64,000 nucleotides of DNA, taken from the NCBI GenBank assembly GCA_016780065.1, contig JADHML010000002.1:1-64000 (forward strand), read 5' to 3'. A program made the translations under genes and the position numbers. The stretch is from Flavobacteriaceae bacterium (GTDB lineage Bacteria > Bacteroidota > Bacteroidia > Flavobacteriales > Flavobacteriaceae). How positions within the stretch are numbered: position 1 is the first letter of the stretch; each line of letters starts with the position of its first letter. The notes under the pieces are model-generated. The model was given only the letters and a program-made list of their open reading frames with translations, searched no databases and was not told the origin of the DNA. Below, one piece after another: positions 1 to 64,000 of this stretch.

Positions 1-131
1 ACGGTAGCACCAGAAAGCGGTATGCCATCTTCAGTTGATACGGTACCAGAAACAATTTGTTGTGCAAACAAAAACGATAGCGGAACATTGAGTAACGCTA
101 AAGTTAAAATTTGAATAAATTTAGTTCTCAT
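1..131 (-). CDS. TonB-linked outer-membrane receptor, SusC/RagA type (N-terminal fragment)
   Basis: Only the first 43 codons are inside the window; the gene runs off the left edge. The peptide starts with a clear signal sequence (MRTKFIQ, a hydrophobic stretch, then a likely cleavage after LFAQ). It then enters VSGTVSTEDGIPLSGATV, which is how the carboxypeptidase-regulatory-like domain begins in SusC/RagA TonB-dependent receptors of Bacteroidota. Such proteins import glycans or other large ligands across the outer membrane. The start ATG is at 131, about 26 bases after a promoter-like -7 box. Which substrate it serves, and whether a SusD partner follows, cannot be seen here. Confidence 0.7.
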   Translation of the reverse strand, partial: MRTKFIQILTLALLNVPLSFLFAQQIVSGTVSTEDGIPLSGAT

Positions 132-157
132 ATATTATATGTAAAGTTATAGCTTAA

Positions 158-188
158 CAAATATGTTAATTAAATGTTAATAAAGCAA
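158..188 (-). promoter_or_regulatory. Promoter of the SusC-like gene
   Basis: Read on the minus strand there is a TTG (188-186), 20 bases, then CATATTTG (165-158), one base off the Bacteroidota -7 consensus TAnnTTTG. The expected transcript start leaves a leader of roughly 20 bases before the ATG at 131. The rest of the 132-325 gap is AT-rich and I see no gene in it. Confidence 0.55.
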
Positions 189-325
189 GGATATTTTTTA
201 AAAAAACACAAAAAAGTTGAATTATTGTTATAAAAATAGTTTACAGGTTATAAAATCTTTGATTTAGGCAAAAAAATACCCGCCTTTTTTTGAAGTTATC
301 AATTAAAAAAAAAAATACAACTAAA

Positions 326-1015
326 TTACTCTAACGTTGGGTAAAATTTTGAAAAGACATCAAACAAATCATTATCGGATTTAGAGGAAAGTTTTTTTGA
401 AGACATATAGTCTTTTACCTTTTTTGACTGTGATCCAAAAAGCTTACTAACCCCTTTTTTGGTTCTTGAAAAAAATGTTCTACCTTTCCTTGTTTCTAAA
501 TAAATAGATTTTTTGATTTTAATTCGATCATTTTTTTTGCTTTCATATCCAATGATATGGCTTTGTGATTGAACCTCTAATTGGTATTCTTCAATAACTT
601 TTAAATGGATGTTTTCAAATATTAGTTTGTAGAAAACGCCATTGTTTTTGGCTAAAAATGAGATAGGTCCAACATCAACTTTGTTCAAATCTTTCGCTGA
701 AAAACTAAATGTTTTTTCTTTGACTAAAACTTCAAAAGACGATTTTTGAAGATTAAGGTTTATGCTAGCTGTTATTTTTTCAGAGGGTGTGTTTAAAAAA
801 TGAAGTGTTGCCTTTACAGGTTTTTTGTAAAGGTAAACAGAGCCATCGTAATATTTGGTCAAATCTTCAGTGCTTACATCAATATCAGAAAGAAATTTCT
901 GTAGGTCTACATCATCCATTAGAGATAGATTATAACCCGAAACCTGCCCAGTGCTGTAAAAGGAAATGGCGAAGGCAAATAACGCCAATGTAAGGGTATG
1001 TGTATACTTTTTCAT
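326..1015 (-). CDS. Secreted hypothetical protein, 229 aa
   Basis: I do not recognise a named family. The first 24 residues look like a signal peptide (MKKYTHT, hydrophobic core, cut near STGQ). The mature part is mostly predicted beta structure, followed by a Lys/Ser-rich C-terminal third (about residues 165-215) ending in LFDVFSKFYPTLE. That layout resembles small flavobacterial exported proteins whose tail reads like a KKLL.LF..KK..L..F....NLK pattern, but this is from memory of the pattern and not a family assignment. It is monocistronic with its own good promoter. Codon use and base composition look like the neighbours. Location is inferred to be periplasm or cell surface. Confidence 0.6.
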   Translation of the reverse strand: MKKYTHTLTLALFAFAISFYSTGQVSGYNLSLMDDVDLQKFLSDIDVSTEDLTKYYDGSVYLYKKPVKATLHFLNTPSEKITASINLNLQKSSFEVLVKEKTFSFSAKDLNKVDVGPISFLAKNNGVFYKLIFENIHLKVIEEYQLEVQSQSHIIGYESKKNDRIKIKKSIYLETRKGRTFFSRTKKGVSKLFGSQSKKVKDYMSSKKLSSKSDNDLFDVFSKFYPTLE

Positions 1016-1029
1016 TTCAAAATTTTAAC

Positions 1030-1059
1030 CAAAGCTATCTTATTTGTGCGAATTGACAA
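1030..1059 (-). promoter_or_regulatory. Promoter of the 229-aa secreted protein gene
   Basis: On the minus strand, TTG at 1059-1057, exactly 19 bases, then TAGCTTTG at 1037-1030, a full match to the Bacteroidota -33/-7 pattern. The ATG follows at 1015. The 1016-1300 gap therefore holds two divergent promoters (this one and that of rpsL); between about 1060 and 1230 I see nothing else. Confidence 0.7.
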
Positions 1060-1234
1060 AAAATCCAATCTTAAACAATCAATCATGAAGCATATCTTCA
1101 TTATTACACCTTTTTTGTTTTAATAAAAAAACTTTGAAACCAAAACCTCTAATTTAATTTGGTTTATAAACATTAAATGTAGGTGAAGTTCTTTATGTGA
1201 GTTACTGATTGTTGAAAAATTGATATTGTGGTAT

Positions 1235-1264
1235 TTGATTATGAAAAAAATAGTACTACATTTG
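1235..1264 (+). promoter_or_regulatory. Promoter of the str-S10-spc-alpha ribosomal cluster
   Basis: TTG at 1235-1237, 19 bases, then TACATTTG at 1257-1264, a full match to the Bacteroidota primary sigma-factor pattern. A leader of about 30 bases precedes the rpsL ATG at 1301. It is the only strong promoter I see before the 28 tightly packed genes that follow, so it is probably the main one, although internal promoters cannot be excluded. Confidence 0.8.
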
Positions 1265-1300
1265 CAGCCCTTTAAATAAGGGAAGAAATAAATATAGTAT

Positions 1301-1675
1301 ATGCCAACAATTTCGCAACTCGTTCGAAAAGGAAGAACAGATTTGACAAAAAAGAGTAAATCTGCTGCTTTAGACGCTTGCCCACAAAGGCGTGGAGTTT
1401 GTACACGTGTGTACACGACCACTCCTAAAAAACCTAACTCTGCGATGCGCAAAGTAGCGCGTGTGCGACTCACTAACGGAAATGAAGTGAATGCTTATAT
1501 TCCTGGTGAAGGTCATAACCTCCAAGAACACTCCATCGTGTTAGTGCGCGGAGGTAGAGTGAAAGATTTACCAGGTGTTCGGTACCACATTGTTCGTGGT
1601 GCATTAGACACAGCTGGTGTAGAAGGCCGCTTGCAGCGACGTTCGAAATATGGTGCGAAAAGACCAAAAAAGTAA
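1301..1675 (+). CDS. rpsL: 30S ribosomal protein S12
   Basis: S12 sits at the decoding centre of the small subunit and influences translational accuracy. The 124-residue length equals that of E. coli S12, and the family landmarks are all present: [22 protein letters not shown] at about 27-48 and [13 protein letters not shown] at about 84-96. Lys43 and Lys88, the classic streptomycin-resistance positions, are wild type. Asp89 is the residue that RimO methylthiolates in other bacteria. It is the first gene of the translation cluster, followed after 54 bases by rpsG. Confidence 0.98.
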
Positions 1676-1729
1676 TAGAGTAGAAGTACAATGACGTTCA
1701 AGCTTGCTTGAACCACTCAATATAAAGAT

Positions 1730-2206
1730 ATGAGAAAAAGAAAGGCCAAAAAGCGCCCCTTACTCCCCGACCCCCGTTTTAATGACCAATTGGTCACCCG
1801 TTTTGTTAATAACCTAATGTGGAGCGGAAAAAAATCCAAAGCATTTCAAATATTTTACGACGCTATAGACATCGTAGAAGAAAAAAATCAAGACGAAGAG
1901 AAGCAAGTTCTTGACTTGTGGAAAGACGCTCTTACAAATGTAATGCCTCACGTTGAGGTACGAAGCCGTCGTGTTGGTGGTGCCACATTCCAAATTCCTA
2001 TGCCCATCCGACCAGATAGAAAAATTTCTATGGCCATGAAGTGGATGATCGGTTTTGCGAGAAAGCGCAATGAAAAATCTATGGCTCAAAAGCTTGCTGC
2101 TGAAATTTTAGCTGCGTACAAAGAAGAAGGAGCCGCTGTGAAAAAACGTGTTGACACGCACAAAATGGCTGAAGCTAACAAAGCATTCTCTCACTTTAGA
2201 TTTTAA
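1730..2206 (+). CDS. rpsG: 30S ribosomal protein S7
   Basis: S7 nucleates assembly of the 30S head and contacts E-site tRNA. At 158 residues it has the usual bacterial length. It begins [17 protein letters not shown] and contains the conserved [16 protein letters not shown] segment near residues 78-93. The ATG at 1730 is the natural start. It lies between rpsL and fusA, as in the classic str operon, and only 8 bases separate it from fusA. Confidence 0.97.
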
Positions 2207-2214
2207 AATAAAAG

Positions 2215-4338
2215 ATGGCAAGAGATCTTAAATATACACGTAACATAGGTATTGCTGCGCACATTGACGCAGGAAAGACAACAACTACCGAACGTATTTT
2301 ATATTACACTGGAGTAAGCCATAAAATAGGTGAGGTACACGATGGTGCCGCTACCATGGATTGGATGGAGCAAGAGCAAGAAAGAGGTATTACCATTACT
2401 TCTGCTGCGACTACCTGTGAGTGGACTTTTCCAACCGATCAAGGGAAGCCTGTTGACGGCGCAAAACCTTATCACTTTAACATCATTGACACTCCCGGAC
2501 ACGTTGATTTCACTGTTGAGGTAAACCGTTCTTTACGTGTTTTAGATGGTTTGGTTTTCTTGTTTTCAGCTGTTGATGGTGTTGAGCCTCAGTCTGAAAC
2601 AAACTGGCGTTTGGCGGACAACTACAAGGTGCCTCGTATGGGGTTTGTAAACAAGATGGATCGTCAAGGTGCTAACTTTTTAAATGTTTGTACTCAGGTT
2701 CGTGAAATGCTTAAGTCTAATGCCGTTCCTATTGTACTGCCGATTGGCGATGAAGACAATTTTAAAGGTTGTGTTGATTTGGTAAAGAACCGAGCGATCG
2801 TTTGGCATGAGCAAAACATGGGTGCCACTTTTGACGTTGTCGACATCCCTGAAGACATGAAGGATGAAGTCGAAAAATTCCGCGGGGAGCTTATCGAGGC
2901 TGTTGCTGAATATGACGAAAACCTTTTAGAAAAATATTTTGAAGATCCAGACAGCATCACTGAAGATGAAGTGCATAACGCACTAAGAGCAGCGACCCAA
3001 GACATGAGCATCATTCCGATGATCTGTGGTTCTGCTTTCAAAAACAAAGGAGTTCAATTTCTCCTAGATGCAGTATGTCGCTATTTGCCTTCACCTGAAG
3101 ACAAAGATGCTATCGAAGGTACTAATCCTGACACAAATGAGCCTATCACACGCAAGCCTGCTGTGAGTGATCCTTTTGCTGCCCTGGCATTTAAGATTGC
3201 TACAGATCCTTTTGTAGGTCGATTGGCTTTCTTCCGTGCGTACTCTGGACGTTTAAACGCTGGTTCCTACGTATTGAACAATCGTTCTGGAAACAAAGAG
3301 CGTATTTCTCGAATCTATCAAATGCATGCCAACAAACAGAATGCTATTGATTTCATAGAAGCTGGTGACATTGGCGCTGCCGTTGGTTTTAAAGATATTA
3401 AGACTGGTGACACCCTATCTGACGAAAAACACCCGATTGTTTTAGAAAGTATGGATTTTCCAGATCCTGTAATTGGTATTGCTGTAGAGCCTAAAACTAA
3501 GTCTGACGTTGACAAGTTAGGGATGGCTCTTGCCAAGCTTGCAGAAGAAGATCCTACATTCCAAGTAAAAACGGATGAAGCTTCTGGTCAAACAATCATT
3601 AGTGGAATGGGTGAGCTACACTTAGATATTATTGTAGATCGTCTACGAAGAGAATTTAAGGTTGACGTTAATCAAGGTCAACCACAGGTAGAATATAAAG
3701 AAGCGATTACCTCTTCGACTGATCACAGAGAAGTGTATAAAAAACAAACGGGTGGTCGTGGTAAGTTCGCGGACATAGTATTTACGATCGAACCTGCTGA
3801 AGAAGGCAAACAAGGCCTTGAGTTTGTCAACGAAATCAAAGGTGGGAATGTTCCCAAAGAATACATTCCTTCTGTTGAAAAAGGTTTTAAACAAGCCATG
3901 AAAAATGGCCCATTAGCGGGCTTCGAGGTAGATGCCGTAAAGGTGACTTTGAAAGATGGATCTTTCCACCCTGTGGATTCTGACTCCTTATCTTTTGAGT
4001 TAGCTGCCAAGTTAGGATACAAAGTAGCTGCTAAATCTGCGGGTGCTGTGATTATGGAGCCAATGATGAAATTGGAGGTTTTAACCCCCGAAGAAAACAT
4101 GGGTGATATTGTAGGTGATTTGAATCGACGTCGCGGACAAGTTAACAGCATGGATGATCGTGCTGGTTCTAAGGTTGTAAAAGCCATTGTTCCTCTTTCA
4201 GAGATGTTTGGTTATGTAACTTCGTTACGAACCCTTTCTTCTGGACGTGCTACTTCAACCATGGAGTTTTCACACTATGCTGAAACCCCACAGAATGTTT
4301 CTGAAGAAGTGATTTCTGCAACTGTTGGTAAAAGCTAA
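2215..4338 (+). CDS. fusA: Translation elongation factor G
   Basis: EF-G is the GTPase that drives translocation of tRNA and mRNA on the ribosome and, with RRF, recycles it. The 707 residues show the G1 motif AHIDAGKTT (about 15-23), the effector-loop RGITI (57-61), DTPGH (92-96) and NKMD (146-149). Domains II-V follow, including the [13 protein letters not shown] stretch typical of domain IV. The gene follows rpsG by 8 bases and precedes rpsJ by 12. The tuf gene that commonly follows fusA is absent here. Confidence 0.98.
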
Positions 4339-4350
4339 TAAAGAACTATT

Positions 4351-4656
4351 ATGAGTCAAAAAATTAGAATCAAACTCAAATCATACGACTACAACTTAGT
4401 TGACAAGTCGGCTGAAAAAATTGTAAAAACAGTAAAGACAACCGGAGCTGTAGTGACAGGACCCATTCCTCTTCCTACACACAAAAAGATTTTTACGGTT
4501 TTACGCTCACCTCACGTAAATAAAAAATCACGTGAGCAATTTCAATTGAGTTCATACAAGCGTTTGCTTGATATTTACAGCTCGTCATCAAAGACGATTG
4601 ACGCTTTGATGAAATTAGAACTTCCTAGTGGAGTAGAAGTAGAAATAAAAGTATAA
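4351..4656 (+). CDS. rpsJ: 30S ribosomal protein S10
   Basis: S10 is a 30S head protein; its free form (NusE) also takes part in NusG/NusB antitermination complexes in other bacteria. The 101 residues show the family core [10 protein letters not shown] at the start, then [29 protein letters not shown]. It opens the S10 block directly downstream of fusA, with no promoter visible between them, so the str and S10 blocks are probably transcribed together. Confidence 0.97.
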
Positions 4657-4691
4657 TATTCCGAAAGGATAAACGATAAACAACGACCATT

Positions 4692-5309
4692 ATGTCTGGG
4701 TTAATAGGAAAAAAAATCGGTATGACCAGTATCTTCGACGAAAACGGGAAAAACCTCCCGTGTACGGTCATCCAAGCAGGTCCTTGTGTGGTAACTCAAG
4801 TTCGTACACAAGACACAGATGGCTACGAAGCGTTGCAGTTGGGATTCGATGACAAGCCTGTCAAGAATAGCAACAAAGCCGCGCAAGGTCATTTTAAGAA
4901 AGCTAACACAGCCCCCAAAAGAAAGATTGTTGAATTTTCTGGTTATGACAGTGACCTTAAGTTAGGGGATACAGTGAGTGTTGACTTGTTCCAAGAGGGC
5001 GAGTTTGTTGATGTTACTGGGACTTCTAAAGGAAAAGGTTTTCAGGGTGTTGTAAAGCGACACGGATTTGCAGGAGTAGGTCAGGCTACGCATGGTCAGC
5101 ACAACCGACTTCGTGCCCCAGGTTCTATTGGTGCGGCTTCGTATCCTGCACGTGTTTTTAAAGGCATGCGTATGGCTGGTCGTATGGGTAATGAGCGCGT
5201 AACTGTACAAAACTTGAAAGTACTTAAAGTAGTACCAGAAAAAAATTTATTGGTTGTCAAGGGATGTGTCCCTGGCCATAAGAATGCATACATCCTAATA
5301 TCCAAGTGA
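4692..5309 (+). CDS. rplC: 50S ribosomal protein L3
   Basis: L3 is an early-assembly 50S protein whose central loop reaches toward the peptidyl transferase centre. At 205 residues it has the usual length. It contains the signature around residues 110-130 ([19 protein letters not shown]), the loop [20 protein letters not shown]-like region and [14 protein letters not shown] near 158-171. Its TGA stop overlaps the ATG of rplD (ATGA), suggesting translational coupling. Confidence 0.97.
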
Positions 5310-5938
5310 TGAAAGTTTCTGTAATTGACATAAAAGGAAAAGATACCGGTCGCCAAGTCGATCTATCTAAAGATATTTTTGGAGTTGAGCCCAACGAACA
5401 CGCTGTGTACTTGGATATCAAACAATACCTTGCTCACCAACGTCAAGGCACCCACAAAGCAAAAGAACGTGCTGAAATCGCGGGGAGTACTCGAAAAATA
5501 AAGAAGCAAAAAGGAACAGGAACTGCCCGAGCAGGTAGCCTTAAAAATCCTTTGTTTCGTAGTGGTGGACGTGTTTTTGGACCACGCGTTCGTTCATATG
5601 AACTAAAAGTAAACAAAAACGTTAAGCGTTTGGCTCGTAAATCTGCTTTAAGTCAAAAAGCCACTGACAAGTCATTAACGATTGTTGAAGATTTTGATTT
5701 TGACGCTCCAAAAACAAAATCCTTTACAGCGGTCTTAAATGCTTTAGGTATTGCAGATAAAAAAGCACTACTTGTGGTAGGTAATTCAAGCCAAAACGTT
5801 TACCTGTCCTCTCGTAATTTACAGCGCGCAGAGGTTATTACCGATATTGAGCTCAGTACTTATAAAATTGTCAACGCCCAACATTTGGTTTTGGCTGAGA
5901 GTGCTGTAGAGACTATAATTTCAAACTTGAGTAAATAA
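5309..5938 (+). CDS. rplD: 50S ribosomal protein L4
   Basis: L4 binds 23S rRNA domain I and lines the peptide exit tunnel; in E. coli it also represses the S10 operon. With start ATG at 5309 the protein is 209 residues. An in-frame GTG three bases upstream is less likely because the ATG forms the usual ATGA overlap with rplC. The tunnel-loop segment KKQKGTGTARAGSLKNP (about 67-84) and GGRVFGPRVRSY are clear. No L4-type leader can be recognised before rpsJ. Confidence 0.97.
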   Translation: MKVSVIDIKGKDTGRQVDLSKDIFGVEPNEHAVYLDIKQYLAHQRQGTHKAKERAEIAGSTRKIKKQKGTGTARAGSLKNPLFRSGGRVFGPRVRSYELKVNKNVKRLARKSALSQKATDKSLTIVEDFDFDAPKTKSFTAVLNALGIADKKALLVVGNSSQNVYLSSRNLQRAEVITDIELSTYKIVNAQHLVLAESAVETIISNLSK

Positions 5939-5943
5939 GGATC

Positions 5944-6234
5944 ATGAGTGTATTGATAAAACCACTAGTAACCGAAAAATCAACCAGCGAAAGCGAATTG
6001 CGCAATCGTTACACTTTTTTGGTGCGTCCGACAGCTAACAAAGTTGAGATTAAAAAAGCGGTTGAGTCCACCTATGGAGTGGCCGTTGAGAAAGTACGTA
6101 CGTTGCGTTATGGACCAGAGCGTAAATCACGCTATACCAAAACGGGCATACAACATGGAAAAACCAATGCGACCAAACGTGCAATCGTTGAAGTAGCAGA
6201 AGGTGATAAAATTGATTTTTACAGTAATTTATAA
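5944..6234 (+). CDS. rplW: 50S ribosomal protein L23
   Basis: L23 lies at the tunnel exit and is the docking site for trigger factor and SRP. It has 96 residues and starts with the family pattern VLIKPLVTEKST, then YTFLVRPTANKVEIKKAVE. It is separated by 5 bases from rplD and 9 from rplB in the standard S10 order. Its SRP partner Ffh is encoded elsewhere in this window (27905-29227). Confidence 0.96.
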   Translation: MSVLIKPLVTEKSTSESELRNRYTFLVRPTANKVEIKKAVESTYGVAVEKVRTLRYGPERKSRYTKTGIQHGKTNATKRAIVEVAEGDKIDFYSNL

Positions 6235-6243
6235 ACCAATAGG

Positions 6244-7068
6244 ATGTCAGTTAGAAAACTCAAACCTATAACTCCTGGACAGCGCGGTAGAGTGGTCAAT
6301 GGTTACGACGCCATCACCACTGATAAGCCGGAAAAAAGCTTGCTTGCTCCGAAAAAACGTTCTGGAGGTCGTAACAATAGTGGCCGTATGACCACACGCT
6401 ATCGCGGTGGAGGTCACAAAAAAAGATACCGCATCATTGATTTTAAGCGCAACCGCTTTGATGCACCTGCAGAGGTGTTAAGTATTGAGTATGATCCCAA
6501 CAGATCTGCATTTATTGCTCTTACACAATTCAAAGACGGTGAAAAACGTTACATCGTTGCCCAGAATGGCCTCAAGGTAGGACAAGAAGTAGTTTCTGGA
6601 GAAAAAGTTGCTCCTGAGATAGGAAATGCCATGCCATTGTCCAACTTTCCTCTAGGTACGATCATTTCGTGTATTGAACTACACCCTGGAAAAGGAGCAG
6701 CATTGGCTCGAAGTGCGGGTTCTTTTGCCCAACTTATGGCACGTGATGGTAAGTTTGCTACTGTCAAATTGCCTTCAGGAGAAACTCGAATGATTCTAAC
6801 TACTTGTATGGCAACTGTAGGTGCAGTTTCTAACTCTGACCATCAACTGCTTGTTTCAGGTAAAGCGGGTCGCAGTCGTTGGCTAGGCCGTCGACCACGT
6901 ACACGTCCTGTAGCTATGAACCCTGTCGATCACCCCATGGGTGGTGGTGAAGGTCGTGCTTCAGGGGGTCATCCACGTTCGCGTAATGGTATTCCTGCAA
7001 AGGGCTATCGCACACGTAACAAGACTAAGGCATCAAATAAATACATTATTGAACGAAGAAAAAAATAA
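6244..7068 (+). CDS. rplB: 50S ribosomal protein L2
   Basis: L2 is a primary 23S rRNA binder needed for subunit joining and peptidyl transfer. Length is 274 residues, as usual. The C-terminal signature reads [19 protein letters not shown] (about 222-240). E. coli has DHPHGGGEG there, so one histidine is replaced by methionine, a difference I believe is common in Bacteroidota. The gene is followed after 3 bases by rpsS. Confidence 0.97.
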
Positions 7069-7071
7069 ATC

Positions 7072-7350
7072 ATGGCACGATCATTAAAAAAAGGACCCTT
7101 CGTACATCATAGCTTGACTAAAAAAGTTCAAGCCAATTTAGATTCTGGCAAGAAAAATGTGATCAAAACATGGTCTCGTGCTTCTTTGATTACACCAGAT
7201 TTTGTAGGTCAAACCATTGCTGTGCACAACGGACGACAATTTGTTCCTGTTTATGTCACTGAAAACATGGTTGGTCACAAGCTAGGAGAATTTTCACCTA
7301 CTCGCTCATTTAGAGGTCACGCGGGTGCTAAAAATAAAGGTAAAAAATAA
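7072..7350 (+). CDS. rpsS: 30S ribosomal protein S19
   Basis: S19 is in the 30S head and forms a complex with S13 near the A-site. The 92 residues include [15 protein letters not shown] at the start and the conserved [26 protein letters not shown] segment near 50-77. It is placed between rplB and rplV, with a 2-base gap to rplV. Confidence 0.97.
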
Positions 7351-7352
7351 TT

Positions 7353-7760
7353 ATGGGAGTTCGTAAAAGACAAACCGCAGAGCAGTTAAAAGAAGCACGC
7401 AAGTCTATTGCGTTTGCCAAGCTCAACAACTGCCCAACATCTCCGAGAAAGATGCGCCTGATGGCCGATTTGATTCGTGGAGAAGGTGTCGATAAAGCAT
7501 TGTCTATTTTGCGTTTTAGCGCAAAAGAATCTTCATCTCGTTTGGAAAAACTTTTGCTTTCTGCTGTATCCAATTGGCAAGCTAAAAATGAGGATGCAGA
7601 TGTTGAGAAAGCAGGACTGTATATCAAGGAGATTCGTGTCGATAGTGCACGTATGCTTAAACGCCTACGTCCTGCACCACAAGGCCGAGCCCACCGAATA
7701 AGAAAACGCTCTAACCACGTGACGCTCGTGTTAGGAGCTCAAGATAACGCGCAAAGCTAA
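7353..7760 (+). CDS. rplV: 50S ribosomal protein L22
   Basis: L22 has a globular domain on the subunit surface and a long beta-hairpin in the exit tunnel. The protein is 135 residues, somewhat longer than the roughly 110 of E. coli because of an N-terminal extension ([15 protein letters not shown]). The core [19 protein letters not shown] and the hairpin region [19 protein letters not shown]-like segment are intact. It is followed by rpsC after 8 bases. Confidence 0.96.
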
Positions 7761-7768
7761 AAAGCATT

Positions 7769-8488
7769 ATGGGACAAAAAACAAATCCAATAGGAAATCG
7801 CTTAGGCATCATCAGAGGATGGGAATCCAACTGGTATGGAGGTAGGGATTATGGAGACAAGCTGTCCGAAGACGACAAAATTCGACGCTATATTCATGCC
7901 CGACTGGCCAAAGCCAGTGTATCTCGAATCATTATCGAACGTACGCTTAAACTGGTTACTGTGACCATAACTACCGCTCGACCAGGTATCATCATCGGTA
8001 AAGGAGGATCGGAAGTTGATCGATTGAAGGAAGAATTGAAAAAAATCACTGGCAAAGAAGTACAACTCAATATATTTGAGATCAAACGTCCTGAACTGGA
8101 AGCACAACTTGTTGCTGCCAGTATTGCTCGACAAATTGAGAGCCGTATTTCTTATCGTCGTGCGATTAAAATGGCCATTGCAGCCTCTATGCGAATGAAC
8201 GCTGAAGGCATCAAGGTTCAGATATCTGGACGATTGAATGGTGCAGAAATGGCTCGATCAGAAAGTTATAAAGATGGACGTATTCCGCTTTCTACTTTCC
8301 GTGCAGACATTGATTATGCTTTGGTTGAAGCACACACGACTTATGGTCGTATAGGAATCAAAGTATGGATTATGAAAGGTGAAGTCTATGGTAAACGTGA
8401 GCTATCTCCCCTTGTTGGTATGAGCTTAGGTGCTACCAAAGGCAAAAATGACAAACGTGGTGGTCGTTCACCCCGCAGACGTAAATAA
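7769..8488 (+). CDS. rpsC: 30S ribosomal protein S3
   Basis: S3 is at the mRNA entry tunnel and, with S4 and S5, has helicase activity on incoming mRNA. The 239 residues start [14 protein letters not shown], carry a KH domain with [15 protein letters not shown] (about 71-85), and include the C-terminal motif [16 protein letters not shown]. It is in the canonical order rplV-rpsC-rplP. Confidence 0.97.
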
Positions 8489-8506
8489 TTTGAAGACTGA
8501 ATAGTT

Positions 8507-8926
8507 ATGTTACTACCTAAAAGAACCAAATACAGAAAAATGCAGAAAGGCCGTATGAAAGGTCTTTCACAACGTGGTCACCGTTTGTCAAACGGTATGT
8601 TTGGGATTAAAGCATTGGATTCGGTTTTTATCACCTCAAGACAGATAGAAGCTGCACGTATTGCTGCTACACGTTATATGAAGCGTGAAGGACAATTGTG
8701 GATCAAGATTTTCCCAGACAAACCCATTACGAAAAAACCTTTAGAGGTACGTATGGGTAAAGGTAAAGGTGCTTTGGATCATTATGTGGCTGTGGTAAAG
8801 CCTGGACGTGTATTGTTTGAGGTTGCCGGAGTTCCGCATGACGTAGCCAAAGAGGCTTTACGTTTGGCAGCTCAAAAATTGCCCGTAAAAACAAAATTTG
8901 TGATTGCTCGTGATTACGATGCTTAA
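8507..8926 (+). CDS. rplP: 50S ribosomal protein L16
   Basis: L16 organises the A-site region of the 50S subunit. It has 139 residues, starting [19 protein letters not shown], with the conserved [20 protein letters not shown] segment near 83-102. The gene sits 18 bases after rpsC and 12 before rpmC. Confidence 0.97.
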
Positions 8927-8938
8927 TAGAGTATAGAA

Positions 8939-9136
8939 ATGAAACAACAAGAGATTAAGGCATTAACCCAAGACGAGTTGCTAGAGCAGCTTGCCCAGCA
9001 ACAAAAAACGTATGCTGAGGCTAAATTTTCGCATTCGCTTTCCAATTTGGAAAATCCGACTCAATTGCGTGCTCAGCGACGTACGATTGCCCGTCTTAAA
9101 ACCGAAATAAATCAGCGTAAATCGCAAGAAGCGTAA
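8939..9136 (+). CDS. rpmC: 50S ribosomal protein L29
   Basis: L29 is a small helical protein near the tunnel exit next to L23. The 65 residues have the usual pattern: an N-terminal helix [18 protein letters not shown], then [27 protein letters not shown]. Context between rplP and rpsQ confirms the assignment. Confidence 0.96.
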
Positions 9137-9143
9137 TTTGATT

Positions 9144-9398
9144 ATGGAAAGAAATTTGAGAAAAGAACGAATAGGAGTTGTAACCAGCAACAAGATGCAA
9201 AAGTCTATTGTTGTAAGTGAGGTTAAACGTGTGAAACACCCCATGTATGGTAAATTCGTTTTGAAAACTAAAAAATATGTAGCTCACGATGAGCAGAACG
9301 ACTGTAACATCGGAGATACCGTCCGCATCATGGAAACACGACCATTGAGTGCTTCTAAATGCTGGCGATTGGTTGAAATTATTGAAAGAGCAAAGTAA
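9144..9398 (+). CDS. rpsQ: 30S ribosomal protein S17
   Basis: S17 is a primary binder of the 5' domain of 16S rRNA. I start it at the ATG at 9144 ([13 protein letters not shown]), giving 84 residues, instead of the ATT codon two codons earlier. Family landmarks are [14 protein letters not shown] and the C-terminal [24 protein letters not shown]. Its TAA shares one base with the ATG of rplN. Confidence 0.96.
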
Positions 9399-9766
9399 TG
9401 GTACAACAAGAATCCAGACTTAAAGTAGCAGACAATACAGGAGCCAAAGAGGTGCTTACCATCCGTGTTCTAGGCGGTACTAAGCGTCGCTATGCTTCTA
9501 TTGGAGACAAGATCGTAGTTACGGTCAAAGATGCTACCCCTAACGGAACGGTAAAAAAAGGTCAAGTGTCAACTGCTGTGGTTGTCCGTACCAAAAAAGA
9601 AGTACGACGTCCAGACGGATCATATATTCGTTTTGACGAGAACGCTTGTGTCTTATTAAACCCAACTGGAGAAATGCGTGGTACACGTGTGTTTGGTCCT
9701 GTTGCTCGTGAGTTAAGAGACAAAAAATTCATGAAGATTATTTCCTTAGCCCCTGAGGTATTATAA
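9398..9766 (+). CDS. rplN: 50S ribosomal protein L14
   Basis: L14 contributes to intersubunit bridges with 16S rRNA. The length is 122 residues, as in other bacteria, starting [19 protein letters not shown] and ending with [24 protein letters not shown]. It overlaps rpsQ by one base and is followed by rplX. Confidence 0.97.
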
Positions 9767-9775
9767 GCATAAAAA

Positions 9776-10087
9776 ATGAAAAAAATTAAAATTAAAACAG
9801 GTGATACGGTTCGGGTCTTAGCAGGAGATCATAAAGGAGCTGAAGGCAAGGTACTACGATTGATTGTCGAAAAAGACAAAGCGATTGTAGAAGGTGTTAA
9901 TATTGTTAAACGCCACAGCAAACCTAATGCCCAGAATCCACAAGGTGGTATAGTCGAAAAAGAGGCAGCCATCCATATCTCCAATTTGTCGTTGTTGACT
10001 GCTGATGGAAAACCGACTCGTGTTGGTTACCAGTTCAATGGTGACAAGAAAGAGCGTATTTCACGTAGAACCAATGAAGTAATTTAA
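9776..10087 (+). CDS. rplX: 50S ribosomal protein L24
   Basis: L24 is one of the two assembly initiators of the 50S subunit. The 103 residues contain the KOW motif [19 protein letters not shown] (about 9-27) followed by [13 protein letters not shown]. It is in spc-block order between rplN and rplE; one base separates it from rplE. Confidence 0.97.
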
Positions 10088-10088
10088 G

Positions 10089-10634
10089 ATGGTACCTAGA
10101 GTTAAACAAGAATATAAAGACAGGGTGGTTCAGGCGATGACGGAAGAATTCAGCTATGCCAATGTGATGCAAGTGCCCAAACTTCAAAAGATTGTAATCA
10201 GTAGAGGTGTTGGTGCTGCTGTTGCTGATAAGAAATTGGTTGAGCATGCCGTTGACGAGCTTACTCAGATTTCGGGTCAGCGCGCTGTAGCTACTTTATC
10301 CAAAAAAGATGTTTCGAACTTTAAGCTTCGTAAAGGAATGCCTATCGGAGCGCGAGTTACACTACGAGGTGATAAAATGTATGAATTTTTTGACCGTTTG
10401 GTTACAGCTGCTCTTCCAAGAGTACGTGACTTCCGAGGAGTAAAAGCCAATGGATTTGATGGTCGAGGAAACTACAACCTAGGTGTTACAGAACAGATTA
10501 TTTTCCCTGAGATTGACATCGATAAAGTGGCGAAAATTGCGGGTATGGACATCACTTTTGTGACTTCAGCCCTTACAGATAAAGAAGCAAAATCATTACT
10601 AGCTCACATGGGCTTGCCTTTTAAAAAGAATTAA
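10089..10634 (+). CDS. rplE: 50S ribosomal protein L5
   Basis: L5 binds 5S rRNA with L18 and L25-type proteins and contacts P-site tRNA. The protein has 181 residues with [24 protein letters not shown] in the middle and the C-terminal [18 protein letters not shown] segment. It has the standard position before rpsN, with a 2-base gap. Confidence 0.97.
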
Positions 10635-10636
10635 AT

Positions 10637-10906
10637 ATGGCTAAAGAATCGATGAAGGCCCGAGAGGTCAAACGTGCTAAACTAGCTGCCAAATACGCAG
10701 CAAAGCGTCAAGCGCTCAAAGAAGCGGGTGACTACGAAGCATTGCAAAAATTACCAAAAAACGCATCTCCTGTTCGTATGCACAATCGCTGTAAGTTGAC
10801 AGGTCGTCCAAAAGGATACATGCGTCAATTCGGTATTTCGCGTGTTATGTTTCGTGAAATGGCAAACAAAGGTCTAATCCCAGGAGTTCGTAAAGCCAGC
10901 TGGTAA
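10637..10906 (+). CDS. rpsN: 30S ribosomal protein S14, zinc-free type
   Basis: S14 is a head protein of the 30S subunit. This is the long form (89 residues) without the CxxC...CxxC zinc ribbon; only one cysteine (in [12 protein letters not shown]) is present. The ending [25 protein letters not shown] is typical of the family. With the single-cysteine L36 and type B L31 it makes the third zinc-independent ribosomal protein in this window. Confidence 0.96.
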
Positions 10907-10917
10907 AAAAAATAAAT

Positions 10918-11316
10918 ATGAATACAGATCCAATTGCAGATTATCTAACCCGTATTCGAAACGCGAACAGTGCGGGTCATCGTGTTGTGGAAATACCAGC
11001 CTCAAAGTTGAAGTTGGAAATCACAAAAATCTTGTTTGATCAAGGCTATATCCTCAGCTACAAGAATGAGGAAAGCAGTGCTCAAGGGAGTATTAAAATC
11101 GCATTAAAATATGATCCAATTACCAAGGATCCAGTGATTAAAAAGCTCCAAAGAGTGAGTACTCCAGGTCTCAGACGCTACTCTGCTTCTCAAGAGATAC
11201 CACGTGTTTTGAACGGTTTAGGTGTAGCGATTTTGTCCACATCTCATGGTGTGATGACTGGAAAACAAGCACAAAAAGAAAATGTAGGAGGCGAAGTGCT
11301 TTGCTACGTATATTAA
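10918..11316 (+). CDS. rpsH: 30S ribosomal protein S8
   Basis: S8 binds helix 21 of 16S rRNA; in E. coli it also represses the spc operon by binding mRNA near rplE. The 132 residues start MNTDPIADYLTRIRNANSA and end with the family signature STSHGVMTGKQAQKENVGGEVLCYVY. The start ATG at 10918 follows rpsN by 11 bases. Confidence 0.97.
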   Translation: MNTDPIADYLTRIRNANSAGHRVVEIPASKLKLEITKILFDQGYILSYKNEESSAQGSIKIALKYDPITKDPVIKKLQRVSTPGLRRYSASQEIPRVLNGLGVAILSTSHGVMTGKQAQKENVGGEVLCYVY

Positions 11317-11335
11317 TTTAGGAAAGAAAGTAACA

Positions 11336-11878
11336 ATGTCAAGAGTAGGAAACAGCCCAATATCAATCCCGGAAGGTGTCACTGTTGATGTCCAATCCGA
11401 TGTGATTAGTGTGAAAGGAAAATTAGGCGAGTTACACCAGAGCTACGATACGGTCAGTTTCAAACAAGAAGATGGCCAGATTTTTGTATCACGTCCCTCA
11501 GATGCCAAACCTCACAAAGCCAAACATGGTCTTTACAGAGCCTTGGTTTTTAATATGGTTCATGGTGTTTCAACGGGTTTTACAAAAGAACTTGAGTTGG
11601 TAGGGGTTGGTTATCGTGCTTCTAATCAGGGTCAAAAATTAGATTTGGCTTTAGGTTTTTCTCACAATGTTGTGTTTCAGATACCAAATGAGGTTAAATT
11701 AGAAACCATTTCAGAGAAAGGAAAGAACCCGATTATTAAATTAAGCTCTCACGACAAACAATTATTGGGAGCGGTTGTGGCTAAAATTCGTTCATTACGT
11801 AAGCCAGAGCCCTACAAAGGAAAAGGTATCAAATTTGTGGGTGAGCAAATCCGCAGAAAAGCAGGTAAGTCTGCATAA
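11336..11878 (+). CDS. rplF: 50S ribosomal protein L6
   Basis: L6 lies near the sarcin-ricin loop at the factor-binding site. It has 180 residues, two repeated alpha/beta modules, the start MSRVGNSPISIPEGV, and the C-terminal signature RKPEPYKGKGIKFVGEQIRRKAGK. It follows the order rpsH-rplF-rplR. Confidence 0.97.
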   Translation: MSRVGNSPISIPEGVTVDVQSDVISVKGKLGELHQSYDTVSFKQEDGQIFVSRPSDAKPHKAKHGLYRALVFNMVHGVSTGFTKELELVGVGYRASNQGQKLDLALGFSHNVVFQIPNEVKLETISEKGKNPIIKLSSHDKQLLGAVVAKIRSLRKPEPYKGKGIKFVGEQIRRKAGKSA

Positions 11879-11889
11879 GCTATAAGACT

Positions 11890-12246
11890 ATGAGGCAAAC
11901 AAAAACACAAAGAAGACAACGCATACAACGTCGCTACAAGGCTACCGTTTATGGAACTGCCGAGCAGCCTAGGATGTCTGTTTTTAGAAGTAATAAAGAG
12001 ATCTATGTACAGATTATTAACGATCAAACAGGTGAAACCTTGGTTTCGGCTTCTTCTAGAGACAAAGGTCTTGAAGGTCAATCTTCAAACAAAGTAGAAC
12101 AAGCAGGATTGGTTGGTAAGTTAATAGCTGAAAAAGCCATTAAGGCGGGTATTGACATCATTCGATTTGATAGAGGTGGTTATTTGTATCACGGACGTGT
12201 GAAATCTTTGGCCGATGGGGCTCGTGAAGGTGGATTAAAATTTTAA
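11890..12246 (+). CDS. rplR: 50S ribosomal protein L18
   Basis: L18 escorts 5S rRNA into the 50S central protuberance. The 118 residues have a basic N-terminus (MRQTKTQRRQRIQRRYKA), the core RMSVFRSNKEIYVQIIND, and the end IIRFDRGGYLYHGRVKSLADGAREGGLKF, all standard. Six bases separate it from rpsE. Confidence 0.97.
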   Translation: MRQTKTQRRQRIQRRYKATVYGTAEQPRMSVFRSNKEIYVQIINDQTGETLVSASSRDKGLEGQSSNKVEQAGLVGKLIAEKAIKAGIDIIRFDRGGYLYHGRVKSLADGAREGGLKF

Positions 12247-12252
12247 AGGAAT

Positions 12253-12777
12253 ATGTATCAAAATTACAATAACGTAGAATTTGTGAAGCCTGGAGGCTTG
12301 GAGTTGAAAGACCGTTTGGTTGGAGTTCAACGTGTTACCAAAGTAACCAAAGGAGGTCGTGCATTCGGTTTTTCCGCCATTGTTGTGGTTGGAGATGAGA
12401 ATGGAGTTGTCGGGCACGGACTTGGAAAGTCAAAAGAAGTTTCTGAAGCCATTGCGAAAGCTGTTGAAGATGCTAAGAAAAATTTAGTTCGCATCCCAAT
12501 CAATAAAGGAACCCTTCCCCATGAGCAGAAAGGCAAGTTTGGAGGTGCGAGAGTATTCTTGAAGCCTGCTTCAACGGGTACTGGAGTGATTGCTGGAGGT
12601 GCTGTACGTGCGGTGTTAGAATCCGTAGGTGTTCAGAATGTACTTTCAAAGTCACAAGGTTCATCAAACCCACACAATGTAGTAAAGGCCACTTTTGACG
12701 CTTTGCTCCAATTGCGTGATGCGCGAATGATAGCAAAACAAAGAGGGATTTCAGTCGATAAAGTATTTAACGGATAA
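12253..12777 (+). CDS. rpsE: 30S ribosomal protein S5
   Basis: S5 shapes the mRNA entry channel and affects decoding fidelity together with S4 and S12. It has 174 residues, with the double-stranded-RNA-binding-like N-terminal domain around [27 protein letters not shown] and the C-terminal domain [19 protein letters not shown]. It starts [20 protein letters not shown], a short family-specific lead. The small rpmD gene follows after 4 bases. Confidence 0.97.
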
Positions 12778-12781
12778 GATC

Positions 12782-12961
12782 ATGGGAAAGATAAAAGTTA
12801 CACAAACCCGCAGTAAGATTAAACGTCCAGAAGATCAAAAGCGTACTTTGTTAGCGCTAGGTCTTAAGAAAATGGGTCAATCTGTTGAGCACAACGCTAC
12901 TCCCGCTGTGATGGGAATGGTAGATAAAGTAAAACACCTAATCTCAGTTGAGAAACTATAA
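12782..12961 (+). CDS. rpmD: 50S ribosomal protein L30
   Basis: This 59-residue gene is easily missed because of its size. Translation from the ATG at 12782 gives MGKIKVTQTRSKIKRPEDQ, then KRTLLALGLKKMGQSVEHN, ending ISVEKL and TAA. The pattern (I-x-V-T-x-x-x-S-x-I-x-R-P-x-x-Q, then T-L-x-A-L-G-L-x-K) is that of bacterial L30. It is placed between rpsE and rplO exactly as in other spc operons, with 3 bases to rplO. Confidence 0.97.
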   Translation: MGKIKVTQTRSKIKRPEDQKRTLLALGLKKMGQSVEHNATPAVMGMVDKVKHLISVEKL

Positions 12962-12964
12962 ATT

Positions 12965-13417
12965 ATGGAATTAGGAAACATTAAACCCGCAAAGGGATCG
13001 GTAAAATCGGCCAACAAACGCTTGGGTCGTGGTCAAGGATCAGGAACAGGAGGTACCTCAACAAGAGGACACAAGGGTGCAAAGTCACGTTCTGGTTATT
13101 CGAAAAAAATTGGTTTTGAAGGAGGTCAGATGCCTCTTCAAAGACGTGTGCCAAAATTTGGTTTTAAAAACATCAACAGAAAATCTTATACAGGTATCAA
13201 TTTGGATACCTTACAAGCATTGGTTGATGCAAAAAAAATCAAAAAAGAAGTCACTCTAGAGCAGTTAATTGCTCTTCGATTGGCTGGCAAAAATGATTTG
13301 GTGAAAATTTTAGGTCGTGGCGAGCTTTCAGCTGCTCTTAAAATTACTGCCCATAAATTTACTGCAACTGCAAAATCAGCTATTGAAGCTGCTGGTGGAG
13401 AAGCTATAGACGCATAA
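12965..13417 (+). CDS. rplO: 50S ribosomal protein L15
   Basis: L15 is a late-assembly 50S protein. The 150 residues include the glycine-rich rRNA-binding N-terminus (KRLGRGQGSGTGGTSTRGHKGAKSRSG) and GFEGGQMPLQRRVPKFGFKN. It is followed after 5 bases by secY, the usual arrangement. Confidence 0.97.
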   Translation: MELGNIKPAKGSVKSANKRLGRGQGSGTGGTSTRGHKGAKSRSGYSKKIGFEGGQMPLQRRVPKFGFKNINRKSYTGINLDTLQALVDAKKIKKEVTLEQLIALRLAGKNDLVKILGRGELSAALKITAHKFTATAKSAIEAAGGEAIDA

Positions 13418-13422
13418 GAAGC

Positions 13423-14766
13423 ATGAAACGCATTTTTGAAGTCATACAGAACATTTGGAAGATCGAAGAACTTCGTACTCGTATCGGTATTACCTTAGGT
13501 TTACTTTTGGTTTATCGTGTGGGTGCTCAAGTGGTATTACCTGGTATTGATTCGGTTCAACTTTCTGAACTTGCTAACCGTACCGACGGCGGCGGACTTC
13601 TAGGAATTTTAAATGCTTTTACGGGGGGTGCATTTGCCAACGCATCAATATTTGCTTTAGGTATTATGCCTTACATCTCGGCCTCGATTGTTGTTCAATT
13701 GATGGGGATTGCCATTCCGTATCTTCAAAAACTTCAAAAAGAAGGGGAGAGCGGTAGAAGAAAAATTAATCAGATCACACGTTGGCTTACCATAGCAATC
13801 TGTGTCGTTCAAGCTCCTGCATACCTATATGGTTTGGGTGCACTTGGCGTTCCTGATTCAGCCTTCTTGTTAGGTAAGGGTCCAGTCTTTATCATTTCTT
13901 CTGTTATTATCCTTGTTACAGGTACCATATTTGCGATGTGGCTCGGTGAAAAAATTACTGATAAAGGTATTGGTAATGGAATCTCATTACTTATTACTGT
14001 TGGTATCATTGCTACCATGCCGCTTTCATTTGTACAAGAGTTTGTGTCAAGAGTAACAGAAAACAACGGTGGATTGATATTTATACTTGTGGAACTTGTT
14101 ATCTGGGTCGTTGTTAACGCATTGTGTGTATTACTTGTCTTGGCAGTTCGTCAGATACCTGTTCAATACGCACGAAGAACTGCTGCTGGAGGATACGCTA
14201 AAAATCAAGCCAGTTCACGTCAGTACATTCCACTAAAACTGAATGCATCTGGTGTGATGCCCATAATTTTTGCTCAAGCCATCATGTTTGCTCCTGCATA
14301 TTTGGGTCGTTTGATCGGTGAAAATTCTGTTGGTCAATGGATGCAAGCTTCATTTTCGGATATTTTTGGATTGTGGTACAACGTTTTGTTTGCGGTATTA
14401 ATTATCGTATTTACTTATTTCTACACCGCAATTACCGTCCCTACCAACAAAATGGCTGACGACCTTAAACGAAGCGGAGGGTTTATCCCAGGGATACGTC
14501 CTGGAGGCGAAACTGCCGACTATTTGGATCGTGTGATGTCACACATAACATTTCCAGGTTCGTTGTTTTTGGCAGCCATAGCCGTATTACCTGCAGTCGC
14601 TTATCAATTAATGGGACTGCAACAAGGTTGGGCACTATTCTATGGAGGAACCTCACTGTTAATTATGGTAGGGGTAGCCATAGACACCATTCAACAAGTT
14701 AACGCGTACTTACTCAACCGTCACTACGATGGTCTGATGAGTTCAGGAAAAAATAGAAGAGGATAA
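13423..14766 (+). CDS. secY: Preprotein translocase channel subunit SecY
   Basis: SecY forms the protein-conducting pore of the inner membrane together with SecE and SecG. The 447 residues show the expected ten hydrophobic segments, the plug-region sequence near 45-75 ([34 protein letters not shown]), and the cytosolic loop [10 protein letters not shown] before TM7. It is inserted between rplO and infA; the adk and map genes often found here in other phyla are absent. Its TAA shares one base with the ATG of infA. Confidence 0.97.
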
Positions 14767-14981
14767 TGGCAAAGCAACCCGCAATAGAACAAGATGGTCA
14801 AATCATTGAAGCCCTTTCCAATGCGATGTTTCGCGTTGAGTTGGAAAACGGTCATGTAGTGACAGCCCATATTTCAGGTAAGATGCGGATGCATTACATT
14901 AAGTTGTTGCCGGGAGATAAAGTAAAACTAGAGATGAGTCCTTATGACCTGACTAAGGCAAGGATCACTTACAGATATTAA
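14766..14981 (+). CDS. infA: Translation initiation factor IF-1
   Basis: IF-1 occupies the 30S A-site during initiation. It has 71 residues, an OB-fold S1-like domain with [40 protein letters not shown], and the end [11 protein letters not shown], matching the family closely. The ATG overlaps the secY stop by one base, which implies translational coupling. Confidence 0.97.
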
Positions 14982-14983
14982 TT

Positions 14984-15100
14984 ATGAAAGTACGAGCATC
15001 ATTAAAGAAAAGAAGTCCCGAGTGCAAGATTGTACGACGTAAAGGACGACTGTATGTCATTAACAAAAAGAATCCACGATTCAAACAAAGACAAGGATAA
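14984..15100 (+). CDS. rpmJ: 50S ribosomal protein L36, zinc-free type
   Basis: A 38-residue gene directly after infA. Translation from the ATG at 14984 reads [19 protein letters not shown], then [19 protein letters not shown], stop TAA. This is L36, the smallest 50S protein. The zinc-binding C-x2-C...C...H set is reduced to one cysteine (Cys14), so zinc is not expected to be bound. Two bases separate it from rpsM. Confidence 0.96.
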
Positions 15101-15102
15101 TT

Positions 15103-15477
15103 ATGGCAAGAATTTCAGGAGTAGACATTCCAAAACAAAAACGTGGCGCAATCGCACTAACCTATATCTATGGGATTGGTAGAAGTCGTGCGCAAAAGAT
15201 TTTATCAGAAGCTGGTGTAGACGAACACAAAAAGGTTTCTGAATGGAACGATGATGAGATTGGTCGAATTCGTGATGTGGTATCGAACTACAAAATCGAA
15301 GGAGAGCTACGCTCAGAAGTACAATTAAGCATCAAACGTCTGATGGATATCGGATCTTTTAGAGGCATCCGTCATCGTGTGGGCTTACCGCTTCGTGGTC
15401 AGCGTACCAAAAACAATTCACGTACTCGCAAAGGAAAACGTAAAACCGTTGCGAATAAAAAGAAAGTAACTAAATAA
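15103..15477 (+). CDS. rpsM: 30S ribosomal protein S13
   Basis: S13 forms intersubunit bridges in the 30S head. The 124 residues begin [30 protein letters not shown] and end with the signature [32 protein letters not shown]. It opens the alpha block (rpsM-rpsK-rpsD-rpoA-rplQ). Confidence 0.97.
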
Positions 15478-15487
15478 TCGTTGATCT

Positions 15488-15871
15488 ATGGCGAAGACAA
15501 GTTCAAAAAAACGCAAAGTTGTTGTTGAATCATTTGGAGAGGCACATATCACAGCTTCTTTCAACAACATCATCATATCGTTAACCAATAATAAAGGAGA
15601 AGTTATTTCATGGTCCTCAGCTGGAAAAATGGGCTTTAGAGGCTCCAAGAAAAACACTCCTTATGCTGCTCAACTCGCTGCTGAAGACGCATCAAAAGTA
15701 GCCATTGAAGCTGGTTTGCGAAAAGTAAAAGTATTTGTGAAAGGACCAGGTAATGGACGTGAGTCTGCTATCAGAACCCTTCACAATGGTGGTATAGAGG
15801 TTACTGAAATCGTTGATGTAACACCTATGCCGCACAATGGATGTCGCCCTCCAAAAAGACGACGCGTATAA
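15488..15871 (+). CDS. rpsK: 30S ribosomal protein S11
   Basis: S11 shapes the 30S platform near the E-site. It has 127 residues, with the conserved [42 protein letters not shown] and the end [19 protein letters not shown] 74-base structured gap separates it from rpsD; most other gaps in this cluster are much shorter. Confidence 0.97.
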
Positions 15872-15872
15872 T

Positions 15873-15930
15873 ATGAAACCCTGGTAGGGCAACGGTGACG
15901 AAGGATAGACCTTAATTCTCATTCGCCCTC
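15873..15930 (+). promoter_or_regulatory. Candidate structured leader of rpsD (S4 autoregulation?)
   Basis: The gap before rpsD can fold. CCCT-GGT-AGGG (15879-15889) forms a small hairpin, while AGGGC (15886-15890) can instead pair with GCCCT (15925-15929) around an inner AAGG-ATAGA-CCTT hairpin (15901-15913). The two pairings are mutually exclusive. A four-codon reading frame, MKPW-stop, lies at 15873-15887 within the first hairpin. In E. coli S4 controls the alpha operon through a pseudoknot, and S4 leaders are known in other phyla. That this is one is my inference. Confidence 0.4.
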
Positions 15931-15945
15931 CTCTAAATTAAATTT

Positions 15946-16551
15946 ATGGCTAGATATACCGGTCCAAAAACAAAAATTGCTAGAAAATTCGGAGAAGCGA
16001 TCTTCGGAGAAGACAAGGCATTCGAAAAACGAAGTTATCCTCCAGGACAACACGGCAACAACCGACGTCGACCAAAAAAGTCGGAATATGCCGTTCAGCT
16101 GATGGAGAAACAAAAAGCCAAGTTTACCTATGGTATTCTTGAGCGCCAGTTCCGTAATCTTTTTGAGCGAGCTAGTCGCAGCAAAGGAGTTACTGGTGAG
16201 GTGCTTTTGCAACTTTGTGAAACGCGTCTTGACAACCTTGTTTACCGCTTAGGCTTAGCACCTACTCGTAGTGCTGCTCGCCAGTTGGTAAGTCACAGAC
16301 ATATTACCCTTAATGGAAGTGTGGTCAACGTACCCTCTTGTCAAGTAAAGGTTGGCGATGTAGTGGGTGTTCGCGAGAAATCTAAAACACTCGATGTTGT
16401 TGAGCGTGCTGTTTCCATGTCAAACCCCGTTCACGAGTGGTTATCATGGAACGAAGCAACTCTAGAAGGAACTTTGGTGTCGGTGCCTCAGCGTGAGCAA
16501 ATCACCGAAAACATTAAAGAACAATTAATTGTAGAACTCTATTCAAAATAA
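15946..16551 (+). CDS. rpsD: 30S ribosomal protein S4
   Basis: S4 is a primary 16S rRNA binder that nucleates 30S assembly and controls the alpha operon in E. coli. The 201 residues start [21 protein letters not shown], contain the [22 protein letters not shown] segment and an S4 RNA-binding domain (about 93-155, [33 protein letters not shown]). The 5' gap carries a possible regulatory structure (see 15873-15930). Confidence 0.97.
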
Positions 16552-16558
16552 ACGAAAC

Positions 16559-17551
16559 ATGGCATTATTTAATTTTCAAAAGCCTGATAAAGTAATCATG
16601 ATTGAATCCACCGAGTTTGAGGGTGTGTTTGAATTCCGACCTCTCGAGCCTGGATATGGCTTAACTGTTGGTAATGCACTTCGTCGTGTGATGCTTTCAT
16701 CACTCGAAGGTTTTGCAATTACTTCGGTACGAATCGATAAAGTTGATCACGAATTTTCTACCCTTGCGGGTGTTGTTGAAGACGTTACTGAAATGATCCT
16801 CAACTTTAAGCAGGTTCGCTTTAAGCAGCAAATAGATACTGTTGATAACGAAACAGTCAATGTTGCTATAACCAACCAAGATAAGCTTACGGCTGGTGAT
16901 CTTCAAAAATTTATCTCTGGATTCCAAGTACTCAATCCTGAATTGGTTATTTGTAACATGGAAAAGAGCGTGAATCTTAATTTTGAATTAACCATCGAAA
17001 AAGGTAGAGGGTATGTGCCAGCTGAAGAAAACAAAAAAGCCAGTGCGCCTATCGGTACCATTGCCATAGACTCTGTATACACACCTATCAAAAATGTGAA
17101 ATACAGCATTGAGGATTTTCGTGTTGAACAAAAAACAGACTACGAAAAATTGGTTTTTGAAATCAAAACAGATGGTTCTATTCATCCTAAGGATGCATTG
17201 ACAGAAGCAGCAAAGACTTTAATTCACCACTTTATGTTGTTCTCTGACGAACGAATCACGCTTGAGGCAGATGAAATCGCTCAGTCAGAAGTATATGATG
17301 AAGAGTCTCTTCACATGCGTCAGTTGTTGAAAACAAAACTCATTGACATGGATTTGTCTGTTCGTGCTTTGAACTGCTTGAAAGCAGCAGAAGTAGACAC
17401 TCTAGGCGATTTAGTTTCTTTTAATAAAACTGATTTGATGAAGTTTAGAAACTTTGGAAAAAAATCACTTACTGAATTGGAAGATTTAGTGGTTGCCAAA
17501 GGTTTAAATTTCGGTATGGATCTAAGCAAATACAAATTGGACAAGGACTAA
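16559..17551 (+). CDS. rpoA: RNA polymerase alpha subunit
   Basis: The alpha dimer scaffolds assembly of RNA polymerase, and its C-terminal domain contacts activators and upstream DNA. The protein has 330 residues, the usual length. The N-terminal domain carries [22 protein letters not shown] (about 28-49). The C-terminal domain has [19 protein letters not shown] and [11 protein letters not shown], preserving the arginine and lysine positions that bind DNA in E. coli. It sits between rpsD and rplQ. Confidence 0.98.
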
Positions 17552-17575
17552 CTCCTTTCAAAACGCTTTACCACT

Positions 17576-18169
17576 ATGAGACACGGAAAAAAAATAGCAC
17601 ATTTAGGCAGAACCGCATCGCACCGAAAGGCTATGTTGGCCAATATGGCATCATCATTGATTGAGCATAAAAGAATCAATACGACAGTTGCTCGTGCCAA
17701 AGCCCTAAAACGATTCGTTGAACCATTGATTACCAAAGCAAAAAGCGATACTACTCACAACCGTCGGGTCGTATTTAGTTCATTGCGTAACAAGTACGCG
17801 GTCACGGAGCTTTTCAGTGATATTTCTGAAAAGATAGGAGATCGTCCAGGAGGATATACTCGTATCGTAAAGCTTGGCAATCGAATGGGTGACAACGCGG
17901 ATATGGCTATGATCGAATTGGTAGACTTTAACGACACTTATGAGACTGCAAAGCCTAAGAAAAAGCGGTCAAGAAGACGAGGCGGTAGCAAACCACAAGC
18001 TGCTGAGGCTGCTGCACCTGAAGAAGTTGTTGTAGAAGAAACCGCAGAAACCCAAGCTGATGAAGCTGCTGTAGAAGATAACGCTACAACCGAAGAACCG
18101 CAGGCAGAATCAAACTCTGAATCATCTTCAGATGATGCTGAGGACGCTGGAGATAAGAAAGACGTTTAA
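17576..18169 (+). CDS. rplQ: 50S ribosomal protein L17 with acidic C-terminal tail
   Basis: L17 is near the tunnel exit. Residues 1-125 form a normal L17 ([34 protein letters not shown]..., ending FNDTYE). A further 70 residues then follow: a basic patch [12 protein letters not shown] and a long Ala/Glu-rich acidic region up to the stop at 18169. E. coli L17 has 127 residues. Tails of this kind occur on L17 in Bacteroidota, but the role is unknown to me. It is the last gene of the cluster, followed by a terminator after 29 bases. Confidence 0.95.
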
Positions 18170-18198
18170 AACTTAACATTTTTCTTAATAACTAATAA

Positions 18199-18228
18199 GG
18201 ATAAACCATTGTGTTTATCCTTTTTTTT
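18199..18228 (+). terminator. Rho-independent terminator of the ribosomal cluster
   Basis: GGATAAAC (18199-18206) pairs perfectly with GTTTATCC (18213-18220) around a 6-base loop, followed by eight T (18221-18228). The carA -7 box begins five bases after the T run. Confidence 0.9.
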
Positions 18229-18240
18229 ATGCTATTTTTG
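18209..18240 (+). promoter_or_regulatory. carA-eno promoter nested in the upstream terminator
   Basis: TATTTTTG (18233-18240) is a full -7 match. The TTG 21 bases upstream (18209-18211) lies in the loop of the ribosomal-cluster terminator. The carA ATG is at 18257. Confidence 0.65.
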
Positions 18241-18256
18241 CGGCAATATTTTAACT

Positions 18257-20664
<2,408 letters not shown>

Positions 20665-20704
20665 AACCCTCTGTTTTTCATTCGGTAAATCGGTAATCGT
20701 GTTG

Positions 20705-20712
20705 TATTTTTG
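20705..20712 (+). promoter_or_regulatory. gltA promoter (-7 box)
   Basis: TATTTTTG is a full match to the -7 pattern, 17 bases before the gltA ATG. The expected -33 region reads TTCG at 20681-20684, only a partial match. The 65-base gap from eno holds no obvious terminator. Confidence 0.55.
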
Positions 20713-20729
20713 TGTAACAAAACTTCAAC

Positions 20730-22013
20730 ATGTCCAAACAGGCTTCCATCCACTACAACGGTTCTACCTTTGATCTCCCTATAATTGATGGCTCAGAAGG
20801 TGAGTGTGCTATTGATATTAAATCACTTCGCTCAACTACCCAGCTTATCACACTAGATCCTGGCTTTAAGAATACAGGTTCTTGCGAGAGTAGTATCACA
20901 TTTTTGGATGGTGAAAAAGGTGTTCTGCGTTATCGTGGATACCCTATAGAGGAATTGGCTGAAAAAGCTAATTTTTTGGAGGTTGCCTATTTACTCATCT
21001 TTGGTGAGTTGCCTACTCAAGAACAACACGATGTTTTTTTGACAGACATTAAGGAAGAATCATATATCGATGAGGACTTAAAAAAGATTCTTGAAAGTTT
21101 CCCAAAGAGCGCCCACCCTATGGGGGTTCTATCGTCTTTAACTTCTGCGCTAACGGCTTTTAATCCGGCTTCTGTTGATGTAGACTCTAATGAACAGATG
21201 TATAATGCCATCGTTCGAATTATGGCTAAACTCCCAATTTTGGTCTCTTGGGTCTTTCTTAAGAGGATGGGGCTTCCTCTAAAATACGGAGATTACTCAC
21301 TGGGTTATGTAGAAAACATTGCACGTATGATGTTTCGTAAACCCAACAAAGAGTATGTTCCTAACCCTATTATAGATGATGCGTTGACCAAGTTGCTGAT
21401 CCTTCATGCAGACCATGAGCAGAATTGCTCTACGTCTACCGTACGTATTGTTGGGTCATCTCATGCAGGTTTGTTTGCTTCAGTGTCAGCTGGTATTTCT
21501 GCGCTTTGGGGGCCTCTTCACGGAGGAGCTAACCAAGCGGTTGTCGAAATGCTAGAGGCCATTAAACAAGATGGTGGAGACACAAAAAAATACCTCGATA
21601 AAGCCAAAGACAAATCTGACCCATTTAGGTTGATGGGCTTCGGACATCGAGTGTATAAGAACTTTGACCCTCGTGCTAAAATCATCAAAAAGACCGCCGA
21701 CGAAGTACTCGGTGACTTAGGCGTGGTTGACCCAGTATTGGATATCGCAAAAAGTTTAGAGCAAGAAGCACTTAATGACTCCTATTTTGTGGATCGAAAA
21801 TTGTATCCTAACGTAGATTTCTATTCTGGTATCATTTACAGGGCTATGGGAATACCCACTGAAATGTTTACCGTCATGTTTGCCCTAGGCCGTCTTCCTG
21901 GATGGATCGCACAATGGCGAGAAATGCGAACACGTAAAGAGCCCATCGGGCGACCAAGACAGATATATGTGGGGCACAATAAGCGTTCTTTTGTCCCCAT
22001 GGACAAAAGATAG
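20730..22013 (+). CDS. gltA: Citrate synthase (type II)
   Basis: Condenses acetyl-CoA and oxaloacetate to citrate, the entry step of the TCA cycle. With 427 residues and an N-terminal beta domain (about 1-45) it belongs to the larger, hexamer-type GltA class of Gram-negatives. Active-site segments are visible: LWGPLHGGANQAVVEML, MGFGHRVYKNFDPRA (catalytic His in FGHRVY), and the catalytic Asp region NVDFYSGIIYRAMG. It ends RLPGWIAQWREM...SFVPMDKR. Two guanidine-hydrolase-family genes follow in the same direction with a 9-base gap, suggesting one transcript. Confidence 0.97.
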   Translation: MSKQASIHYNGSTFDLPIIDGSEGECAIDIKSLRSTTQLITLDPGFKNTGSCESSITFLDGEKGVLRYRGYPIEELAEKANFLEVAYLLIFGELPTQEQHDVFLTDIKEESYIDEDLKKILESFPKSAHPMGVLSSLTSALTAFNPASVDVDSNEQMYNAIVRIMAKLPILVSWVFLKRMGLPLKYGDYSLGYVENIARMMFRKPNKEYVPNPIIDDALTKLLILHADHEQNCSTSTVRIVGSSHAGLFASVSAGISALWGPLHGGANQAVVEMLEAIKQDGGDTKKYLDKAKDKSDPFRLMGFGHRVYKNFDPRAKIIKKTADEVLGDLGVVDPVLDIAKSLEQEALNDSYFVDRKLYPNVDFYSGIIYRAMGIPTEMFTVMFALGRLPGWIAQWREMRTRKEPIGRPRQIYVGHNKRSFVPMDKR

Positions 22014-22022
22014 TCTTGTGTT

Positions 22023-22940
22023 TTGATTCAGGTAGCTGTCCATAACGAAACCAATACCCTAAAGTGTGTGTTGTTGGGGAGGGCAGACCATAGTGGTTCC
22101 AACCCCACTTTAGAAGAAGCATACGATCTAAAATCACGCCACCACATTGAAAAAGGAACCTATCCTAGGGAAGAAGATCTCATGGGTCAACTCGAAGGAA
22201 TGCAACAAGCCCTCGAAAAACAGGATGTTCTTGTCCTTAGACCTGATCTTATAGAAGGTTGTAATCAAATTTTTGCGCGCGATATAGGTTTTGTTATTGA
22301 TGATTTTTTCTTTTTATCCAATATTCTTCCCGCTCGTGCACATGAGCTGAATGCCATCAATGAAATTATAGGCCAAATTCCCTCTGAAAAAATCATATCA
22401 TGTCCAAAAGAAGTTCATGTGGAAGGAGGTGATGTTATTGTTTATGGTGATTATGTGTTTGTAGGATATTACGATCAACAAGATTATCCAGAGATGATTA
22501 CTGCTCGAACCAACCGAAATGCGGTCTCTTTTCTCAAAGACTTTTTTCCGAACAAAAAAGTTATCGGTATGGAGTTGATTAAATCTAAAACAGACGCATA
22601 CAATAACGTATTGCACTTAGATTGTTGTTTTCAACCCGTCGGTCATGACAAAGCAATTGTTTATCCACAAGGTTTTATAGACCCAGCAACTTACGACTGG
22701 TTGCAAAATTTTTTCGGTCAAAACAACCTTTATGTATTAGATAAAAATGGTCTATATGAAATGTATGCCAATGTACTTTCTCTACGTCCTGATTTAGTGA
22801 TTTCTGATCCTAGTTTTGTAGCTCTCAACCAATGGCTTAGATCCAATGGTATAGAAGTTATTCCTGTAGACTATCATGAGGTTTCAAAACAAGGCGGTTT
22901 ATTTCGTTGTACTACACTGCCATTAATTCGGAAGCCGTGA
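22023..22940 (+). CDS. Dimethylargininase / arginine-deiminase family hydrolase
   Basis: Member of the guanidino-group-modifying (amidinotransferase) superfamily, 305 residues. Supporting motifs: FARDIGFVID (about 89-98, substrate-carboxylate side), EGGDV (about 137-141), NNVLHLDCCF with the catalytic His (about 194-203), and the C-terminal GGLFRCTTLPLI with the catalytic Cys near 299. Relatives hydrolyse arginine or methylated arginine to citrulline; the exact substrate cannot be read from sequence. The start is TTG at 22023: the frame opens only three codons earlier and holds no ATG, and MIQVAVHNETN matches the family N-terminus. It ends in a GTGA overlap with the next gene. Confidence 0.8.
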   Translation: MIQVAVHNETNTLKCVLLGRADHSGSNPTLEEAYDLKSRHHIEKGTYPREEDLMGQLEGMQQALEKQDVLVLRPDLIEGCNQIFARDIGFVIDDFFFLSNILPARAHELNAINEIIGQIPSEKIISCPKEVHVEGGDVIVYGDYVFVGYYDQQDYPEMITARTNRNAVSFLKDFFPNKKVIGMELIKSKTDAYNNVLHLDCCFQPVGHDKAIVYPQGFIDPATYDWLQNFFGQNNLYVLDKNGLYEMYANVLSLRPDLVISDPSFVALNQWLRSNGIEVIPVDYHEVSKQGGLFRCTTLPLIRKP

Positions 22941-23866
22941 GCCAAAAACAATCCTCTTCTCATGTTTTTATGGTACGCCCTTCTGTGTTTTATGGAAATC
23001 CAGAGACGGCAACCAATAATTTTTTTCAACGAACCACAGCCGAAAACAAAACTGCCACCACCCGAAAAGCCCAAGATGAGTTTGACGGTTTGGTCAAGGT
23101 TTTACGTGCTGCAGGTGTTTATGTTTATGTTTGGCAAGACTTCGAAAACTCAGAAACACCCGACGCGATTTTCCCCAACAATTGGATCTCTTTTCACTGC
23201 CCTCGCACCCAGGTTTTATATCCGATGTATGCGACAAACAGACGATTGGAAATTCGACATGAACCCTTACAGATGCTTGCAGAACACGGTTTTCAAACAG
23301 ACACCCGACACGATTTTTCTTCTTATGCCAACAAGAGCATGTTTTTGGAAGGTACAGGAGTCTTGGTTTTAGATCGTATCCATAAAAAAGCTTATTGTGC
23401 CTTGTCAGAACGTTGTAATAAAGAGCTCGTAGACTTATTTTGTGAGTATATGGGTTATAAGGCAGTTGTTTTTACTGCGTTTCAAACACATCAAAATAAA
23501 CGTTTGCCCATTTATCATACAAATGTGATGATGTGTATAGGGACAACATTTGCTGTGGTTTGTCTTGATTCTGTCGATGATACGGACCAACGCAATACTT
23601 TACTTCAATCTCTGCTAAATGACGGAAAAGATGTGATAACCATTTCAGAAGCTCAAACCAATGCTTTTGCCGGAAATATGATGGAGGTTTGTAATGCAGA
23701 TGGAGCGTTTTTTGTGGTGATGAGCGAAACGGCTTTTAAAAGTCTGTCATCAGAACAAATACAACGACTGGAGCAGCATGTCACCATCTTACATAGCCCT
23801 TTGAGTACCATTGAACAGCTTGGAGGAGGAAGTGCCCGATGTATGATGGCTGAAGTATTTATTTAG
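22937..23866 (+). CDS. ctlX: Citrulline hydrolase, CtlX-like
   Basis: Also in the guanidine-modifying superfamily. The 309-residue sequence resembles the bacterial CtlX/citrulline ureidase group, which cleaves citrulline to ornithine, CO2 and ammonia. Visible: MVRPSVFYGNPETATNNFFQ, AIFPNNWISFH (about 76-86), MFLEGTGVLVLDR (about 135-147), YHTNVMMCIG (catalytic His) and the ending GGGSARCMMAEVF (catalytic Cys). I choose GTG 22937, which overlaps the preceding stop (GTGA) and keeps SQKQSSSHVFMVRP; ATG 22970 is the alternative. Placed after an arginine-deiminase-like gene, it suggests a two-step arginine-to-ornithine route. Its 3' end overlaps the convergent gene by 8 bases. Confidence 0.75.
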   Translation: MSQKQSSSHVFMVRPSVFYGNPETATNNFFQRTTAENKTATTRKAQDEFDGLVKVLRAAGVYVYVWQDFENSETPDAIFPNNWISFHCPRTQVLYPMYATNRRLEIRHEPLQMLAEHGFQTDTRHDFSSYANKSMFLEGTGVLVLDRIHKKAYCALSERCNKELVDLFCEYMGYKAVVFTAFQTHQNKRLPIYHTNVMMCIGTTFAVVCLDSVDDTDQRNTLLQSLLNDGKDVITISEAQTNAFAGNMMEVCNADGAFFVVMSETAFKSLSSEQIQRLEQHVTILHSPLSTIEQLGGGSARCMMAEVFI

Positions 23867-24290
23867 GTCCCTGAGCTTGAGTGGCTTTTTGCTCCATCAT
23901 TTTTAAGAAAAAATTTCTCACATTTTTGTTTGATTCTACTTCAATTTTATGTGCATCAACAAAAAGGCTGTAGTGAGTAGATTTTCCTTTAAAGAAGCTC
24001 AATTTGTAGTAAGGAATCACCAAGGCATAGGTTTCCAACAAGCTCCTGAATCTTATGATAATTCCCAGTGGTCTGAGCTCAATATTGCAGCTGTTTTGAT
24101 TGTGGTCTAGTGTTAAAAGATTATGAATTTCAGGACTCGCCTGTGTAATAATCATTTTTGGAGATCCAATTCCTGACATTTTAAGACGTTCTTTCAACCC
24201 AAAAGGTTTTCCAACCCGTTCAGCAATGGTCTTTTCTAATTTAGGATCGTTGTACGAAACATTACATAACATAGAACAAAGGTAGTTCAT
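23859..24290 (-). CDS. Conserved-looking hypothetical protein, about 143 aa
   Basis: I do not recognise the family. Starting at ATG 24290 (MNYLCSMLCNVSYND) it has 143 residues; ATG 24272 (MLCNVSYNDPKLEK) is equally possible and an earlier start would cover the argS promoter. There is no signal peptide. The middle (IELRPLGIIIRFRSLLETYALVIPYYKLSFFKG) is strand-rich and could be a pleckstrin-homology-like barrel, followed by a helix VRNFFLKMMEQKA. It is divergent from argS and its end overlaps ctlX by 8 bases. Reading-frame integrity and lack of a better frame support it as a real gene. Confidence 0.6.
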   Translation of the reverse strand: MNYLCSMLCNVSYNDPKLEKTIAERVGKPFGLKERLKMSGIGSPKMIITQASPEIHNLLTLDHNQNSCNIELRPLGIIIRFRSLLETYALVIPYYKLSFFKGKSTHYSLFVDAHKIEVESNKNVRNFFLKMMEQKATQAQGPK

Positions 24291-24316
24291 CTGTGTTAAC
24301 TGTTTCAAAAACAAGT

Positions 24317-24324
24317 TATATTTG
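24317..24324 (+). promoter_or_regulatory. argS promoter (-7 box)
   Basis: TATATTTG, a full -7 match, 16 bases before the argS ATG at 24341. No clear TTG lies at the usual upstream distance. The divergent hypothetical gene begins just upstream. Confidence 0.55.
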
Positions 24325-24340
24325 TTGCCAAATAACACCT

Positions 24341-26119
24341 ATGCGGTTGGTATCCATACTCGAAGTGGCTGTGTGTAAGTTTGCACAGGAAAAACATGAT
24401 ATACAGCTCGAAGCTATCGAGATTCAAGCTACAAAAAAAGGATTTGAAGGAGATATCACTATCGTTATTTTTCCTCTTTTACGCCACATAAAAGCCAAGC
24501 CTGCGGTTCTTGCCGAAACCATAGGTTCCTTTCTGCTTAACAATGTAGAGCAAGTCAAGGACTATAATGTGGTACAAGGTTTTTTGAACCTTAGCATTGT
24601 AGACCATTATTATATAGATTTTTTACAATCAATTGTTGATGACAAGAGGTATGGTTTTAAAGAACCTTCTCAAACAAGTCCAAAAATATTGGTAGAGTAT
24701 TCTTCACCAAACACTAATAAGCCTTTACATCTTGGCCATATGCGTAACATATTGTTGGGCGCATCAATATCTAAGCTTTTAGAGGCCTCAGGAAATCGTG
24801 TTCATAAAACTCAAATCATCAACGATAGGGGGATACATATTTGTAAATCTATGTTAGCTTGGCAGCAATTTGGAGAGGGTGAAACTCCCGAATCTGCAGG
24901 TGTCAAAGGAGATGCTTTGGTGGGTAAATACTATGTTGCTTTTGAGCAACAATATCAAAAAGAAATTCAAGTTCTTCTAGATAAGGGTCTTGAAACTGAC
25001 AAGGCCAAGTCACAAGCCCCCATTATGTTGGCAGCCCAGAAAATGCTTCGTGATTGGGAGGCAGGTGACGAAGAAGTCCGATCTCTTTGGTCTAAAATGA
25101 ATCAATGGGTGTATGATGGTTTTGCCGACACTTATCAAAATTTAGGGGTTGATTTTGATTCTTACTACTACGAAAGTGACACCTATCTGTTAGGTAAAAA
25201 TATTGTCGCCAATGGATTGGATAAAGGAGTTTTTTTCAAGAAAGAGGATGGCTCTGTCTGGATCGATTTGACTGATGAAGGTCTTGATGAGAAAATCGTA
25301 TTGCGCGCAGATGGCACTTCTGTTTATATCACTCAAGATTTAGGAACAGCTCTTCTGCGGCTCAAAAACAATCCTGACATGACGGGTATGGTGTATACGG
25401 TAGGAAACGAGCAGGATTACCACTTTAAAGTGTTGTTCTTGATCTTAAAAAAACTAGGTTATGACTGGGCCAGTCAATTACACCATTTGAGTTATGGTAT
25501 GGTAGACCTTCCGTCAGGTAAAATGAAGAGTCGCGAAGGAACTGTAGTTGACGCAGATGCCTTGATGATTGAAATGAAACAGACTGCTGGCGATTTGGCT
25601 AAGGAGTTAGGTAAACTTGATGGTTATTCAGAGACTCAAAAAAATCACTTGTATCATCAGGTAGGTATGGGAGCCCTTAAATATTATATTTTAAAAGTTG
25701 ATCCGGTAAAGCGCATCATGTTTGACCCTAAGGCTTCAGTGGATTTTAATGGAAATACAGGTCCATTTATACAATACACCTACGCACGTATACAGTCAAT
25801 TCTTAGCAAAGCGGCTCCTTCTAAAATCAAATTTAAAGCGGAAGAAATCACCATGCATCCCAAAGAAAAAGATGTTATCAAGTGGATCGAAATGTATCCC
25901 GAAACCATTACTCAAGCAGCTGCTCAGTACAGCCCTGCTTTGATTGCCAATTATGTGTACGAGCTTGTAAAACGATTCAATTCTTATTACCAACAACTTG
26001 TCATTCTAGACAATGATGAACAGTTGCGCCAATTTAGGCTTGCCCTTTCATGTAAGGTAGGCGAGATCATTCATTCAGGCATGGGGATATTGGGTGTAGA
26101 ATGCCCAGATCAGATGTAA
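24341..26119 (+). CDS. argS: Arginyl-tRNA synthetase
   Basis: Charges tRNA-Arg with arginine. I start at ATG 24341 (MRLVSILEVAV), giving 592 residues; the upstream in-frame codons would include the -7 box. Class I signatures are present: the HIGH motif as HLGH (130-133) and the KMSKS loop as KMKS (394-397) in LPSGKMKSREGTV. The N-terminal Add-1 domain (about 1-110) and C-terminal DALR anticodon-binding domain (about 475-592) are complete. It is followed directly by a strong bidirectional terminator. Two arginine-catabolic genes lie just upstream. Confidence 0.97.
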   Translation: MRLVSILEVAVCKFAQEKHDIQLEAIEIQATKKGFEGDITIVIFPLLRHIKAKPAVLAETIGSFLLNNVEQVKDYNVVQGFLNLSIVDHYYIDFLQSIVDDKRYGFKEPSQTSPKILVEYSSPNTNKPLHLGHMRNILLGASISKLLEASGNRVHKTQIINDRGIHICKSMLAWQQFGEGETPESAGVKGDALVGKYYVAFEQQYQKEIQVLLDKGLETDKAKSQAPIMLAAQKMLRDWEAGDEEVRSLWSKMNQWVYDGFADTYQNLGVDFDSYYYESDTYLLGKNIVANGLDKGVFFKKEDGSVWIDLTDEGLDEKIVLRADGTSVYITQDLGTALLRLKNNPDMTGMVYTVGNEQDYHFKVLFLILKKLGYDWASQLHHLSYGMVDLPSGKMKSREGTVVDADALMIEMKQTAGDLAKELGKLDGYSETQKNHLYHQVGMGALKYYILKVDPVKRIMFDPKASVDFNGNTGPFIQYTYARIQSILSKAAPSKIKFKAEEITMHPKEKDVIKWIEMYPETITQAAAQYSPALIANYVYELVKRFNSYYQQLVILDNDEQLRQFRLALSCKVGEIIHSGMGILGVECPDQM

Positions 26120-26120
26120 A

Positions 26121-26145
26121 AAAAAACCGCCCGAGGGCGGTTTTT
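26121..26145. terminator. Bidirectional terminator between argS and proteorhodopsin
   Basis: Six A, then CCGCC (26127-26131), a 4-base loop, GGCGG (26136-26140) and five T. It is GC-rich with A/T tracts on both sides, so it can serve argS on the plus strand and the rhodopsin gene on the minus strand. Confidence 0.9.
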
Positions 26146-26174
26146 AATTTAGCTTAATATGGTTAGGTATTTCA

Positions 26175-26888
26175 TTACTTAGTAGACTTCACTGCAGCAG
26201 CGTATACTACCAAACCAAATCCGATCTTGTTCACGGCGTCACCGATGTTATAGATAACATCCATGTTCCATCCCAAAGCATCGATTCCATCGTACCAACC
26301 ATCTGTTCCGATCATATAACCGATTGGGTAAATAGCCCAACCTACAAATACAAACCAGAATAGGGTGTTGTGTGCTTTCTCGACAGCTCCACCAGCTTTC
26401 TTGGCCAGTTTTGCTGCAGAACCAAACTTGATGATGTACACAATAGCGAAATATGCCAAACCAGAAAGCAAGCCCCAAAAAGCGGCATTTCCTAGTCCTG
26501 CTTCACCTACGTATCCAGTAACAAGCATGATTACAGAAAGTAGAATTAAATCACGAAGCAACTTAGTAGTTGCACCGGCTACTTTAAGTAGCAAATAAAA
26601 TTCAACACACATTAAAGGGACTGTTAAAATCCAGTCTACATAACGAAAAAATGTAGTTCCTTCTCCTGAAATGTTCGCATCACGCATGTAGTAGTAGTGT
26701 ACCGCAGCAATAAACGTGATCAAACCGGAAACTAATATAGAGGTTCTCCACTTGTTATCAAATTGGTTTAACGACAAGAAAAAGAAAGCAGAAGCTGCCA
26801 TCATTGCCATTGTCCCAATAAAGAAAGTAAAGCTTACCAAATCTCCCGCAGAAGGTGCGTCAGAAATAATAGAAAATAAATTAGTCAT
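26175..26888 (-). CDS. Proteorhodopsin, green-tuned proton pump
   Basis: Seven-helix retinal protein, 237 residues, that pumps protons out of the cell in light. Helix C reads RYVDWILTVPLMCVEFY: Asp85 (acceptor), Thr89 and Glu96 (donor) give the DTE proton-pump motif. Met93 is at the spectral tuning position (105 in the first described proteorhodopsin), where Leu or Met means green and Gln means blue. His64 matches the acceptor-coupled histidine, and Lys221 in DAVNKIGFGLVVY is the retinal Schiff-base lysine. It is divergently placed from blh, which makes the chromophore. A perfect promoter is not seen; a weak TACTTTAG lies about 25 bases upstream on the minus strand. Confidence 0.97.
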   Translation of the reverse strand: MTNLFSIISDAPSAGDLVSFTFFIGTMAMMAASAFFFLSLNQFDNKWRTSILVSGLITFIAAVHYYYMRDANISGEGTTFFRYVDWILTVPLMCVEFYLLLKVAGATTKLLRDLILLSVIMLVTGYVGEAGLGNAAFWGLLSGLAYFAIVYIIKFGSAAKLAKKAGGAVEKAHNTLFWFVFVGWAIYPIGYMIGTDGWYDGIDALGWNMDVIYNIGDAVNKIGFGLVVYAAAVKSTK

Positions 26889-26982
26889 AGTTATTTTAAA
26901 ATTATTGTTTAGGCTAAAGTATTAAAAAAATAAACAAAACACATATATTTATGACAATTATTTAAGTGTTAAACTAAAAATA

Positions 26983-27876
26983 TTGCATTATATCATCTTA
27001 AAGTTTATTGATTATAGATTTATTTCAACTATTTTATGCATCATCCTCAGTAGGTTTTTTTCTGAAACAACCGTTCATTTTACAGCTGCTTTAGGAGTAC
27101 TAACAGTTGGGATTCTTCATGGATCGAATGATTTATCTCTCATTAAAAAGCTGGGTTTCCTTCAATCTAAAGGACATCGTTTTTTGTTTTACATCGCTTT
27201 TGTTTTACTGTGCGTGATCTTCTTATACAGAATTCCTGCCTTCTCATTGCTTATTTTTATACTGATTAGCGCTTATCATTTTGGGGAACAACAATGGGGC
27301 AAAACTTTATCATTGCCACGAATCCACATGTATTTATTCTGTTTTTTGTACGGCTTGTTTTTATTCACTTTTCTTTTTTATGTACACTCAAAGGAGGTGT
27401 CTGTGATTATCAATCAAATCTCTCAAATCCCGATTGAGTCAATCCCGGATTTTAAAGTGTTTGCGTTGTCTTCTTTTTTAGCCCTGTTTGTCTATACCTT
27501 GTTGTTAGCAAAACACATTAAAAGTTCTTTGATCCATATTTTTATCGAAACATCCCTACTTATTTTTCTTTTTTGGTCAACAGACCTTCTTACTGGATTC
27601 GCAATTTATTTTGTTTTTTGGCACAGTTGGCCATCAATGTTAGATCAGATCCAAACCCTGTATGGTTCTAAAAGTTTTGTTAGTAAATATCTTTTGGATG
27701 CATGGCCATATTGGTTGATGTCAATGTTTGGACTGGCTCTAGTCTATTTTTATATTGAGGATTTATCACTCGATCCGTTGTCATTGTTTTTTGCCTTTTT
27801 GGCATCTATTACCTTCCCACATGTGTTGGTTATTTTTGCCTTAAATCGTCTGTTTAAACCCAATACAAATGCTTAA
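26983..27876 (+). CDS. blh: Beta-carotene 15,15'-dioxygenase, Brp/Blh family
   Basis: Cleaves beta-carotene into two retinal molecules, the chromophore of the neighbouring rhodopsin. It is a membrane protein of 297 residues with about eight hydrophobic segments. The four iron-binding histidines of the family are recognisable: His46 (GILHGSNDL), His99 (SAYHFGEQQW), His214 (FWHSWPSM) and His280 (FPHVLVI). The start is a TTG at 26983, with no in-frame ATG nearby; the first histidine motif near residue 46 fits this start. A 94-base intergenic region separates it from the divergent rhodopsin gene. Carotenoid synthesis genes are not in the window. Confidence 0.92.
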   Translation: MHYIILKFIDYRFISTILCIILSRFFSETTVHFTAALGVLTVGILHGSNDLSLIKKLGFLQSKGHRFLFYIAFVLLCVIFLYRIPAFSLLIFILISAYHFGEQQWGKTLSLPRIHMYLFCFLYGLFLFTFLFYVHSKEVSVIINQISQIPIESIPDFKVFALSSFLALFVYTLLLAKHIKSSLIHIFIETSLLIFLFWSTDLLTGFAIYFVFWHSWPSMLDQIQTLYGSKSFVSKYLLDAWPYWLMSMFGLALVYFYIEDLSLDPLSLFFAFLASITFPHVLVIFALNRLFKPNTNA

Positions 27877-27881
27877 TTTTG
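27874..27881 (+). promoter_or_regulatory. Candidate ffh promoter (-7 box) overlapping the blh stop codon
   Basis: TAATTTTG overlaps the TAA of blh and lies 23 bases before the ffh ATG. No clear TTG is found about 20 bases upstream, so this is a moderate candidate. Confidence 0.4.
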
Positions 27882-27904
27882 GGAATTCTAATCAATAGTC
27901 AAGT

Positions 27905-29227
27905 ATGTTTGATCGGTTTAGTAAAAAATTAGATGATGCCATAAAAGTTCTTAAGGGACAGGGACGTATCACGGAGATTAACGTGGCCGAAACCATGAAA
28001 GAGATTCGTCGTGCACTCTTGGATGCAGATGTAAATTTCAAAACAGCCAAGACCTTTGCCGACAATGTCAAACAAAAAGCTCTAGGTCAGAAGGTGCTCA
28101 CGACGATCAATCCTGGTCAGTTACTGGTTAAAATTGTTAAAGACGAGCTCACTGAACTGATGGGAGGCCAAAACCAGGGGATCGATTTAAACAAGAAACC
28201 CGCTGTGGTGCTGATGGCGGGTCTTCAAGGATCTGGTAAAACTACATTTTCTGCCAAGCTGGCCGCATATATTCAAAAACATCAATCCAAAAAAACACTC
28301 CTTGTTGCCTGTGATGTGTATCGTCCAGCAGCGAGAGATCAGTTGGCCGTTCTGGGTGAGCAAATCAACACAGAAGTGTTCAGTATGCCAGAGTCCAACG
28401 ATCCTGTTGAGATCGCACAAGCTGCCGTAGCTCACGCCAAGCAAAACGGTCATCAAGTCGTTATTGTCGACACCGCTGGTCGTTTGGCTGTGGATGAGGT
28501 GCTTATGGATGAAATCAGCGCCATTCATCAAGCTACTGAGCCATCGGAAACTTTATTTGTTGTCGACTCCATGACAGGTCAAGATGCAGTAAACACAGCC
28601 AAAGTTTTTCATGACCGTCTCAATTTTGATGGAGTTGTTCTTACCAAGCTCGATGGTGATACCCGTGGGGGTGCAGCATTGTCTATAAAATCGGTCGTCA
28701 ATAAACCCATTAAATTTATTGGTACTGGCGAGCAAATAGATACTTTGGATGTCTTTTACCCCGATCGTATGGCAGATCGTATATTGGGGATGGGTGATGT
28801 CGTATCACTGGTAGAGCGTGCTCAACAGGCTTTTGATTTGGAAGAAGCTAAGAAAATCCAACAAAAAGTTGCCAAAAAAACTTTTGGCTTTGATGATTTT
28901 TTAAGTCAAATCAAACAAGTTCAGAAAATGGGCAGCATGAAAGACTTGGTGGGTATGATTCCAGGTGCTGGGAAAATTAAAGATGCTGATATTGATGAAA
29001 ACGCTTTTAAAGGTATTGAAGCCATCATACAATCCATGACCCCTAAAGAACGAAGCCAGCCAAAATTGTTGAATCACAGTAGAAAAAAACGCATTGCCAA
29101 AGGCGCAGGAACCCAAATTGAGGATGTAAATCGTTTGGTCAAACAATTTGAACAAATGGAGAAAATGATGAAAATGGTTCAACGAGGTGGTGCTGGTAAG
29201 TTGATGCAAATGATGAAGGGATTATGA
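27905..29227 (+). CDS. ffh: Signal recognition particle protein Ffh
   Basis: SRP GTPase that delivers nascent membrane proteins to FtsY and SecY. The 440 residues show the N domain (1-95), the G1 motif GLQGSGKT (106-113), DTAGR, TKLDGDTRGG, and the methionine-rich M domain at the C-terminus (MEKMMKMVQRGGAGKLMQMMKG). It is the first gene of a tight run ffh-folD-queE-YkgJ-type; its TGA overlaps the folD ATG by 4 bases. Confidence 0.97.
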   Translation: MFDRFSKKLDDAIKVLKGQGRITEINVAETMKEIRRALLDADVNFKTAKTFADNVKQKALGQKVLTTINPGQLLVKIVKDELTELMGGQNQGIDLNKKPAVVLMAGLQGSGKTTFSAKLAAYIQKHQSKKTLLVACDVYRPAARDQLAVLGEQINTEVFSMPESNDPVEIAQAAVAHAKQNGHQVVIVDTAGRLAVDEVLMDEISAIHQATEPSETLFVVDSMTGQDAVNTAKVFHDRLNFDGVVLTKLDGDTRGGAALSIKSVVNKPIKFIGTGEQIDTLDVFYPDRMADRILGMGDVVSLVERAQQAFDLEEAKKIQQKVAKKTFGFDDFLSQIKQVQKMGSMKDLVGMIPGAGKIKDADIDENAFKGIEAIIQSMTPKERSQPKLLNHSRKKRIAKGAGTQIEDVNRLVKQFEQMEKMMKMVQRGGAGKLMQMMKGL

Positions 29228-30102
29228 AAATTTTAGACGGAAAACAGACTTCTAACGACATTAAAGATGAATTGGCAGAAAAAGTTCTCCAATTAAAACA
29301 AGCAGGAAAACGTCCGCCACATTTGGCAGCCGTATTAGTAGGTAATGATGGCGCAAGCCTTACTTATGTTGGGAGCAAGGTGCGTTCTTGTGAAAAAATA
29401 GGTTTTGATTCTACCCTCATTCGTCTTGAAGAAACTATAAGTGAGGATGAACTACTTGACCAGATCGACAAACTCAACAATGATGAAACCTTAGATGGTT
29501 TTATTGTCCAATTACCCTTACCCAAACATATAGACGAAGAAAAAGTTTTGATGGCTGTTGATCCAGAGAAGGATGTAGATGGGTTTCACCCAGCCAATTT
29601 TGGTAAAATGGCTTTAGATATGGAAGCTTTTATTCCGGCAACCCCCTTTGGAATCATGGAGCTTCTACGCAGATACAAGCTAGATATTTCAGGTAAACAT
29701 GCTGTGGTAATAGGGCGCAGTCATATAGTCGGACGACCGATGAGTATTTTATTAAGTCAAAAAGGAAACCCTGGGAATGCTACCGTCACTCTTACACATA
29801 GCCGGACTCAGAATCTAGCAAAAATTACTCGCTCGGCTGATGTGGTGGTCTCAGCTCTGGGAGTCCCCAATTTCCTGAAAGCAGATATGGTTAAAGATGG
29901 CGCCATTATTATCGATGTGGGCATCACAAGAGTACCCGACGAAAACCATCCAAAAGGATATGTCATCACAGGGGACGTCGATTATGAGGCTGTTAAAGAA
30001 AAATCTAGTTATATCACTCCTGTCCCTGGAGGTGTTGGCCCAATGACTATAGCGATGCTTCTACAGAATACCTACTTGGCATACTCACGCAAACATCTAT
30101 AG
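29224..30102 (+). CDS. folD: Methylenetetrahydrofolate dehydrogenase / cyclohydrolase
   Basis: Bifunctional enzyme interconverting 5,10-methylene- and 10-formyl-tetrahydrofolate for purine and formyl-Met synthesis. It has 292 residues with the catalytic-lysine motif YVGSKVRSCEKIG (about 53-65), GFIVQLPLPKHID (about 95-107), the NADP-site GRSHIVGRPMS (about 166-176) and the C-terminal TPVPGGVGPMTIAML. It is translationally coupled to ffh and followed by queE after 2 bases. Confidence 0.97.
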   Translation: MKILDGKQTSNDIKDELAEKVLQLKQAGKRPPHLAAVLVGNDGASLTYVGSKVRSCEKIGFDSTLIRLEETISEDELLDQIDKLNNDETLDGFIVQLPLPKHIDEEKVLMAVDPEKDVDGFHPANFGKMALDMEAFIPATPFGIMELLRRYKLDISGKHAVVIGRSHIVGRPMSILLSQKGNPGNATVTLTHSRTQNLAKITRSADVVVSALGVPNFLKADMVKDGAIIIDVGITRVPDENHPKGYVITGDVDYEAVKEKSSYITPVPGGVGPMTIAMLLQNTYLAYSRKHL

Positions 30103-30104
30103 TC

Positions 30105-30722
30105 ATGAAATCGGCACTAGATCAAGGATTGGTTGTTCCGCTGATGGAAGCTTTTTACACCATTCAAGGGGAAGGTTACCACAAAGGAACAGCAGCTTAT
30201 TTTGTTCGTATTGGCGGATGTGATGTTGGGTGTCATTGGTGTGATGTGAAGGAAAGCTGGGACGCTGAAAAACATCCTCCAACATCCATAAAAACGATTG
30301 TTAGTCAAGCCAAGAAGCACTCCGATACTATTGTTGTTACTGGAGGTGAACCCTTGATGTGGGACATGAATCCATTAACAAAATCTCTCAAGGAAGTTGG
30401 TTTACAAACACATATCGAAACTTCAGGGGCTTATCCATTGACAGGACATTGGGATTGGGTGTGTTTGTCCCCCAAAAAACGTATGCTACCCCTTCCCGAA
30501 ATCTACGCCCAAGCGCATGAGCTCAAAGTAATCGTATACAATCAAAGTGACTTGGACTTCGCCGAAGAGCAAGCGGTCAAGGTAGGTGCCAAATGTAAGC
30601 TCTTCTTGCAACCCGAATGGAGTAGAAGAGATTCGGCCATGCCACTCATCGTAGACTATGTGATGAAACACCCACAGTGGAAAGTGTCTCTTCAAACCCA
30701 CAAATACCTCAACATCCCGTGA
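30105..30722 (+). CDS. queE: 7-carboxy-7-deazaguanine synthase (radical SAM)
   Basis: Ring-contracting radical SAM enzyme of queuosine/7-deazaguanine synthesis. The 205 residues have the 4Fe-4S cysteines Cys39, Cys43 and Cys46 (CDVGCHWCD), the FYTIQGEGYHKGTAAYFVRIGG entry typical of QueE, and TGGEPLMW near 82-89. Its TGA overlaps the GTG start of the next gene. Other queuosine genes (queD, queC) are not in this window. Confidence 0.92.
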   Translation: MKSALDQGLVVPLMEAFYTIQGEGYHKGTAAYFVRIGGCDVGCHWCDVKESWDAEKHPPTSIKTIVSQAKKHSDTIVVTGGEPLMWDMNPLTKSLKEVGLQTHIETSGAYPLTGHWDWVCLSPKKRMLPLPEIYAQAHELKVIVYNQSDLDFAEEQAVKVGAKCKLFLQPEWSRRDSAMPLIVDYVMKHPQWKVSLQTHKYLNIP

Positions 30723-31219
30723 GTTTGCCCTATGATCTCAATCAGCTTCGCGATAAGTATGTTGAGCAAAAACAAGCCAACTCCAAGTTTTTAAAAAACC
30801 TTAAGAAACGTCCACCTAAGGATTTGGACAAGCGCATTCATCAGATACACGACGAAGTCTTTGCCCAAACTGATTGCCTGGCGTGTGCCAACTGTTGTAA
30901 GACCACAGGTCCATTGTTTACTACAAGAGACATCAAGCGCATCAGCAAACATTTAGGTATGGGGAAAGCTGAATTTGAAGATCAATACCTTCGTATCGAT
31001 GAGGACAATGATTGGGTGCTGCAACAACTTCCTTGTCCGTTTTTGGACCCAGACAACCGCTGCGGGATCTATGACCACCGCCCGAAGGCTTGTCGAGAGT
31101 TTCCACATACCAACCGTGTTAAATTTCATCAAATCACTTCCCTTACTCAAAAAAACATCGCCATTTGTCCAGCGGCTTTTGCGGTCATAGAGCGGATGAG
31201 AAATTCACAAAGAAGCTAA
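30719..31219 (+). CDS. Cysteine-cluster protein, YkgJ / UPF0153 type
   Basis: Small protein of 166 residues with two cysteine groups: CLACANCCKTTGP (about 54-66) and LPCPFLDPDNRCGIYDHRPKACREFP (about 98-123), the family's pattern for binding a metal or Fe-S centre. The function of the family is not settled. I choose GTG 30719, which forms a GTGA overlap with the queE stop and gives MSLPYDLNQLRDKY; an earlier start would lie well inside queE. It is the last gene of the ffh-folD-queE run. Confidence 0.8.
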   Translation: MSLPYDLNQLRDKYVEQKQANSKFLKNLKKRPPKDLDKRIHQIHDEVFAQTDCLACANCCKTTGPLFTTRDIKRISKHLGMGKAEFEDQYLRIDEDNDWVLQQLPCPFLDPDNRCGIYDHRPKACREFPHTNRVKFHQITSLTQKNIAICPAAFAVIERMRNSQRS

Positions 31220-31271
31220 ACATATAGAGATTTTTAAACATTTGTATATTAGCGACTTATGTTTGATTGCT

Positions 31272-32117
31272 ATGGAAATCATCATTCATTATTTTGAAAA
31301 TATTCCTTCCATACACCGAAGTTTGATTTTGGTTGGGGGGATTGCTTTTTTTTGGGTTTTAGAAGGTGTTGTACCGCTCTACCGTGGAGCCTATGCCAAA
31401 TGGAAACACGCCATACCTAACTTCTTTTTTACCATTACGACCATCATTGTCAATTTTGGTTTGGCATTTTTGTTATTAAGCACTGCCGATTGGGTGCAAA
31501 CGAACAACTTTGGTATCATCAATCAGTTTGATATGCCTCTATGGTTGTATATATTGATTGGCGTTTTGCTACTCGATCTGATTGGGGCTTATGCTGCTCA
31601 TTGGGTTGAGCATAAAGTAAAACCTTTGTGGATGGTACATTTAGTTCATCATTCAGACCATCATGTAGATACAACGACGGCCAACAGACACCATCCTTTA
31701 GAGAGTGTGGTACGATTTGTCTTTACCCTTGTAGGTGTAGTTGTTGCTGGTGCGCCGATTGGTGTGATTATGTTGTATCAATCCCTCTCTGTTATTGCAA
31801 GTCAATTGAATCATGCAAACATCAGACTTCCTGAAAAATTGGATTTATGTTTGAGTTACATCATAGTATCTCCCAACATGCATAAAATGCATCATCATTA
31901 TGTGTTGCCCTATACAGATGCCAATTATGGGAATATTTTTTCTCTATGGGATCGCCTGTTTGGTACTTATATGTATTTGAATCCTGCCAACATTCGATAC
32001 GGTGTGGATGTGTTTCCCGACGAAAAAGAAAATGCTTCTATCAAGAGTTTGCTTCGACAACCCTTTCAACCCTACAGAAAGCCTACTACGGGTAGAGTAG
32101 ATACCGTTCCCGAATAG
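31272..32117 (+). CDS. Membrane sterol-desaturase / fatty-acid-hydroxylase superfamily protein
   Basis: Integral membrane di-iron enzyme type, 281 residues from ATG 31272 (MEIIIHYFENIPSIHRSL). Four to five hydrophobic segments surround the histidine clusters AHWVEHKVKPLW, HLVHHSDHHVDTTTANRHHP and HKMHHHY, which are the expected iron ligands. Family members hydroxylate or desaturate lipids, sterols or carotenoids. A carotenoid or lipid role is possible, but the substrate cannot be told. Its 3' end overlaps the convergent NamZ-like gene by 32 bases. An alternative TTG start 30 bases upstream is less likely. Confidence 0.85.
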   Translation: MEIIIHYFENIPSIHRSLILVGGIAFFWVLEGVVPLYRGAYAKWKHAIPNFFFTITTIIVNFGLAFLLLSTADWVQTNNFGIINQFDMPLWLYILIGVLLLDLIGAYAAHWVEHKVKPLWMVHLVHHSDHHVDTTTANRHHPLESVVRFVFTLVGVVVAGAPIGVIMLYQSLSVIASQLNHANIRLPEKLDLCLSYIIVSPNMHKMHHHYVLPYTDANYGNIFSLWDRLFGTYMYLNPANIRYGVDVFPDEKENASIKSLLRQPFQPYRKPTTGRVDTVPE

Positions 32118-33267
32118 TTAAAAAAACCTCAATATCGGTTTTCCAAGTCGCTCGAATTTCCTTCTCAGACCATCCTGATTCTATTTGTTTTTGCAGTTTA
32201 TCAGTGCCTGCATGTCGTGTAAAACCTTGGGTTTTAAAAAACTTTTCTTTGTCCGCACATTCTTTGTAGGCTTCCATTATCCATTTCAGGTTTATGGCAT
32301 TCAACGGTTGGGTGTTAGACAAATCTCTTCCATAACACACCAAGTTCACTTCTTTAGGTTTTGAGGCACCAGGCATGGGCTTGGGGGTGTAGTGATGATC
32401 AAACACATTCGAATCCAAAAAGGAAGCCCCAAATTGCTGAAATTGTTTTGATGTCCCTCGGCCTGCGTTTACATAGGTCCCTTCAAACAAACCCAAACTA
32501 GGGTAGAGGTTGACTGCTGTGGCATTGGGTAGGTTAGGTGAGGGTTTTATCGGTAATGTATAAGGAGTCTGGTGGGTGTAATTTTTCAAAGGAATGATGG
32601 TTAGATCGGCTTCCAATCCATTGTCAAGCCAACCTTCTCCATTGACCATAAGCGCATATTCACCAATGGTCATTCCATACACCAAGGGTACGGGATTCAT
32701 GCCTAAAAAACTTTTGTGTGCTTCTTCCAATAATGGACCATCTACATAGTGTCCATTCGGATTGGGTCGATCGAGTACAACGATGGGAATTCCCTCCTCT
32801 GCACAGGCTTCCATCACAAGTTGAAGTGTAGAGATGTAGGTATAGAAACGCACGCCGACATCTTGGATGTCAAAAACCACCATGTCCACATCTTCTAGGT
32901 CTTTGGTTTGAGGTTTTTTGTTTTTTCCATGAAGCGAAACAATCGGCAACCCTGTTTTTGAGTCTATACCATCATCAATATGGCTGCCAGCATCAGCGAT
33001 GCCTCGAAAACCGTGCTCAGGGGCAAAAACTTTATTGACTTGAATATGCTCACTGAGCAGGTAATCTACCAAGTGAGTCTGCTCACCGTTTTTATCTACC
33101 ACGCTGCTATGATTTCCTACAACAGCAATCGTTTTATCCTTAAACATTGGAATATACAAGTCGGTTTGATCGGCTGCTGGAACGGGTTGACCATAAAGCT
33201 TATAAGGCACTATGGTCAATAACAGGAAAAAAAAGGTATTTTTGATTATAGCATGCACAACTTTCAA
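32086..33267 (-). CDS. Exo-beta-N-acetylmuramidase, NamZ-type (DUF1343)
   Basis: NamZ enzymes cleave terminal MurNAc from peptidoglycan fragments, used in cell-wall recycling. The 393-residue product has a signal peptide (hydrophobic core FFFLLLTIVPYKLYG) and the family motifs FAPEHGFRG (about 81-89), FDIQDVGVRFYTY (about 131-143), DRPNPNGHYVDGP and GRGTSKQFQQFG. The start is uncertain: TTG 33267 or GTG 33258, both in frame, with no ATG available. Either way the 5' end overlaps the head of the divergent permease gene. Exported location is inferred from the signal peptide. Confidence 0.85.
   Translation of the reverse strand: MKVVHAIIKNTFFFLLLTIVPYKLYGQPVPAADQTDLYIPMFKDKTIAVVGNHSSVVDKNGEQTHLVDYLLSEHIQVNKVFAPEHGFRGIADAGSHIDDGIDSKTGLPIVSLHGKNKKPQTKDLEDVDMVVFDIQDVGVRFYTYISTLQLVMEACAEEGIPIVVLDRPNPNGHYVDGPLLEEAHKSFLGMNPVPLVYGMTIGEYALMVNGEGWLDNGLEADLTIIPLKNYTHQTPYTLPIKPSPNLPNATAVNLYPSLGLFEGTYVNAGRGTSKQFQQFGASFLDSNVFDHHYTPKPMPGASKPKEVNLVCYGRDLSNTQPLNAINLKWIMEAYKECADKEKFFKTQGFTRHAGTDKLQKQIESGWSEKEIRATWKTDIEVFLTIRERYLLYP
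33237..33244 (+). promoter_or_regulatory. Candidate promoter of the permease gene inside the NamZ-type coding region
   Basis: TATTTTTG is a full -7 match and ends 8 bases before the ATG at 33253. It lies in the part of the divergent gene that codes for the signal peptide. No clear -33 TTG is seen. Confidence 0.4.
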
Positions 33268-34479
33268 TTCAGTTTTTTTATAGCGCGACGTTTGATCGGC
33301 ACGAGGTCGTATAAAAATAGCGTTTCAGCTCCAATTATTAAAATCGGAATTATTGCCGTTGCTGTTGGGTTGTCCGCCATGCATATAGCTGTAGGAACAG
33401 GGTTTGGCTTACAAGAGAAAATACGTGACAAAATTACCTCCTTCGAAGGGCATGTTCGTATTTCAAATTATGAAAACAACAACTCACTCATTACCCCAAC
33501 CCCCATAGATATTAGCGCTCTTCCAGCGATAAAAAGCAATTCATGGGTACAAGCCGTAAACTTAGTATCCTATACGGCTGGCATTCTTAAAACACCCACC
33601 AATTTCAACGGGGTTGTGGTTAAAGGAATTGACTCAAATTACTTTTGGGGAGATTTTAAATCTTTTCTTGTTGAGGGTAATTTTCCTACCATAGGTGCGG
33701 AATTAAGCAACGATATTTTGATATCAAAATCCATAGCATCTCAGCTAGATCTTAAGGTGGGTGACCGCATATCGGCTTATTTTATGACTGATAGTGATTT
33801 TCCCAAGCGAAGGAGTTTTATCATTTCTGGACTCTATTTTTCGGGATTCCCAGATCTCGATGCACAAATGATTTTTGGTGATTTACGCCACATACAACGG
33901 ATCAATGGTTGGGAGCATCAACAAGTGGGGGCATTTGAGGTCACACTCTCAGATTTCGACCATATGGAGTTACGTACCGAACAACTCTATGACGCGACCC
34001 CGTCCCCTCTAGACGTTCAGCATATTAAAGAACGATATTTTGAGATTTTTAATTGGATTTCACTTTTTGATTCCAACATCGCTTTGGTGATTCTTATCAT
34101 GATTTTGGTCGGGGGTGTTAATATGATCACTGCATTGTTGGTGCTGATTTTTGAACGCACTCAAATGATAGGGCTGCTCGGAGTTATGGGTATGAAGCGT
34201 ATTCAATCTATTTTTCTTATCAATGCAGCTTACCTGATTGGTTGGGGATTATTTTGGGGTAATTTAGTTGGGTTAGGGTTGATGGGTGTTCAACAAGCAA
34301 CAAGCTTTGTTAAGCTCGACCCATCTACATACTACGTAGATGTCGTTCCGGTTCAGTTTGACCTGTTCACCATCATCACCCTCAATATGGGTACTTTTGT
34401 TATTTGCTTGTTAATGTTGTGGATCCCTTCTTACATTGTCGCTAAAATTACTCCTATTCGCGCCATTGAGCGTAGATAA
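33253..34479 (+). CDS. ABC transporter permease, FtsX / LolC-LolE type
   Basis: Membrane subunit of 408 residues with one N-terminal transmembrane helix (about 26-48), a large periplasmic MacB-type domain (about 50-265) and three C-terminal helices with the FtsX domain (about 270-405, LVGGVNMITALLVLIFERTQMIGLLGVMGMK). This matches lipoprotein-release permeases (Lol). The partner ATPase (LolD-like) is not adjacent. The start MHNFQFSFFIARRLIGTRSY fits the family. It is head-to-head with, and overlaps, the NamZ-type gene. Confidence 0.85.
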   Translation: MHNFQFSFFIARRLIGTRSYKNSVSAPIIKIGIIAVAVGLSAMHIAVGTGFGLQEKIRDKITSFEGHVRISNYENNNSLITPTPIDISALPAIKSNSWVQAVNLVSYTAGILKTPTNFNGVVVKGIDSNYFWGDFKSFLVEGNFPTIGAELSNDILISKSIASQLDLKVGDRISAYFMTDSDFPKRRSFIISGLYFSGFPDLDAQMIFGDLRHIQRINGWEHQQVGAFEVTLSDFDHMELRTEQLYDATPSPLDVQHIKERYFEIFNWISLFDSNIALVILIMILVGGVNMITALLVLIFERTQMIGLLGVMGMKRIQSIFLINAAYLIGWGLFWGNLVGLGLMGVQQATSFVKLDPSTYYVDVVPVQFDLFTIITLNMGTFVICLLMLWIPSYIVAKITPIRAIERR

Positions 34480-34527
34480 GCGTGATAATCCTAACACTTT
34501 TCTCAAAACAAAATATTAGGGAAGCCG

Positions 34528-34535
34528 TACCTTTG
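34528..34535 (+). promoter_or_regulatory. Promoter of the cysteine/cystathionine-synthase gene, predicted leaderless
   Basis: TACCTTTG is a full -7 match and ends only 4 bases before the ATG at 34540. With the usual distance from this box, transcription would begin at or next to the A of the start codon. No TTG is found at the ideal -33 distance. Confidence 0.55.
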
Positions 34536-34539
34536 CAAA

Positions 34540-35517
34540 ATGAAATACGCCAAAAATATTCTTGAAACGATAGGGAATACTCCACTGATTCGGCTCAACC
34601 GCATCACCCAAGAGATTGACTCAACGGTCCTGGCAAAGGTAGAGTACTTCAACCCTGGAAGTTCTGTAAAAGATCGTATGGCCTTAAAAATGGTCGAGGA
34701 TGCTGAGGCGGATGGTCGTCTTCAGCCTGGTGGAACCATAGTCGAAGGTACTTCTGGTAATACTGGGATGGGTCTGGCACTGGCTGCCATTGTTAAGGGA
34801 TATAAACTTATTTGTGTTTCTACTGACAAGCAATCCAAAGAAAAGTTTGATATACTGCGAGCAGTTGGAGCTGAAGTAATCGTTTGTCCAACGGATGTGG
34901 CACCTGATGACCCTCGTTCATATTATTCGACCTCTAAGCGCATTGCAGAAGAAACCCCAAATGCATGGTATGTCAACCAATACGATAATCCCTCCAACAC
35001 TCAAGCGCACTATGAGCAGACGGGCCCTGAAATTTGGGAACAAACTGAAGGGAAAATCACACATTTTGTGGTTGGTGTAGGTACAGGAGGTACCATTTCA
35101 GGCGTAGCCAAATACTTAAAAGAAAAAAACCCTGACATCAAGATTTGGGGAATAGATACATATGGTTCGGTCTTTAAGAAGTATCATGAAACAGGTGTTT
35201 TTGATGAAAATGAAATCTATCCTTACATCACAGAAGGCATTGGAGAAGACATACTTCCCGAAAACGTCAATTTCGATCTAATAGATGCCTTTGAAAAAGT
35301 TACTGATAAAGACGCAGCAATCTTTACCCGTCGATTGGCTCGTGAAGAAGGTATTTTTGCAGGAAACTCTTGCGGTGCCGCGGTCTGCGGACTTATCCAA
35401 CTCAAAAAACATTTTACAAAAGACGACGTGGTTGTGGTTCTTTTGCATGACTCTGGGAGTCGTTATGTGGGTAAAATGTACAACGATGACTGGATGAAAG
35501 AAAAAGGGTTTTTGTAA
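34540..35517 (+). CDS. PLP-dependent cysteine synthase / cystathionine beta-synthase type enzyme
   Basis: Fold type II PLP enzyme of 325 residues. Visible are the lysine motif PGSSVKDRMA (about 40-49), the substrate loop GTSGNTGMGLA (about 69-79) and the phosphate-binding GVGTGGTISGVAKYL (about 178-192). The C-terminal part (TEGIGEDILPENVNFDLIDAFEKV) resembles cystathionine beta-synthase more than CysK, but the CBS regulatory domains are absent. It could make cysteine from O-acetylserine or cystathionine from serine and homocysteine. It is a single gene with its own promoter and terminator. Confidence 0.85.
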   Translation: MKYAKNILETIGNTPLIRLNRITQEIDSTVLAKVEYFNPGSSVKDRMALKMVEDAEADGRLQPGGTIVEGTSGNTGMGLALAAIVKGYKLICVSTDKQSKEKFDILRAVGAEVIVCPTDVAPDDPRSYYSTSKRIAEETPNAWYVNQYDNPSNTQAHYEQTGPEIWEQTEGKITHFVVGVGTGGTISGVAKYLKEKNPDIKIWGIDTYGSVFKKYHETGVFDENEIYPYITEGIGEDILPENVNFDLIDAFEKVTDKDAAIFTRRLAREEGIFAGNSCGAAVCGLIQLKKHFTKDDVVVVLLHDSGSRYVGKMYNDDWMKEKGFL

Positions 35518-35529
35518 AGTTTATTTCAA

Positions 35530-35561
35530 AAAAACCCATCAACAAGCGTTGACGGGTTTTT
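35530..35561. terminator. Bidirectional terminator between the PLP enzyme and fadE-like genes
   Basis: AAAAACCCATCAAC (35530-35543), loop AAGC, GTTGACGGGTTTTT (35548-35561): a long stem with one A-C mismatch and A/T flanks on both sides. It can end both convergent transcripts. Confidence 0.85.
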
Positions 35562-35583
35562 AAACAACAACAAACATCACGTA

Positions 35584-37386
35584 CTAAAAGCAGTATTGAT
35601 TTTCAGCAGTGATACGTTCTGCTACCTGATTGCGTAGCGCAATCACATTGGGTGGGTTTACGTACTTGGTAAACCGCTTCAGACCCATAAGCAGCATTTT
35701 TTGTTCATCCCCCTCAGCCGCCGATACAATCGCTTCTTTTCCTTTGGTGTTGATTTTTTCAACAGCTTGGAAAAGGTATAGTTGCGTCATGGCTATTTGA
35801 AGTTTTTGGGATTCTTCCCCATTTCTATCCACATTCTTTTCAGTGCGTAAAAGGGCAGATTCTACCATATAGATTTCAATAAGAATATCGGCTACGGCCA
35901 AAAGAAGTTGTTGGTGCTCCTCAAGCTCATTGCCATATTTTTGAACTCCTGCACCTGCAATCATCAAAAAGACTTTTTTTAGGTTTTTGAGAATGTGTTT
36001 TTCTTCGGCAAACAGTGCAGAATAGTCAGGGGTTTCAAACGAAGGAATACCCATCAGTTCTTCACCTACAGCTGTTGCAGGGCCTATAAGGTCAAGATGG
36101 CCTTTCATAGCTTTTTTAATCAGCATTCCTACCGACAGCATACGGTTGATTTCGTTGGTTCCCTCATAAATTCGGGCAATGCGCGCATCACGCCACGCAG
36201 CTTCCATAGGCGTGTCTGCCGAATAACCCATGCCCCCAAAGATTTGGATACCTTCATCGGTGCAGTCTTGGGTGTGTTCAGAAACAATGACTTTTAAAAT
36301 AGAACATTCTATGACATATTCTTCAACTCCTTTGAGTTCGGCTTCTTGATGGTTGTTACCTGCAGCTACACGAAGAGCTATACGGTCTTCAATGTCTTTG
36401 GCTGCTCGGTAGCAAGCGGACTCATCTACATAGCAATTCATGGCCATGTTTGCCAGCTTTTGTTTGATAGCTCCAAACTGGCTGATGGGTTGTTTAAATT
36501 GTATTCTGTCATTGGCATAGCGCACAGCTTCTGTGGTGGTGCGTCGTTGGGCATCTAAACAAGCAGCTGCAAGTTTGATACGGCCTATATTGAGCGCATT
36601 CATTGCAATTTTAAATCCGTTGCCACGTTCTGAAAGCATGTTTTCTACAGGTACTTTGGTTTCGCTAAAAAACACTTGTCGGGTTGAAGATGCATGAATA
36701 CCCAGTTTGTGCTCTTCTTCCCCCATAGATATACCATTTTCAGGGTTGTTTGGAACGATAAAACCGGTAATGTTTTTATCATCTTCAATACGAGCAAAAA
36801 CAATCATTAAGTCTGCATAGCCCGCATTGGAGATCCAAATCTTTTGTCCACTGATTAGGTAATGTGTACCGTCTTCAGACAATACCGCTTTGGTCTTTCC
36901 ACTGTTGGCGTCAGAGCCTGCTCCAGGTTCGGTTAAGCAATAACATCCGATCCATTCCCCAGAAGCAAGTTTAGGTACATATTGCTTTTTTTGTGCTTCG
37001 TTGCCATACATCACAATGGGCATGATACCAATACCAGTGTGCGCACCATACGCAGTAGAAAGTGAACCCGATGCCCCAGAAAAATAATCACATACGAGCA
37101 TGGTGGACACAAATCCCATATCCATACCTCCATAAGCTTCTGGCACAGCAACACTCAGAAAACCAAGTTCACCAGCCTTTCGCATCAGTTCAAAAGTAAA
37201 ATCGTAATCTTTCTTTTCGAATCTATGTTTGTTTGGCCAAACTTCACGGTCTACAAATTCTTTCACCGCATCGCGCATCATACGTTGCTCCTCGCTGAAG
37301 TCTTCTGGGGTAAAAACATTCTCAGCTTCAGTTTCTTGTAACAAGAAAGCACCTCCGCGTGTCAGATTTTTTTCTTTAGTTTCCAT
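35584..37386 (-). CDS. fadE: Acyl-CoA dehydrogenase, FadE type
   Basis: Flavoenzyme for the first step of fatty-acid beta-oxidation. The 600 residues comprise the usual dehydrogenase core (about 25-430: CLTEPGAGSDANSGKTKA, QIFGGMGYSADTPMEAAWRD, and the catalytic Glu in RIYEGTNEINRM) plus a C-terminal helical extension of about 150 residues. The length and gene order match FadE of the B. subtilis fadNAE operon rather than short acyl-CoA dehydrogenases. It is the last gene of the MarR-fadN-fadA-fadE run, 9 bases after the thiolase gene. Confidence 0.9.
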   Translation of the reverse strand: METKEKNLTRGGAFLLQETEAENVFTPEDFSEEQRMMRDAVKEFVDREVWPNKHRFEKKDYDFTFELMRKAGELGFLSVAVPEAYGGMDMGFVSTMLVCDYFSGASGSLSTAYGAHTGIGIMPIVMYGNEAQKKQYVPKLASGEWIGCYCLTEPGAGSDANSGKTKAVLSEDGTHYLISGQKIWISNAGYADLMIVFARIEDDKNITGFIVPNNPENGISMGEEEHKLGIHASSTRQVFFSETKVPVENMLSERGNGFKIAMNALNIGRIKLAAACLDAQRRTTTEAVRYANDRIQFKQPISQFGAIKQKLANMAMNCYVDESACYRAAKDIEDRIALRVAAGNNHQEAELKGVEEYVIECSILKVIVSEHTQDCTDEGIQIFGGMGYSADTPMEAAWRDARIARIYEGTNEINRMLSVGMLIKKAMKGHLDLIGPATAVGEELMGIPSFETPDYSALFAEEKHILKNLKKVFLMIAGAGVQKYGNELEEHQQLLLAVADILIEIYMVESALLRTEKNVDRNGEESQKLQIAMTQLYLFQAVEKINTKGKEAIVSAAEGDEQKMLLMGLKRFTKYVNPPNVIALRNQVAERITAENQYCF

Positions 37387-37395
37387 AGGTTTTAA

Positions 37396-38577
37396 TTATA
37401 AGAGTTCATAAATTCCGGCAGCCCCTTGCCCTGTTCCTACACACATGGTAACCATTCCGTACTTCTGTTTTCTAACGCGCATTTCATCAAAGAGCTGTAC
37501 CGAAAGTTTGGCTCCTGTACAGCCCAATGGGTGGCCTAGCGCAATGGCTCCACCGTTTACATTAACGATTTCTGGATTGATGTCCAACTCTCGAATTACT
37601 GCCAAAGACTGAGCAGCAAAGGCTTCGTTTAGCTCTATCAACTCAATATCTTTAAGTTTAAGATTGGCCTGTTTTAATGCTTTAGGTATGGCCTTCACAG
37701 GGCCAATACCCATGAGCCTTGGCGGCACACCCGCTGTGGCGTAACTGACCAATCGAGCAATGGGTGTCAAGTTGTGTTTTTTTACCATTTCCTCATCCAT
37801 GAGCATCAATACAGCAGCTCCATCACTCATCTGTGAGGAATTTCCAGCTGTAACAGATCCTTTTTGAGCAAAAACTGGACGTAATTTAGATAACGCTTCT
37901 ATACTGGTGTCTGCTCGGGGACCTTCGTCGCGATCAACTGTATAGCTACGTTTGGCTTTTTTACCCGATTTGTCTAAATACGTTTCTTCAATTTTTATGG
38001 GTACTATCTGTTGGTCAAAACTTCCAGAAGTTTGCGCTTTGAGTGCTTTTTGATGTGATTGGTAAGAAAACACATCTTGGTCTTCACGCGATATGTTGTA
38101 TTCATTGGCCACGGCCTCTGCAGTGAGTCCCATCCCCCAATAATAGTCTTCTTTTCCTTCTGCGGCTAGTTTATAATCGGGTGAGGGTTTATAACCACCC
38201 ATCGGAATTAGGCTCATGCTTTCCGAACCCCCTGCGATGACACAACTTCCCATCCCAGATTGTATTTTGGCTGCTGCCATGGCAATGGTTTCTATTCCTG
38301 AAGCACAATACCTGTTGACGGTCACACCAGGGACCTCATCACTTTTGAGCCCCATTAGGGATATCAAACGTGCCATGTTGAGCCCTTGTTCGGCTTCTGG
38401 CATGGCGTTGCCGATGATGACATCATCAATAAGGGCTGGATCCATTTCTGGAAGGGTTGTCATAAGGTGTTCAATGGTCTCTGCGGCAAGTTCGTCCGGA
38501 CGTTTAAACCTAAACAGCCCTCTGGGTGCTTTTCCCACAGCGGTTCTAAATCCACGTACGATATAAGCTGTTTTCAT
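37396..38577 (-). CDS. fadA: Acetyl-CoA acyltransferase (3-ketoacyl-CoA thiolase)
   Basis: Last step of beta-oxidation: thiolytic cleavage of 3-ketoacyl-CoA. I start it at ATG 38577 ([16 protein letters not shown]), giving 393 residues; a TTG two codons earlier is unlikely. The nucleophile is Cys91 in [14 protein letters not shown]. The other catalytic residues are the His in [17 protein letters not shown] and the Cys in [13 protein letters not shown]. It sits between the fadN-like and fadE-like genes with gaps of 2 and 9 bases. Confidence 0.95.
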
Positions 38578-38579
38578 AA

Positions 38580-40988
38580 TCAATTTCTTAAAGGTTTGCC
38601 AGTTTTTAACATATGTTGAATCCGCTCGAGTGTTTTACGCTCTGTGCATAGAGACAAAAATGCTTCACGCTCTATGTCTAGAAGGTATTGTTCACTAACT
38701 CTAGTAGGTTGTGAGAGATCTCCACCAGCCATTACATAGGCCAGTTTATTCGCTATTTTTTTATCGTGTTCACTAATGTAGTTACCAGCTTGCATGGCAT
38801 CCGTACCCACTAAAAACATTCCCAAGGCTTGTTTGCCCAATACTTTTATGTCTTTTCGCATGATGGGTTTTGTGTACCCAGTTTCCGCCATAAGCAAAGC
38901 GTGTTGTTTTGCAATGGCCAATTGTTGTTGGTTTTGGGTTACTACAAGGTCTTTTCCTTTTTGTAGAATACCATAATCAAAAGCTTCATAAGCCGATTTG
39001 GCAACTTTGGCCATGCCTATGGTCAAGAAATATTCCTGTAGCACGTTGAGCTCTACATCATTTTTTCTAAATGAGTCAGCAGCTCTAAGTGTCATTTCTT
39101 TAGAACCACCCCCACCAGGGATAACACCCACCCCAAACTCCACCAACCCAATGTATGTCTCCGCAGCAGCTACCACTTTATCTGCGTGGAGGCACAATTC
39201 ACATCCACCCCCAAGAGTGAGTGTGTGAGGGGCTGCTACTGTCGGGATAGAAGAATAACGCATGCGCATCATTGTGTCTTGAAAATACTTGATCGCCATG
39301 TTGAGTTCGTCGTATTCTTGTTCAACAGCCATCATAAAAATCATACCAATATTGGCACCAGCTGAAAAGTTGGCACCTTGGTTGCCAACCACCAATGCTT
39401 GAAATTCTTTTTCAGCCAAATCCACCCCTCTATTCAGACCCTGAAGCACTCCACCTCCGATGGTGTTCATTTTTGAGTGAAATTCAACATTAAGCACTCC
39501 GTCTCCTAGGTCGATTAAAGAACATTCATCGTTTTTCCAAACAGTTTGAGTTTTCCTGCTATTGTCTAAGATCAAAAAGCTCTCTTGCCCAGGGATCACA
39601 ATCAGCTTCTTGTTGGGAATGTCATAATAGTGACGATTACCATCATTTAAACTGTAGAAACGAGCTTGCTCACTTGATGCCAATTCAACCACCCAATCAG
39701 AAACTTTGTGTCCAGCCTCTTCAATGAGTTTCATACCTTTTTTGATTCCTACAGCATCCCATATTTCAAAAGGCCCATGGGACCATCCAAAACCAGCTTT
39801 CATGGCATCATCGATGCGGTAGAGTTCGTCAGATATTTCAGGGATGCGGTATTGTACATAAGCGAATAGTTCACCAAAGTTTTTTCGGTAAAAAGCTCCT
39901 GCTTTGTCAGTACCTTCTATCAAAACAGTGTATCTGTCTTCGAGATTATCGATAGACTTAGTTTTATCGAGAGTGGCAAACTGCGCTCTTTTTTTCTTTC
40001 TATAATCCATGGAATCTAAATCCAAAGTCAGGATTTCAGAACTCCCATCATTATTTTTTGATTTTTTATAAAACCCTTGCCCGCTTTTAGATCCCAACCA
40101 TTGATTGTCCATCATTGTTTGAATAAAATCGGGTAATTCAAACACATTTCGTCTCTCATCCTTTGAGCAATGTTTGTGCAGGCCATTGGCCACATGAACA
40201 AGTGTGTCTAGTCCTACCACATCAACCGTTCGAAATGTTGCCGATTTTGGTCTACCGATGACAGGCCCTGTGAGTTTGTCAATTTCTTCAATAGTGAGCC
40301 CCATATCTTTGACTTGATGAAACAGGCTTTGAATGCAAAAGATTCCGATCCTGTTTCCAATAAATGCGGGTGTGTCTTTGGCTAAAACAGATTGTTTGCC
40401 TAAGTAACGAGTGCCATAATCTATTAAAAATGCTGTTACTTCAGCACTGCATTTTGGTCCAGGAACAACTTCGAAAAGTTTGAGATAACGTGGTGGGTTG
40501 AAGAAATGTGTTACAGCAAAATGTTTTTGAAAATCTTCAGACCTGCCTTCATTCATCAGTGCAATTGGTATCCCCGAAGTGTTTGATGTGACTAGGGTTC
40601 CAGATTTTCTGTGCTGCTCAATACGTTCGAAGATTTGTTGCTTGATGTCTAGGCGCTCGACGACCACCTCTATGATCCAATCCACCTCAGCAATACTAAC
40701 GATGTCGTCTTCTAGGTTTCCAGTGGATATGCGATTTGCAAATTTGTTGTGATAGAGTGGTGCAGGGTTGCTTTTTATGGCATTATTTAAGTTGTTGTTG
40801 ACAATTCTGTTTCGTACTAGATGATCATCTAGAGTCAATCCTTTTTGAGATTCTTTTTCGTTGATTTTTGAAGGGATTATATCAAGTAATAGAACTTCGA
40901 CTCCAATGTTGGCAAAATGACACGCAATACCAGAGCCCATAATTCCTGAGCCGATCACAGCTACCTTGTTAATTTTTCGATTTTTCAT
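38580..40988 (-). CDS. fadN: 3-hydroxyacyl-CoA dehydrogenase / enoyl-CoA hydratase, FadN-like
   Basis: Bifunctional beta-oxidation enzyme of 802 residues. The NAD-binding dehydrogenase comes first (GSGIMG at 13-18, then TSNTSGIPI and THFFNPPRYLKLFE). The crotonase domain is in the C-terminal half (GANFSAGANIGMI, then LTLGGGCELCLHAD and GLVEFGVGVIPGGGG). This is the reverse of the E. coli FadB order and the same as B. subtilis FadN. The crotonase glutamate position in GLVEFGVGVIPGGGGSKE is retained. Its ATG overlaps the marR stop by one base. Confidence 0.9.
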   Translation of the reverse strand: MKNRKINKVAVIGSGIMGSGIACHFANIGVEVLLLDIIPSKINEKESQKGLTLDDHLVRNRIVNNNLNNAIKSNPAPLYHNKFANRISTGNLEDDIVSIAEVDWIIEVVVERLDIKQQIFERIEQHRKSGTLVTSNTSGIPIALMNEGRSEDFQKHFAVTHFFNPPRYLKLFEVVPGPKCSAEVTAFLIDYGTRYLGKQSVLAKDTPAFIGNRIGIFCIQSLFHQVKDMGLTIEEIDKLTGPVIGRPKSATFRTVDVVGLDTLVHVANGLHKHCSKDERRNVFELPDFIQTMMDNQWLGSKSGQGFYKKSKNNDGSSEILTLDLDSMDYRKKKRAQFATLDKTKSIDNLEDRYTVLIEGTDKAGAFYRKNFGELFAYVQYRIPEISDELYRIDDAMKAGFGWSHGPFEIWDAVGIKKGMKLIEEAGHKVSDWVVELASSEQARFYSLNDGNRHYYDIPNKKLIVIPGQESFLILDNSRKTQTVWKNDECSLIDLGDGVLNVEFHSKMNTIGGGVLQGLNRGVDLAEKEFQALVVGNQGANFSAGANIGMIFMMAVEQEYDELNMAIKYFQDTMMRMRYSSIPTVAAPHTLTLGGGCELCLHADKVVAAAETYIGLVEFGVGVIPGGGGSKEMTLRAADSFRKNDVELNVLQEYFLTIGMAKVAKSAYEAFDYGILQKGKDLVVTQNQQQLAIAKQHALLMAETGYTKPIMRKDIKVLGKQALGMFLVGTDAMQAGNYISEHDKKIANKLAYVMAGGDLSQPTRVSEQYLLDIEREAFLSLCTERKTLERIQHMLKTGKPLRN

Positions 40989-41440
40989 TAGGCGCTCATT
41001 TCTTTTAGTGTGAAGGTGCTTTTGTCTTCCAACTTGCTCATGATGACATCGGCAACTTTGTGAAAAGCTTTTAATTCACTTTCAGTGATTGTTTTTTCTA
41101 TGGCTTGGTTGAATTTTTTGACAAGAGATTTTGACAATTTTCTTTTTTCTAAGCCTTCTTGAGTCAGTTTTATAAGCACACCACGCCCGTCTTCAGGATT
41201 GGGCTCTCGACGAACTAAACCCTTTTCCTCCATAGACTTCAATGTTCTGGACAGACTGGTGGCCTCCATGCCCATTCTTGGGCCTAGTGATGTGGAAGGA
41301 ACACCATCCTCAGCATCGATACTCAACAGCGCCAGTCCTGTTGCCATGGTAGCACCATATTTAGCGGCTTCTTCATTGTACATTTTAGCTACGGCCTGCC
41401 ATGTAGCCCGAAGAACATGATCTATAGTTTGGTATTGCAT
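40988..41440 (-). CDS. MarR-family transcriptional regulator of the fad operon
   Basis: Winged-helix regulator of 150 residues, first gene of the beta-oxidation operon. The DNA-binding region is around residues 48-100 (SLGPRMGMEATSLSRTLKSMEEKGLVRREPNPEDGRGVLIKLTQEG), with the recognition helix and the acidic-arginine wing (DGRG). No cysteine-based sensor motif is seen; a fatty acyl-CoA or fatty acid ligand is likely from context. Immediately upstream is a perfect 26-bp palindrome, a good candidate for its own binding site, so the operon is probably autoregulated. Confidence 0.88.
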   Translation of the reverse strand: MQYQTIDHVLRATWQAVAKMYNEEAAKYGATMATGLALLSIDAEDGVPSTSLGPRMGMEATSLSRTLKSMEEKGLVRREPNPEDGRGVLIKLTQEGLEKRKLSKSLVKKFNQAIEKTITESELKAFHKVADVIMSKLEDKSTFTLKEMSA

Positions 41441-41444
41441 GCCT

Positions 41445-41452
41445 CAAATGTA
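41445..41452 (-). promoter_or_regulatory. marR-fad operon promoter, predicted leaderless
   Basis: On the minus strand TACATTTG (41452-41445), a full -7 match, ends 4 bases before the ATG at 41440, the same spacing as at 34528-34535. The palindrome at 41457-41482 covers the space between this box and the expected -33 site. Confidence 0.6.
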
Positions 41453-41456
41453 TAAA

Positions 41457-41482
41457 AAAATACTATGCGCGCATAGTATTTT
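41457..41482. promoter_or_regulatory. Perfect 26-bp palindrome, candidate MarR operator
   Basis: AAAA-TACTATGCG joined to CGCATAGTA-TTTT, a flawless inverted repeat centred between 41469 and 41470. It lies between the acyl-CoA synthetase stop and the marR -7 box, so a bound dimer would block RNA polymerase. The minus-strand T run that follows means it could also act as a hairpin terminator for the synthetase gene (TACTATG-CGCG-CATAGTA). Both roles are possible at once. Confidence 0.7.
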
Positions 41483-41498
41483 AGTAAAAAAAGTAGGA

Positions 41499-43268
41499 CT
41501 ATTTATATATCCTTTCGATCAAGTGGTTGTATTTATTTGAGATAATCTTTCTTCGAAGTTTCATAGTAGGGGTGAGGTGGCCAGAGTCAACACTCCAAAC
41601 ATCGGGGGTTAAGAGAATTTTTTTAACTTTTTCCCACTGAGCAAATTGTTCGTTGGCTATATCAACTTCAGATTTTATTTTATCAATCACCTTATTGTCA
41701 GAAGACATTTCTTCAAGGCTTAGTTCCTTATCCCCATTTTCTTTCAGCCATGTGTTTAGAGCATCCGTGTTTGGCTCGATCAAGGCCGAAGGGTGTTTTT
41801 GTCCTTCACCTATTACCATTACTTGTTCAATAAATATTGACTGCTTAATCACATTTTCAATCACCTGGGGTGCAACATATTTACCTCCCGATGTTTTAAA
41901 CATTTCCTTTTTTCTATCGGTGATTTTTAAAAACCCATCTTCATCAATGTGCCCAATATCACCAGTATGGAAGTATCCATCTTTGATAACTTCCTTAGTT
42001 TTTTCTTGATCTTTGTAGTAGCCCATCATCACATTAGATCCTTTACAAAGAATCTCTCCGTCAGGGGCAATTTTAACTTCTACTTTATCAATCACTCTGC
42101 CCACTGTTCCAATTCGGTAGTTGCCATCTCGTAAGTCATTAACTGAAATCACAGGCGATGTTTCGGTGAGTCCATATCCTTCACAAACAGCCATGCCAGC
42201 AGCAGTAAAGACACGGGCGAGTCGTGGTTGGAGCGCGGCACTACCTGATGCAATTAGTTCCAAATTACCACCAAGAGCTGCTTTCCATTTTTTAAAAATC
42301 AATTTTCTTGCGATTTTTAATTTGAGCTCATAGATCCAACCATTTTGTCCGTAGGGTTCATATTGTAAACCCAAATCTACCGCCCAATTGAATAGTTTTT
42401 TCTTCAACCCAGTGAGGGTTTGTCCTTTGCTATAGATACGATCGTAAAGTTTTTCCAAAAGGCGAGGTACAGCTGTCATCACATTTGGATGCACTTCATT
42501 AAGGTTTTCTCCGATTGTCTCTAGAGACTCAGCAAAATATACTCGGGTTCCGGAAAGTGTATATAGATAAATGAGCATACGCTCATAGATATGACATAAG
42601 GGTAAAAAGCTCAAAGCAACCGCTTTGCCTTGTTCCAAAGGTAGGCGCTGTTGGCTGGCTAAAGCATTGGAAACAATATTGTGATGACTGAGCATCACCC
42701 CTTTTGGAGTACCTGTTGTTCCCGAAGTATAAATAATGGTCGCTAGATCTTGTGGACGTACAGACTCCATGATGGCCTGTATTCTGGGTTGATGACTTGT
42801 TTCGCCACCTAACTCTAATACTTCGCTCCAATGCGCACAACCATCTATTTTGTCGAAACTGTAAACCTGTTCTAGTTTTGGACATTGTTCCCGAATCGAA
42901 ACAATTTTATCATATACTTCTTGATCAGAAACAAAACAATATTTGGATTCTGAGTGATTGAGGATATATGCATAGTCTTCTGCTGTAATGGTAGGGTAGA
43001 TGGGCACGTCGACGGCACCTAATTGTAAAACACCAATATCTACAATACACCATTCTGTACGGTTGTTAGTTGAAATGAGTGCTATTTTATCGCCCTTGCG
43101 TACGCCTAGCTCCAACAATCCTCTACTTATTTGATTGGCTTTTGCCAAATATTCTTCACTTGATGTGTGCTCCCATACTCCATCAATCTTAGTGTTTAGG
43201 GCACAATCAATAGGGTTTGAGCGCACTCTGTGATGAAGGATGTCAAATAGGCGAGATGGTGTGCTCAT
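41499..43268 (-). CDS. Long-chain acyl-CoA synthetase (AMP-forming)
   Basis: Activates fatty acids to acyl-CoA. I start at ATG 43268 (MSTPSRLFDILHHRV), giving 589 residues, because the upstream ATG at 43298 would put the -7 box inside the gene. AMP-binding motifs: IIYTSGTTGTPKGVMLSH (about 179-196), GYGLTETSPVIS and YFHTGDIGHIDEDGFLKITDRKKEMFKTSGGKYVAP. It resembles the long eukaryote-like FadD15 group of synthetases. It lies directly upstream of the marR-fadNAE genes in the same direction and so supplies their substrate. Confidence 0.92.
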   Translation of the reverse strand: MSTPSRLFDILHHRVRSNPIDCALNTKIDGVWEHTSSEEYLAKANQISRGLLELGVRKGDKIALISTNNRTEWCIVDIGVLQLGAVDVPIYPTITAEDYAYILNHSESKYCFVSDQEVYDKIVSIREQCPKLEQVYSFDKIDGCAHWSEVLELGGETSHQPRIQAIMESVRPQDLATIIYTSGTTGTPKGVMLSHHNIVSNALASQQRLPLEQGKAVALSFLPLCHIYERMLIYLYTLSGTRVYFAESLETIGENLNEVHPNVMTAVPRLLEKLYDRIYSKGQTLTGLKKKLFNWAVDLGLQYEPYGQNGWIYELKLKIARKLIFKKWKAALGGNLELIASGSAALQPRLARVFTAAGMAVCEGYGLTETSPVISVNDLRDGNYRIGTVGRVIDKVEVKIAPDGEILCKGSNVMMGYYKDQEKTKEVIKDGYFHTGDIGHIDEDGFLKITDRKKEMFKTSGGKYVAPQVIENVIKQSIFIEQVMVIGEGQKHPSALIEPNTDALNTWLKENGDKELSLEEMSSDNKVIDKIKSEVDIANEQFAQWEKVKKILLTPDVWSVDSGHLTPTMKLRRKIISNKYNHLIERIYK

Positions 43269-43287
43269 GCAATTAGTTGTTCCTTCA

Positions 43288-43315
43288 CAAATATGCATTT
43301 ATTTCGGCAAAACAA
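43288..43315 (-). promoter_or_regulatory. Promoter of the acyl-CoA synthetase gene
   Basis: On the minus strand TTG (43315-43313, part of a TTTTTG run), 17 bases, then CATATTTG (43295-43288), the same -7 variant seen before the SusC-like gene. It supports the ATG at 43268 as the start. Confidence 0.5.
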
Positions 43316-43330
43316 AAAATATATCCCTTG

Positions 43331-46300
43331 CTAACCTTGTTTTTTGAGCCATTTATTGGCTGCAAAAAAAGCTTCTATCCATGGACTTACCTCATGGTCT
43401 AGGTTTTCGGGATAATGAGGCCAGTTCCAAGGAAATGTAGAACGTTCCAAATGGGGCATCATCACAACATGACGTCCTTTAGCATCACTTAAAATAGCCG
43501 TTCCATAATCCGATCCATTGGGGTTTGAAGGGTAAGCATCATAAGTATATGTGCCAACAATATTGTAGGCAGATTCAGTTTTGGGTAAATCAAATTTCCC
43601 TTCTCCGTGAGCCGACCAAATGCCAAGTCTTGCACCCTTAAGACCAGAAAACATTACCGTGTTGTTTTCTTTAATGTCAACAGTGCTAAAGGTACATTCA
43701 AATTTACCTGAGTCATTGTGTAACATTTTAGGTTTTTGATTGTCGTTCGGGTGCAAAAGTCCTAGTTCGATAAACAATTGACATCCATTGCACACCCCCA
43801 AAGAAAGTGTATCTTCTCTTTTGAAAAACTCCTCTAACGCCTGACGGGCGAGTGGATTGTATTTGAAGCTGCCTGCCCAACCTTTTGCAGAACCAAGGAC
43901 ATCAGAATTGGAAAAACCTCCAACCGCAACAATGAACTGAACGTCACTTAGATCTTCTCTTCCAGACATTAAATCGGTCATGTGGATGTCTTTAACTTCA
44001 AATCCTGCCAAATGCATCGCATAAGCCATTTCTCTTTCTGAATTGCTCCCTTTTTCTCGAATCACGGCAGCTCGAACTTTTTTTCCTGATGATTTGGGTA
44101 ATTTTCCATTAAAATTTTCAGGGAATATGTAATTCAGAGGGGTTTGGTGGTATGTTTCAAAGCGTTCTTTGGCCAACTCAGGTTTTGTTTGATGTGTATC
44201 CATCAAATATGAAGTGTGTAACCAATGGTCACGATATTTTGCAATGTCAAAATTCAGTGTTTTTTCACCTATTTGGATGTTCAGGCTTTTATCAGAGTTG
44301 ACATGGCCAATTAAGGTGAGTTGAACTCCTGATTTTTTGAGCTCCTCAGCCGTCTCTTCCTTTACTTGAATAATCAGCCCAGGATTTTCTGCGTACAAAA
44401 CCCTTTCATCTGGCGCTAGTGATGATAAATCAAGAGACATTCCAAGATGATTATCAGCAAAGCACATTTCTAACAAACTGGTGATCAGACCGCCAGACCC
44501 AATATCATGACCGGATTCAATCTTACCTTGTTGGATGGCTAATTGAATGGCATTAAATGAAATTTTAAACTTTTCGGGATCCAATACATCTGGAGTTTGA
44601 GATCCGATTTGTGAACGTAGTTGCGCAAAAGAGGATCCCCCAAGATTGAAATCGGTATCCGACATGTGAACATAATAGACCTTCCCTTTTTCAGCTTGAG
44701 CTACTGGACGCACTACCTTAGTCACATCGTTGCAATGTGCAGAGGCTGAAATGATAACAGTTCCTGGCGCCAATACATCTTGATCAGGATATTTTTGTTT
44801 CATCGAAAGCGAATCTTTTCCAGTAGGTATGTTGATCCCTAGCGCCATGGCAAAGTTCGAACAGGCTTCTACAGCGTTATACAGGCGTGCGTCCTCACCA
44901 GGATTGTTACATGGCCACATCCAATTGGCTGAAAGACTCACAGAGGAGAGCCCATCTTTTAGAGGTGCCCATATGATATTTGTCAGTGCCTCGGCTATGG
45001 ACAATCGACTTCCTGCTGCTGGATCAATCAAAGCACTTACGGGAGCATGTCCAATGGAAGTTGCAATGCCTTCTTTTCCAGTGAAATCAAGCGCCATCAC
45101 GCCGCAATTCGCTAAAGGTAGTTGGATGGATCCTACGGTTTGTTGTTGTGCAACACGTCCTGTCACACACCTGTCTACTTTGTTAGTTAACCAGTCCTTA
45201 CATGCGACAGCTTCGAGTTGTAATAAGTTTTCTACATCCTCGTACACATTACTATCTTCCCATATTACGGAGCTGTAGTCGCTCTTGAGGGTTTTGTCGT
45301 TTAGTTCTGTTTTTGGAGTTTTCCCAAAAAAATTAGCCAAAGAAAGGTCGATAGGTTTAACATCTGATTTCTCAGAAGCTACCACAAAATTTTGATCATC
45401 TGTGATTTGACCAACATCGAAGATAGGTGCCCGTTCTCTAGCAGCAATACGTTCGAGTTTAGAAAAGGTTTTATTATCAACAATCAACCCCATACGTTCT
45501 TGGGATTCATTCCCGATGATCTCCTTTGCCGAAAGCGTTTGATCTCCTACTGGTAAGGCATCCAAATTGATGGTTCCGCCTGTCTCTTCAACCAATTCTG
45601 ACAAGCAGTTTAGGTGACCTCCTGCTCCATGATCATGAATAGAGATGATGGGGTTTTTCTCAGACTCAGCCATGGCTCGAATGACATTGGCTACTCTTTT
45701 TTGCATTTCAGGGTTAGAGCGCTGAACTGCATTGAGTTCAATTCCTGAAGAAAATGCTCCAGTATTTGCAGAAGAAACGGCTGCACCTCCCATACCAATC
45801 CGATAGTTGTCACCTCCTAGAACGACAATCTTATTTCCCTTTTTAGGTGTGTTTTTTTTACTGTGTTTTGCGTGTCCATAGCCTATACCCCCAGCGAGCA
45901 TAATGACTTTGTCAAATCCGATGATCTCATCTTTTTCTTGATGCTCAAAAGTAGTGACAGATCCTGCTATGAGAGGCTGACCAAATTTATTCCCAAAATC
46001 ACTGGCTCCATTCGAAGCTTTTATTAAAATATCTAAGGGTGTTTGATACAGCCACGGACGTTCAGGTGTTTTTTCCCATGGACGATTAGACTCTAATCTC
46101 GAGTAAGCTGTCATATAAACCGCAGTTCCTGCTAAAGGCACAGATCCAATCCCTCCTGCCATTCGATCACGAATTTCTCCACCCGATCCAGTTGCGGCAC
46201 CATTAAAAGGTTCGACAGTTGTGGGAAAGTTGTGGGTTTCTGCTTTTAGTGATATTACAGATGGAATGGTTTTGGTTTTATAAATGCCAGCAGTTTCTGA

Positions 46301-46975
46301 GCTATCGGGCGCAAATTGTTGAATTTTTGGCCCTTTTATAAAAGCTACATTGTCTTTGTAGGCCGAAACCAAATTATCGGGTTGTGCCTTTGAGGTCTTT
46401 TTAATCAACTCGAACAAAGACTCTTCTTTTGTTTTACCATCAATAACAAAAGTTCCATTAAAAATTTTATGACGACAGTGTTCAGAATTTACTTGTGAAA
46501 AACCAAAAACCTCAGAATCTGTCAGGGGTCGACCCAGTTGTTGAGATAGCCCTATGAGGTATTCAACTTCGTCTGAGTTTAAAGCAAGTCCTTGTTCTTG
46601 ATTGTAGCTTTCAACATCCTCGATTTCAAGAACAGGTTCTGGAACAATTTCGATAGTAAACAAACGTTGATCGAGATTGTTAAATTTTTGAAATAGCATG
46701 GGGTCGATTTCGCTGTCGCTATTTAATGCAACAAACTGCTCAATACGCATAATACCTTCAATACCCATGTTTTGGGTAATTTCAACAGCATTGGTACTCC
46801 AAGGAGTAACCATGCTGATTCTCGGTCCCATAAAAGAACCCTCCAATATAGATTTGTTGATGTACGGAGCGTCACCAAACAGCCAACTTAATTTTTCTTT
46901 GGTTGATTTTTCTAAAGGTGTTTTAGTTTGTAGTGCGTAAACTCGGTCGTTAGGATTCCCAAAAAAACAGATCAT
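43331..46975 (-). CDS. purL: Phosphoribosylformylglycinamidine synthase (large type)
   Basis: Catalyses the fourth step of purine synthesis, FGAR plus glutamine plus ATP to FGAM. It is the fused single-chain form (1214 residues from ATG 46975, MICFFGNPNDRV) with PurS-like, two AIRS-like ATP-binding and C-terminal glutaminase domains. Evidence: NSEHCRHKIFNG (about 167-178), KAETHNFPTTVEPFNGAATGSGGEIRD, and the glutaminase triad region LGVCNGCQLF with the nucleophile Cys and VVMMPHLERSTFPW near the end. It is separated by 91 bases from the methyltransferase gene upstream and has its own -7 box. Confidence 0.97.
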   Translation of the reverse strand: MICFFGNPNDRVYALQTKTPLEKSTKEKLSWLFGDAPYINKSILEGSFMGPRISMVTPWSTNAVEITQNMGIEGIMRIEQFVALNSDSEIDPMLFQKFNNLDQRLFTIEIVPEPVLEIEDVESYNQEQGLALNSDEVEYLIGLSQQLGRPLTDSEVFGFSQVNSEHCRHKIFNGTFVIDGKTKEESLFELIKKTSKAQPDNLVSAYKDNVAFIKGPKIQQFAPDSSETAGIYKTKTIPSVISLKAETHNFPTTVEPFNGAATGSGGEIRDRMAGGIGSVPLAGTAVYMTAYSRLESNRPWEKTPERPWLYQTPLDILIKASNGASDFGNKFGQPLIAGSVTTFEHQEKDEIIGFDKVIMLAGGIGYGHAKHSKKNTPKKGNKIVVLGGDNYRIGMGGAAVSSANTGAFSSGIELNAVQRSNPEMQKRVANVIRAMAESEKNPIISIHDHGAGGHLNCLSELVEETGGTINLDALPVGDQTLSAKEIIGNESQERMGLIVDNKTFSKLERIAARERAPIFDVGQITDDQNFVVASEKSDVKPIDLSLANFFGKTPKTELNDKTLKSDYSSVIWEDSNVYEDVENLLQLEAVACKDWLTNKVDRCVTGRVAQQQTVGSIQLPLANCGVMALDFTGKEGIATSIGHAPVSALIDPAAGSRLSIAEALTNIIWAPLKDGLSSVSLSANWMWPCNNPGEDARLYNAVEACSNFAMALGINIPTGKDSLSMKQKYPDQDVLAPGTVIISASAHCNDVTKVVRPVAQAEKGKVYYVHMSDTDFNLGGSSFAQLRSQIGSQTPDVLDPEKFKISFNAIQLAIQQGKIESGHDIGSGGLITSLLEMCFADNHLGMSLDLSSLAPDERVLYAENPGLIIQVKEETAEELKKSGVQLTLIGHVNSDKSLNIQIGEKTLNFDIAKYRDHWLHTSYLMDTHQTKPELAKERFETYHQTPLNYIFPENFNGKLPKSSGKKVRAAVIREKGSNSEREMAYAMHLAGFEVKDIHMTDLMSGREDLSDVQFIVAVGGFSNSDVLGSAKGWAGSFKYNPLARQALEEFFKREDTLSLGVCNGCQLFIELGLLHPNDNQKPKMLHNDSGKFECTFSTVDIKENNTVMFSGLKGARLGIWSAHGEGKFDLPKTESAYNIVGTYTYDAYPSNPNGSDYGTAILSDAKGRHVVMMPHLERSTFPWNWPHYPENLDHEVSPWIEAFFAANKWLKKQG

Positions 46976-46994
46976 CAACTTGTGTTTGTCTATG

Positions 46995-47002
46995 CAAAAT
47001 TA
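46995..47002 (-). promoter_or_regulatory. purL promoter (-7 box)
   Basis: TAATTTTG read on the minus strand (47002-46995), a full -7 match, 19 bases before the ATG at 46975. The -33 region is not a clear match. No convincing purine riboswitch or other structure is seen in this 91-base gap. Confidence 0.5.
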
Positions 47003-47066
47003 CACATTCCCGAGCGGTATAGCGGGTTGTTTTTAGATAAATAATGAGGTGTTTTTAGCTAATTTA

Positions 47067-48308
47067 TCAACATGTCTTTATTCGTGATAAACGGGCCATA
47101 TAAAAACCATCAAACCCTGATTTTGCAGGACTGATGATTTCTTCTTTATCCAACTCAAAACCTTGACCAATTTCTGTTTTTAAAAAGGCCTCTACTTGGT
47201 CTTGATTTTCTTGTCTTAAGATTGAACATGTAACATATATAAGCTTGCCATTTTCTTTGACCATATTTGCATATGACTTGAGGATGTTCTGTTGTGTATG
47301 TGTTATCTTTTCAAGAAAATCAGGTTGTATTTTCCATTTGGCGTCGGGGTTGCGGCGCAGAACACCTAGTCCGGTGCAAGGAGCATCTATTAAAACACGA
47401 TCGGCACGTCCCTTAAGTTTTTTGATGGTTTTGGTTGAGGTGATTAACTTGGTTGTAATGTTTTGTGCTCCCGCTCTTTTAGCACGTCTTTTGAGTTCGT
47501 GTAGTTTGTGTGCGTAAATATCCATGGAAGTAATCTGCCCTTTGCTTTCCATAATCGCAGCTAGGTGCAAAGTCTTTCCTCCAGCGCCGGCACATGCATC
47601 GATGACCTGCATTCCAGGTTCAACTTGGCAAAAATGAGCCACTCTTTGTGATGAAGCATCCTGTACTTCAAACCAACCTTTTTGAAAGACTTCCGTCTCA
47701 AATACATTTGTACGTTCTTCTAGCACCAAAGCATCAGGATACTGCTGCGTCCAGTGAGTCTGTATGCCCTCATCACGGAATGCATTTTGTAATAATTTTG
47801 GGTTTGTTTTAAGTCGGTTGGCTCTGACGACCACTTGAGCAGGCGTATTGAGCGCGGTGAGTTCTTTTTCCCATTTTTCGACACCAAAGTTTTTCACGCC
47901 CAAATCATCTAGCCAGTTGGGTATGGAGGCTGCAAAAACCCTTTCTTTTTTAAGCTCATCAAACCTTCCCTTGATCCGTCGGGCAGGAACTTTATCAAAT
48001 TCTTTCCATTCAGGAAATGAGATGCCCATTAACACCCATCGCACAGTGAGCATGCGCCACAAGTCATTTTCGGTGAATGGAGCTTTTACTTCCGCAATAC
48101 CCGAGTAAAGTCTTTTCCAACGAATGGCTTCGTAGGTGTTTTCTGCGATAAAAGCCCGATCACGCTTGCCCCATCTTTTGTTAGATTTTAGGGTTTTGGC
48201 GATCACCTTATCTGCTTGTAATTTCTCGTTAAATATGGCATCTAGGTTTGCAATGACGCCCAATACCAAGTTGCGATGCAAACGAAAGAGGGGTTCTTGT
48301 TTGGACAT
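47067..48308 (-). CDS. RsmB/NOP-family RNA cytosine-C5 methyltransferase
   Basis: SAM-dependent RNA m5C methyltransferase, 413 residues. The N-terminal half is a NusB-like/RNA-binding region; the catalytic half shows the SAM site VIDACAGAGGKTLHLAA (about 233-249), DAPCTGLGVLRRNPDAKW with one catalytic Cys (about 316-333), and VTCSILRQEN with the second (about 363-372). The usual substrate of the RsmB group is C967 of 16S rRNA, but RsmF- or NOP2-like targets cannot be excluded. It is the last of a minus-strand run and overlaps the ABC exporter stop by one base. Confidence 0.9.
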   Translation of the reverse strand: MSKQEPLFRLHRNLVLGVIANLDAIFNEKLQADKVIAKTLKSNKRWGKRDRAFIAENTYEAIRWKRLYSGIAEVKAPFTENDLWRMLTVRWVLMGISFPEWKEFDKVPARRIKGRFDELKKERVFAASIPNWLDDLGVKNFGVEKWEKELTALNTPAQVVVRANRLKTNPKLLQNAFRDEGIQTHWTQQYPDALVLEERTNVFETEVFQKGWFEVQDASSQRVAHFCQVEPGMQVIDACAGAGGKTLHLAAIMESKGQITSMDIYAHKLHELKRRAKRAGAQNITTKLITSTKTIKKLKGRADRVLIDAPCTGLGVLRRNPDAKWKIQPDFLEKITHTQQNILKSYANMVKENGKLIYVTCSILRQENQDQVEAFLKTEIGQGFELDKEEIISPAKSGFDGFYMARLSRIKTC

Positions 48309-50134
48309 TATTGTTCGAAAGATTGAAGATCTATAAGTTTTTTATATGCCCCGTTTTTGGCAATCAAAGCATCGTGTTTTCCTTGTTCCACGATTTTGCC
48401 ATTACTCAATACTACTATATGATCCACAGATTGTATGGTTGACAAGCGATGCGCAATCACTAAGGAGGTTCTGTTTTTCATCATTTTTGTCAAAGCATCT
48501 TGCACCATGCGTTCAGAAGCAGTATCTAAGGCAGATGTGGCTTCGTCTAAAATCATAATAGGTGGGTTTTTTAACACGGCTCGAGCTATGGATAACCTTT
48601 GTTTTTGGCCTCCAGAAAGTTTGTTCCCTTGGTCTCCAATGATGGTGTCTAATCCCTGAGGTAATTCGTCAATAAAATCTTTTGCGTTTGCAATTTTTAC
48701 TGCTTCACGTAATTGATCTTCTGTAGCGTCGGGTTTGGCAATCAATAAATTGTTTCGAACGCTGTCATGAAATAATATGGAATCTTGAGTGACAATACCC
48801 ATCATGTTTCGTAAATCGTCTTTACTTAAATCTCTTATATCAACACCATCAATGGTGATAGAACCATCAGATACATCATAAAATCTTGGTAGTAGATTGG
48901 CGATGGTGGTTTTGCCACTTCCTGAGGGTCCTACAAGTGCCACTGAGGTCCCTTTTTTGATACATAAATCTAAATGCTCGATTACGAGCTCTTCTTCGTA
49001 GTTGAATGATACATTATTTAAACAGATTTCCTGTTTTAAACCTTCAAATTTGACTGGGTTTTTAGTGTCTACTATTGGATTTTCAGTTTCTAATATTTCA
49101 ATAATGCGTGCTGCGGCGGCGTTTCCTTTTTTGATGTTATAATATGATTTGCTTATCCCTTTTGCAGGGGTTAACACACCATAAGCAAGTCCCATATAAG
49201 CAATAAACGCAGCTGCATTTAATTTTTGTTCTATCAGAACCAAACTCCCTCCATACCAAAGCAATATTCCAATCACTGCGACTCCTAAAAACTCACTTAG
49301 AGGGCTTGATAAATTATAGCGGTTGATCAAGCTGTTGGACAATCTAAAAAAATGCTGATTGAGCGCATAAAAACTATCCTTAAAAATGGCTTCTGCCTTA
49401 AAAGCTTTTACGATGCGCAGCCCTGTGAGGGTTTCTTCTGTCTTAGAAAGGATTTCCCCAAGTTGACGTTGTACTTTATCAGACTTTGGTTGTAGTGACT
49501 TTCCAATTCTTGAAATCACAATTCCTGCTACAGGAATAAAAATAAGCACAAAAAAAGTGAGTTTGACACTGATTGTAAACATCATAGCCATTGCAAAAAT
49601 AATGGAAAGGGGTTCCCGAATTAACAACTCTAAAATGGATAAAAATGAATATTGAACCTCGATTACATCTGAGGTCATTCGAGCCATTATATCTCCTTTT
49701 TTGTTTTCATTGTAATGCGAAAGGGGTAGTCCTGTAAATTTTGAGTAGAGTGCATTTCGGATGTCTTTTAAAACACCATTTCTTAAAAATGTGATAAAAA
49801 ACAACGCAGCATAATTAAATATGTTTTTTAATAAAAAAGTCACAACTATCAACCCGATAACCAATAACAAGGCTCGCTGTGGGTCATCCGCTGCAAAACG
49901 AGTCACTTCGTAGCTCATTCTATCAGAAACATAGGTTTTAAAATTTTCAACACCTGTAAAATCTGGCCTTGAGGTTATTTGCCGATTTTCTCCAAAAAGA
50001 ACTTCGAACATAGGCATCAATACTAAAAAAGAAAAAGCGTTGAAGAAGGCATACAGTATGTTAAAAAACACATTCAGAAAAATGTATTTTTTGTAAGGTC
50101 TAGCAAAGCCGATTATGTGCAGAAAATATTTCAT
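48308..50134 (-). CDS. ABC exporter, MsbA-like (fused membrane and ATPase domains)
   Basis: Half-transporter of 608 residues: a six-helix transmembrane domain (about 15-325) and a C-terminal ATPase with Walker A GPSGSGKTT, signature LSGGQKQRLS and Walker B IMILDEATSALD. The nearest described relatives are lipid or lipid A flippases (MsbA) and drug exporters. The neighbouring glycosyltransferase and phosphosugar mutase genes favour an envelope-lipid or polysaccharide role, which is inference. Its ATG overlaps the phosphosugar mutase stop by 4 bases. Confidence 0.85.
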   Translation of the reverse strand: MKYFLHIIGFARPYKKYIFLNVFFNILYAFFNAFSFLVLMPMFEVLFGENRQITSRPDFTGVENFKTYVSDRMSYEVTRFAADDPQRALLLVIGLIVVTFLLKNIFNYAALFFITFLRNGVLKDIRNALYSKFTGLPLSHYNENKKGDIMARMTSDVIEVQYSFLSILELLIREPLSIIFAMAMMFTISVKLTFFVLIFIPVAGIVISRIGKSLQPKSDKVQRQLGEILSKTEETLTGLRIVKAFKAEAIFKDSFYALNQHFFRLSNSLINRYNLSSPLSEFLGVAVIGILLWYGGSLVLIEQKLNAAAFIAYMGLAYGVLTPAKGISKSYYNIKKGNAAAARIIEILETENPIVDTKNPVKFEGLKQEICLNNVSFNYEEELVIEHLDLCIKKGTSVALVGPSGSGKTTIANLLPRFYDVSDGSITIDGVDIRDLSKDDLRNMMGIVTQDSILFHDSVRNNLLIAKPDATEDQLREAVKIANAKDFIDELPQGLDTIIGDQGNKLSGGQKQRLSIARAVLKNPPIMILDEATSALDTASERMVQDALTKMMKNRTSLVIAHRLSTIQSVDHIVVLSNGKIVEQGKHDALIAKNGAYKKLIDLQSFEQ

Positions 50135-51840
50135 GTGTTGATTCCTAACGCTTGAGCGATTCGGTTGATTCTGTCCATAGAATGCTGTTGAGACTTTTCA
50201 TATTCAACCGCACTGAATGTATTCTGTTGAACACTAAAGTAAAACTTTATTTTGGGTTCAGTACCGCTAGGTCTGGCAGCAACACGCGTACCATCTTCAG
50301 CTTCCAATATGATCACATCTGATTTCGGAAAGTTTAATTCTGAAGTCGTTTGATTTTTTTTGTTCTCTAGAGTACTGTTCAAATAATCTTCAATGATTAC
50401 AACGGGGCTTCCATCGAGCTCAACGGGAGGTTTTTTTCTTAGATCACGCATCATCTGTTGAATTTCTTGGGCACCCTCTTTTCCTTTTTTAGTAAATGAA
50501 ACGAGTTTTTCTTGATAAAAACCCAATTGTTCGTAAGACCTCAATAGTGCATCAAAAAACGAACTTCCTTTTGATTTTTCTGTTGCGGCAATCTCACAGG
50601 CCAACAGAGCTGAAGTAACAGCATCTTTGTCACGAACAAAATCACCAACCATGAATCCAAAACTTTCCTCCCCGCCTCCGAGACATTTTTGACCAGGAAA
50701 ATCCTCAATCATTTTAGCAATCCACTTAAATCCTGTTAGCCCCAGTTTGCAATCCACCCCATAAGCGTCCGCTAATTTGGACATCATGGGTGTTGAGACC
50801 ACAGTTGAACCGATAAAATAATCGGTGTTAGCTTCTTTTTTGAATTGTTCGAGAATGAATTTTGTCATCACAACCATGGTTTGGTTGCCGTTAAGTAATT
50901 CCATTTTCCCCTTTTGATTGCGCACAGCAATACCGAGCCTGTCAGCGTCAGGGTCTGTGCCAATAACGATGTCAGCATTTAATTTTTCGGCCAATTCTAA
51001 AGCCATCTTTAAGGCTTCGGGTTCTTCCGGATTTGGAGAGGAAACGGTTGGGAAATCTCCATCAGGTTTGGCTTGTTCATCAACTATATGCACTTGGGTA
51101 TAACCAGCTTGTTCCAAAACTTGCGGTATGGCTGTAATAGAAGTTCCATGTAAGGCCGTAAACACCACACTTAGTTGCGTCCGGTCACCAGATCCAATTT
51201 TTCCTTGACCCGCCGAAGCTTGTTGGAAAGCCTTGTCAATTTCTTTATCTATGAGTTGAATTTTTTCGTTCTTGGGTTCAAATTGAATTTGATCGAAACC
51301 TACCTTGTTTATGGTTTCTATGATTCCTTTGTCATGAGGAGGTACTATTTGACCGCCGTCTTGCCAGTAAACTTTATAACCATTGTATTCAGGGGGGTTG
51401 TGTGAAGCAGTTAAGACTACACCACACTGGGCGTTCAAATGACGGACCGCAAAAGAAACTTCCGGTGTAGCGCGCAATGATGAAAACAAAAAAACTTCTA
51501 TATCATTAGCACTAAATATATCCGCAACAATTTTGGCCAAGGTATCACTTTGATGTCTGCAATCGTAGCCAATCACGACACGAATAGACTTTTCGGGAAA
51601 TTGTTGTTTTAAATATTGGCTTAAACCTTGAGTGTTTCGGCCAAAAGTGTATTTATTTACTCTGTTGGTTCCCACGCCCATGACGCCTCGCATGCCGCCT
51701 GTACCAAATTCTAGGTCCTTGTAAAAAGCATCTTCAAGTACTTTGGGTTCCGTGCTCAATAAGCTTACTTCTTGTTGGGTTTTGAGGTCAAATGGTGGTT
51801 TTTTCCATTCGGCTGCTCGGTCAGCGAAATTGATACTCAT
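50131..51840 (-). CDS. Phosphoglucomutase / phosphomannomutase family enzyme
   Basis: Interconverts hexose 1- and 6-phosphates through a phosphoserine. It has 569 residues from ATG 51840 (MSINFADRAAEWKKPPFD). The ORF could begin earlier, but this ATG fits the family start. Key motifs: phosphoserine loop TASHNPPEYNGYK (about 134-146), metal loop GTDPDADRLGIAV (about 297-309), sugar loop GGGEESFG and the phosphate loop ARPSGTEPKIKFY near the C-terminus. This long form is common in Bacteroidota. It probably supplies sugar phosphates for envelope glycans. Confidence 0.92.
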   Translation of the reverse strand: MSINFADRAAEWKKPPFDLKTQQEVSLLSTEPKVLEDAFYKDLEFGTGGMRGVMGVGTNRVNKYTFGRNTQGLSQYLKQQFPEKSIRVVIGYDCRHQSDTLAKIVADIFSANDIEVFLFSSLRATPEVSFAVRHLNAQCGVVLTASHNPPEYNGYKVYWQDGGQIVPPHDKGIIETINKVGFDQIQFEPKNEKIQLIDKEIDKAFQQASAGQGKIGSGDRTQLSVVFTALHGTSITAIPQVLEQAGYTQVHIVDEQAKPDGDFPTVSSPNPEEPEALKMALELAEKLNADIVIGTDPDADRLGIAVRNQKGKMELLNGNQTMVVMTKFILEQFKKEANTDYFIGSTVVSTPMMSKLADAYGVDCKLGLTGFKWIAKMIEDFPGQKCLGGGEESFGFMVGDFVRDKDAVTSALLACEIAATEKSKGSSFFDALLRSYEQLGFYQEKLVSFTKKGKEGAQEIQQMMRDLRKKPPVELDGSPVVIIEDYLNSTLENKKNQTTSELNFPKSDVIILEAEDGTRVAARPSGTEPKIKFYFSVQQNTFSAVEYEKSQQHSMDRINRIAQALGINT

Positions 51841-51889
51841 TGCAAAATTTTGTGTGGCAAATTTAGGCAAACCAATTGGTTTTCTGTCT

Positions 51890-52852
51890 CTAGATCTCTT
51901 CAGAAACTGTATAATTCGGTGAGTTGTGTCGAAGTCTTAGAATCATTTCTGCTAAAAAGCCTGCTAAAAAAAATTGACTACCCAAAATCATTGTGGTCAA
52001 AGAAATGTAAAATTCAGGTCTTTGGGTGATCAATCTGCTAGAGGTGTCCAGATACAGTTTGTCTATTCCAAGGTAAAGCGCAAACAAAAAACCTACAACC
52101 AGCATCAATGACCCCATAAGACCAAAAAAATACATAGGTCGTTTTCCAAATCTATGTATGAACCACAAAGTGAGAAGGTCCAGAAATCCTTTTATAAAAC
52201 GATCCGCTCCAAATTTAGTCTTACCATATTTGCGTGCCTGATGTTTGACAACCTGTTCAGAAATGGCACGAAATCCTGCGTGTTTGGCCAGCATGGGTAT
52301 ATAGCGATGCATTTCTCCGTGCACATTGATTGTCTTAATGACCTCTGAGCGATAGGCTTTTAGCCCACAGTTGAAATCATTCAACTTTATTCCAGAAAGA
52401 CTTCTTGCGGCCCAGTTAAAAATTTTCGAAGGTATGTTCTTAAACAAAATGGAGTCATAGCGTTTTTTCTTCCAGCCAGACAGAATGTCTAAACCCTCAT
52501 GACTGATTTTCTGATACATGGATGGTATTTCTTTTGGACTGTCTTGTAGATCAGCATCCATGGTGAAAACTATTTTTCCTTTCGCTTTTTTAAAGCCCGC
52601 ATGAAGGGCTTGAGATTTTCCGAAATTTCTTGTGAACTTTATGGCTGAAACACGGGAGTTTTGGTTGCAGAACCTTTTGATCTGTTCCCAACCTGCGTCT
52701 TGACTACCGTCGTCAATAAAAATCAACTCATAATTCAAGCCAGAACCTTCACACACTTCTGTCAATTGTGTGTAGAGTTCGGGAAGTGATTCCACCTCAT
52801 CTAGAAATGGAATAACAACTGAAATGTCTTTATCGTTGAAATTCTCTATCAA
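51890..52852 (-). CDS. Family 2 glycosyltransferase (polyprenyl-phosphate glycosyltransferase type)
   Basis: Glycosyltransferase of 320 residues. The GT-A domain has VVIPFLDEVESLPEL, the DDGSQD site (about 47-52), DADLQDSP (metal-binding DxD region, about 99-106) and HQARKYGKTKFG. Two transmembrane helices follow (about 230-255 and 270-310). This layout is that of enzymes such as GtrB, ArnC or DPM1 that transfer a sugar to undecaprenyl phosphate. It is 12 bases from the DUF4199 gene and 49 from the phosphosugar mutase gene, all on the minus strand. Confidence 0.9.
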   Translation of the reverse strand: MIENFNDKDISVVIPFLDEVESLPELYTQLTEVCEGSGLNYELIFIDDGSQDAGWEQIKRFCNQNSRVSAIKFTRNFGKSQALHAGFKKAKGKIVFTMDADLQDSPKEIPSMYQKISHEGLDILSGWKKKRYDSILFKNIPSKIFNWAARSLSGIKLNDFNCGLKAYRSEVIKTINVHGEMHRYIPMLAKHAGFRAISEQVVKHQARKYGKTKFGADRFIKGFLDLLTLWFIHRFGKRPMYFFGLMGSLMLVVGFLFALYLGIDKLYLDTSSRLITQRPEFYISLTTMILGSQFFLAGFLAEMILRLRHNSPNYTVSEEI

Positions 52853-52864
52853 TGGAATGTGTAG

Positions 52865-53377
52865 TTATGCTTTTTTGGTAAACAGTCCTGTGACCACTCC
52901 AATAACCAATCCGTAAAGACAAAACATGATTAGTATAAAAGGGTATGAAACCCAGAAAAACTGAGATTGCATAGCCACTTGTTGTGCAATTTGATCTTCT
53001 GTTAGTTGGGGTGCTTTTTCTCGTAATTGTTCCGAGGTGACAAGTTCACCAAATTTTTCTATGAAATCAGGTTCAATGACACTTGAAAAAAGGACAATAT
53101 ACAAAACGGTGATTATGGCGCCTACCAAGCCTATTGCCATGCCCATTTTTATTGACTGTCCAAGCCTAAGCTTTCCATCGTTATCTTTTCTGAAGTTGAG
53201 CACGGCCATCACTATCAGAATTGCCAACAATGCATAACTAAATATTTGAGGAAAGCTTGATCCTGAATAGGTTTGATCCATAAAGTGTAGCATCAAACTA
53301 AAGACAACGGTTATGGCTCCGTATATGAAGCCATATTTGTAGGCATAACTTCGAATTTGCGGTGAGTTTGTAATCAT
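52865..53377 (-). CDS. DUF4199 membrane protein
   Basis: Small membrane protein of 170 residues with four predicted helices (about 14-32, 40-58, 75-97, 145-165) and a charged loop between the third and fourth (FGELVTSEQLREKAPQLTEDQIAQQVAMQS). This arrangement matches the DUF4199 family, widespread in Bacteroidota and of unknown function. It heads the minus-strand run with the glycosyltransferase, in a conserved-looking pair. It is divergent from rpmE2. Confidence 0.8.
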   Translation of the reverse strand: MITNSPQIRSYAYKYGFIYGAITVVFSLMLHFMDQTYSGSSFPQIFSYALLAILIVMAVLNFRKDNDGKLRLGQSIKMGMAIGLVGAIITVLYIVLFSSVIEPDFIEKFGELVTSEQLREKAPQLTEDQIAQQVAMQSQFFWVSYPFILIMFCLYGLVIGVVTGLFTKKA

Positions 53378-53424
53378 GGTTTTATTTTTTTTGAGTTGTA
53401 TGTGGTAAAATTATGAAAAACCAT

Positions 53425-53432
53425 TAAATTTG
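53425..53432 (+). promoter_or_regulatory. rpmE2 promoter (-7 box)
   Basis: TAAATTTG, a full -7 match, 23 bases before the rpmE2 ATG. The nearest TTG is 26 bases upstream (53396-53398), longer than usual. Confidence 0.5.
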
Positions 53433-53455
53433 CAGGCAATTAAAAAGATACCCCT

Positions 53456-53707
53456 ATGAAAACAGGTATTCATCCCGAGAATTACAGGCTTGTTGCCTTC
53501 AAAGATATGTCTAACGACGATGTCTTCATTACTAAGTCAACTGCTAATGCCAAGGAAACTATTGAACTTGACGGTGTAGAGTACCCGTTAGTAAAACTGG
53601 AAATTTCTCGCACTTCACATCCCTATTACACTGGTAAAGCCAAGTTGGTGGATACTGCAGGTCGAATTGATAAATTCAAAAACAAATACGCCAAATTTAA
53701 AAAGTAA
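53456..53707 (+). CDS. rpmE2: 50S ribosomal protein L31, type B
   Basis: L31 links the 50S central protuberance with the 30S head. The 83-residue type B form lacks the zinc-binding cysteines of type A. It starts [19 protein letters not shown] and contains [31 protein letters not shown]. It is a single gene with its own promoter and terminator. Confidence 0.96.
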
Positions 53708-53726
53708 ATTGGCTCAACTTTATACA

Positions 53727-53756
53727 AAACCTCTCATCATTTGAGAGGTTTTTTTA
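53727..53756 (+). terminator. Terminator of rpmE2
   Basis: AAACCTCTCA (53727-53736), a 5-base loop, TGAGAGGTTT (53742-53751) and continuing T run. It is a perfect stem 20 bases after the stop codon. Confidence 0.9.
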
Positions 53757-53779
53757 TTTTTACCCTCTAGATATAGCGT

Positions 53780-54946
53780 ATGCACATTCGTTTGTTTGAC
53801 GGTCCTGATCGAGATTTGCTATTGCCATTCGTCTATTTAAGACCTGTAGCCGATCTATTTATGGGTATGATGACCTTTAAAGATCGATGGTCGCTATTGA
53901 CAGGGGCTCATATGAGTGTTGAAACAGTGCCTTATCTTCAAAGTGAGGATGAAAAAGATGCCGATTTTTCAGTTTTGGCTTCATGCTTACCAGATTCTGT
54001 TTTTGTAGATGCAGTTTTGTCCCTCAAACCCAACGAGAAATTGATGCACCAAGGCCAGATGTTGGCCTTTCATGGTAGTTTTCATTCACAAGACCTTGCG
54101 CTTAAAAACTACAACCCGGTCGTATTGAGTGGTAGTGACTTTAAGTTAATTAAGCATTCATGGGACTTATTTACCCACAATGGTTTTGCATTAAAACAAG
54201 ACTATGAGTCTTTAACCCGCGGTGCAATCACTGCTTTTGCGTCCGAAACAAATACTCTTTTGGGTGAGCAAAACCTCTTCATAGGTGCAGACGTGGATAT
54301 GGAGGGTGTTTTTTTAAACACTATTTCTGGGCCTATCTACATCGATGATGGTGCCACCATTATGGAGGGAAGCATGCTTCGAGGTCCTCTTTATGTAGGC
54401 AAAAATACAGTAGTCAAAATGGGATCCAAGATTTATGGTAATACCTCTTTGGGGCCTGAAGTTAAAGTTGGTGGAGAGCTTAGCAATGTGGTCTTCTTTG
54501 GTTTTTCCAACAAAGGTCACGATGGATTTTTGGGGAATGCGGTTATTGGTAAGTGGTGCAATATTGGTGCTGCTACAGATGCCTCAAACTTGAAAAATGA
54601 CTACGGCGATGTCAAAGCCTGGAGCTACGCAAAGAAAGGTTTTGTTGATACCGGTCTTCAGTTTTGTGGTTTGCTTATGGGTGACCACTCTCAATGTGCC
54701 ATACATACGACTTTCAATACAGCCACTACGATTGGAATAGGATGCAATATATTCGGAAATGGATTTCCTAGAACCTTTATTCCTAGTTTTTCAAGAGGAG
54801 GTGCCCAAGGTTTTGTTGAAAACAAACTCGAAAAAGTGTTAAAAACCGTTCAGTTGATGATGAGCCGACGCAATATGAATTTGGAGGCTGCATATCAAAA
54901 TCAAATCCAAGAGGTTTTTCATCAAACGACTTCTCTTAGAAAATAA
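53780..54946 (+). CDS. GlmU-like sugar-nucleotidyltransferase / acyltransferase protein
   Basis: Protein of 388 residues with a C-terminal left-handed beta-helix of hexapeptide repeats (about 165-340, e.g. YIDDGATIMEGSMLRGPLYVGKN) and an N-terminal part (LFDGPDRDLLLPFVYLRPVADLFMGMMTFKDRWSLL) like the reduced nucleotidyltransferase of Bacteroidota GlmU-family proteins. A canonical nucleotidyltransferase loop (LAAGxGTRM) is absent, so it may have only acyltransferase activity or another function. It abuts the convergent lipoprotein gene with no gap between stop codons. Confidence 0.75.
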   Translation: MHIRLFDGPDRDLLLPFVYLRPVADLFMGMMTFKDRWSLLTGAHMSVETVPYLQSEDEKDADFSVLASCLPDSVFVDAVLSLKPNEKLMHQGQMLAFHGSFHSQDLALKNYNPVVLSGSDFKLIKHSWDLFTHNGFALKQDYESLTRGAITAFASETNTLLGEQNLFIGADVDMEGVFLNTISGPIYIDDGATIMEGSMLRGPLYVGKNTVVKMGSKIYGNTSLGPEVKVGGELSNVVFFGFSNKGHDGFLGNAVIGKWCNIGAATDASNLKNDYGDVKAWSYAKKGFVDTGLQFCGLLMGDHSQCAIHTTFNTATTIGIGCNIFGNGFPRTFIPSFSRGGAQGFVENKLEKVLKTVQLMMSRRNMNLEAAYQNQIQEVFHQTTSLRK

Positions 54947-56563
54947 CTAATCTTTATAGACTTTTCTCAGATCCAACATGTTGATGGGATTAATCGTCAT
55001 TCCTTGGACCTTAGGTTGTACAAACCGCAAGGCTTCATCATAATACAAAATAATGAAGGGAGCTTCTTCTATCAGCATTTGATCTAAGTAGGTCATCTTA
55101 TGATTTCTGAGTTTTGCATCAGTTGTTTGAACGATGTTCGTGTATTCTCGATCAAATTCTGCATCAGAAAAATGAGTGTAATTTGGACCATTCGGGGTAA
55201 AGTTAGCACTGTGGAAGGGGAGTAGATAGTTTTCAGGATCGGGGTAGTCAGCCACCCAGCTTGCTCGGAACAACGCTGTCTTGCCATTTGTTTTTGCCTG
55301 TCGAAGCGCAGCAGGAGGCATCACCTCAATGTGTAGTTTAACACCTACTTTTTCATAAGCATGTTGAAGATAAGTGCAAAGGTCTACGTAATTAGCATCT
55401 GTTGAGAGTGTGAGTTCTGGAGTTTTGTTGTTGTGGTTTTTTTTGAATTCCTTGATTAGCTCCATGGCTTTTTCAGGATCGTATCTATATCCGGTTACAT
55501 TCATTTTTGCGTTAAGCCCTTTGGGGACAAATCCTTGATCTGCGGGATAACCAATATTGTTCTTTAAAAACTGAATCATTTCTTCTCTGTCAATGGCATA
55601 ATTAAGTGCTTGGCGCAGTGCTCTTGATTTGACTTCTGGAATTTCAGCGTCCATATAGATGCCAATATACTCTGTGTTCAAAAAAGGAGAACGAAGGAGC
55701 TGATATTTGTTTTTATAGCGATCTTGTAGCTGACCCTTTTTATTGAGAAGCTCATCTTTGTATGAGACATCCAGACTGTTTAACAGGTCCAACTTGCCCT
55801 GTAAAAACAGTAAAAATTCACTTTGTTTGTCAGGAACAAAGCTTATAGACACGGCTTCTAAATAGGGGAGTGGATTGCCATTTTGATCACTCTCAAAATA
55901 ATTTGAATTTTTACGTAAAACCATCTTCAGGTTTGGCATCCAAGCCTTCAAGTAGAAGGGGCCAGTTCCTATAGGTTTTATGCCCACAGGATACTGATGA
56001 GCGTGTTTTAATTCCTTAGGAAGTACACTTAAATATTTCATACTCAGCACTCCCAAAAACGGACTGAAAGGTTTTTTGAGTTTGATTACAAAAACACTGT
56101 CGTTGACAGCTTCGTAATTGGATACATGCTCTAGGGTCCATAAACCCGGTGAGGCCAGTTTGGGGTCTTGAAGTCTTTCAAAACTGTACACAAAGTCCTG
56201 AGCAATTACCCTTCTTGTTTTTAGGTCTCCAAATAAAGCATCGGATTCATGAAAATAGACATCATTTCGAAGTGTAAATCTGTAAGTCCTGCCTTGATCT
56301 AGAATTTCCCAACTAGAAGCAATATCAGGTTGGATATTGAGTTGGTCATCAAGGCGAACCAAACCATTAAAAATTTGGTTCATGGCCCATATGCTTCTTA
56401 AATCTCGAGCAAATGCAGGGTCTAATGTATTGATGTTTTCATGAGTGTTGTATCTGAAAACATCCTGGTCTGAGGTAGGTTTATTTGAGTTGCAACTTAT
56501 GGTAAGCCCTACTAAACATAGCCCCAGTCCTAGCAATACAAAACGAAATTTGAGCATGCTCAT
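54947..56563 (-). CDS. Peptide-binding ABC-type lipoprotein (SBP family 5)
   Basis: Extracytoplasmic solute-binding protein of the OppA/DppA type. From ATG 56563 (MSMLKFRFVLLGL) it is 538 residues with a lipobox LTISC; ATG 56584 and 56557 are alternatives. Family motifs: NTLDPAFARDLRSIWAMNQIFNGLVRL (about 34-60), FSFERLQDP-like region, and YPDPENYLLPFHS. Lipidation at the cysteine would anchor it to the outer face of a membrane. No permease or ATPase genes adjoin it, so its partners must be elsewhere. Its 5' region overlaps the upstream sequence of the divergent mtaB gene. Confidence 0.88.
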   Translation of the reverse strand: MSMLKFRFVLLGLGLCLVGLTISCNSNKPTSDQDVFRYNTHENINTLDPAFARDLRSIWAMNQIFNGLVRLDDQLNIQPDIASSWEILDQGRTYRFTLRNDVYFHESDALFGDLKTRRVIAQDFVYSFERLQDPKLASPGLWTLEHVSNYEAVNDSVFVIKLKKPFSPFLGVLSMKYLSVLPKELKHAHQYPVGIKPIGTGPFYLKAWMPNLKMVLRKNSNYFESDQNGNPLPYLEAVSISFVPDKQSEFLLFLQGKLDLLNSLDVSYKDELLNKKGQLQDRYKNKYQLLRSPFLNTEYIGIYMDAEIPEVKSRALRQALNYAIDREEMIQFLKNNIGYPADQGFVPKGLNAKMNVTGYRYDPEKAMELIKEFKKNHNNKTPELTLSTDANYVDLCTYLQHAYEKVGVKLHIEVMPPAALRQAKTNGKTALFRASWVADYPDPENYLLPFHSANFTPNGPNYTHFSDAEFDREYTNIVQTTDAKLRNHKMTYLDQMLIEEAPFIILYYDEALRFVQPKVQGMTINPINMLDLRKVYKD

Positions 56564-56612
56564 AAATGATGATATATTTGCCATGTAAAAATATAACTTA
56601 AAAAAAGAAGTT

Positions 56613-57938
56613 TTGTCGAACAAAACAGTAGCTTTTCAGACTTTGGGGTGTAAGCTTAACTTTGCAGAAACTTCCACTTTGGCACGTAAATTTGAAGCAA
56701 GTGGCTATGATAGGGTTCCATTCGAAACCTCTTCTGATATTTATGTGATCAACACTTGTTCTGTCACTGAAAATGCAGACAAAAAATTTTCCCAAACAGT
56801 TCGACAGGCTTATAAAAGAAACCCAGAAGCTTTTATCATAGCTGTTGGTTGTTATGCGCAATTGCAACCCGAGTCACTAGCAGCTGTCGATGGTGTTGAT
56901 TTGGTTTTAGGAGCTACAGAAAAATTCAATGTAGTTTCATACCTCGAAGACCTTACTAAAGATGCCCCTGCTCAGATACATGCATGCGATATAGATGATG
57001 CAGATTTTTATGTAAGTAGTTATGCGATTGGGGAGCGTACACGAGCTTTCTTAAAAGTGCAAGACGGTTGTGATTATAAATGTACTTACTGCACCATTCC
57101 TATGGCAAGGGGTGTTTCTCGAAGCGACCGTTTGGAAAATATAATCTCTCAAGCGCGTGATATTGCTTCACAAGACATTCGAGAGATTGTTTTAACAGGA
57201 GTTAATATTGGGGATTATGGAAAGGGTGAATTTGGAAACAAAAAACACGAGCATACTTTTCTAGAACTTGTTAGAGAACTTGATCAAGTAGATGGGATTG
57301 ATCGACTGCGTATTTCATCAATAGAGCCCAATTTGCTAAATGAGGAAATTATCAGATTTGTGTCTTCTTCCAAGACTTTTGTGCCGCACTTTCACGTGCC
57401 TCTACAAAGCGGAAACAATGAAATTCTGGCTAAGATGCGTCGCCGATACCAACGAGAAATTTACACAGATCGTGTACGATTGATAAAAAGTGTCATGCCT
57501 GATGCTTGTATTGGAGTGGATGTTATTGTTGGTTTTCCTGGAGAAACCGAAGATCATTTCCTTGACACCTATCAATTTTTAAATGACTTGGACATATCAT
57601 ACTTGCATGTGTTTTCATATTCTGAACGACCCAACACCCCTGCTGCGCAAATGTCAGGTGTGGTTGATTCAAAAACCCGTCACAAACGCAGTAAATTGCT
57701 ACGTGGGTTGTCTGCTAAAAAACGCCATGCTTTTTATCAAAGTCAATTAGGTAAGACGAAGACCGTACTTTTTGAATCAGAAAACAAATCGGGTTATATC
57801 CAAGGTTTTACAGAGAACTATGTAAAAGTACGTATGCCATGGAACCCAGTGTATCAAAATAAATTGATTGAGGTTACTCTAGAAAGCATTGATGATGAAG
57901 GGATTGTGAGGGTGCAACCTTTGGTCTTGGCTACCTAG
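56613..57938 (+). CDS. mtaB: tRNA threonylcarbamoyladenosine methylthiotransferase MtaB
   Basis: Radical SAM enzyme that adds a methylthio group to t6A37 of tRNA. The 441 residues have the three auxiliary-cluster cysteines Cys13, Cys49 and Cys80, and the radical SAM cysteines Cys153, Cys157 and Cys160 (CDYKCTYC). A C-terminal TRAM domain follows (about 380-440). It is closer to MtaB than to MiaB by its start (TVAFQTLGCKLNFAET). The start is TTG 56613: the only upstream in-frame ATG is followed at once by a stop. Its TAG shares bases with the stop of the convergent gene. Confidence 0.88.
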   Translation: MSNKTVAFQTLGCKLNFAETSTLARKFEASGYDRVPFETSSDIYVINTCSVTENADKKFSQTVRQAYKRNPEAFIIAVGCYAQLQPESLAAVDGVDLVLGATEKFNVVSYLEDLTKDAPAQIHACDIDDADFYVSSYAIGERTRAFLKVQDGCDYKCTYCTIPMARGVSRSDRLENIISQARDIASQDIREIVLTGVNIGDYGKGEFGNKKHEHTFLELVRELDQVDGIDRLRISSIEPNLLNEEIIRFVSSSKTFVPHFHVPLQSGNNEILAKMRRRYQREIYTDRVRLIKSVMPDACIGVDVIVGFPGETEDHFLDTYQFLNDLDISYLHVFSYSERPNTPAAQMSGVVDSKTRHKRSKLLRGLSAKKRHAFYQSQLGKTKTVLFESENKSGYIQGFTENYVKVRMPWNPVYQNKLIEVTLESIDDEGIVRVQPLVLAT

Positions 57939-58219
57939 ATACGAACTCCCACAGGTAACATGCTGCGGTAGCGCTTATTTTTTCGTATAAAGCTAACAAT
58001 GTCGGGACTTGTAGGCATCATACTCACGTTACGATCTTTGATTATAGAAAGGACTTCTTTGATAAATTCTTCCTTAAAACCATTGTCACCGTTGTTGTCT
58101 GGCAATACAAGTTTTGTCAAGAAGATTTTGCGTTCTTGTTGGGCGTATTCAATCTTAGCTAAACCAGATTTGGTTTCGGTTTCAAATTGTCGCAAAAAGG
58201 AATTGTCAGTGACTTCCAT
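57935..58219 (-). CDS. Small GNAT-like acetyltransferase (YjdJ type)
   Basis: I start at ATG 58219 (MEVTDNSFLRQFETETKSG), giving 94 residues; the longer open frame upstream would overlap the divergent hydrolase gene. The pattern GLAKIEYAQQERKIFLTKLVLPDNNGDNGFKEEFIKEVLSIIKDRNVSMMPTSPDIVSFI-KNKRY is that of the small YjdJ-like GNAT group, where the two last helices and YR(S)ML end are typical. The acetyl acceptor is unknown. Its stop overlaps that of mtaB by 4 bases (CTAG). Confidence 0.7.
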   Translation of the reverse strand: MEVTDNSFLRQFETETKSGLAKIEYAQQERKIFLTKLVLPDNNGDNGFKEEFIKEVLSIIKDRNVSMMPTSPDIVSFIRKNKRYRSMLPVGVRI

Positions 58220-58240
58220 GGAGATTAACCAATTTTTTTG

Positions 58241-58248
58241 CAAATTTA
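58241..58248 (-). promoter_or_regulatory. Promoter of the small GNAT gene (-7 box)
   Basis: TAAATTTG on the minus strand (58248-58241), 21 bases before the ATG at 58219. The box supports the short start of that gene. Confidence 0.5.
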
Positions 58249-58279
58249 ATGAAAATTTGATTAAGTGTTTTAAATCCCA

Positions 58280-58945
58280 ATGAACCCTCCAAACCCTATC
58301 CATGTTTATTGTATGCCAGGAATGGCAGCAAACCCAAAAATTTTTGATTTTATTCGCTTGCCAGAACCCTTTGTGCTTCACAAACTCAGCTGGCTACCTC
58401 CTCAACCCAAAGAATCTTTAGAAGATTACACATCTCGTTTGAGTCATGAAATCCAGCACCCGAATCCTGTGTTAATAGGAGTTTCATTTGGTGGGCTAGT
58501 TGTCCAAGAACTGGCTCGTATAATACAATGTAGAAAAGTAATTATCATCTCAAGTGTAAAATCCTATCATGAATTCCCTTTGCACATACGCTTGGCTCGT
58601 AAAACAAAAGCATATCGTCTTTTTCCAACCCAGTGGGTACATAATGTAGAAGATTTGATAGGATTTGTGTTTGGTCCATCTGTAAAAAAACAGATGAGTC
58701 TTCATAAAAAATATTTGTCTGTGCGCAGCGAATCTTATCTAAATTGGGCCTTAGAAGCTTTTTTTCAATGGAATAGAGAACAAGCTGACCCAAATGTGTT
58801 ACATATACATGGAAATTTTGATGTTGTGCTTCCAGTTTTTAACATCAAAAATTATATACCGGTTCCTAAAGGCACCCATGTGATGATATTGAATCGTGCC
58901 TCATGGTTTAATCAACACTTACCCAAACTTATTTTGGATAATTGA
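58280..58945 (+). CDS. Alpha/beta hydrolase
   Basis: Alpha/beta-hydrolase fold protein of 221 residues, no signal peptide. The nucleophile elbow is GVSFGG (Ser in VLIGVSFGGLVVQELA, about 66-71), the N-terminal strand region is VYCMPGMAANPKIF, and the C-terminal part has HIHGNFDVVLP (Asp) and GTHVMILNRA (His). Substrate unknown. It is followed by a lytic transglycosylase gene, 36 bases downstream. Confidence 0.82.
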   Translation: MNPPNPIHVYCMPGMAANPKIFDFIRLPEPFVLHKLSWLPPQPKESLEDYTSRLSHEIQHPNPVLIGVSFGGLVVQELARIIQCRKVIIISSVKSYHEFPLHIRLARKTKAYRLFPTQWVHNVEDLIGFVFGPSVKKQMSLHKKYLSVRSESYLNWALEAFFQWNREQADPNVLHIHGNFDVVLPVFNIKNYIPVPKGTHVMILNRASWFNQHLPKLILDN

Positions 58946-58964
58946 TTCCTTCGTTTTACTTTAG
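58934..58964 (+). promoter_or_regulatory. Promoter of the lytic transglycosylase gene
   Basis: TTG (58934-58936, within TTTTG), 20 bases, then TACTTTAG (58957-58964), one base off the -7 pattern, 17 bases before the ATG. It overlaps the 3' end of the hydrolase gene. Confidence 0.5.
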
Positions 58965-58981
58965 ATTCAAATTGCCCAATC

Positions 58982-59857
58982 ATGCATAAAAAACCATTAT
59001 TTATTTTTTTAACAGCTTTTTTGGTGGTTGTCATCGTTGCAACAAGTACTCCAAAATCAAATATGCCAGTCCCTGTAAAAGTGCCTACTGTTCCAACCCA
59101 GCTTGATTTTGCAGGTGAAAAAGTTCCTTTATTTAATGCCGATGTATACGAGCGGATGGATCGTGAGTTGCTGGTCAATACCTTCTGGCACTCCAACAGT
59201 ATTCTAATGCTCAAAAGAGCTGAGAAGTATTTTCCAATCATAGAGCCCATATTGGCGTCTTATAACATACCTGACGATTTTAAATATTTAGCTGTTATAG
59301 AAAGTGGATTGATGAACGCCACATCTCCCGCAGGAGCTAAAGGGTTTTGGCAATTGATGCGAGCTACAGCGCGTGAATACGGATTAGAGGTTAACTCAAA
59401 TGTTGATGAGCGTCTACACCTCGAGCTCTCTACCAAAGTTGCCTGCACTTATCTGAACCGTGCATATGAAAAATTTGGAAGTTGGACACTCGCAGCAGCA
59501 GCATATAATGCGGGTAGAAGCAGGGTGTCTCGATACCTGGATTATCAACAAGTAGATAATTATTATGATTTGTTGTTTGGAGAAGAAACGGGAAGATATG
59601 TGTTTAGAATATTGGCGGCAAAACTTCTTTTTGAAAACCCAGAAGTGTACGGTTTTGATCTTTCAAACCAACAAAAATATACCCCAAATACAATTCGCCT
59701 TGTAGATGTGGATACAGCTATTGTGTCTCTTGCTAACTTTGCCTCCGATTTCGGTATGAATTACAAGGAGTTGAAATTGTTGAATCCTTGGCTTTTAGAA
59801 CCTCACTTAAACAACAAATCAAGAAAACCGTATAGGATAGCCGTTAAAAACGACTAA
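58982..59857 (+). CDS. Lytic transglycosylase (SLT/MltD-like)
   Basis: Peptidoglycan-cleaving enzyme of 291 residues with an N-terminal signal anchor (residues 4-21). The SLT domain covers about residues 85-240: the catalytic Glu107 is in LAVIESGL, followed by SPAGAKGFWQLM, and AAAAYNAGRSRVSRYL near 167-182. No LysM repeats are visible. The protein acts in the periplasm on murein. It converges with the next gene, whose stop overlaps it by 4 bases. Confidence 0.9.
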   Translation: MHKKPLFIFLTAFLVVVIVATSTPKSNMPVPVKVPTVPTQLDFAGEKVPLFNADVYERMDRELLVNTFWHSNSILMLKRAEKYFPIIEPILASYNIPDDFKYLAVIESGLMNATSPAGAKGFWQLMRATAREYGLEVNSNVDERLHLELSTKVACTYLNRAYEKFGSWTLAAAAYNAGRSRVSRYLDYQQVDNYYDLLFGEETGRYVFRILAAKLLFENPEVYGFDLSNQQKYTPNTIRLVDVDTAIVSLANFASDFGMNYKELKLLNPWLLEPHLNNKSRKPYRIAVKND

Positions 59858-60369
59858 AACTTTTTCATTTGTTGTTGCATCAACTTGATTTGATCGGTCA
59901 TCAAACCTTGCTTATCAAGTTTTTTTGCTTCGTTAATCAGAGTAGTTGCTTCTCTCTTTCGTCTTTTTTGCATAACAATCCCCGCCAAGCTTAATTTTGC
60001 CATAGCTAAGTCATGTTTCATGCTCAAACCAAGAGAGATTGCTTTTCTAAAATATTTTTCTGCTTGCGTAAGGTTGGATTGTGAAGTAATAACTCCTTTC
60101 AAAAAATGATAATACCCAACTTGTTTACGTGTCAGGGCTGACTCTGGTTTTTTGATTCGATTCAGCCATTTTTCTGTTCCTGAAAAATCTTGTTTACGCA
60201 ACCTTAAGAAGGCCAAAAGTATGATCTCATTTTTAAAATAAAGAAAAACAAAAATTCCAGACAAGAGGATTAATGAGATGCCGTTGCCTATCGCTTCCTC
60301 TGTAAATTGATAAAGTGCATAAGCCAAAGCGGCTACAGCAAGTACAATTTTTATAACCTTTGGGTACAT
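59854..60369 (-). CDS. Membrane protein with TPR-like region, unknown function
   Basis: Starting at ATG 60369 (MYPKVIKIVLAVAALAYAL), 171 residues: two N-terminal transmembrane helices (about 5-21 and 27-48), then a cytosolic helical part with TPR-like repeats (YYHFLKGVITSQSNLTQAEKYFRKAISLGL and MAKLSLAGIVMQKRRKREATTLINEAKKL). The upstream start at 60390 would cover the -7 box. No function is known to me. It is convergent with the transglycosylase gene and divergent from rpmH. Confidence 0.7.
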   Translation of the reverse strand: MYPKVIKIVLAVAALAYALYQFTEEAIGNGISLILLSGIFVFLYFKNEIILLAFLRLRKQDFSGTEKWLNRIKKPESALTRKQVGYYHFLKGVITSQSNLTQAEKYFRKAISLGLSMKHDLAMAKLSLAGIVMQKRRKREATTLINEAKKLDKQGLMTDQIKLMQQQMKKF

Positions 60370-60387
60370 AAAATTTATTTTATGCCC

Positions 60388-60395
60388 CAAAAGTA
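60388..60395 (-). promoter_or_regulatory. Promoter of the TPR-like protein gene (-7 box)
   Basis: TACTTTTG on the minus strand (60395-60388), a full -7 match, 18 bases before the ATG at 60369. No convincing -33 partner. Confidence 0.5.
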
Positions 60396-60416
60396 ACTAA
60401 TCCTGCGGAAACCCCC

Positions 60417-60446
60417 TTGATTTAGGTTTATAATATTGTATATTTG
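60417..60446 (+). promoter_or_regulatory. rpmH promoter
   Basis: TTG (60417-60419), exactly 19 bases, then TATATTTG (60439-60446), a full match like that of rpsL. The leader to the ATG at 60480 is about 28 bases. Confidence 0.75.
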
Positions 60447-60479
60447 CACCCGTTTACAAACAAGTTACATACAGACGTT

Positions 60480-60638
60480 ATGAAAAGAACATTTCAACCC
60501 TCTAAACGAAAGCGCCGAAACAAACACGGTTTCAGAGAGCGCATGGCCTCTGTCAATGGCCGAAAGGTACTCGCTTCACGCCGCGCCAAAGGCCGAAAAA
60601 AATTGTCTGTATCTTCAGAACCTAGACACAAAAAATAA
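60480..60638 (+). CDS. rpmH: 50S ribosomal protein L34
   Basis: Small basic 50S protein of 52 residues: [52 protein letters not shown] in outline. In most bacteria rpmH lies next to rnpA near the origin. Here it stands alone with its own promoter and terminator and is followed by carB. Confidence 0.97.
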
Positions 60639-60659
60639 GTGAATAAAAGTTGGATAAAC

Positions 60660-60694
60660 AAAGGTGTTTCTGTTTTCAGTAACACCTTTTTTTT
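60660..60694 (+). terminator. Terminator of rpmH
   Basis: AAAGGTGTT pairs with AACACCTTT around an inner CTG-TTTT-CAG hairpin, with a single T-T mismatch, followed by a run of T. It is placed 21 bases after the stop codon and before carB. Confidence 0.85.
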
Positions 60695-60736
60695 ATATAT
60701 ATTTCGCACTAAAATTTTATAAAGCCAGAAGAACAC

Positions 60737-63589
60737 ATGCCGAAGCGTACCGATCTCAAAAGTATCTTAATTGTAGGCTCAGGACCCATCATTATTGGAC
60801 AGGCCTGTGAGTTTGATTATTCAGGTTCTCAAGCCTTACGATCCCTAAAGGAAGATGGTGTTGAAACCATTTTGATCAACTCCAACCCAGCAACCATCAT
60901 GACTGACCCTTCTATGGCAGATCATGTGTATTTGTTGCCGTTGACTACAAAGTCCATCATAAAAATTCTTAAAGAACATCCGCAAATCGATGCAGTCTTA
61001 CCCACAATGGGCGGGCAAACAGCTTTGAACTTGTGTATAGAAGCTGATGAAAAAGGGATTTGGAAAGATTTTGATGTAAAACTTATTGGGGTAAATATCA
61101 ACGCCATTAACATTACAGAAGATCGCGAAAAGTTCCGCGAACTTATGGGACAAATAGACGTTCCAATGGCACCGCAAGCAACGGCAACTTCTTTTTTAAA
61201 GGGTAAAGAAATCGCTCAGCAGTTTGGCTTTCCTTTATGTATTAGAGCTTCTTACACACTTGGAGGTGCAGGAGCTGCTATTGTATATGACGAAAAAGAT
61301 TTCGATGAGCTTTTGCGTCGTGGTTTGGAAATTTCGCCTATTCATGAAGTAATGATTGATAAGGCCATGATGGGCTGGAAGGAGTACGAATTAGAACTTC
61401 TTCGAGATAACAACGACAATGTTGTTATCATATGTTCTATTGAAAATATGGACCCGATGGGGATTCATACAGGTGATTCGATTACGGTGGCTCCAGCAAT
61501 GACACTTTCCGACACTACCTATCAAAAAATGCGTGACATGGCCATCAAAATGATGCGTAGTATTGGTGATTTTGCAGGTGGGTGTAATGTTCAATTTGCC
61601 GTAAGTCCGGACGAAAAGGAAGATATTATTGCCATTGAGATCAATCCGAGAGTCTCACGTTCATCAGCTTTGGCAAGTAAGGCAACTGGCTACCCTATTG
61701 CAAAAGTAGCTTCAAAACTGGCTATTGGCTACACGCTCGATGAATTGGACAATCAGATTACAAAATCTACCTCGGCATTGTTTGAGCCTACTCTAGATTA
61801 TGTGATTGTAAAAATTCCACGTTGGAACTTCGATAAGTTTGAAGGTTCCGACAGAACTCTAGGTCTACAGATGAAAGCTGTTGGTGAAGTGATGGGAATT
61901 GGTCGTTCTTTCCAAGAAGCCCTTCACAAAGCGACACAATCACTCGAAATCAAACGAAATGGCTTGGGGGCCGACGGAAAAGGCTACACCGACTACGAAA
62001 CAGTTATCAGCAAGCTTACACGTGCTTCATGGGATCGTGTGTTTGTGATATACGATGCCATTCAAATGGGTATTTCTCTCAAACGTATTCAAGAGATTAC
62101 CAAGATTGACATGTGGTATCTCAAACAATATGAAGAGCTTTATCAGTTAGAGGTTGAAATATCTACAAAAAATATAGATGATGTTTCTAAGCCCCTACTT
62201 CTAGAGGCCAAGCAAAAAGGTTTTGCAGACCGTCAAATTGCTCATATGTTGGGTTGTTTGGAAAGTGAGGTATATAACAAAAGAAATGAGCTCGGAATTA
62301 AAAGAGTTTATAAACTTGTTGATACTTGTGCTGCAGAATTCCAAGCTCAGACTCCTTACTATTATTCAACATTTGAAGAGGAAGTACAATTGCCAGACGG
62401 AACGGTTACGATTGCAAATGAGAGTACTGTTTCTGACAAGAAAAAAATTGTAGTCTTAGGCTCAGGTCCCAACCGAATTGGTCAAGGAATCGAATTTGAC
62501 TATTGTTGTGTACACGGTGTTTTGGCAGCTGCAGAATGTGATTACGAAACCGTTATGATCAATTGCAACCCCGAAACAGTTTCAACAGATTTCGATACTG
62601 CCGACAAACTGTATTTCGAGCCTGTTTTTTGGGAACACATTTATGATATCATTCAGCACGAAAAACCTGAGGGAGTGATCGTTCAGTTAGGAGGTCAAAC
62701 AGCCTTAAAGCTGGCTGAAAAATTAGACCGTTATGGTATTAAAATCATGGGTACTTCTTATCAGTCATTAGACTTGGCTGAGGATAGAGGTAGTTTTTCT
62801 ACACTCTTAAAAGACAACAACATACCTTACCCTGAATTTGGTGTTGCTGAAACTGCTGAACAGGCATTGGACTTGGCCGACAAGTTGAATTTCCCAATAC
62901 TCGTTAGGCCGTCCTATGTATTGGGAGGTCAAGGCATGAAGATTGTCATCAACAAAGAGGAACTTGAGGCACACGTGGTGGATTTACTACAAAAAATACC
63001 CAACAACAAGTTGCTGTTAGACCACTACTTAGATGGCGCTATTGAGGCCGAGGCAGATGCAATTTGTGACGGAGAAAAAGTTGAGATTATCGGCATTATG
63101 GAGCATATTGAGCCCTGTGGAATTCATTCTGGAGACTCAAATGCGACTTTACCTCCTTTTAATCTGGGAGATTTTGTACTTCAACAAATTAAAGACCATA
63201 CGGAAAAGATTGCGTTGGCACTCAATACGGTGGGTTTAATCAACGTGCAGTTTGCTATCAAAGATGACATTGTGTACATTATTGAAGCCAACCCAAGAGC
63301 TTCTAGAACCGTACCTTTTATTGCTAAAGCCAAACAACAGCCATTTGTTAATTATGCAACGAAGGTTATGCTAGGAGAAAATAAGATTGATGATTTTGAT
63401 TACACATCTCATTTAAAAGGCTTTGCAATCAAACAACCGGTGTTTTCGTTCAATAAATTTCCGAACGTAAACAAAGCCTTGGGTCCTGAAATGAAAAGTA
63501 CGGGTGAGAGCATCTTGTTTATTGACAATTTAAAGGATGACGAGTTTTATGATCTCTATGCGCGCCGAAAAATGTATTTGAGCAAATAG
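60737..63589 (+). CDS. carB: Carbamoyl-phosphate synthase large subunit, short form
   Basis: Synthetic subunit of carbamoyl-phosphate synthase. It has 950 residues, about 120 fewer than the 1073 of E. coli. Both ATP-grasp halves are present: the first carries SGPIIIGQACEFDYSGSQA, QTALNLCIEADEKG and ASYTLGGAGAA; the second carries SGPNRIGQGIEFDYCCVH and RPSYVLGGQGM. The sequence stops after YARRKMYLSK, where the C-terminal MGS-like allosteric domain (ornithine/UMP/IMP site in E. coli) would begin, and no remnant follows. Its partner carA is about 41 kb away. It is preceded by a weak TATATTTC box at 60698-60705. Confidence 0.95.
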   Translation: MPKRTDLKSILIVGSGPIIIGQACEFDYSGSQALRSLKEDGVETILINSNPATIMTDPSMADHVYLLPLTTKSIIKILKEHPQIDAVLPTMGGQTALNLCIEADEKGIWKDFDVKLIGVNINAINITEDREKFRELMGQIDVPMAPQATATSFLKGKEIAQQFGFPLCIRASYTLGGAGAAIVYDEKDFDELLRRGLEISPIHEVMIDKAMMGWKEYELELLRDNNDNVVIICSIENMDPMGIHTGDSITVAPAMTLSDTTYQKMRDMAIKMMRSIGDFAGGCNVQFAVSPDEKEDIIAIEINPRVSRSSALASKATGYPIAKVASKLAIGYTLDELDNQITKSTSALFEPTLDYVIVKIPRWNFDKFEGSDRTLGLQMKAVGEVMGIGRSFQEALHKATQSLEIKRNGLGADGKGYTDYETVISKLTRASWDRVFVIYDAIQMGISLKRIQEITKIDMWYLKQYEELYQLEVEISTKNIDDVSKPLLLEAKQKGFADRQIAHMLGCLESEVYNKRNELGIKRVYKLVDTCAAEFQAQTPYYYSTFEEEVQLPDGTVTIANESTVSDKKKIVVLGSGPNRIGQGIEFDYCCVHGVLAAAECDYETVMINCNPETVSTDFDTADKLYFEPVFWEHIYDIIQHEKPEGVIVQLGGQTALKLAEKLDRYGIKIMGTSYQSLDLAEDRGSFSTLLKDNNIPYPEFGVAETAEQALDLADKLNFPILVRPSYVLGGQGMKIVINKEELEAHVVDLLQKIPNNKLLLDHYLDGAIEAEADAICDGEKVEIIGIMEHIEPCGIHSGDSNATLPPFNLGDFVLQQIKDHTEKIALALNTVGLINVQFAIKDDIVYIIEANPRASRTVPFIAKAKQQPFVNYATKVMLGENKIDDFDYTSHLKGFAIKQPVFSFNKFPNVNKALGPEMKSTGESILFIDNLKDDEFYDLYARRKMYLSK

Positions 63590-63629
63590 ATTGCGCGAAT
63601 TCACGTATCTTTAAGCAAACATTTTTAGC

Positions 63630-64000
63630 ATGGAGTGGATTCCAGTTGCCATTGTTTTGGTAGCACTTGCCGCATTTTTTATTATCAATCAAAAAAATCA
63701 GTCCAAAGGAGTTTCGAATGAATTTTTGATCCAGCTCAACGCACAGCTTCGCGATGAAATTCAAGCCATTCGGCGGGAGGCAGATTCCAACGCCAAAGAA
63801 ACCCGTGTGGAGCTAGAGTCTAAACTCACTAACATTACGAAAGGCATTAGCGACTACCAACGTTCTTCCAACCAGTCCATTACACAGCAATTTGCGGAAT
63901 CTAAAAAAGCCATCACGGACGTAACCAAGGCACTTTCCGAAATCAAAGGCACTAACGAGCAAGTGCTTAGTTTTGCGAATCAAATGAAAACCTTGGAGAA
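63630..64000 (+). CDS. rmuC: DNA recombination protein RmuC (N-terminal fragment)
   Basis: Only the first 123 codons are inside the window. The peptide starts MEWIPVAIVLVALAAFFII, one membrane segment, then a long coiled coil (about 35-123: LRDEIQAIRREADSNAKETRVELESK and QFAESKKAISDVTKALSEIKG). This is the N-terminal layout of RmuC, a membrane-linked protein with a nuclease-like domain further along. The nuclease part lies outside the window, so the assignment rests on this layout and is moderate. A TATCTTTA box at 63607-63614 is a weak promoter candidate. Confidence 0.75.
   Translation, partial: MEWIPVAIVLVALAAFFIINQKNQSKGVSNEFLIQLNAQLRDEIQAIRREADSNAKETRVELESKLTNITKGISDYQRSSNQSITQQFAESKKAITDVTKALSEIKGTNEQVLSFANQMKTLE

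Follow-up and report, generated by a model that had tools for sequence, protein, structure and literature searches.

A palindromic site as candidate operator of a MarR-family regulator of beta-oxidation genes in Flavobacteriaceae and related Bacteroidota

The stretch of DNA analysed here (64,000 nucleotides of a contig from a Flavobacteriaceae bacterium, hereafter the window) carries on its minus strand a gene for a MarR-family regulator followed by genes of fatty-acid beta-oxidation, in the order marR-fadN-fadA-fadE that the initial annotation had read from the open reading frames (Table 1). The fadE-like protein scores 737 against an NCBIfam cut-off of 600. The best NCBIfam model for the fadN-like protein is Staph_FadB, at 578 against a cut-off of 999, and since the protein falls below this cut-off 'fadN' is a name by analogy. 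The Pfam MarR domain is found in the regulator with 45.8 bits (cut-off 24.6), and the domain search returned MarR-type domains and related winged helices only, with no GntR or TetR domain. Its predicted structure is a winged helix, and the modelled fold resembles those of DNA-bound SlyA, MepR and FabT. Across 22 aligned MarRs, residues G57 M58 E59 and T61-S62-L63-S64-R65 are invariant.

Table 1. Positions of the genes and promoter features at the marR locus, numbered along the window.
Feature	Position	Strand	Basis or remark
acyl-CoA dehydrogenase (fadE-like)	35584..37386	-	NCBIfam NF058590 above cut-off
acyl-CoA thiolase (fadA-like)	37396..38583	-	profile matches
fadN-like 3-hydroxyacyl-CoA dehydrogenase / enoyl-CoA hydratase	38580..40988	-	profile matches
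marR, MarR-family regulator, 150 aa	40988..41440	-	Pfam MarR E 5.5e-12; winged-helix model pLDDT 89
-7 box TACATTTG, matching the Bacteroidota TAnnTTTG	41445..41452	-	consensus from the available text of PMC6847099
8-nt T-rich spacer, operator heart to -7 box	41453..41460	-	8-10 bp spacing among named relatives
perfect 26-bp palindrome	41457..41482	.	palindrome search and simulated windows
18-bp putative operator heart, consensus TAYTATGCNNGCATARTA	41461..41478	.	conservation in named and class-level loci
long-chain acyl-CoA ligase, upstream gene, putative operator target at most	41499..43298	-	3' end 16 bp from palindrome

The palindrome upstream of marR is exact over 26 bp, as had been claimed for it, and its arms, AAAATACTATGCG and CGCATAGTATTTT, adjoin without a gap. 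It is the sole perfect palindrome with arms of at least 9 within the 64 kb, and its arm of 13 is the longest in the window; in simulated controls matched to the window in composition, the longest arm was at most 11 in all 100 Markov-1 windows. Along the minus strand the palindrome is followed by TACATTTG (41452-41445), AGGC and the marR ATG (41440), with 4 bp between palindrome and TAnnTTTG box and 4 nt between the end of the box and marR. The location just upstream of a -7 box that the initial annotation described is thus correct, the interval it assigned to the palindrome (41445-41482) taking in the -7 box too.

Conservation of the site before orthologous marR-fad operons, a check proposed in the initial annotation, was found at two levels. 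The first level comprises 80 named loci, picked by protein and not by site; they are the best of 587 confirmed and come mostly from Flavobacterium. The motif occurs with at most two mismatches within 200 nt before marR in all 80 (41 exact, 24 with one mismatch and 15 with two), and the reversed pattern, serving as control, reached 4-6 mismatches at best. Positions T4 A5 T6, C8, G11 C12 A13 T14 A15 and A18 are invariant in these loci, and G7 is kept in 79. An exact TAnnTTTG follows the motif in 77 of the 80, spaced 8-10 bp, one of these having an additional earlier match at 0 besides the match at 8; the remaining three have, on a reading by eye, a one-base variant of the -7 box at 8 bp. The order marR-fadN-fadA-ACAD is present in 73 of the 80 loci and partial in the others. 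The class-level comparison covers the best 30 marR loci (the window's own included). Within 250 nt, 26 of them carry the core TATGCNNGCATA exactly and two with one mismatch; the other two lack it, one of these having only 150 nt before the contig end. Outside the window's family the exact core is found in 20 of 24 loci, and the reversed core is exact in none of the 30.

Several loci deserve separate mention. Within the window's genus, the gap from the end of TACATTTG to the marR ATG is 4-5 nt in nine of nine loci (window 41438-41452; L004-L012), and if transcription began at that distance from the -7 box the marR mRNA would be leaderless. The box ends about 18 nt before the ATG in most named relatives, and across the window TAHHTTTG ends 4 nt before an ATG in only 2 of 48 open reading frames. 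Tandem sites about 28-29 bp apart were seen in L013 and L019 (both 1419/1447), L132 (3265/3293), L133 (3121/3150), G231 (C1:1617808/1617837) and L275; such pairs stand before marR, one copy being weaker in some, and also before an unlinked fadE, an arrangement that suggests cooperative binding. A marR-fad locus resembling those of Flavobacterium, putative operator included, is also present on a contig labelled Limnohabitans (L186), which is probably misbinned.

Copies of the core had also been expected before other fad, etf or acyl-CoA genes of the same genome, and a second copy was indeed found before etfBA. In the source-genome assembly (1.02 Mb, 58% complete), the 18-bp heart occurs with at most three mismatches at two places, one being the window and the other 41 bp upstream of etfB, and the reversed pattern at none. 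The etfBA pair is divergent from pdhB, and the copy sits between them. A search with the core only gave five matches (marR, etfB, a short-chain reductase and two within open reading frames), and the reversed core gave two; the matches on contigs C6 and C15 were set aside because they lie inside open reading frames. The reductase match (L119:3999-4016; G000:C1:29998), a site with two mismatches, has a 2,4-dienoyl-CoA-reductase-like gene 17 nt downstream. It is kept in none of nine congeners (best 6-7 mismatches, one congener with only 66 nt of upstream DNA), and at the same looseness the reversed control also gave one match, so that its standing as a third site is doubtful and it may be a recent gain or chance.

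We examined the co-occurrence of site and regulator in an order-level set of 99 genomes, with MarR called at E <= 1e-20 and sites at no more than three mismatches from the window's; this set overlaps with the named loci, L139 and L140 corresponding to the congeners G002 and G010. The site is present in 62 of 72 genomes with MarR vs 10 of 27 without, and there are 162 sites in total vs 25 for the reversed pattern. Among 198 genomes of the class, presumably Bacteroidia, 95 have MarR, and at one mismatch 51 have both, 44 MarR only, 15 the site only and 88 neither (p 5e-9, ignoring kinship). The etfB loci offer a comparison that is blind to the site, as they were located by protein, one locus per genome, in 88 of the 99 order genomes. 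Of the 70 genomes with MarR, 54 have a site with at most two mismatches before etfB, vs 5 of the 18 without it (p 1.6e-4, kinship ignored). Four of these five are congeners whose assemblies are 63-78% complete, for which reason MarR may merely be missing from them; when they are set aside, the counts become 1 of 14 without MarR vs 54 of 70 with it (p 1.2e-6, again ignoring kinship). The reversed control, at up to three mismatches, matched in 1 of 88. Exceptions occur in both directions. The etfB site is absent in 16 of 70 MarR genomes, and 44 of 95 MarR genomes of the class have no site within one mismatch, from which we take it that the regulon shifts or the motif drifts. The ten order genomes with a site and no detected MarR include G069, with two sites, and G095, with an etfB site; those of G069 match the consensus exactly (L064:3286 and L036:1501), and no orthologue of this MarR was detected in that genome.

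Wider targets were surveyed among 145 sites within one mismatch, pooled from the genomes surveyed across order and class; this pool is not an unbiased sample because many of its members were fetched by site. Sixty-seven are near marR, 33 near etfB or pdhB, four near acyl-CoA dehydrogenases and one near fadN, and the other 40 are near genes outside the beta-oxidation pathway or unassigned. G182 and G215 carry the site upstream of fadN and fadE, which lie there on contigs separate from that of marR, and a second, weaker copy stands before the unlinked fadE. Recurrent among the other neighbours are nitronate-monooxygenase/FabK-like enzymes (six sites), M3 peptidases (four) and TonB receptors (three), and single cases comprise a FadH/OYE-type flavoenzyme, pyruvate carboxylase and a 4Fe-4S protein. 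The M3-family oligopeptidases (L042, L070, L076, L084) and TonB-dependent receptors (L082, L092, L103) are neither of them obvious beta-oxidation genes. In one congener an exact-consensus site was also noted 60 nt before an ABC-transporter ATPase gene (L122:3302; G002:C18). Regulon members beyond marR-fad and etf are at this stage suggestive only. On the etfB side, seven congener loci have an exact TAnnTTTG box at 16 bp from the site, and in several other loci a weaker box, read by eye, lies at about 20 bp. On the pdhB side an exact box, where present, is 33-54 bp from the site, mostly 41-45, and at this distance pdhB is unproven as a direct target.

Taking these observations together, we propose, with a probability of roughly 0.85, that the palindrome is the operator of an autorepressing MarR that controls the beta-oxidation operon and etfBA, a reading based on sequence comparison. 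The -7 element of F. johnsoniae spans -12 to -5, 4-5 nt to the start, in the available text of the promoter study (PMC6847099), and with this numbering the site covers about -38 to -21 on marR and -46 to -29 at the etfB of congeners. Lying inside the marR promoter, the operator should deny RNA polymerase access when a dimer is bound, and both positions are compatible with repression by exclusion of polymerase. The MarR dimer would dock on the 18-bp TAYTATGCNNGCATARTA, exclude RNA polymerase and repress marR-fadN-fadA-fadE, including its own gene; the same dimer would occupy the second site, upstream of etfBA, whose product probably takes electrons from the acyl-CoA dehydrogenase, and in other lineages might also sit before further acyl-CoA genes. 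Once fatty acids are taken up and activated, acyl-CoA would bind the dimer and release it from the DNA. That acyl-CoA is the inducer is probable, though a guess, drawn from pathway logic and from F. psychrophilum, in which beta-oxidation genes are strongly up with fish mucus and plasma (PMC9723704, available text); MarR is not mentioned in the main text of that study as available (PMC9723704). The operator of a marR-fad operon that the initial annotation put forward is thus supported in part: the second copy, the conservation and the etfB site that tracks MarR speak for it, and the binding of MarR and its release by acyl-CoA or fatty acid are putative.

The palindrome might instead be mainly an intrinsic terminator of the upstream acyl-CoA ligase gene. 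Its RNA would form a hairpin of -9.4 kcal/mol (z -3.65) followed by a U-run, most named relatives have a T-run after the site (the first four positions being T in 73, 74, 79 and 79 of 80), and the upstream gene has the same orientation in 73 of 80 named loci. The T-run, however, may equally be the AT-rich promoter stretch reported near -18 (PMC6847099, available text), and folding cannot separate operator from terminator use because it follows from palindromy. The etfB copy, which lies between divergent genes, also gives a fold on either strand (z -2.0 and -2.4). The hairpin of the one congener folded, L139, is weaker (-6.2, z -1.64) and has no adjoining U-run, and a terminator scan of the window did not have the palindrome among its matches. 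What favours the operator is that the -7 box keeps a fixed distance of 8-10 bp, whereas the gap to the upstream gene ranges from 18 to 598 (by a crude ORF call), and that the same motif lies between etfB and pdhB, a divergent pair with no gene end in between. We therefore regard a mainly terminating function as extremely unlikely; an additional one alongside the operator is conceivable and would leave the etfB copies and the fixed promoter spacing unexplained.

It is also very unlikely, in our judgement, that the site is a true MarR site at which MarR activates. The etfB site would suit such a role, being further upstream, at the 16 bp (exact box) and about 20 bp (weaker box) given above. MarR proteins, however, are mostly repressors. 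At marR's own promoter the site fills -38 to -21 (numbering after the available text of PMC6847099), which fits blocking. Some other regulator could bind the motif, MarR being only its neighbour, as the sites without detected MarR in 10 of 27 order genomes might indicate. Four of these ten exceptions are the incomplete congeners, however, and the distant etfB site is lost along with MarR (1 of 14 vs 54 of 70), which makes this explanation highly improbable and leaves repression by MarR as the preferred reading.

Bacteroidota are major degraders of organic matter, and for their use of fatty acids the present analysis offers a candidate regulator together with an 18-bp site and a regulon open to testing. 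No description of the regulon was found in the open-access PMC literature, a scope outside which most subscription papers fall; a search there with the site's letters gave no relevant title among the matches listed, and no paper naming a switch for fatty-acid use in Bacteroidota was found in the open-access literature. As far as that literature shows, what is new and apparently undescribed is that this MarR is paired with this site, plus the reach of the pairing; the regulon would be ordinary in kind and broad in reach. It can be speculated, as an unlikely extension, that this regulator is an old master switch of fat burning, class-wide in Bacteroidota, that takes the place of FadR, that the operator between etfBA and pdhB opposes lipid use to pyruvate oxidation, and that the regulon has spread to TonB receptors that maybe import lipids. 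If this were true, a single operator between the divergent etfBA and pdhB would control both.

MarR proteins that repress their own genes through a palindromic operator are well known. FabT, the MarR-family regulator of Firmicutes, has both fold and lipid metabolism in common with the present protein (TM about 0.72 to the FabT-DNA structure 6jbx), and its targets are fatty-acid synthesis genes, whereas those proposed here are degradation genes; the NCBIfam FabT model scores the regulator below threshold (20.3, the cut-off being 200). MarR repressors of the CouR type are released by CoA thioesters and target aromatic-acid genes; the ligand class may be common to CouR and this MarR, the sequence match between them being weak (E 0.0093). 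In Proteobacteria, beta-oxidation is regulated by FadR of the GntR family and by PsrA and FadP of the TetR family, according to the available text of PMC5343134. Similarly to the arrangement proposed here, these regulators have palindromic sites upstream of several beta-oxidation operons, and the regulator varies by lineage (PMC5343134, available text); they differ in protein family, being GntR or TetR there and MarR here.
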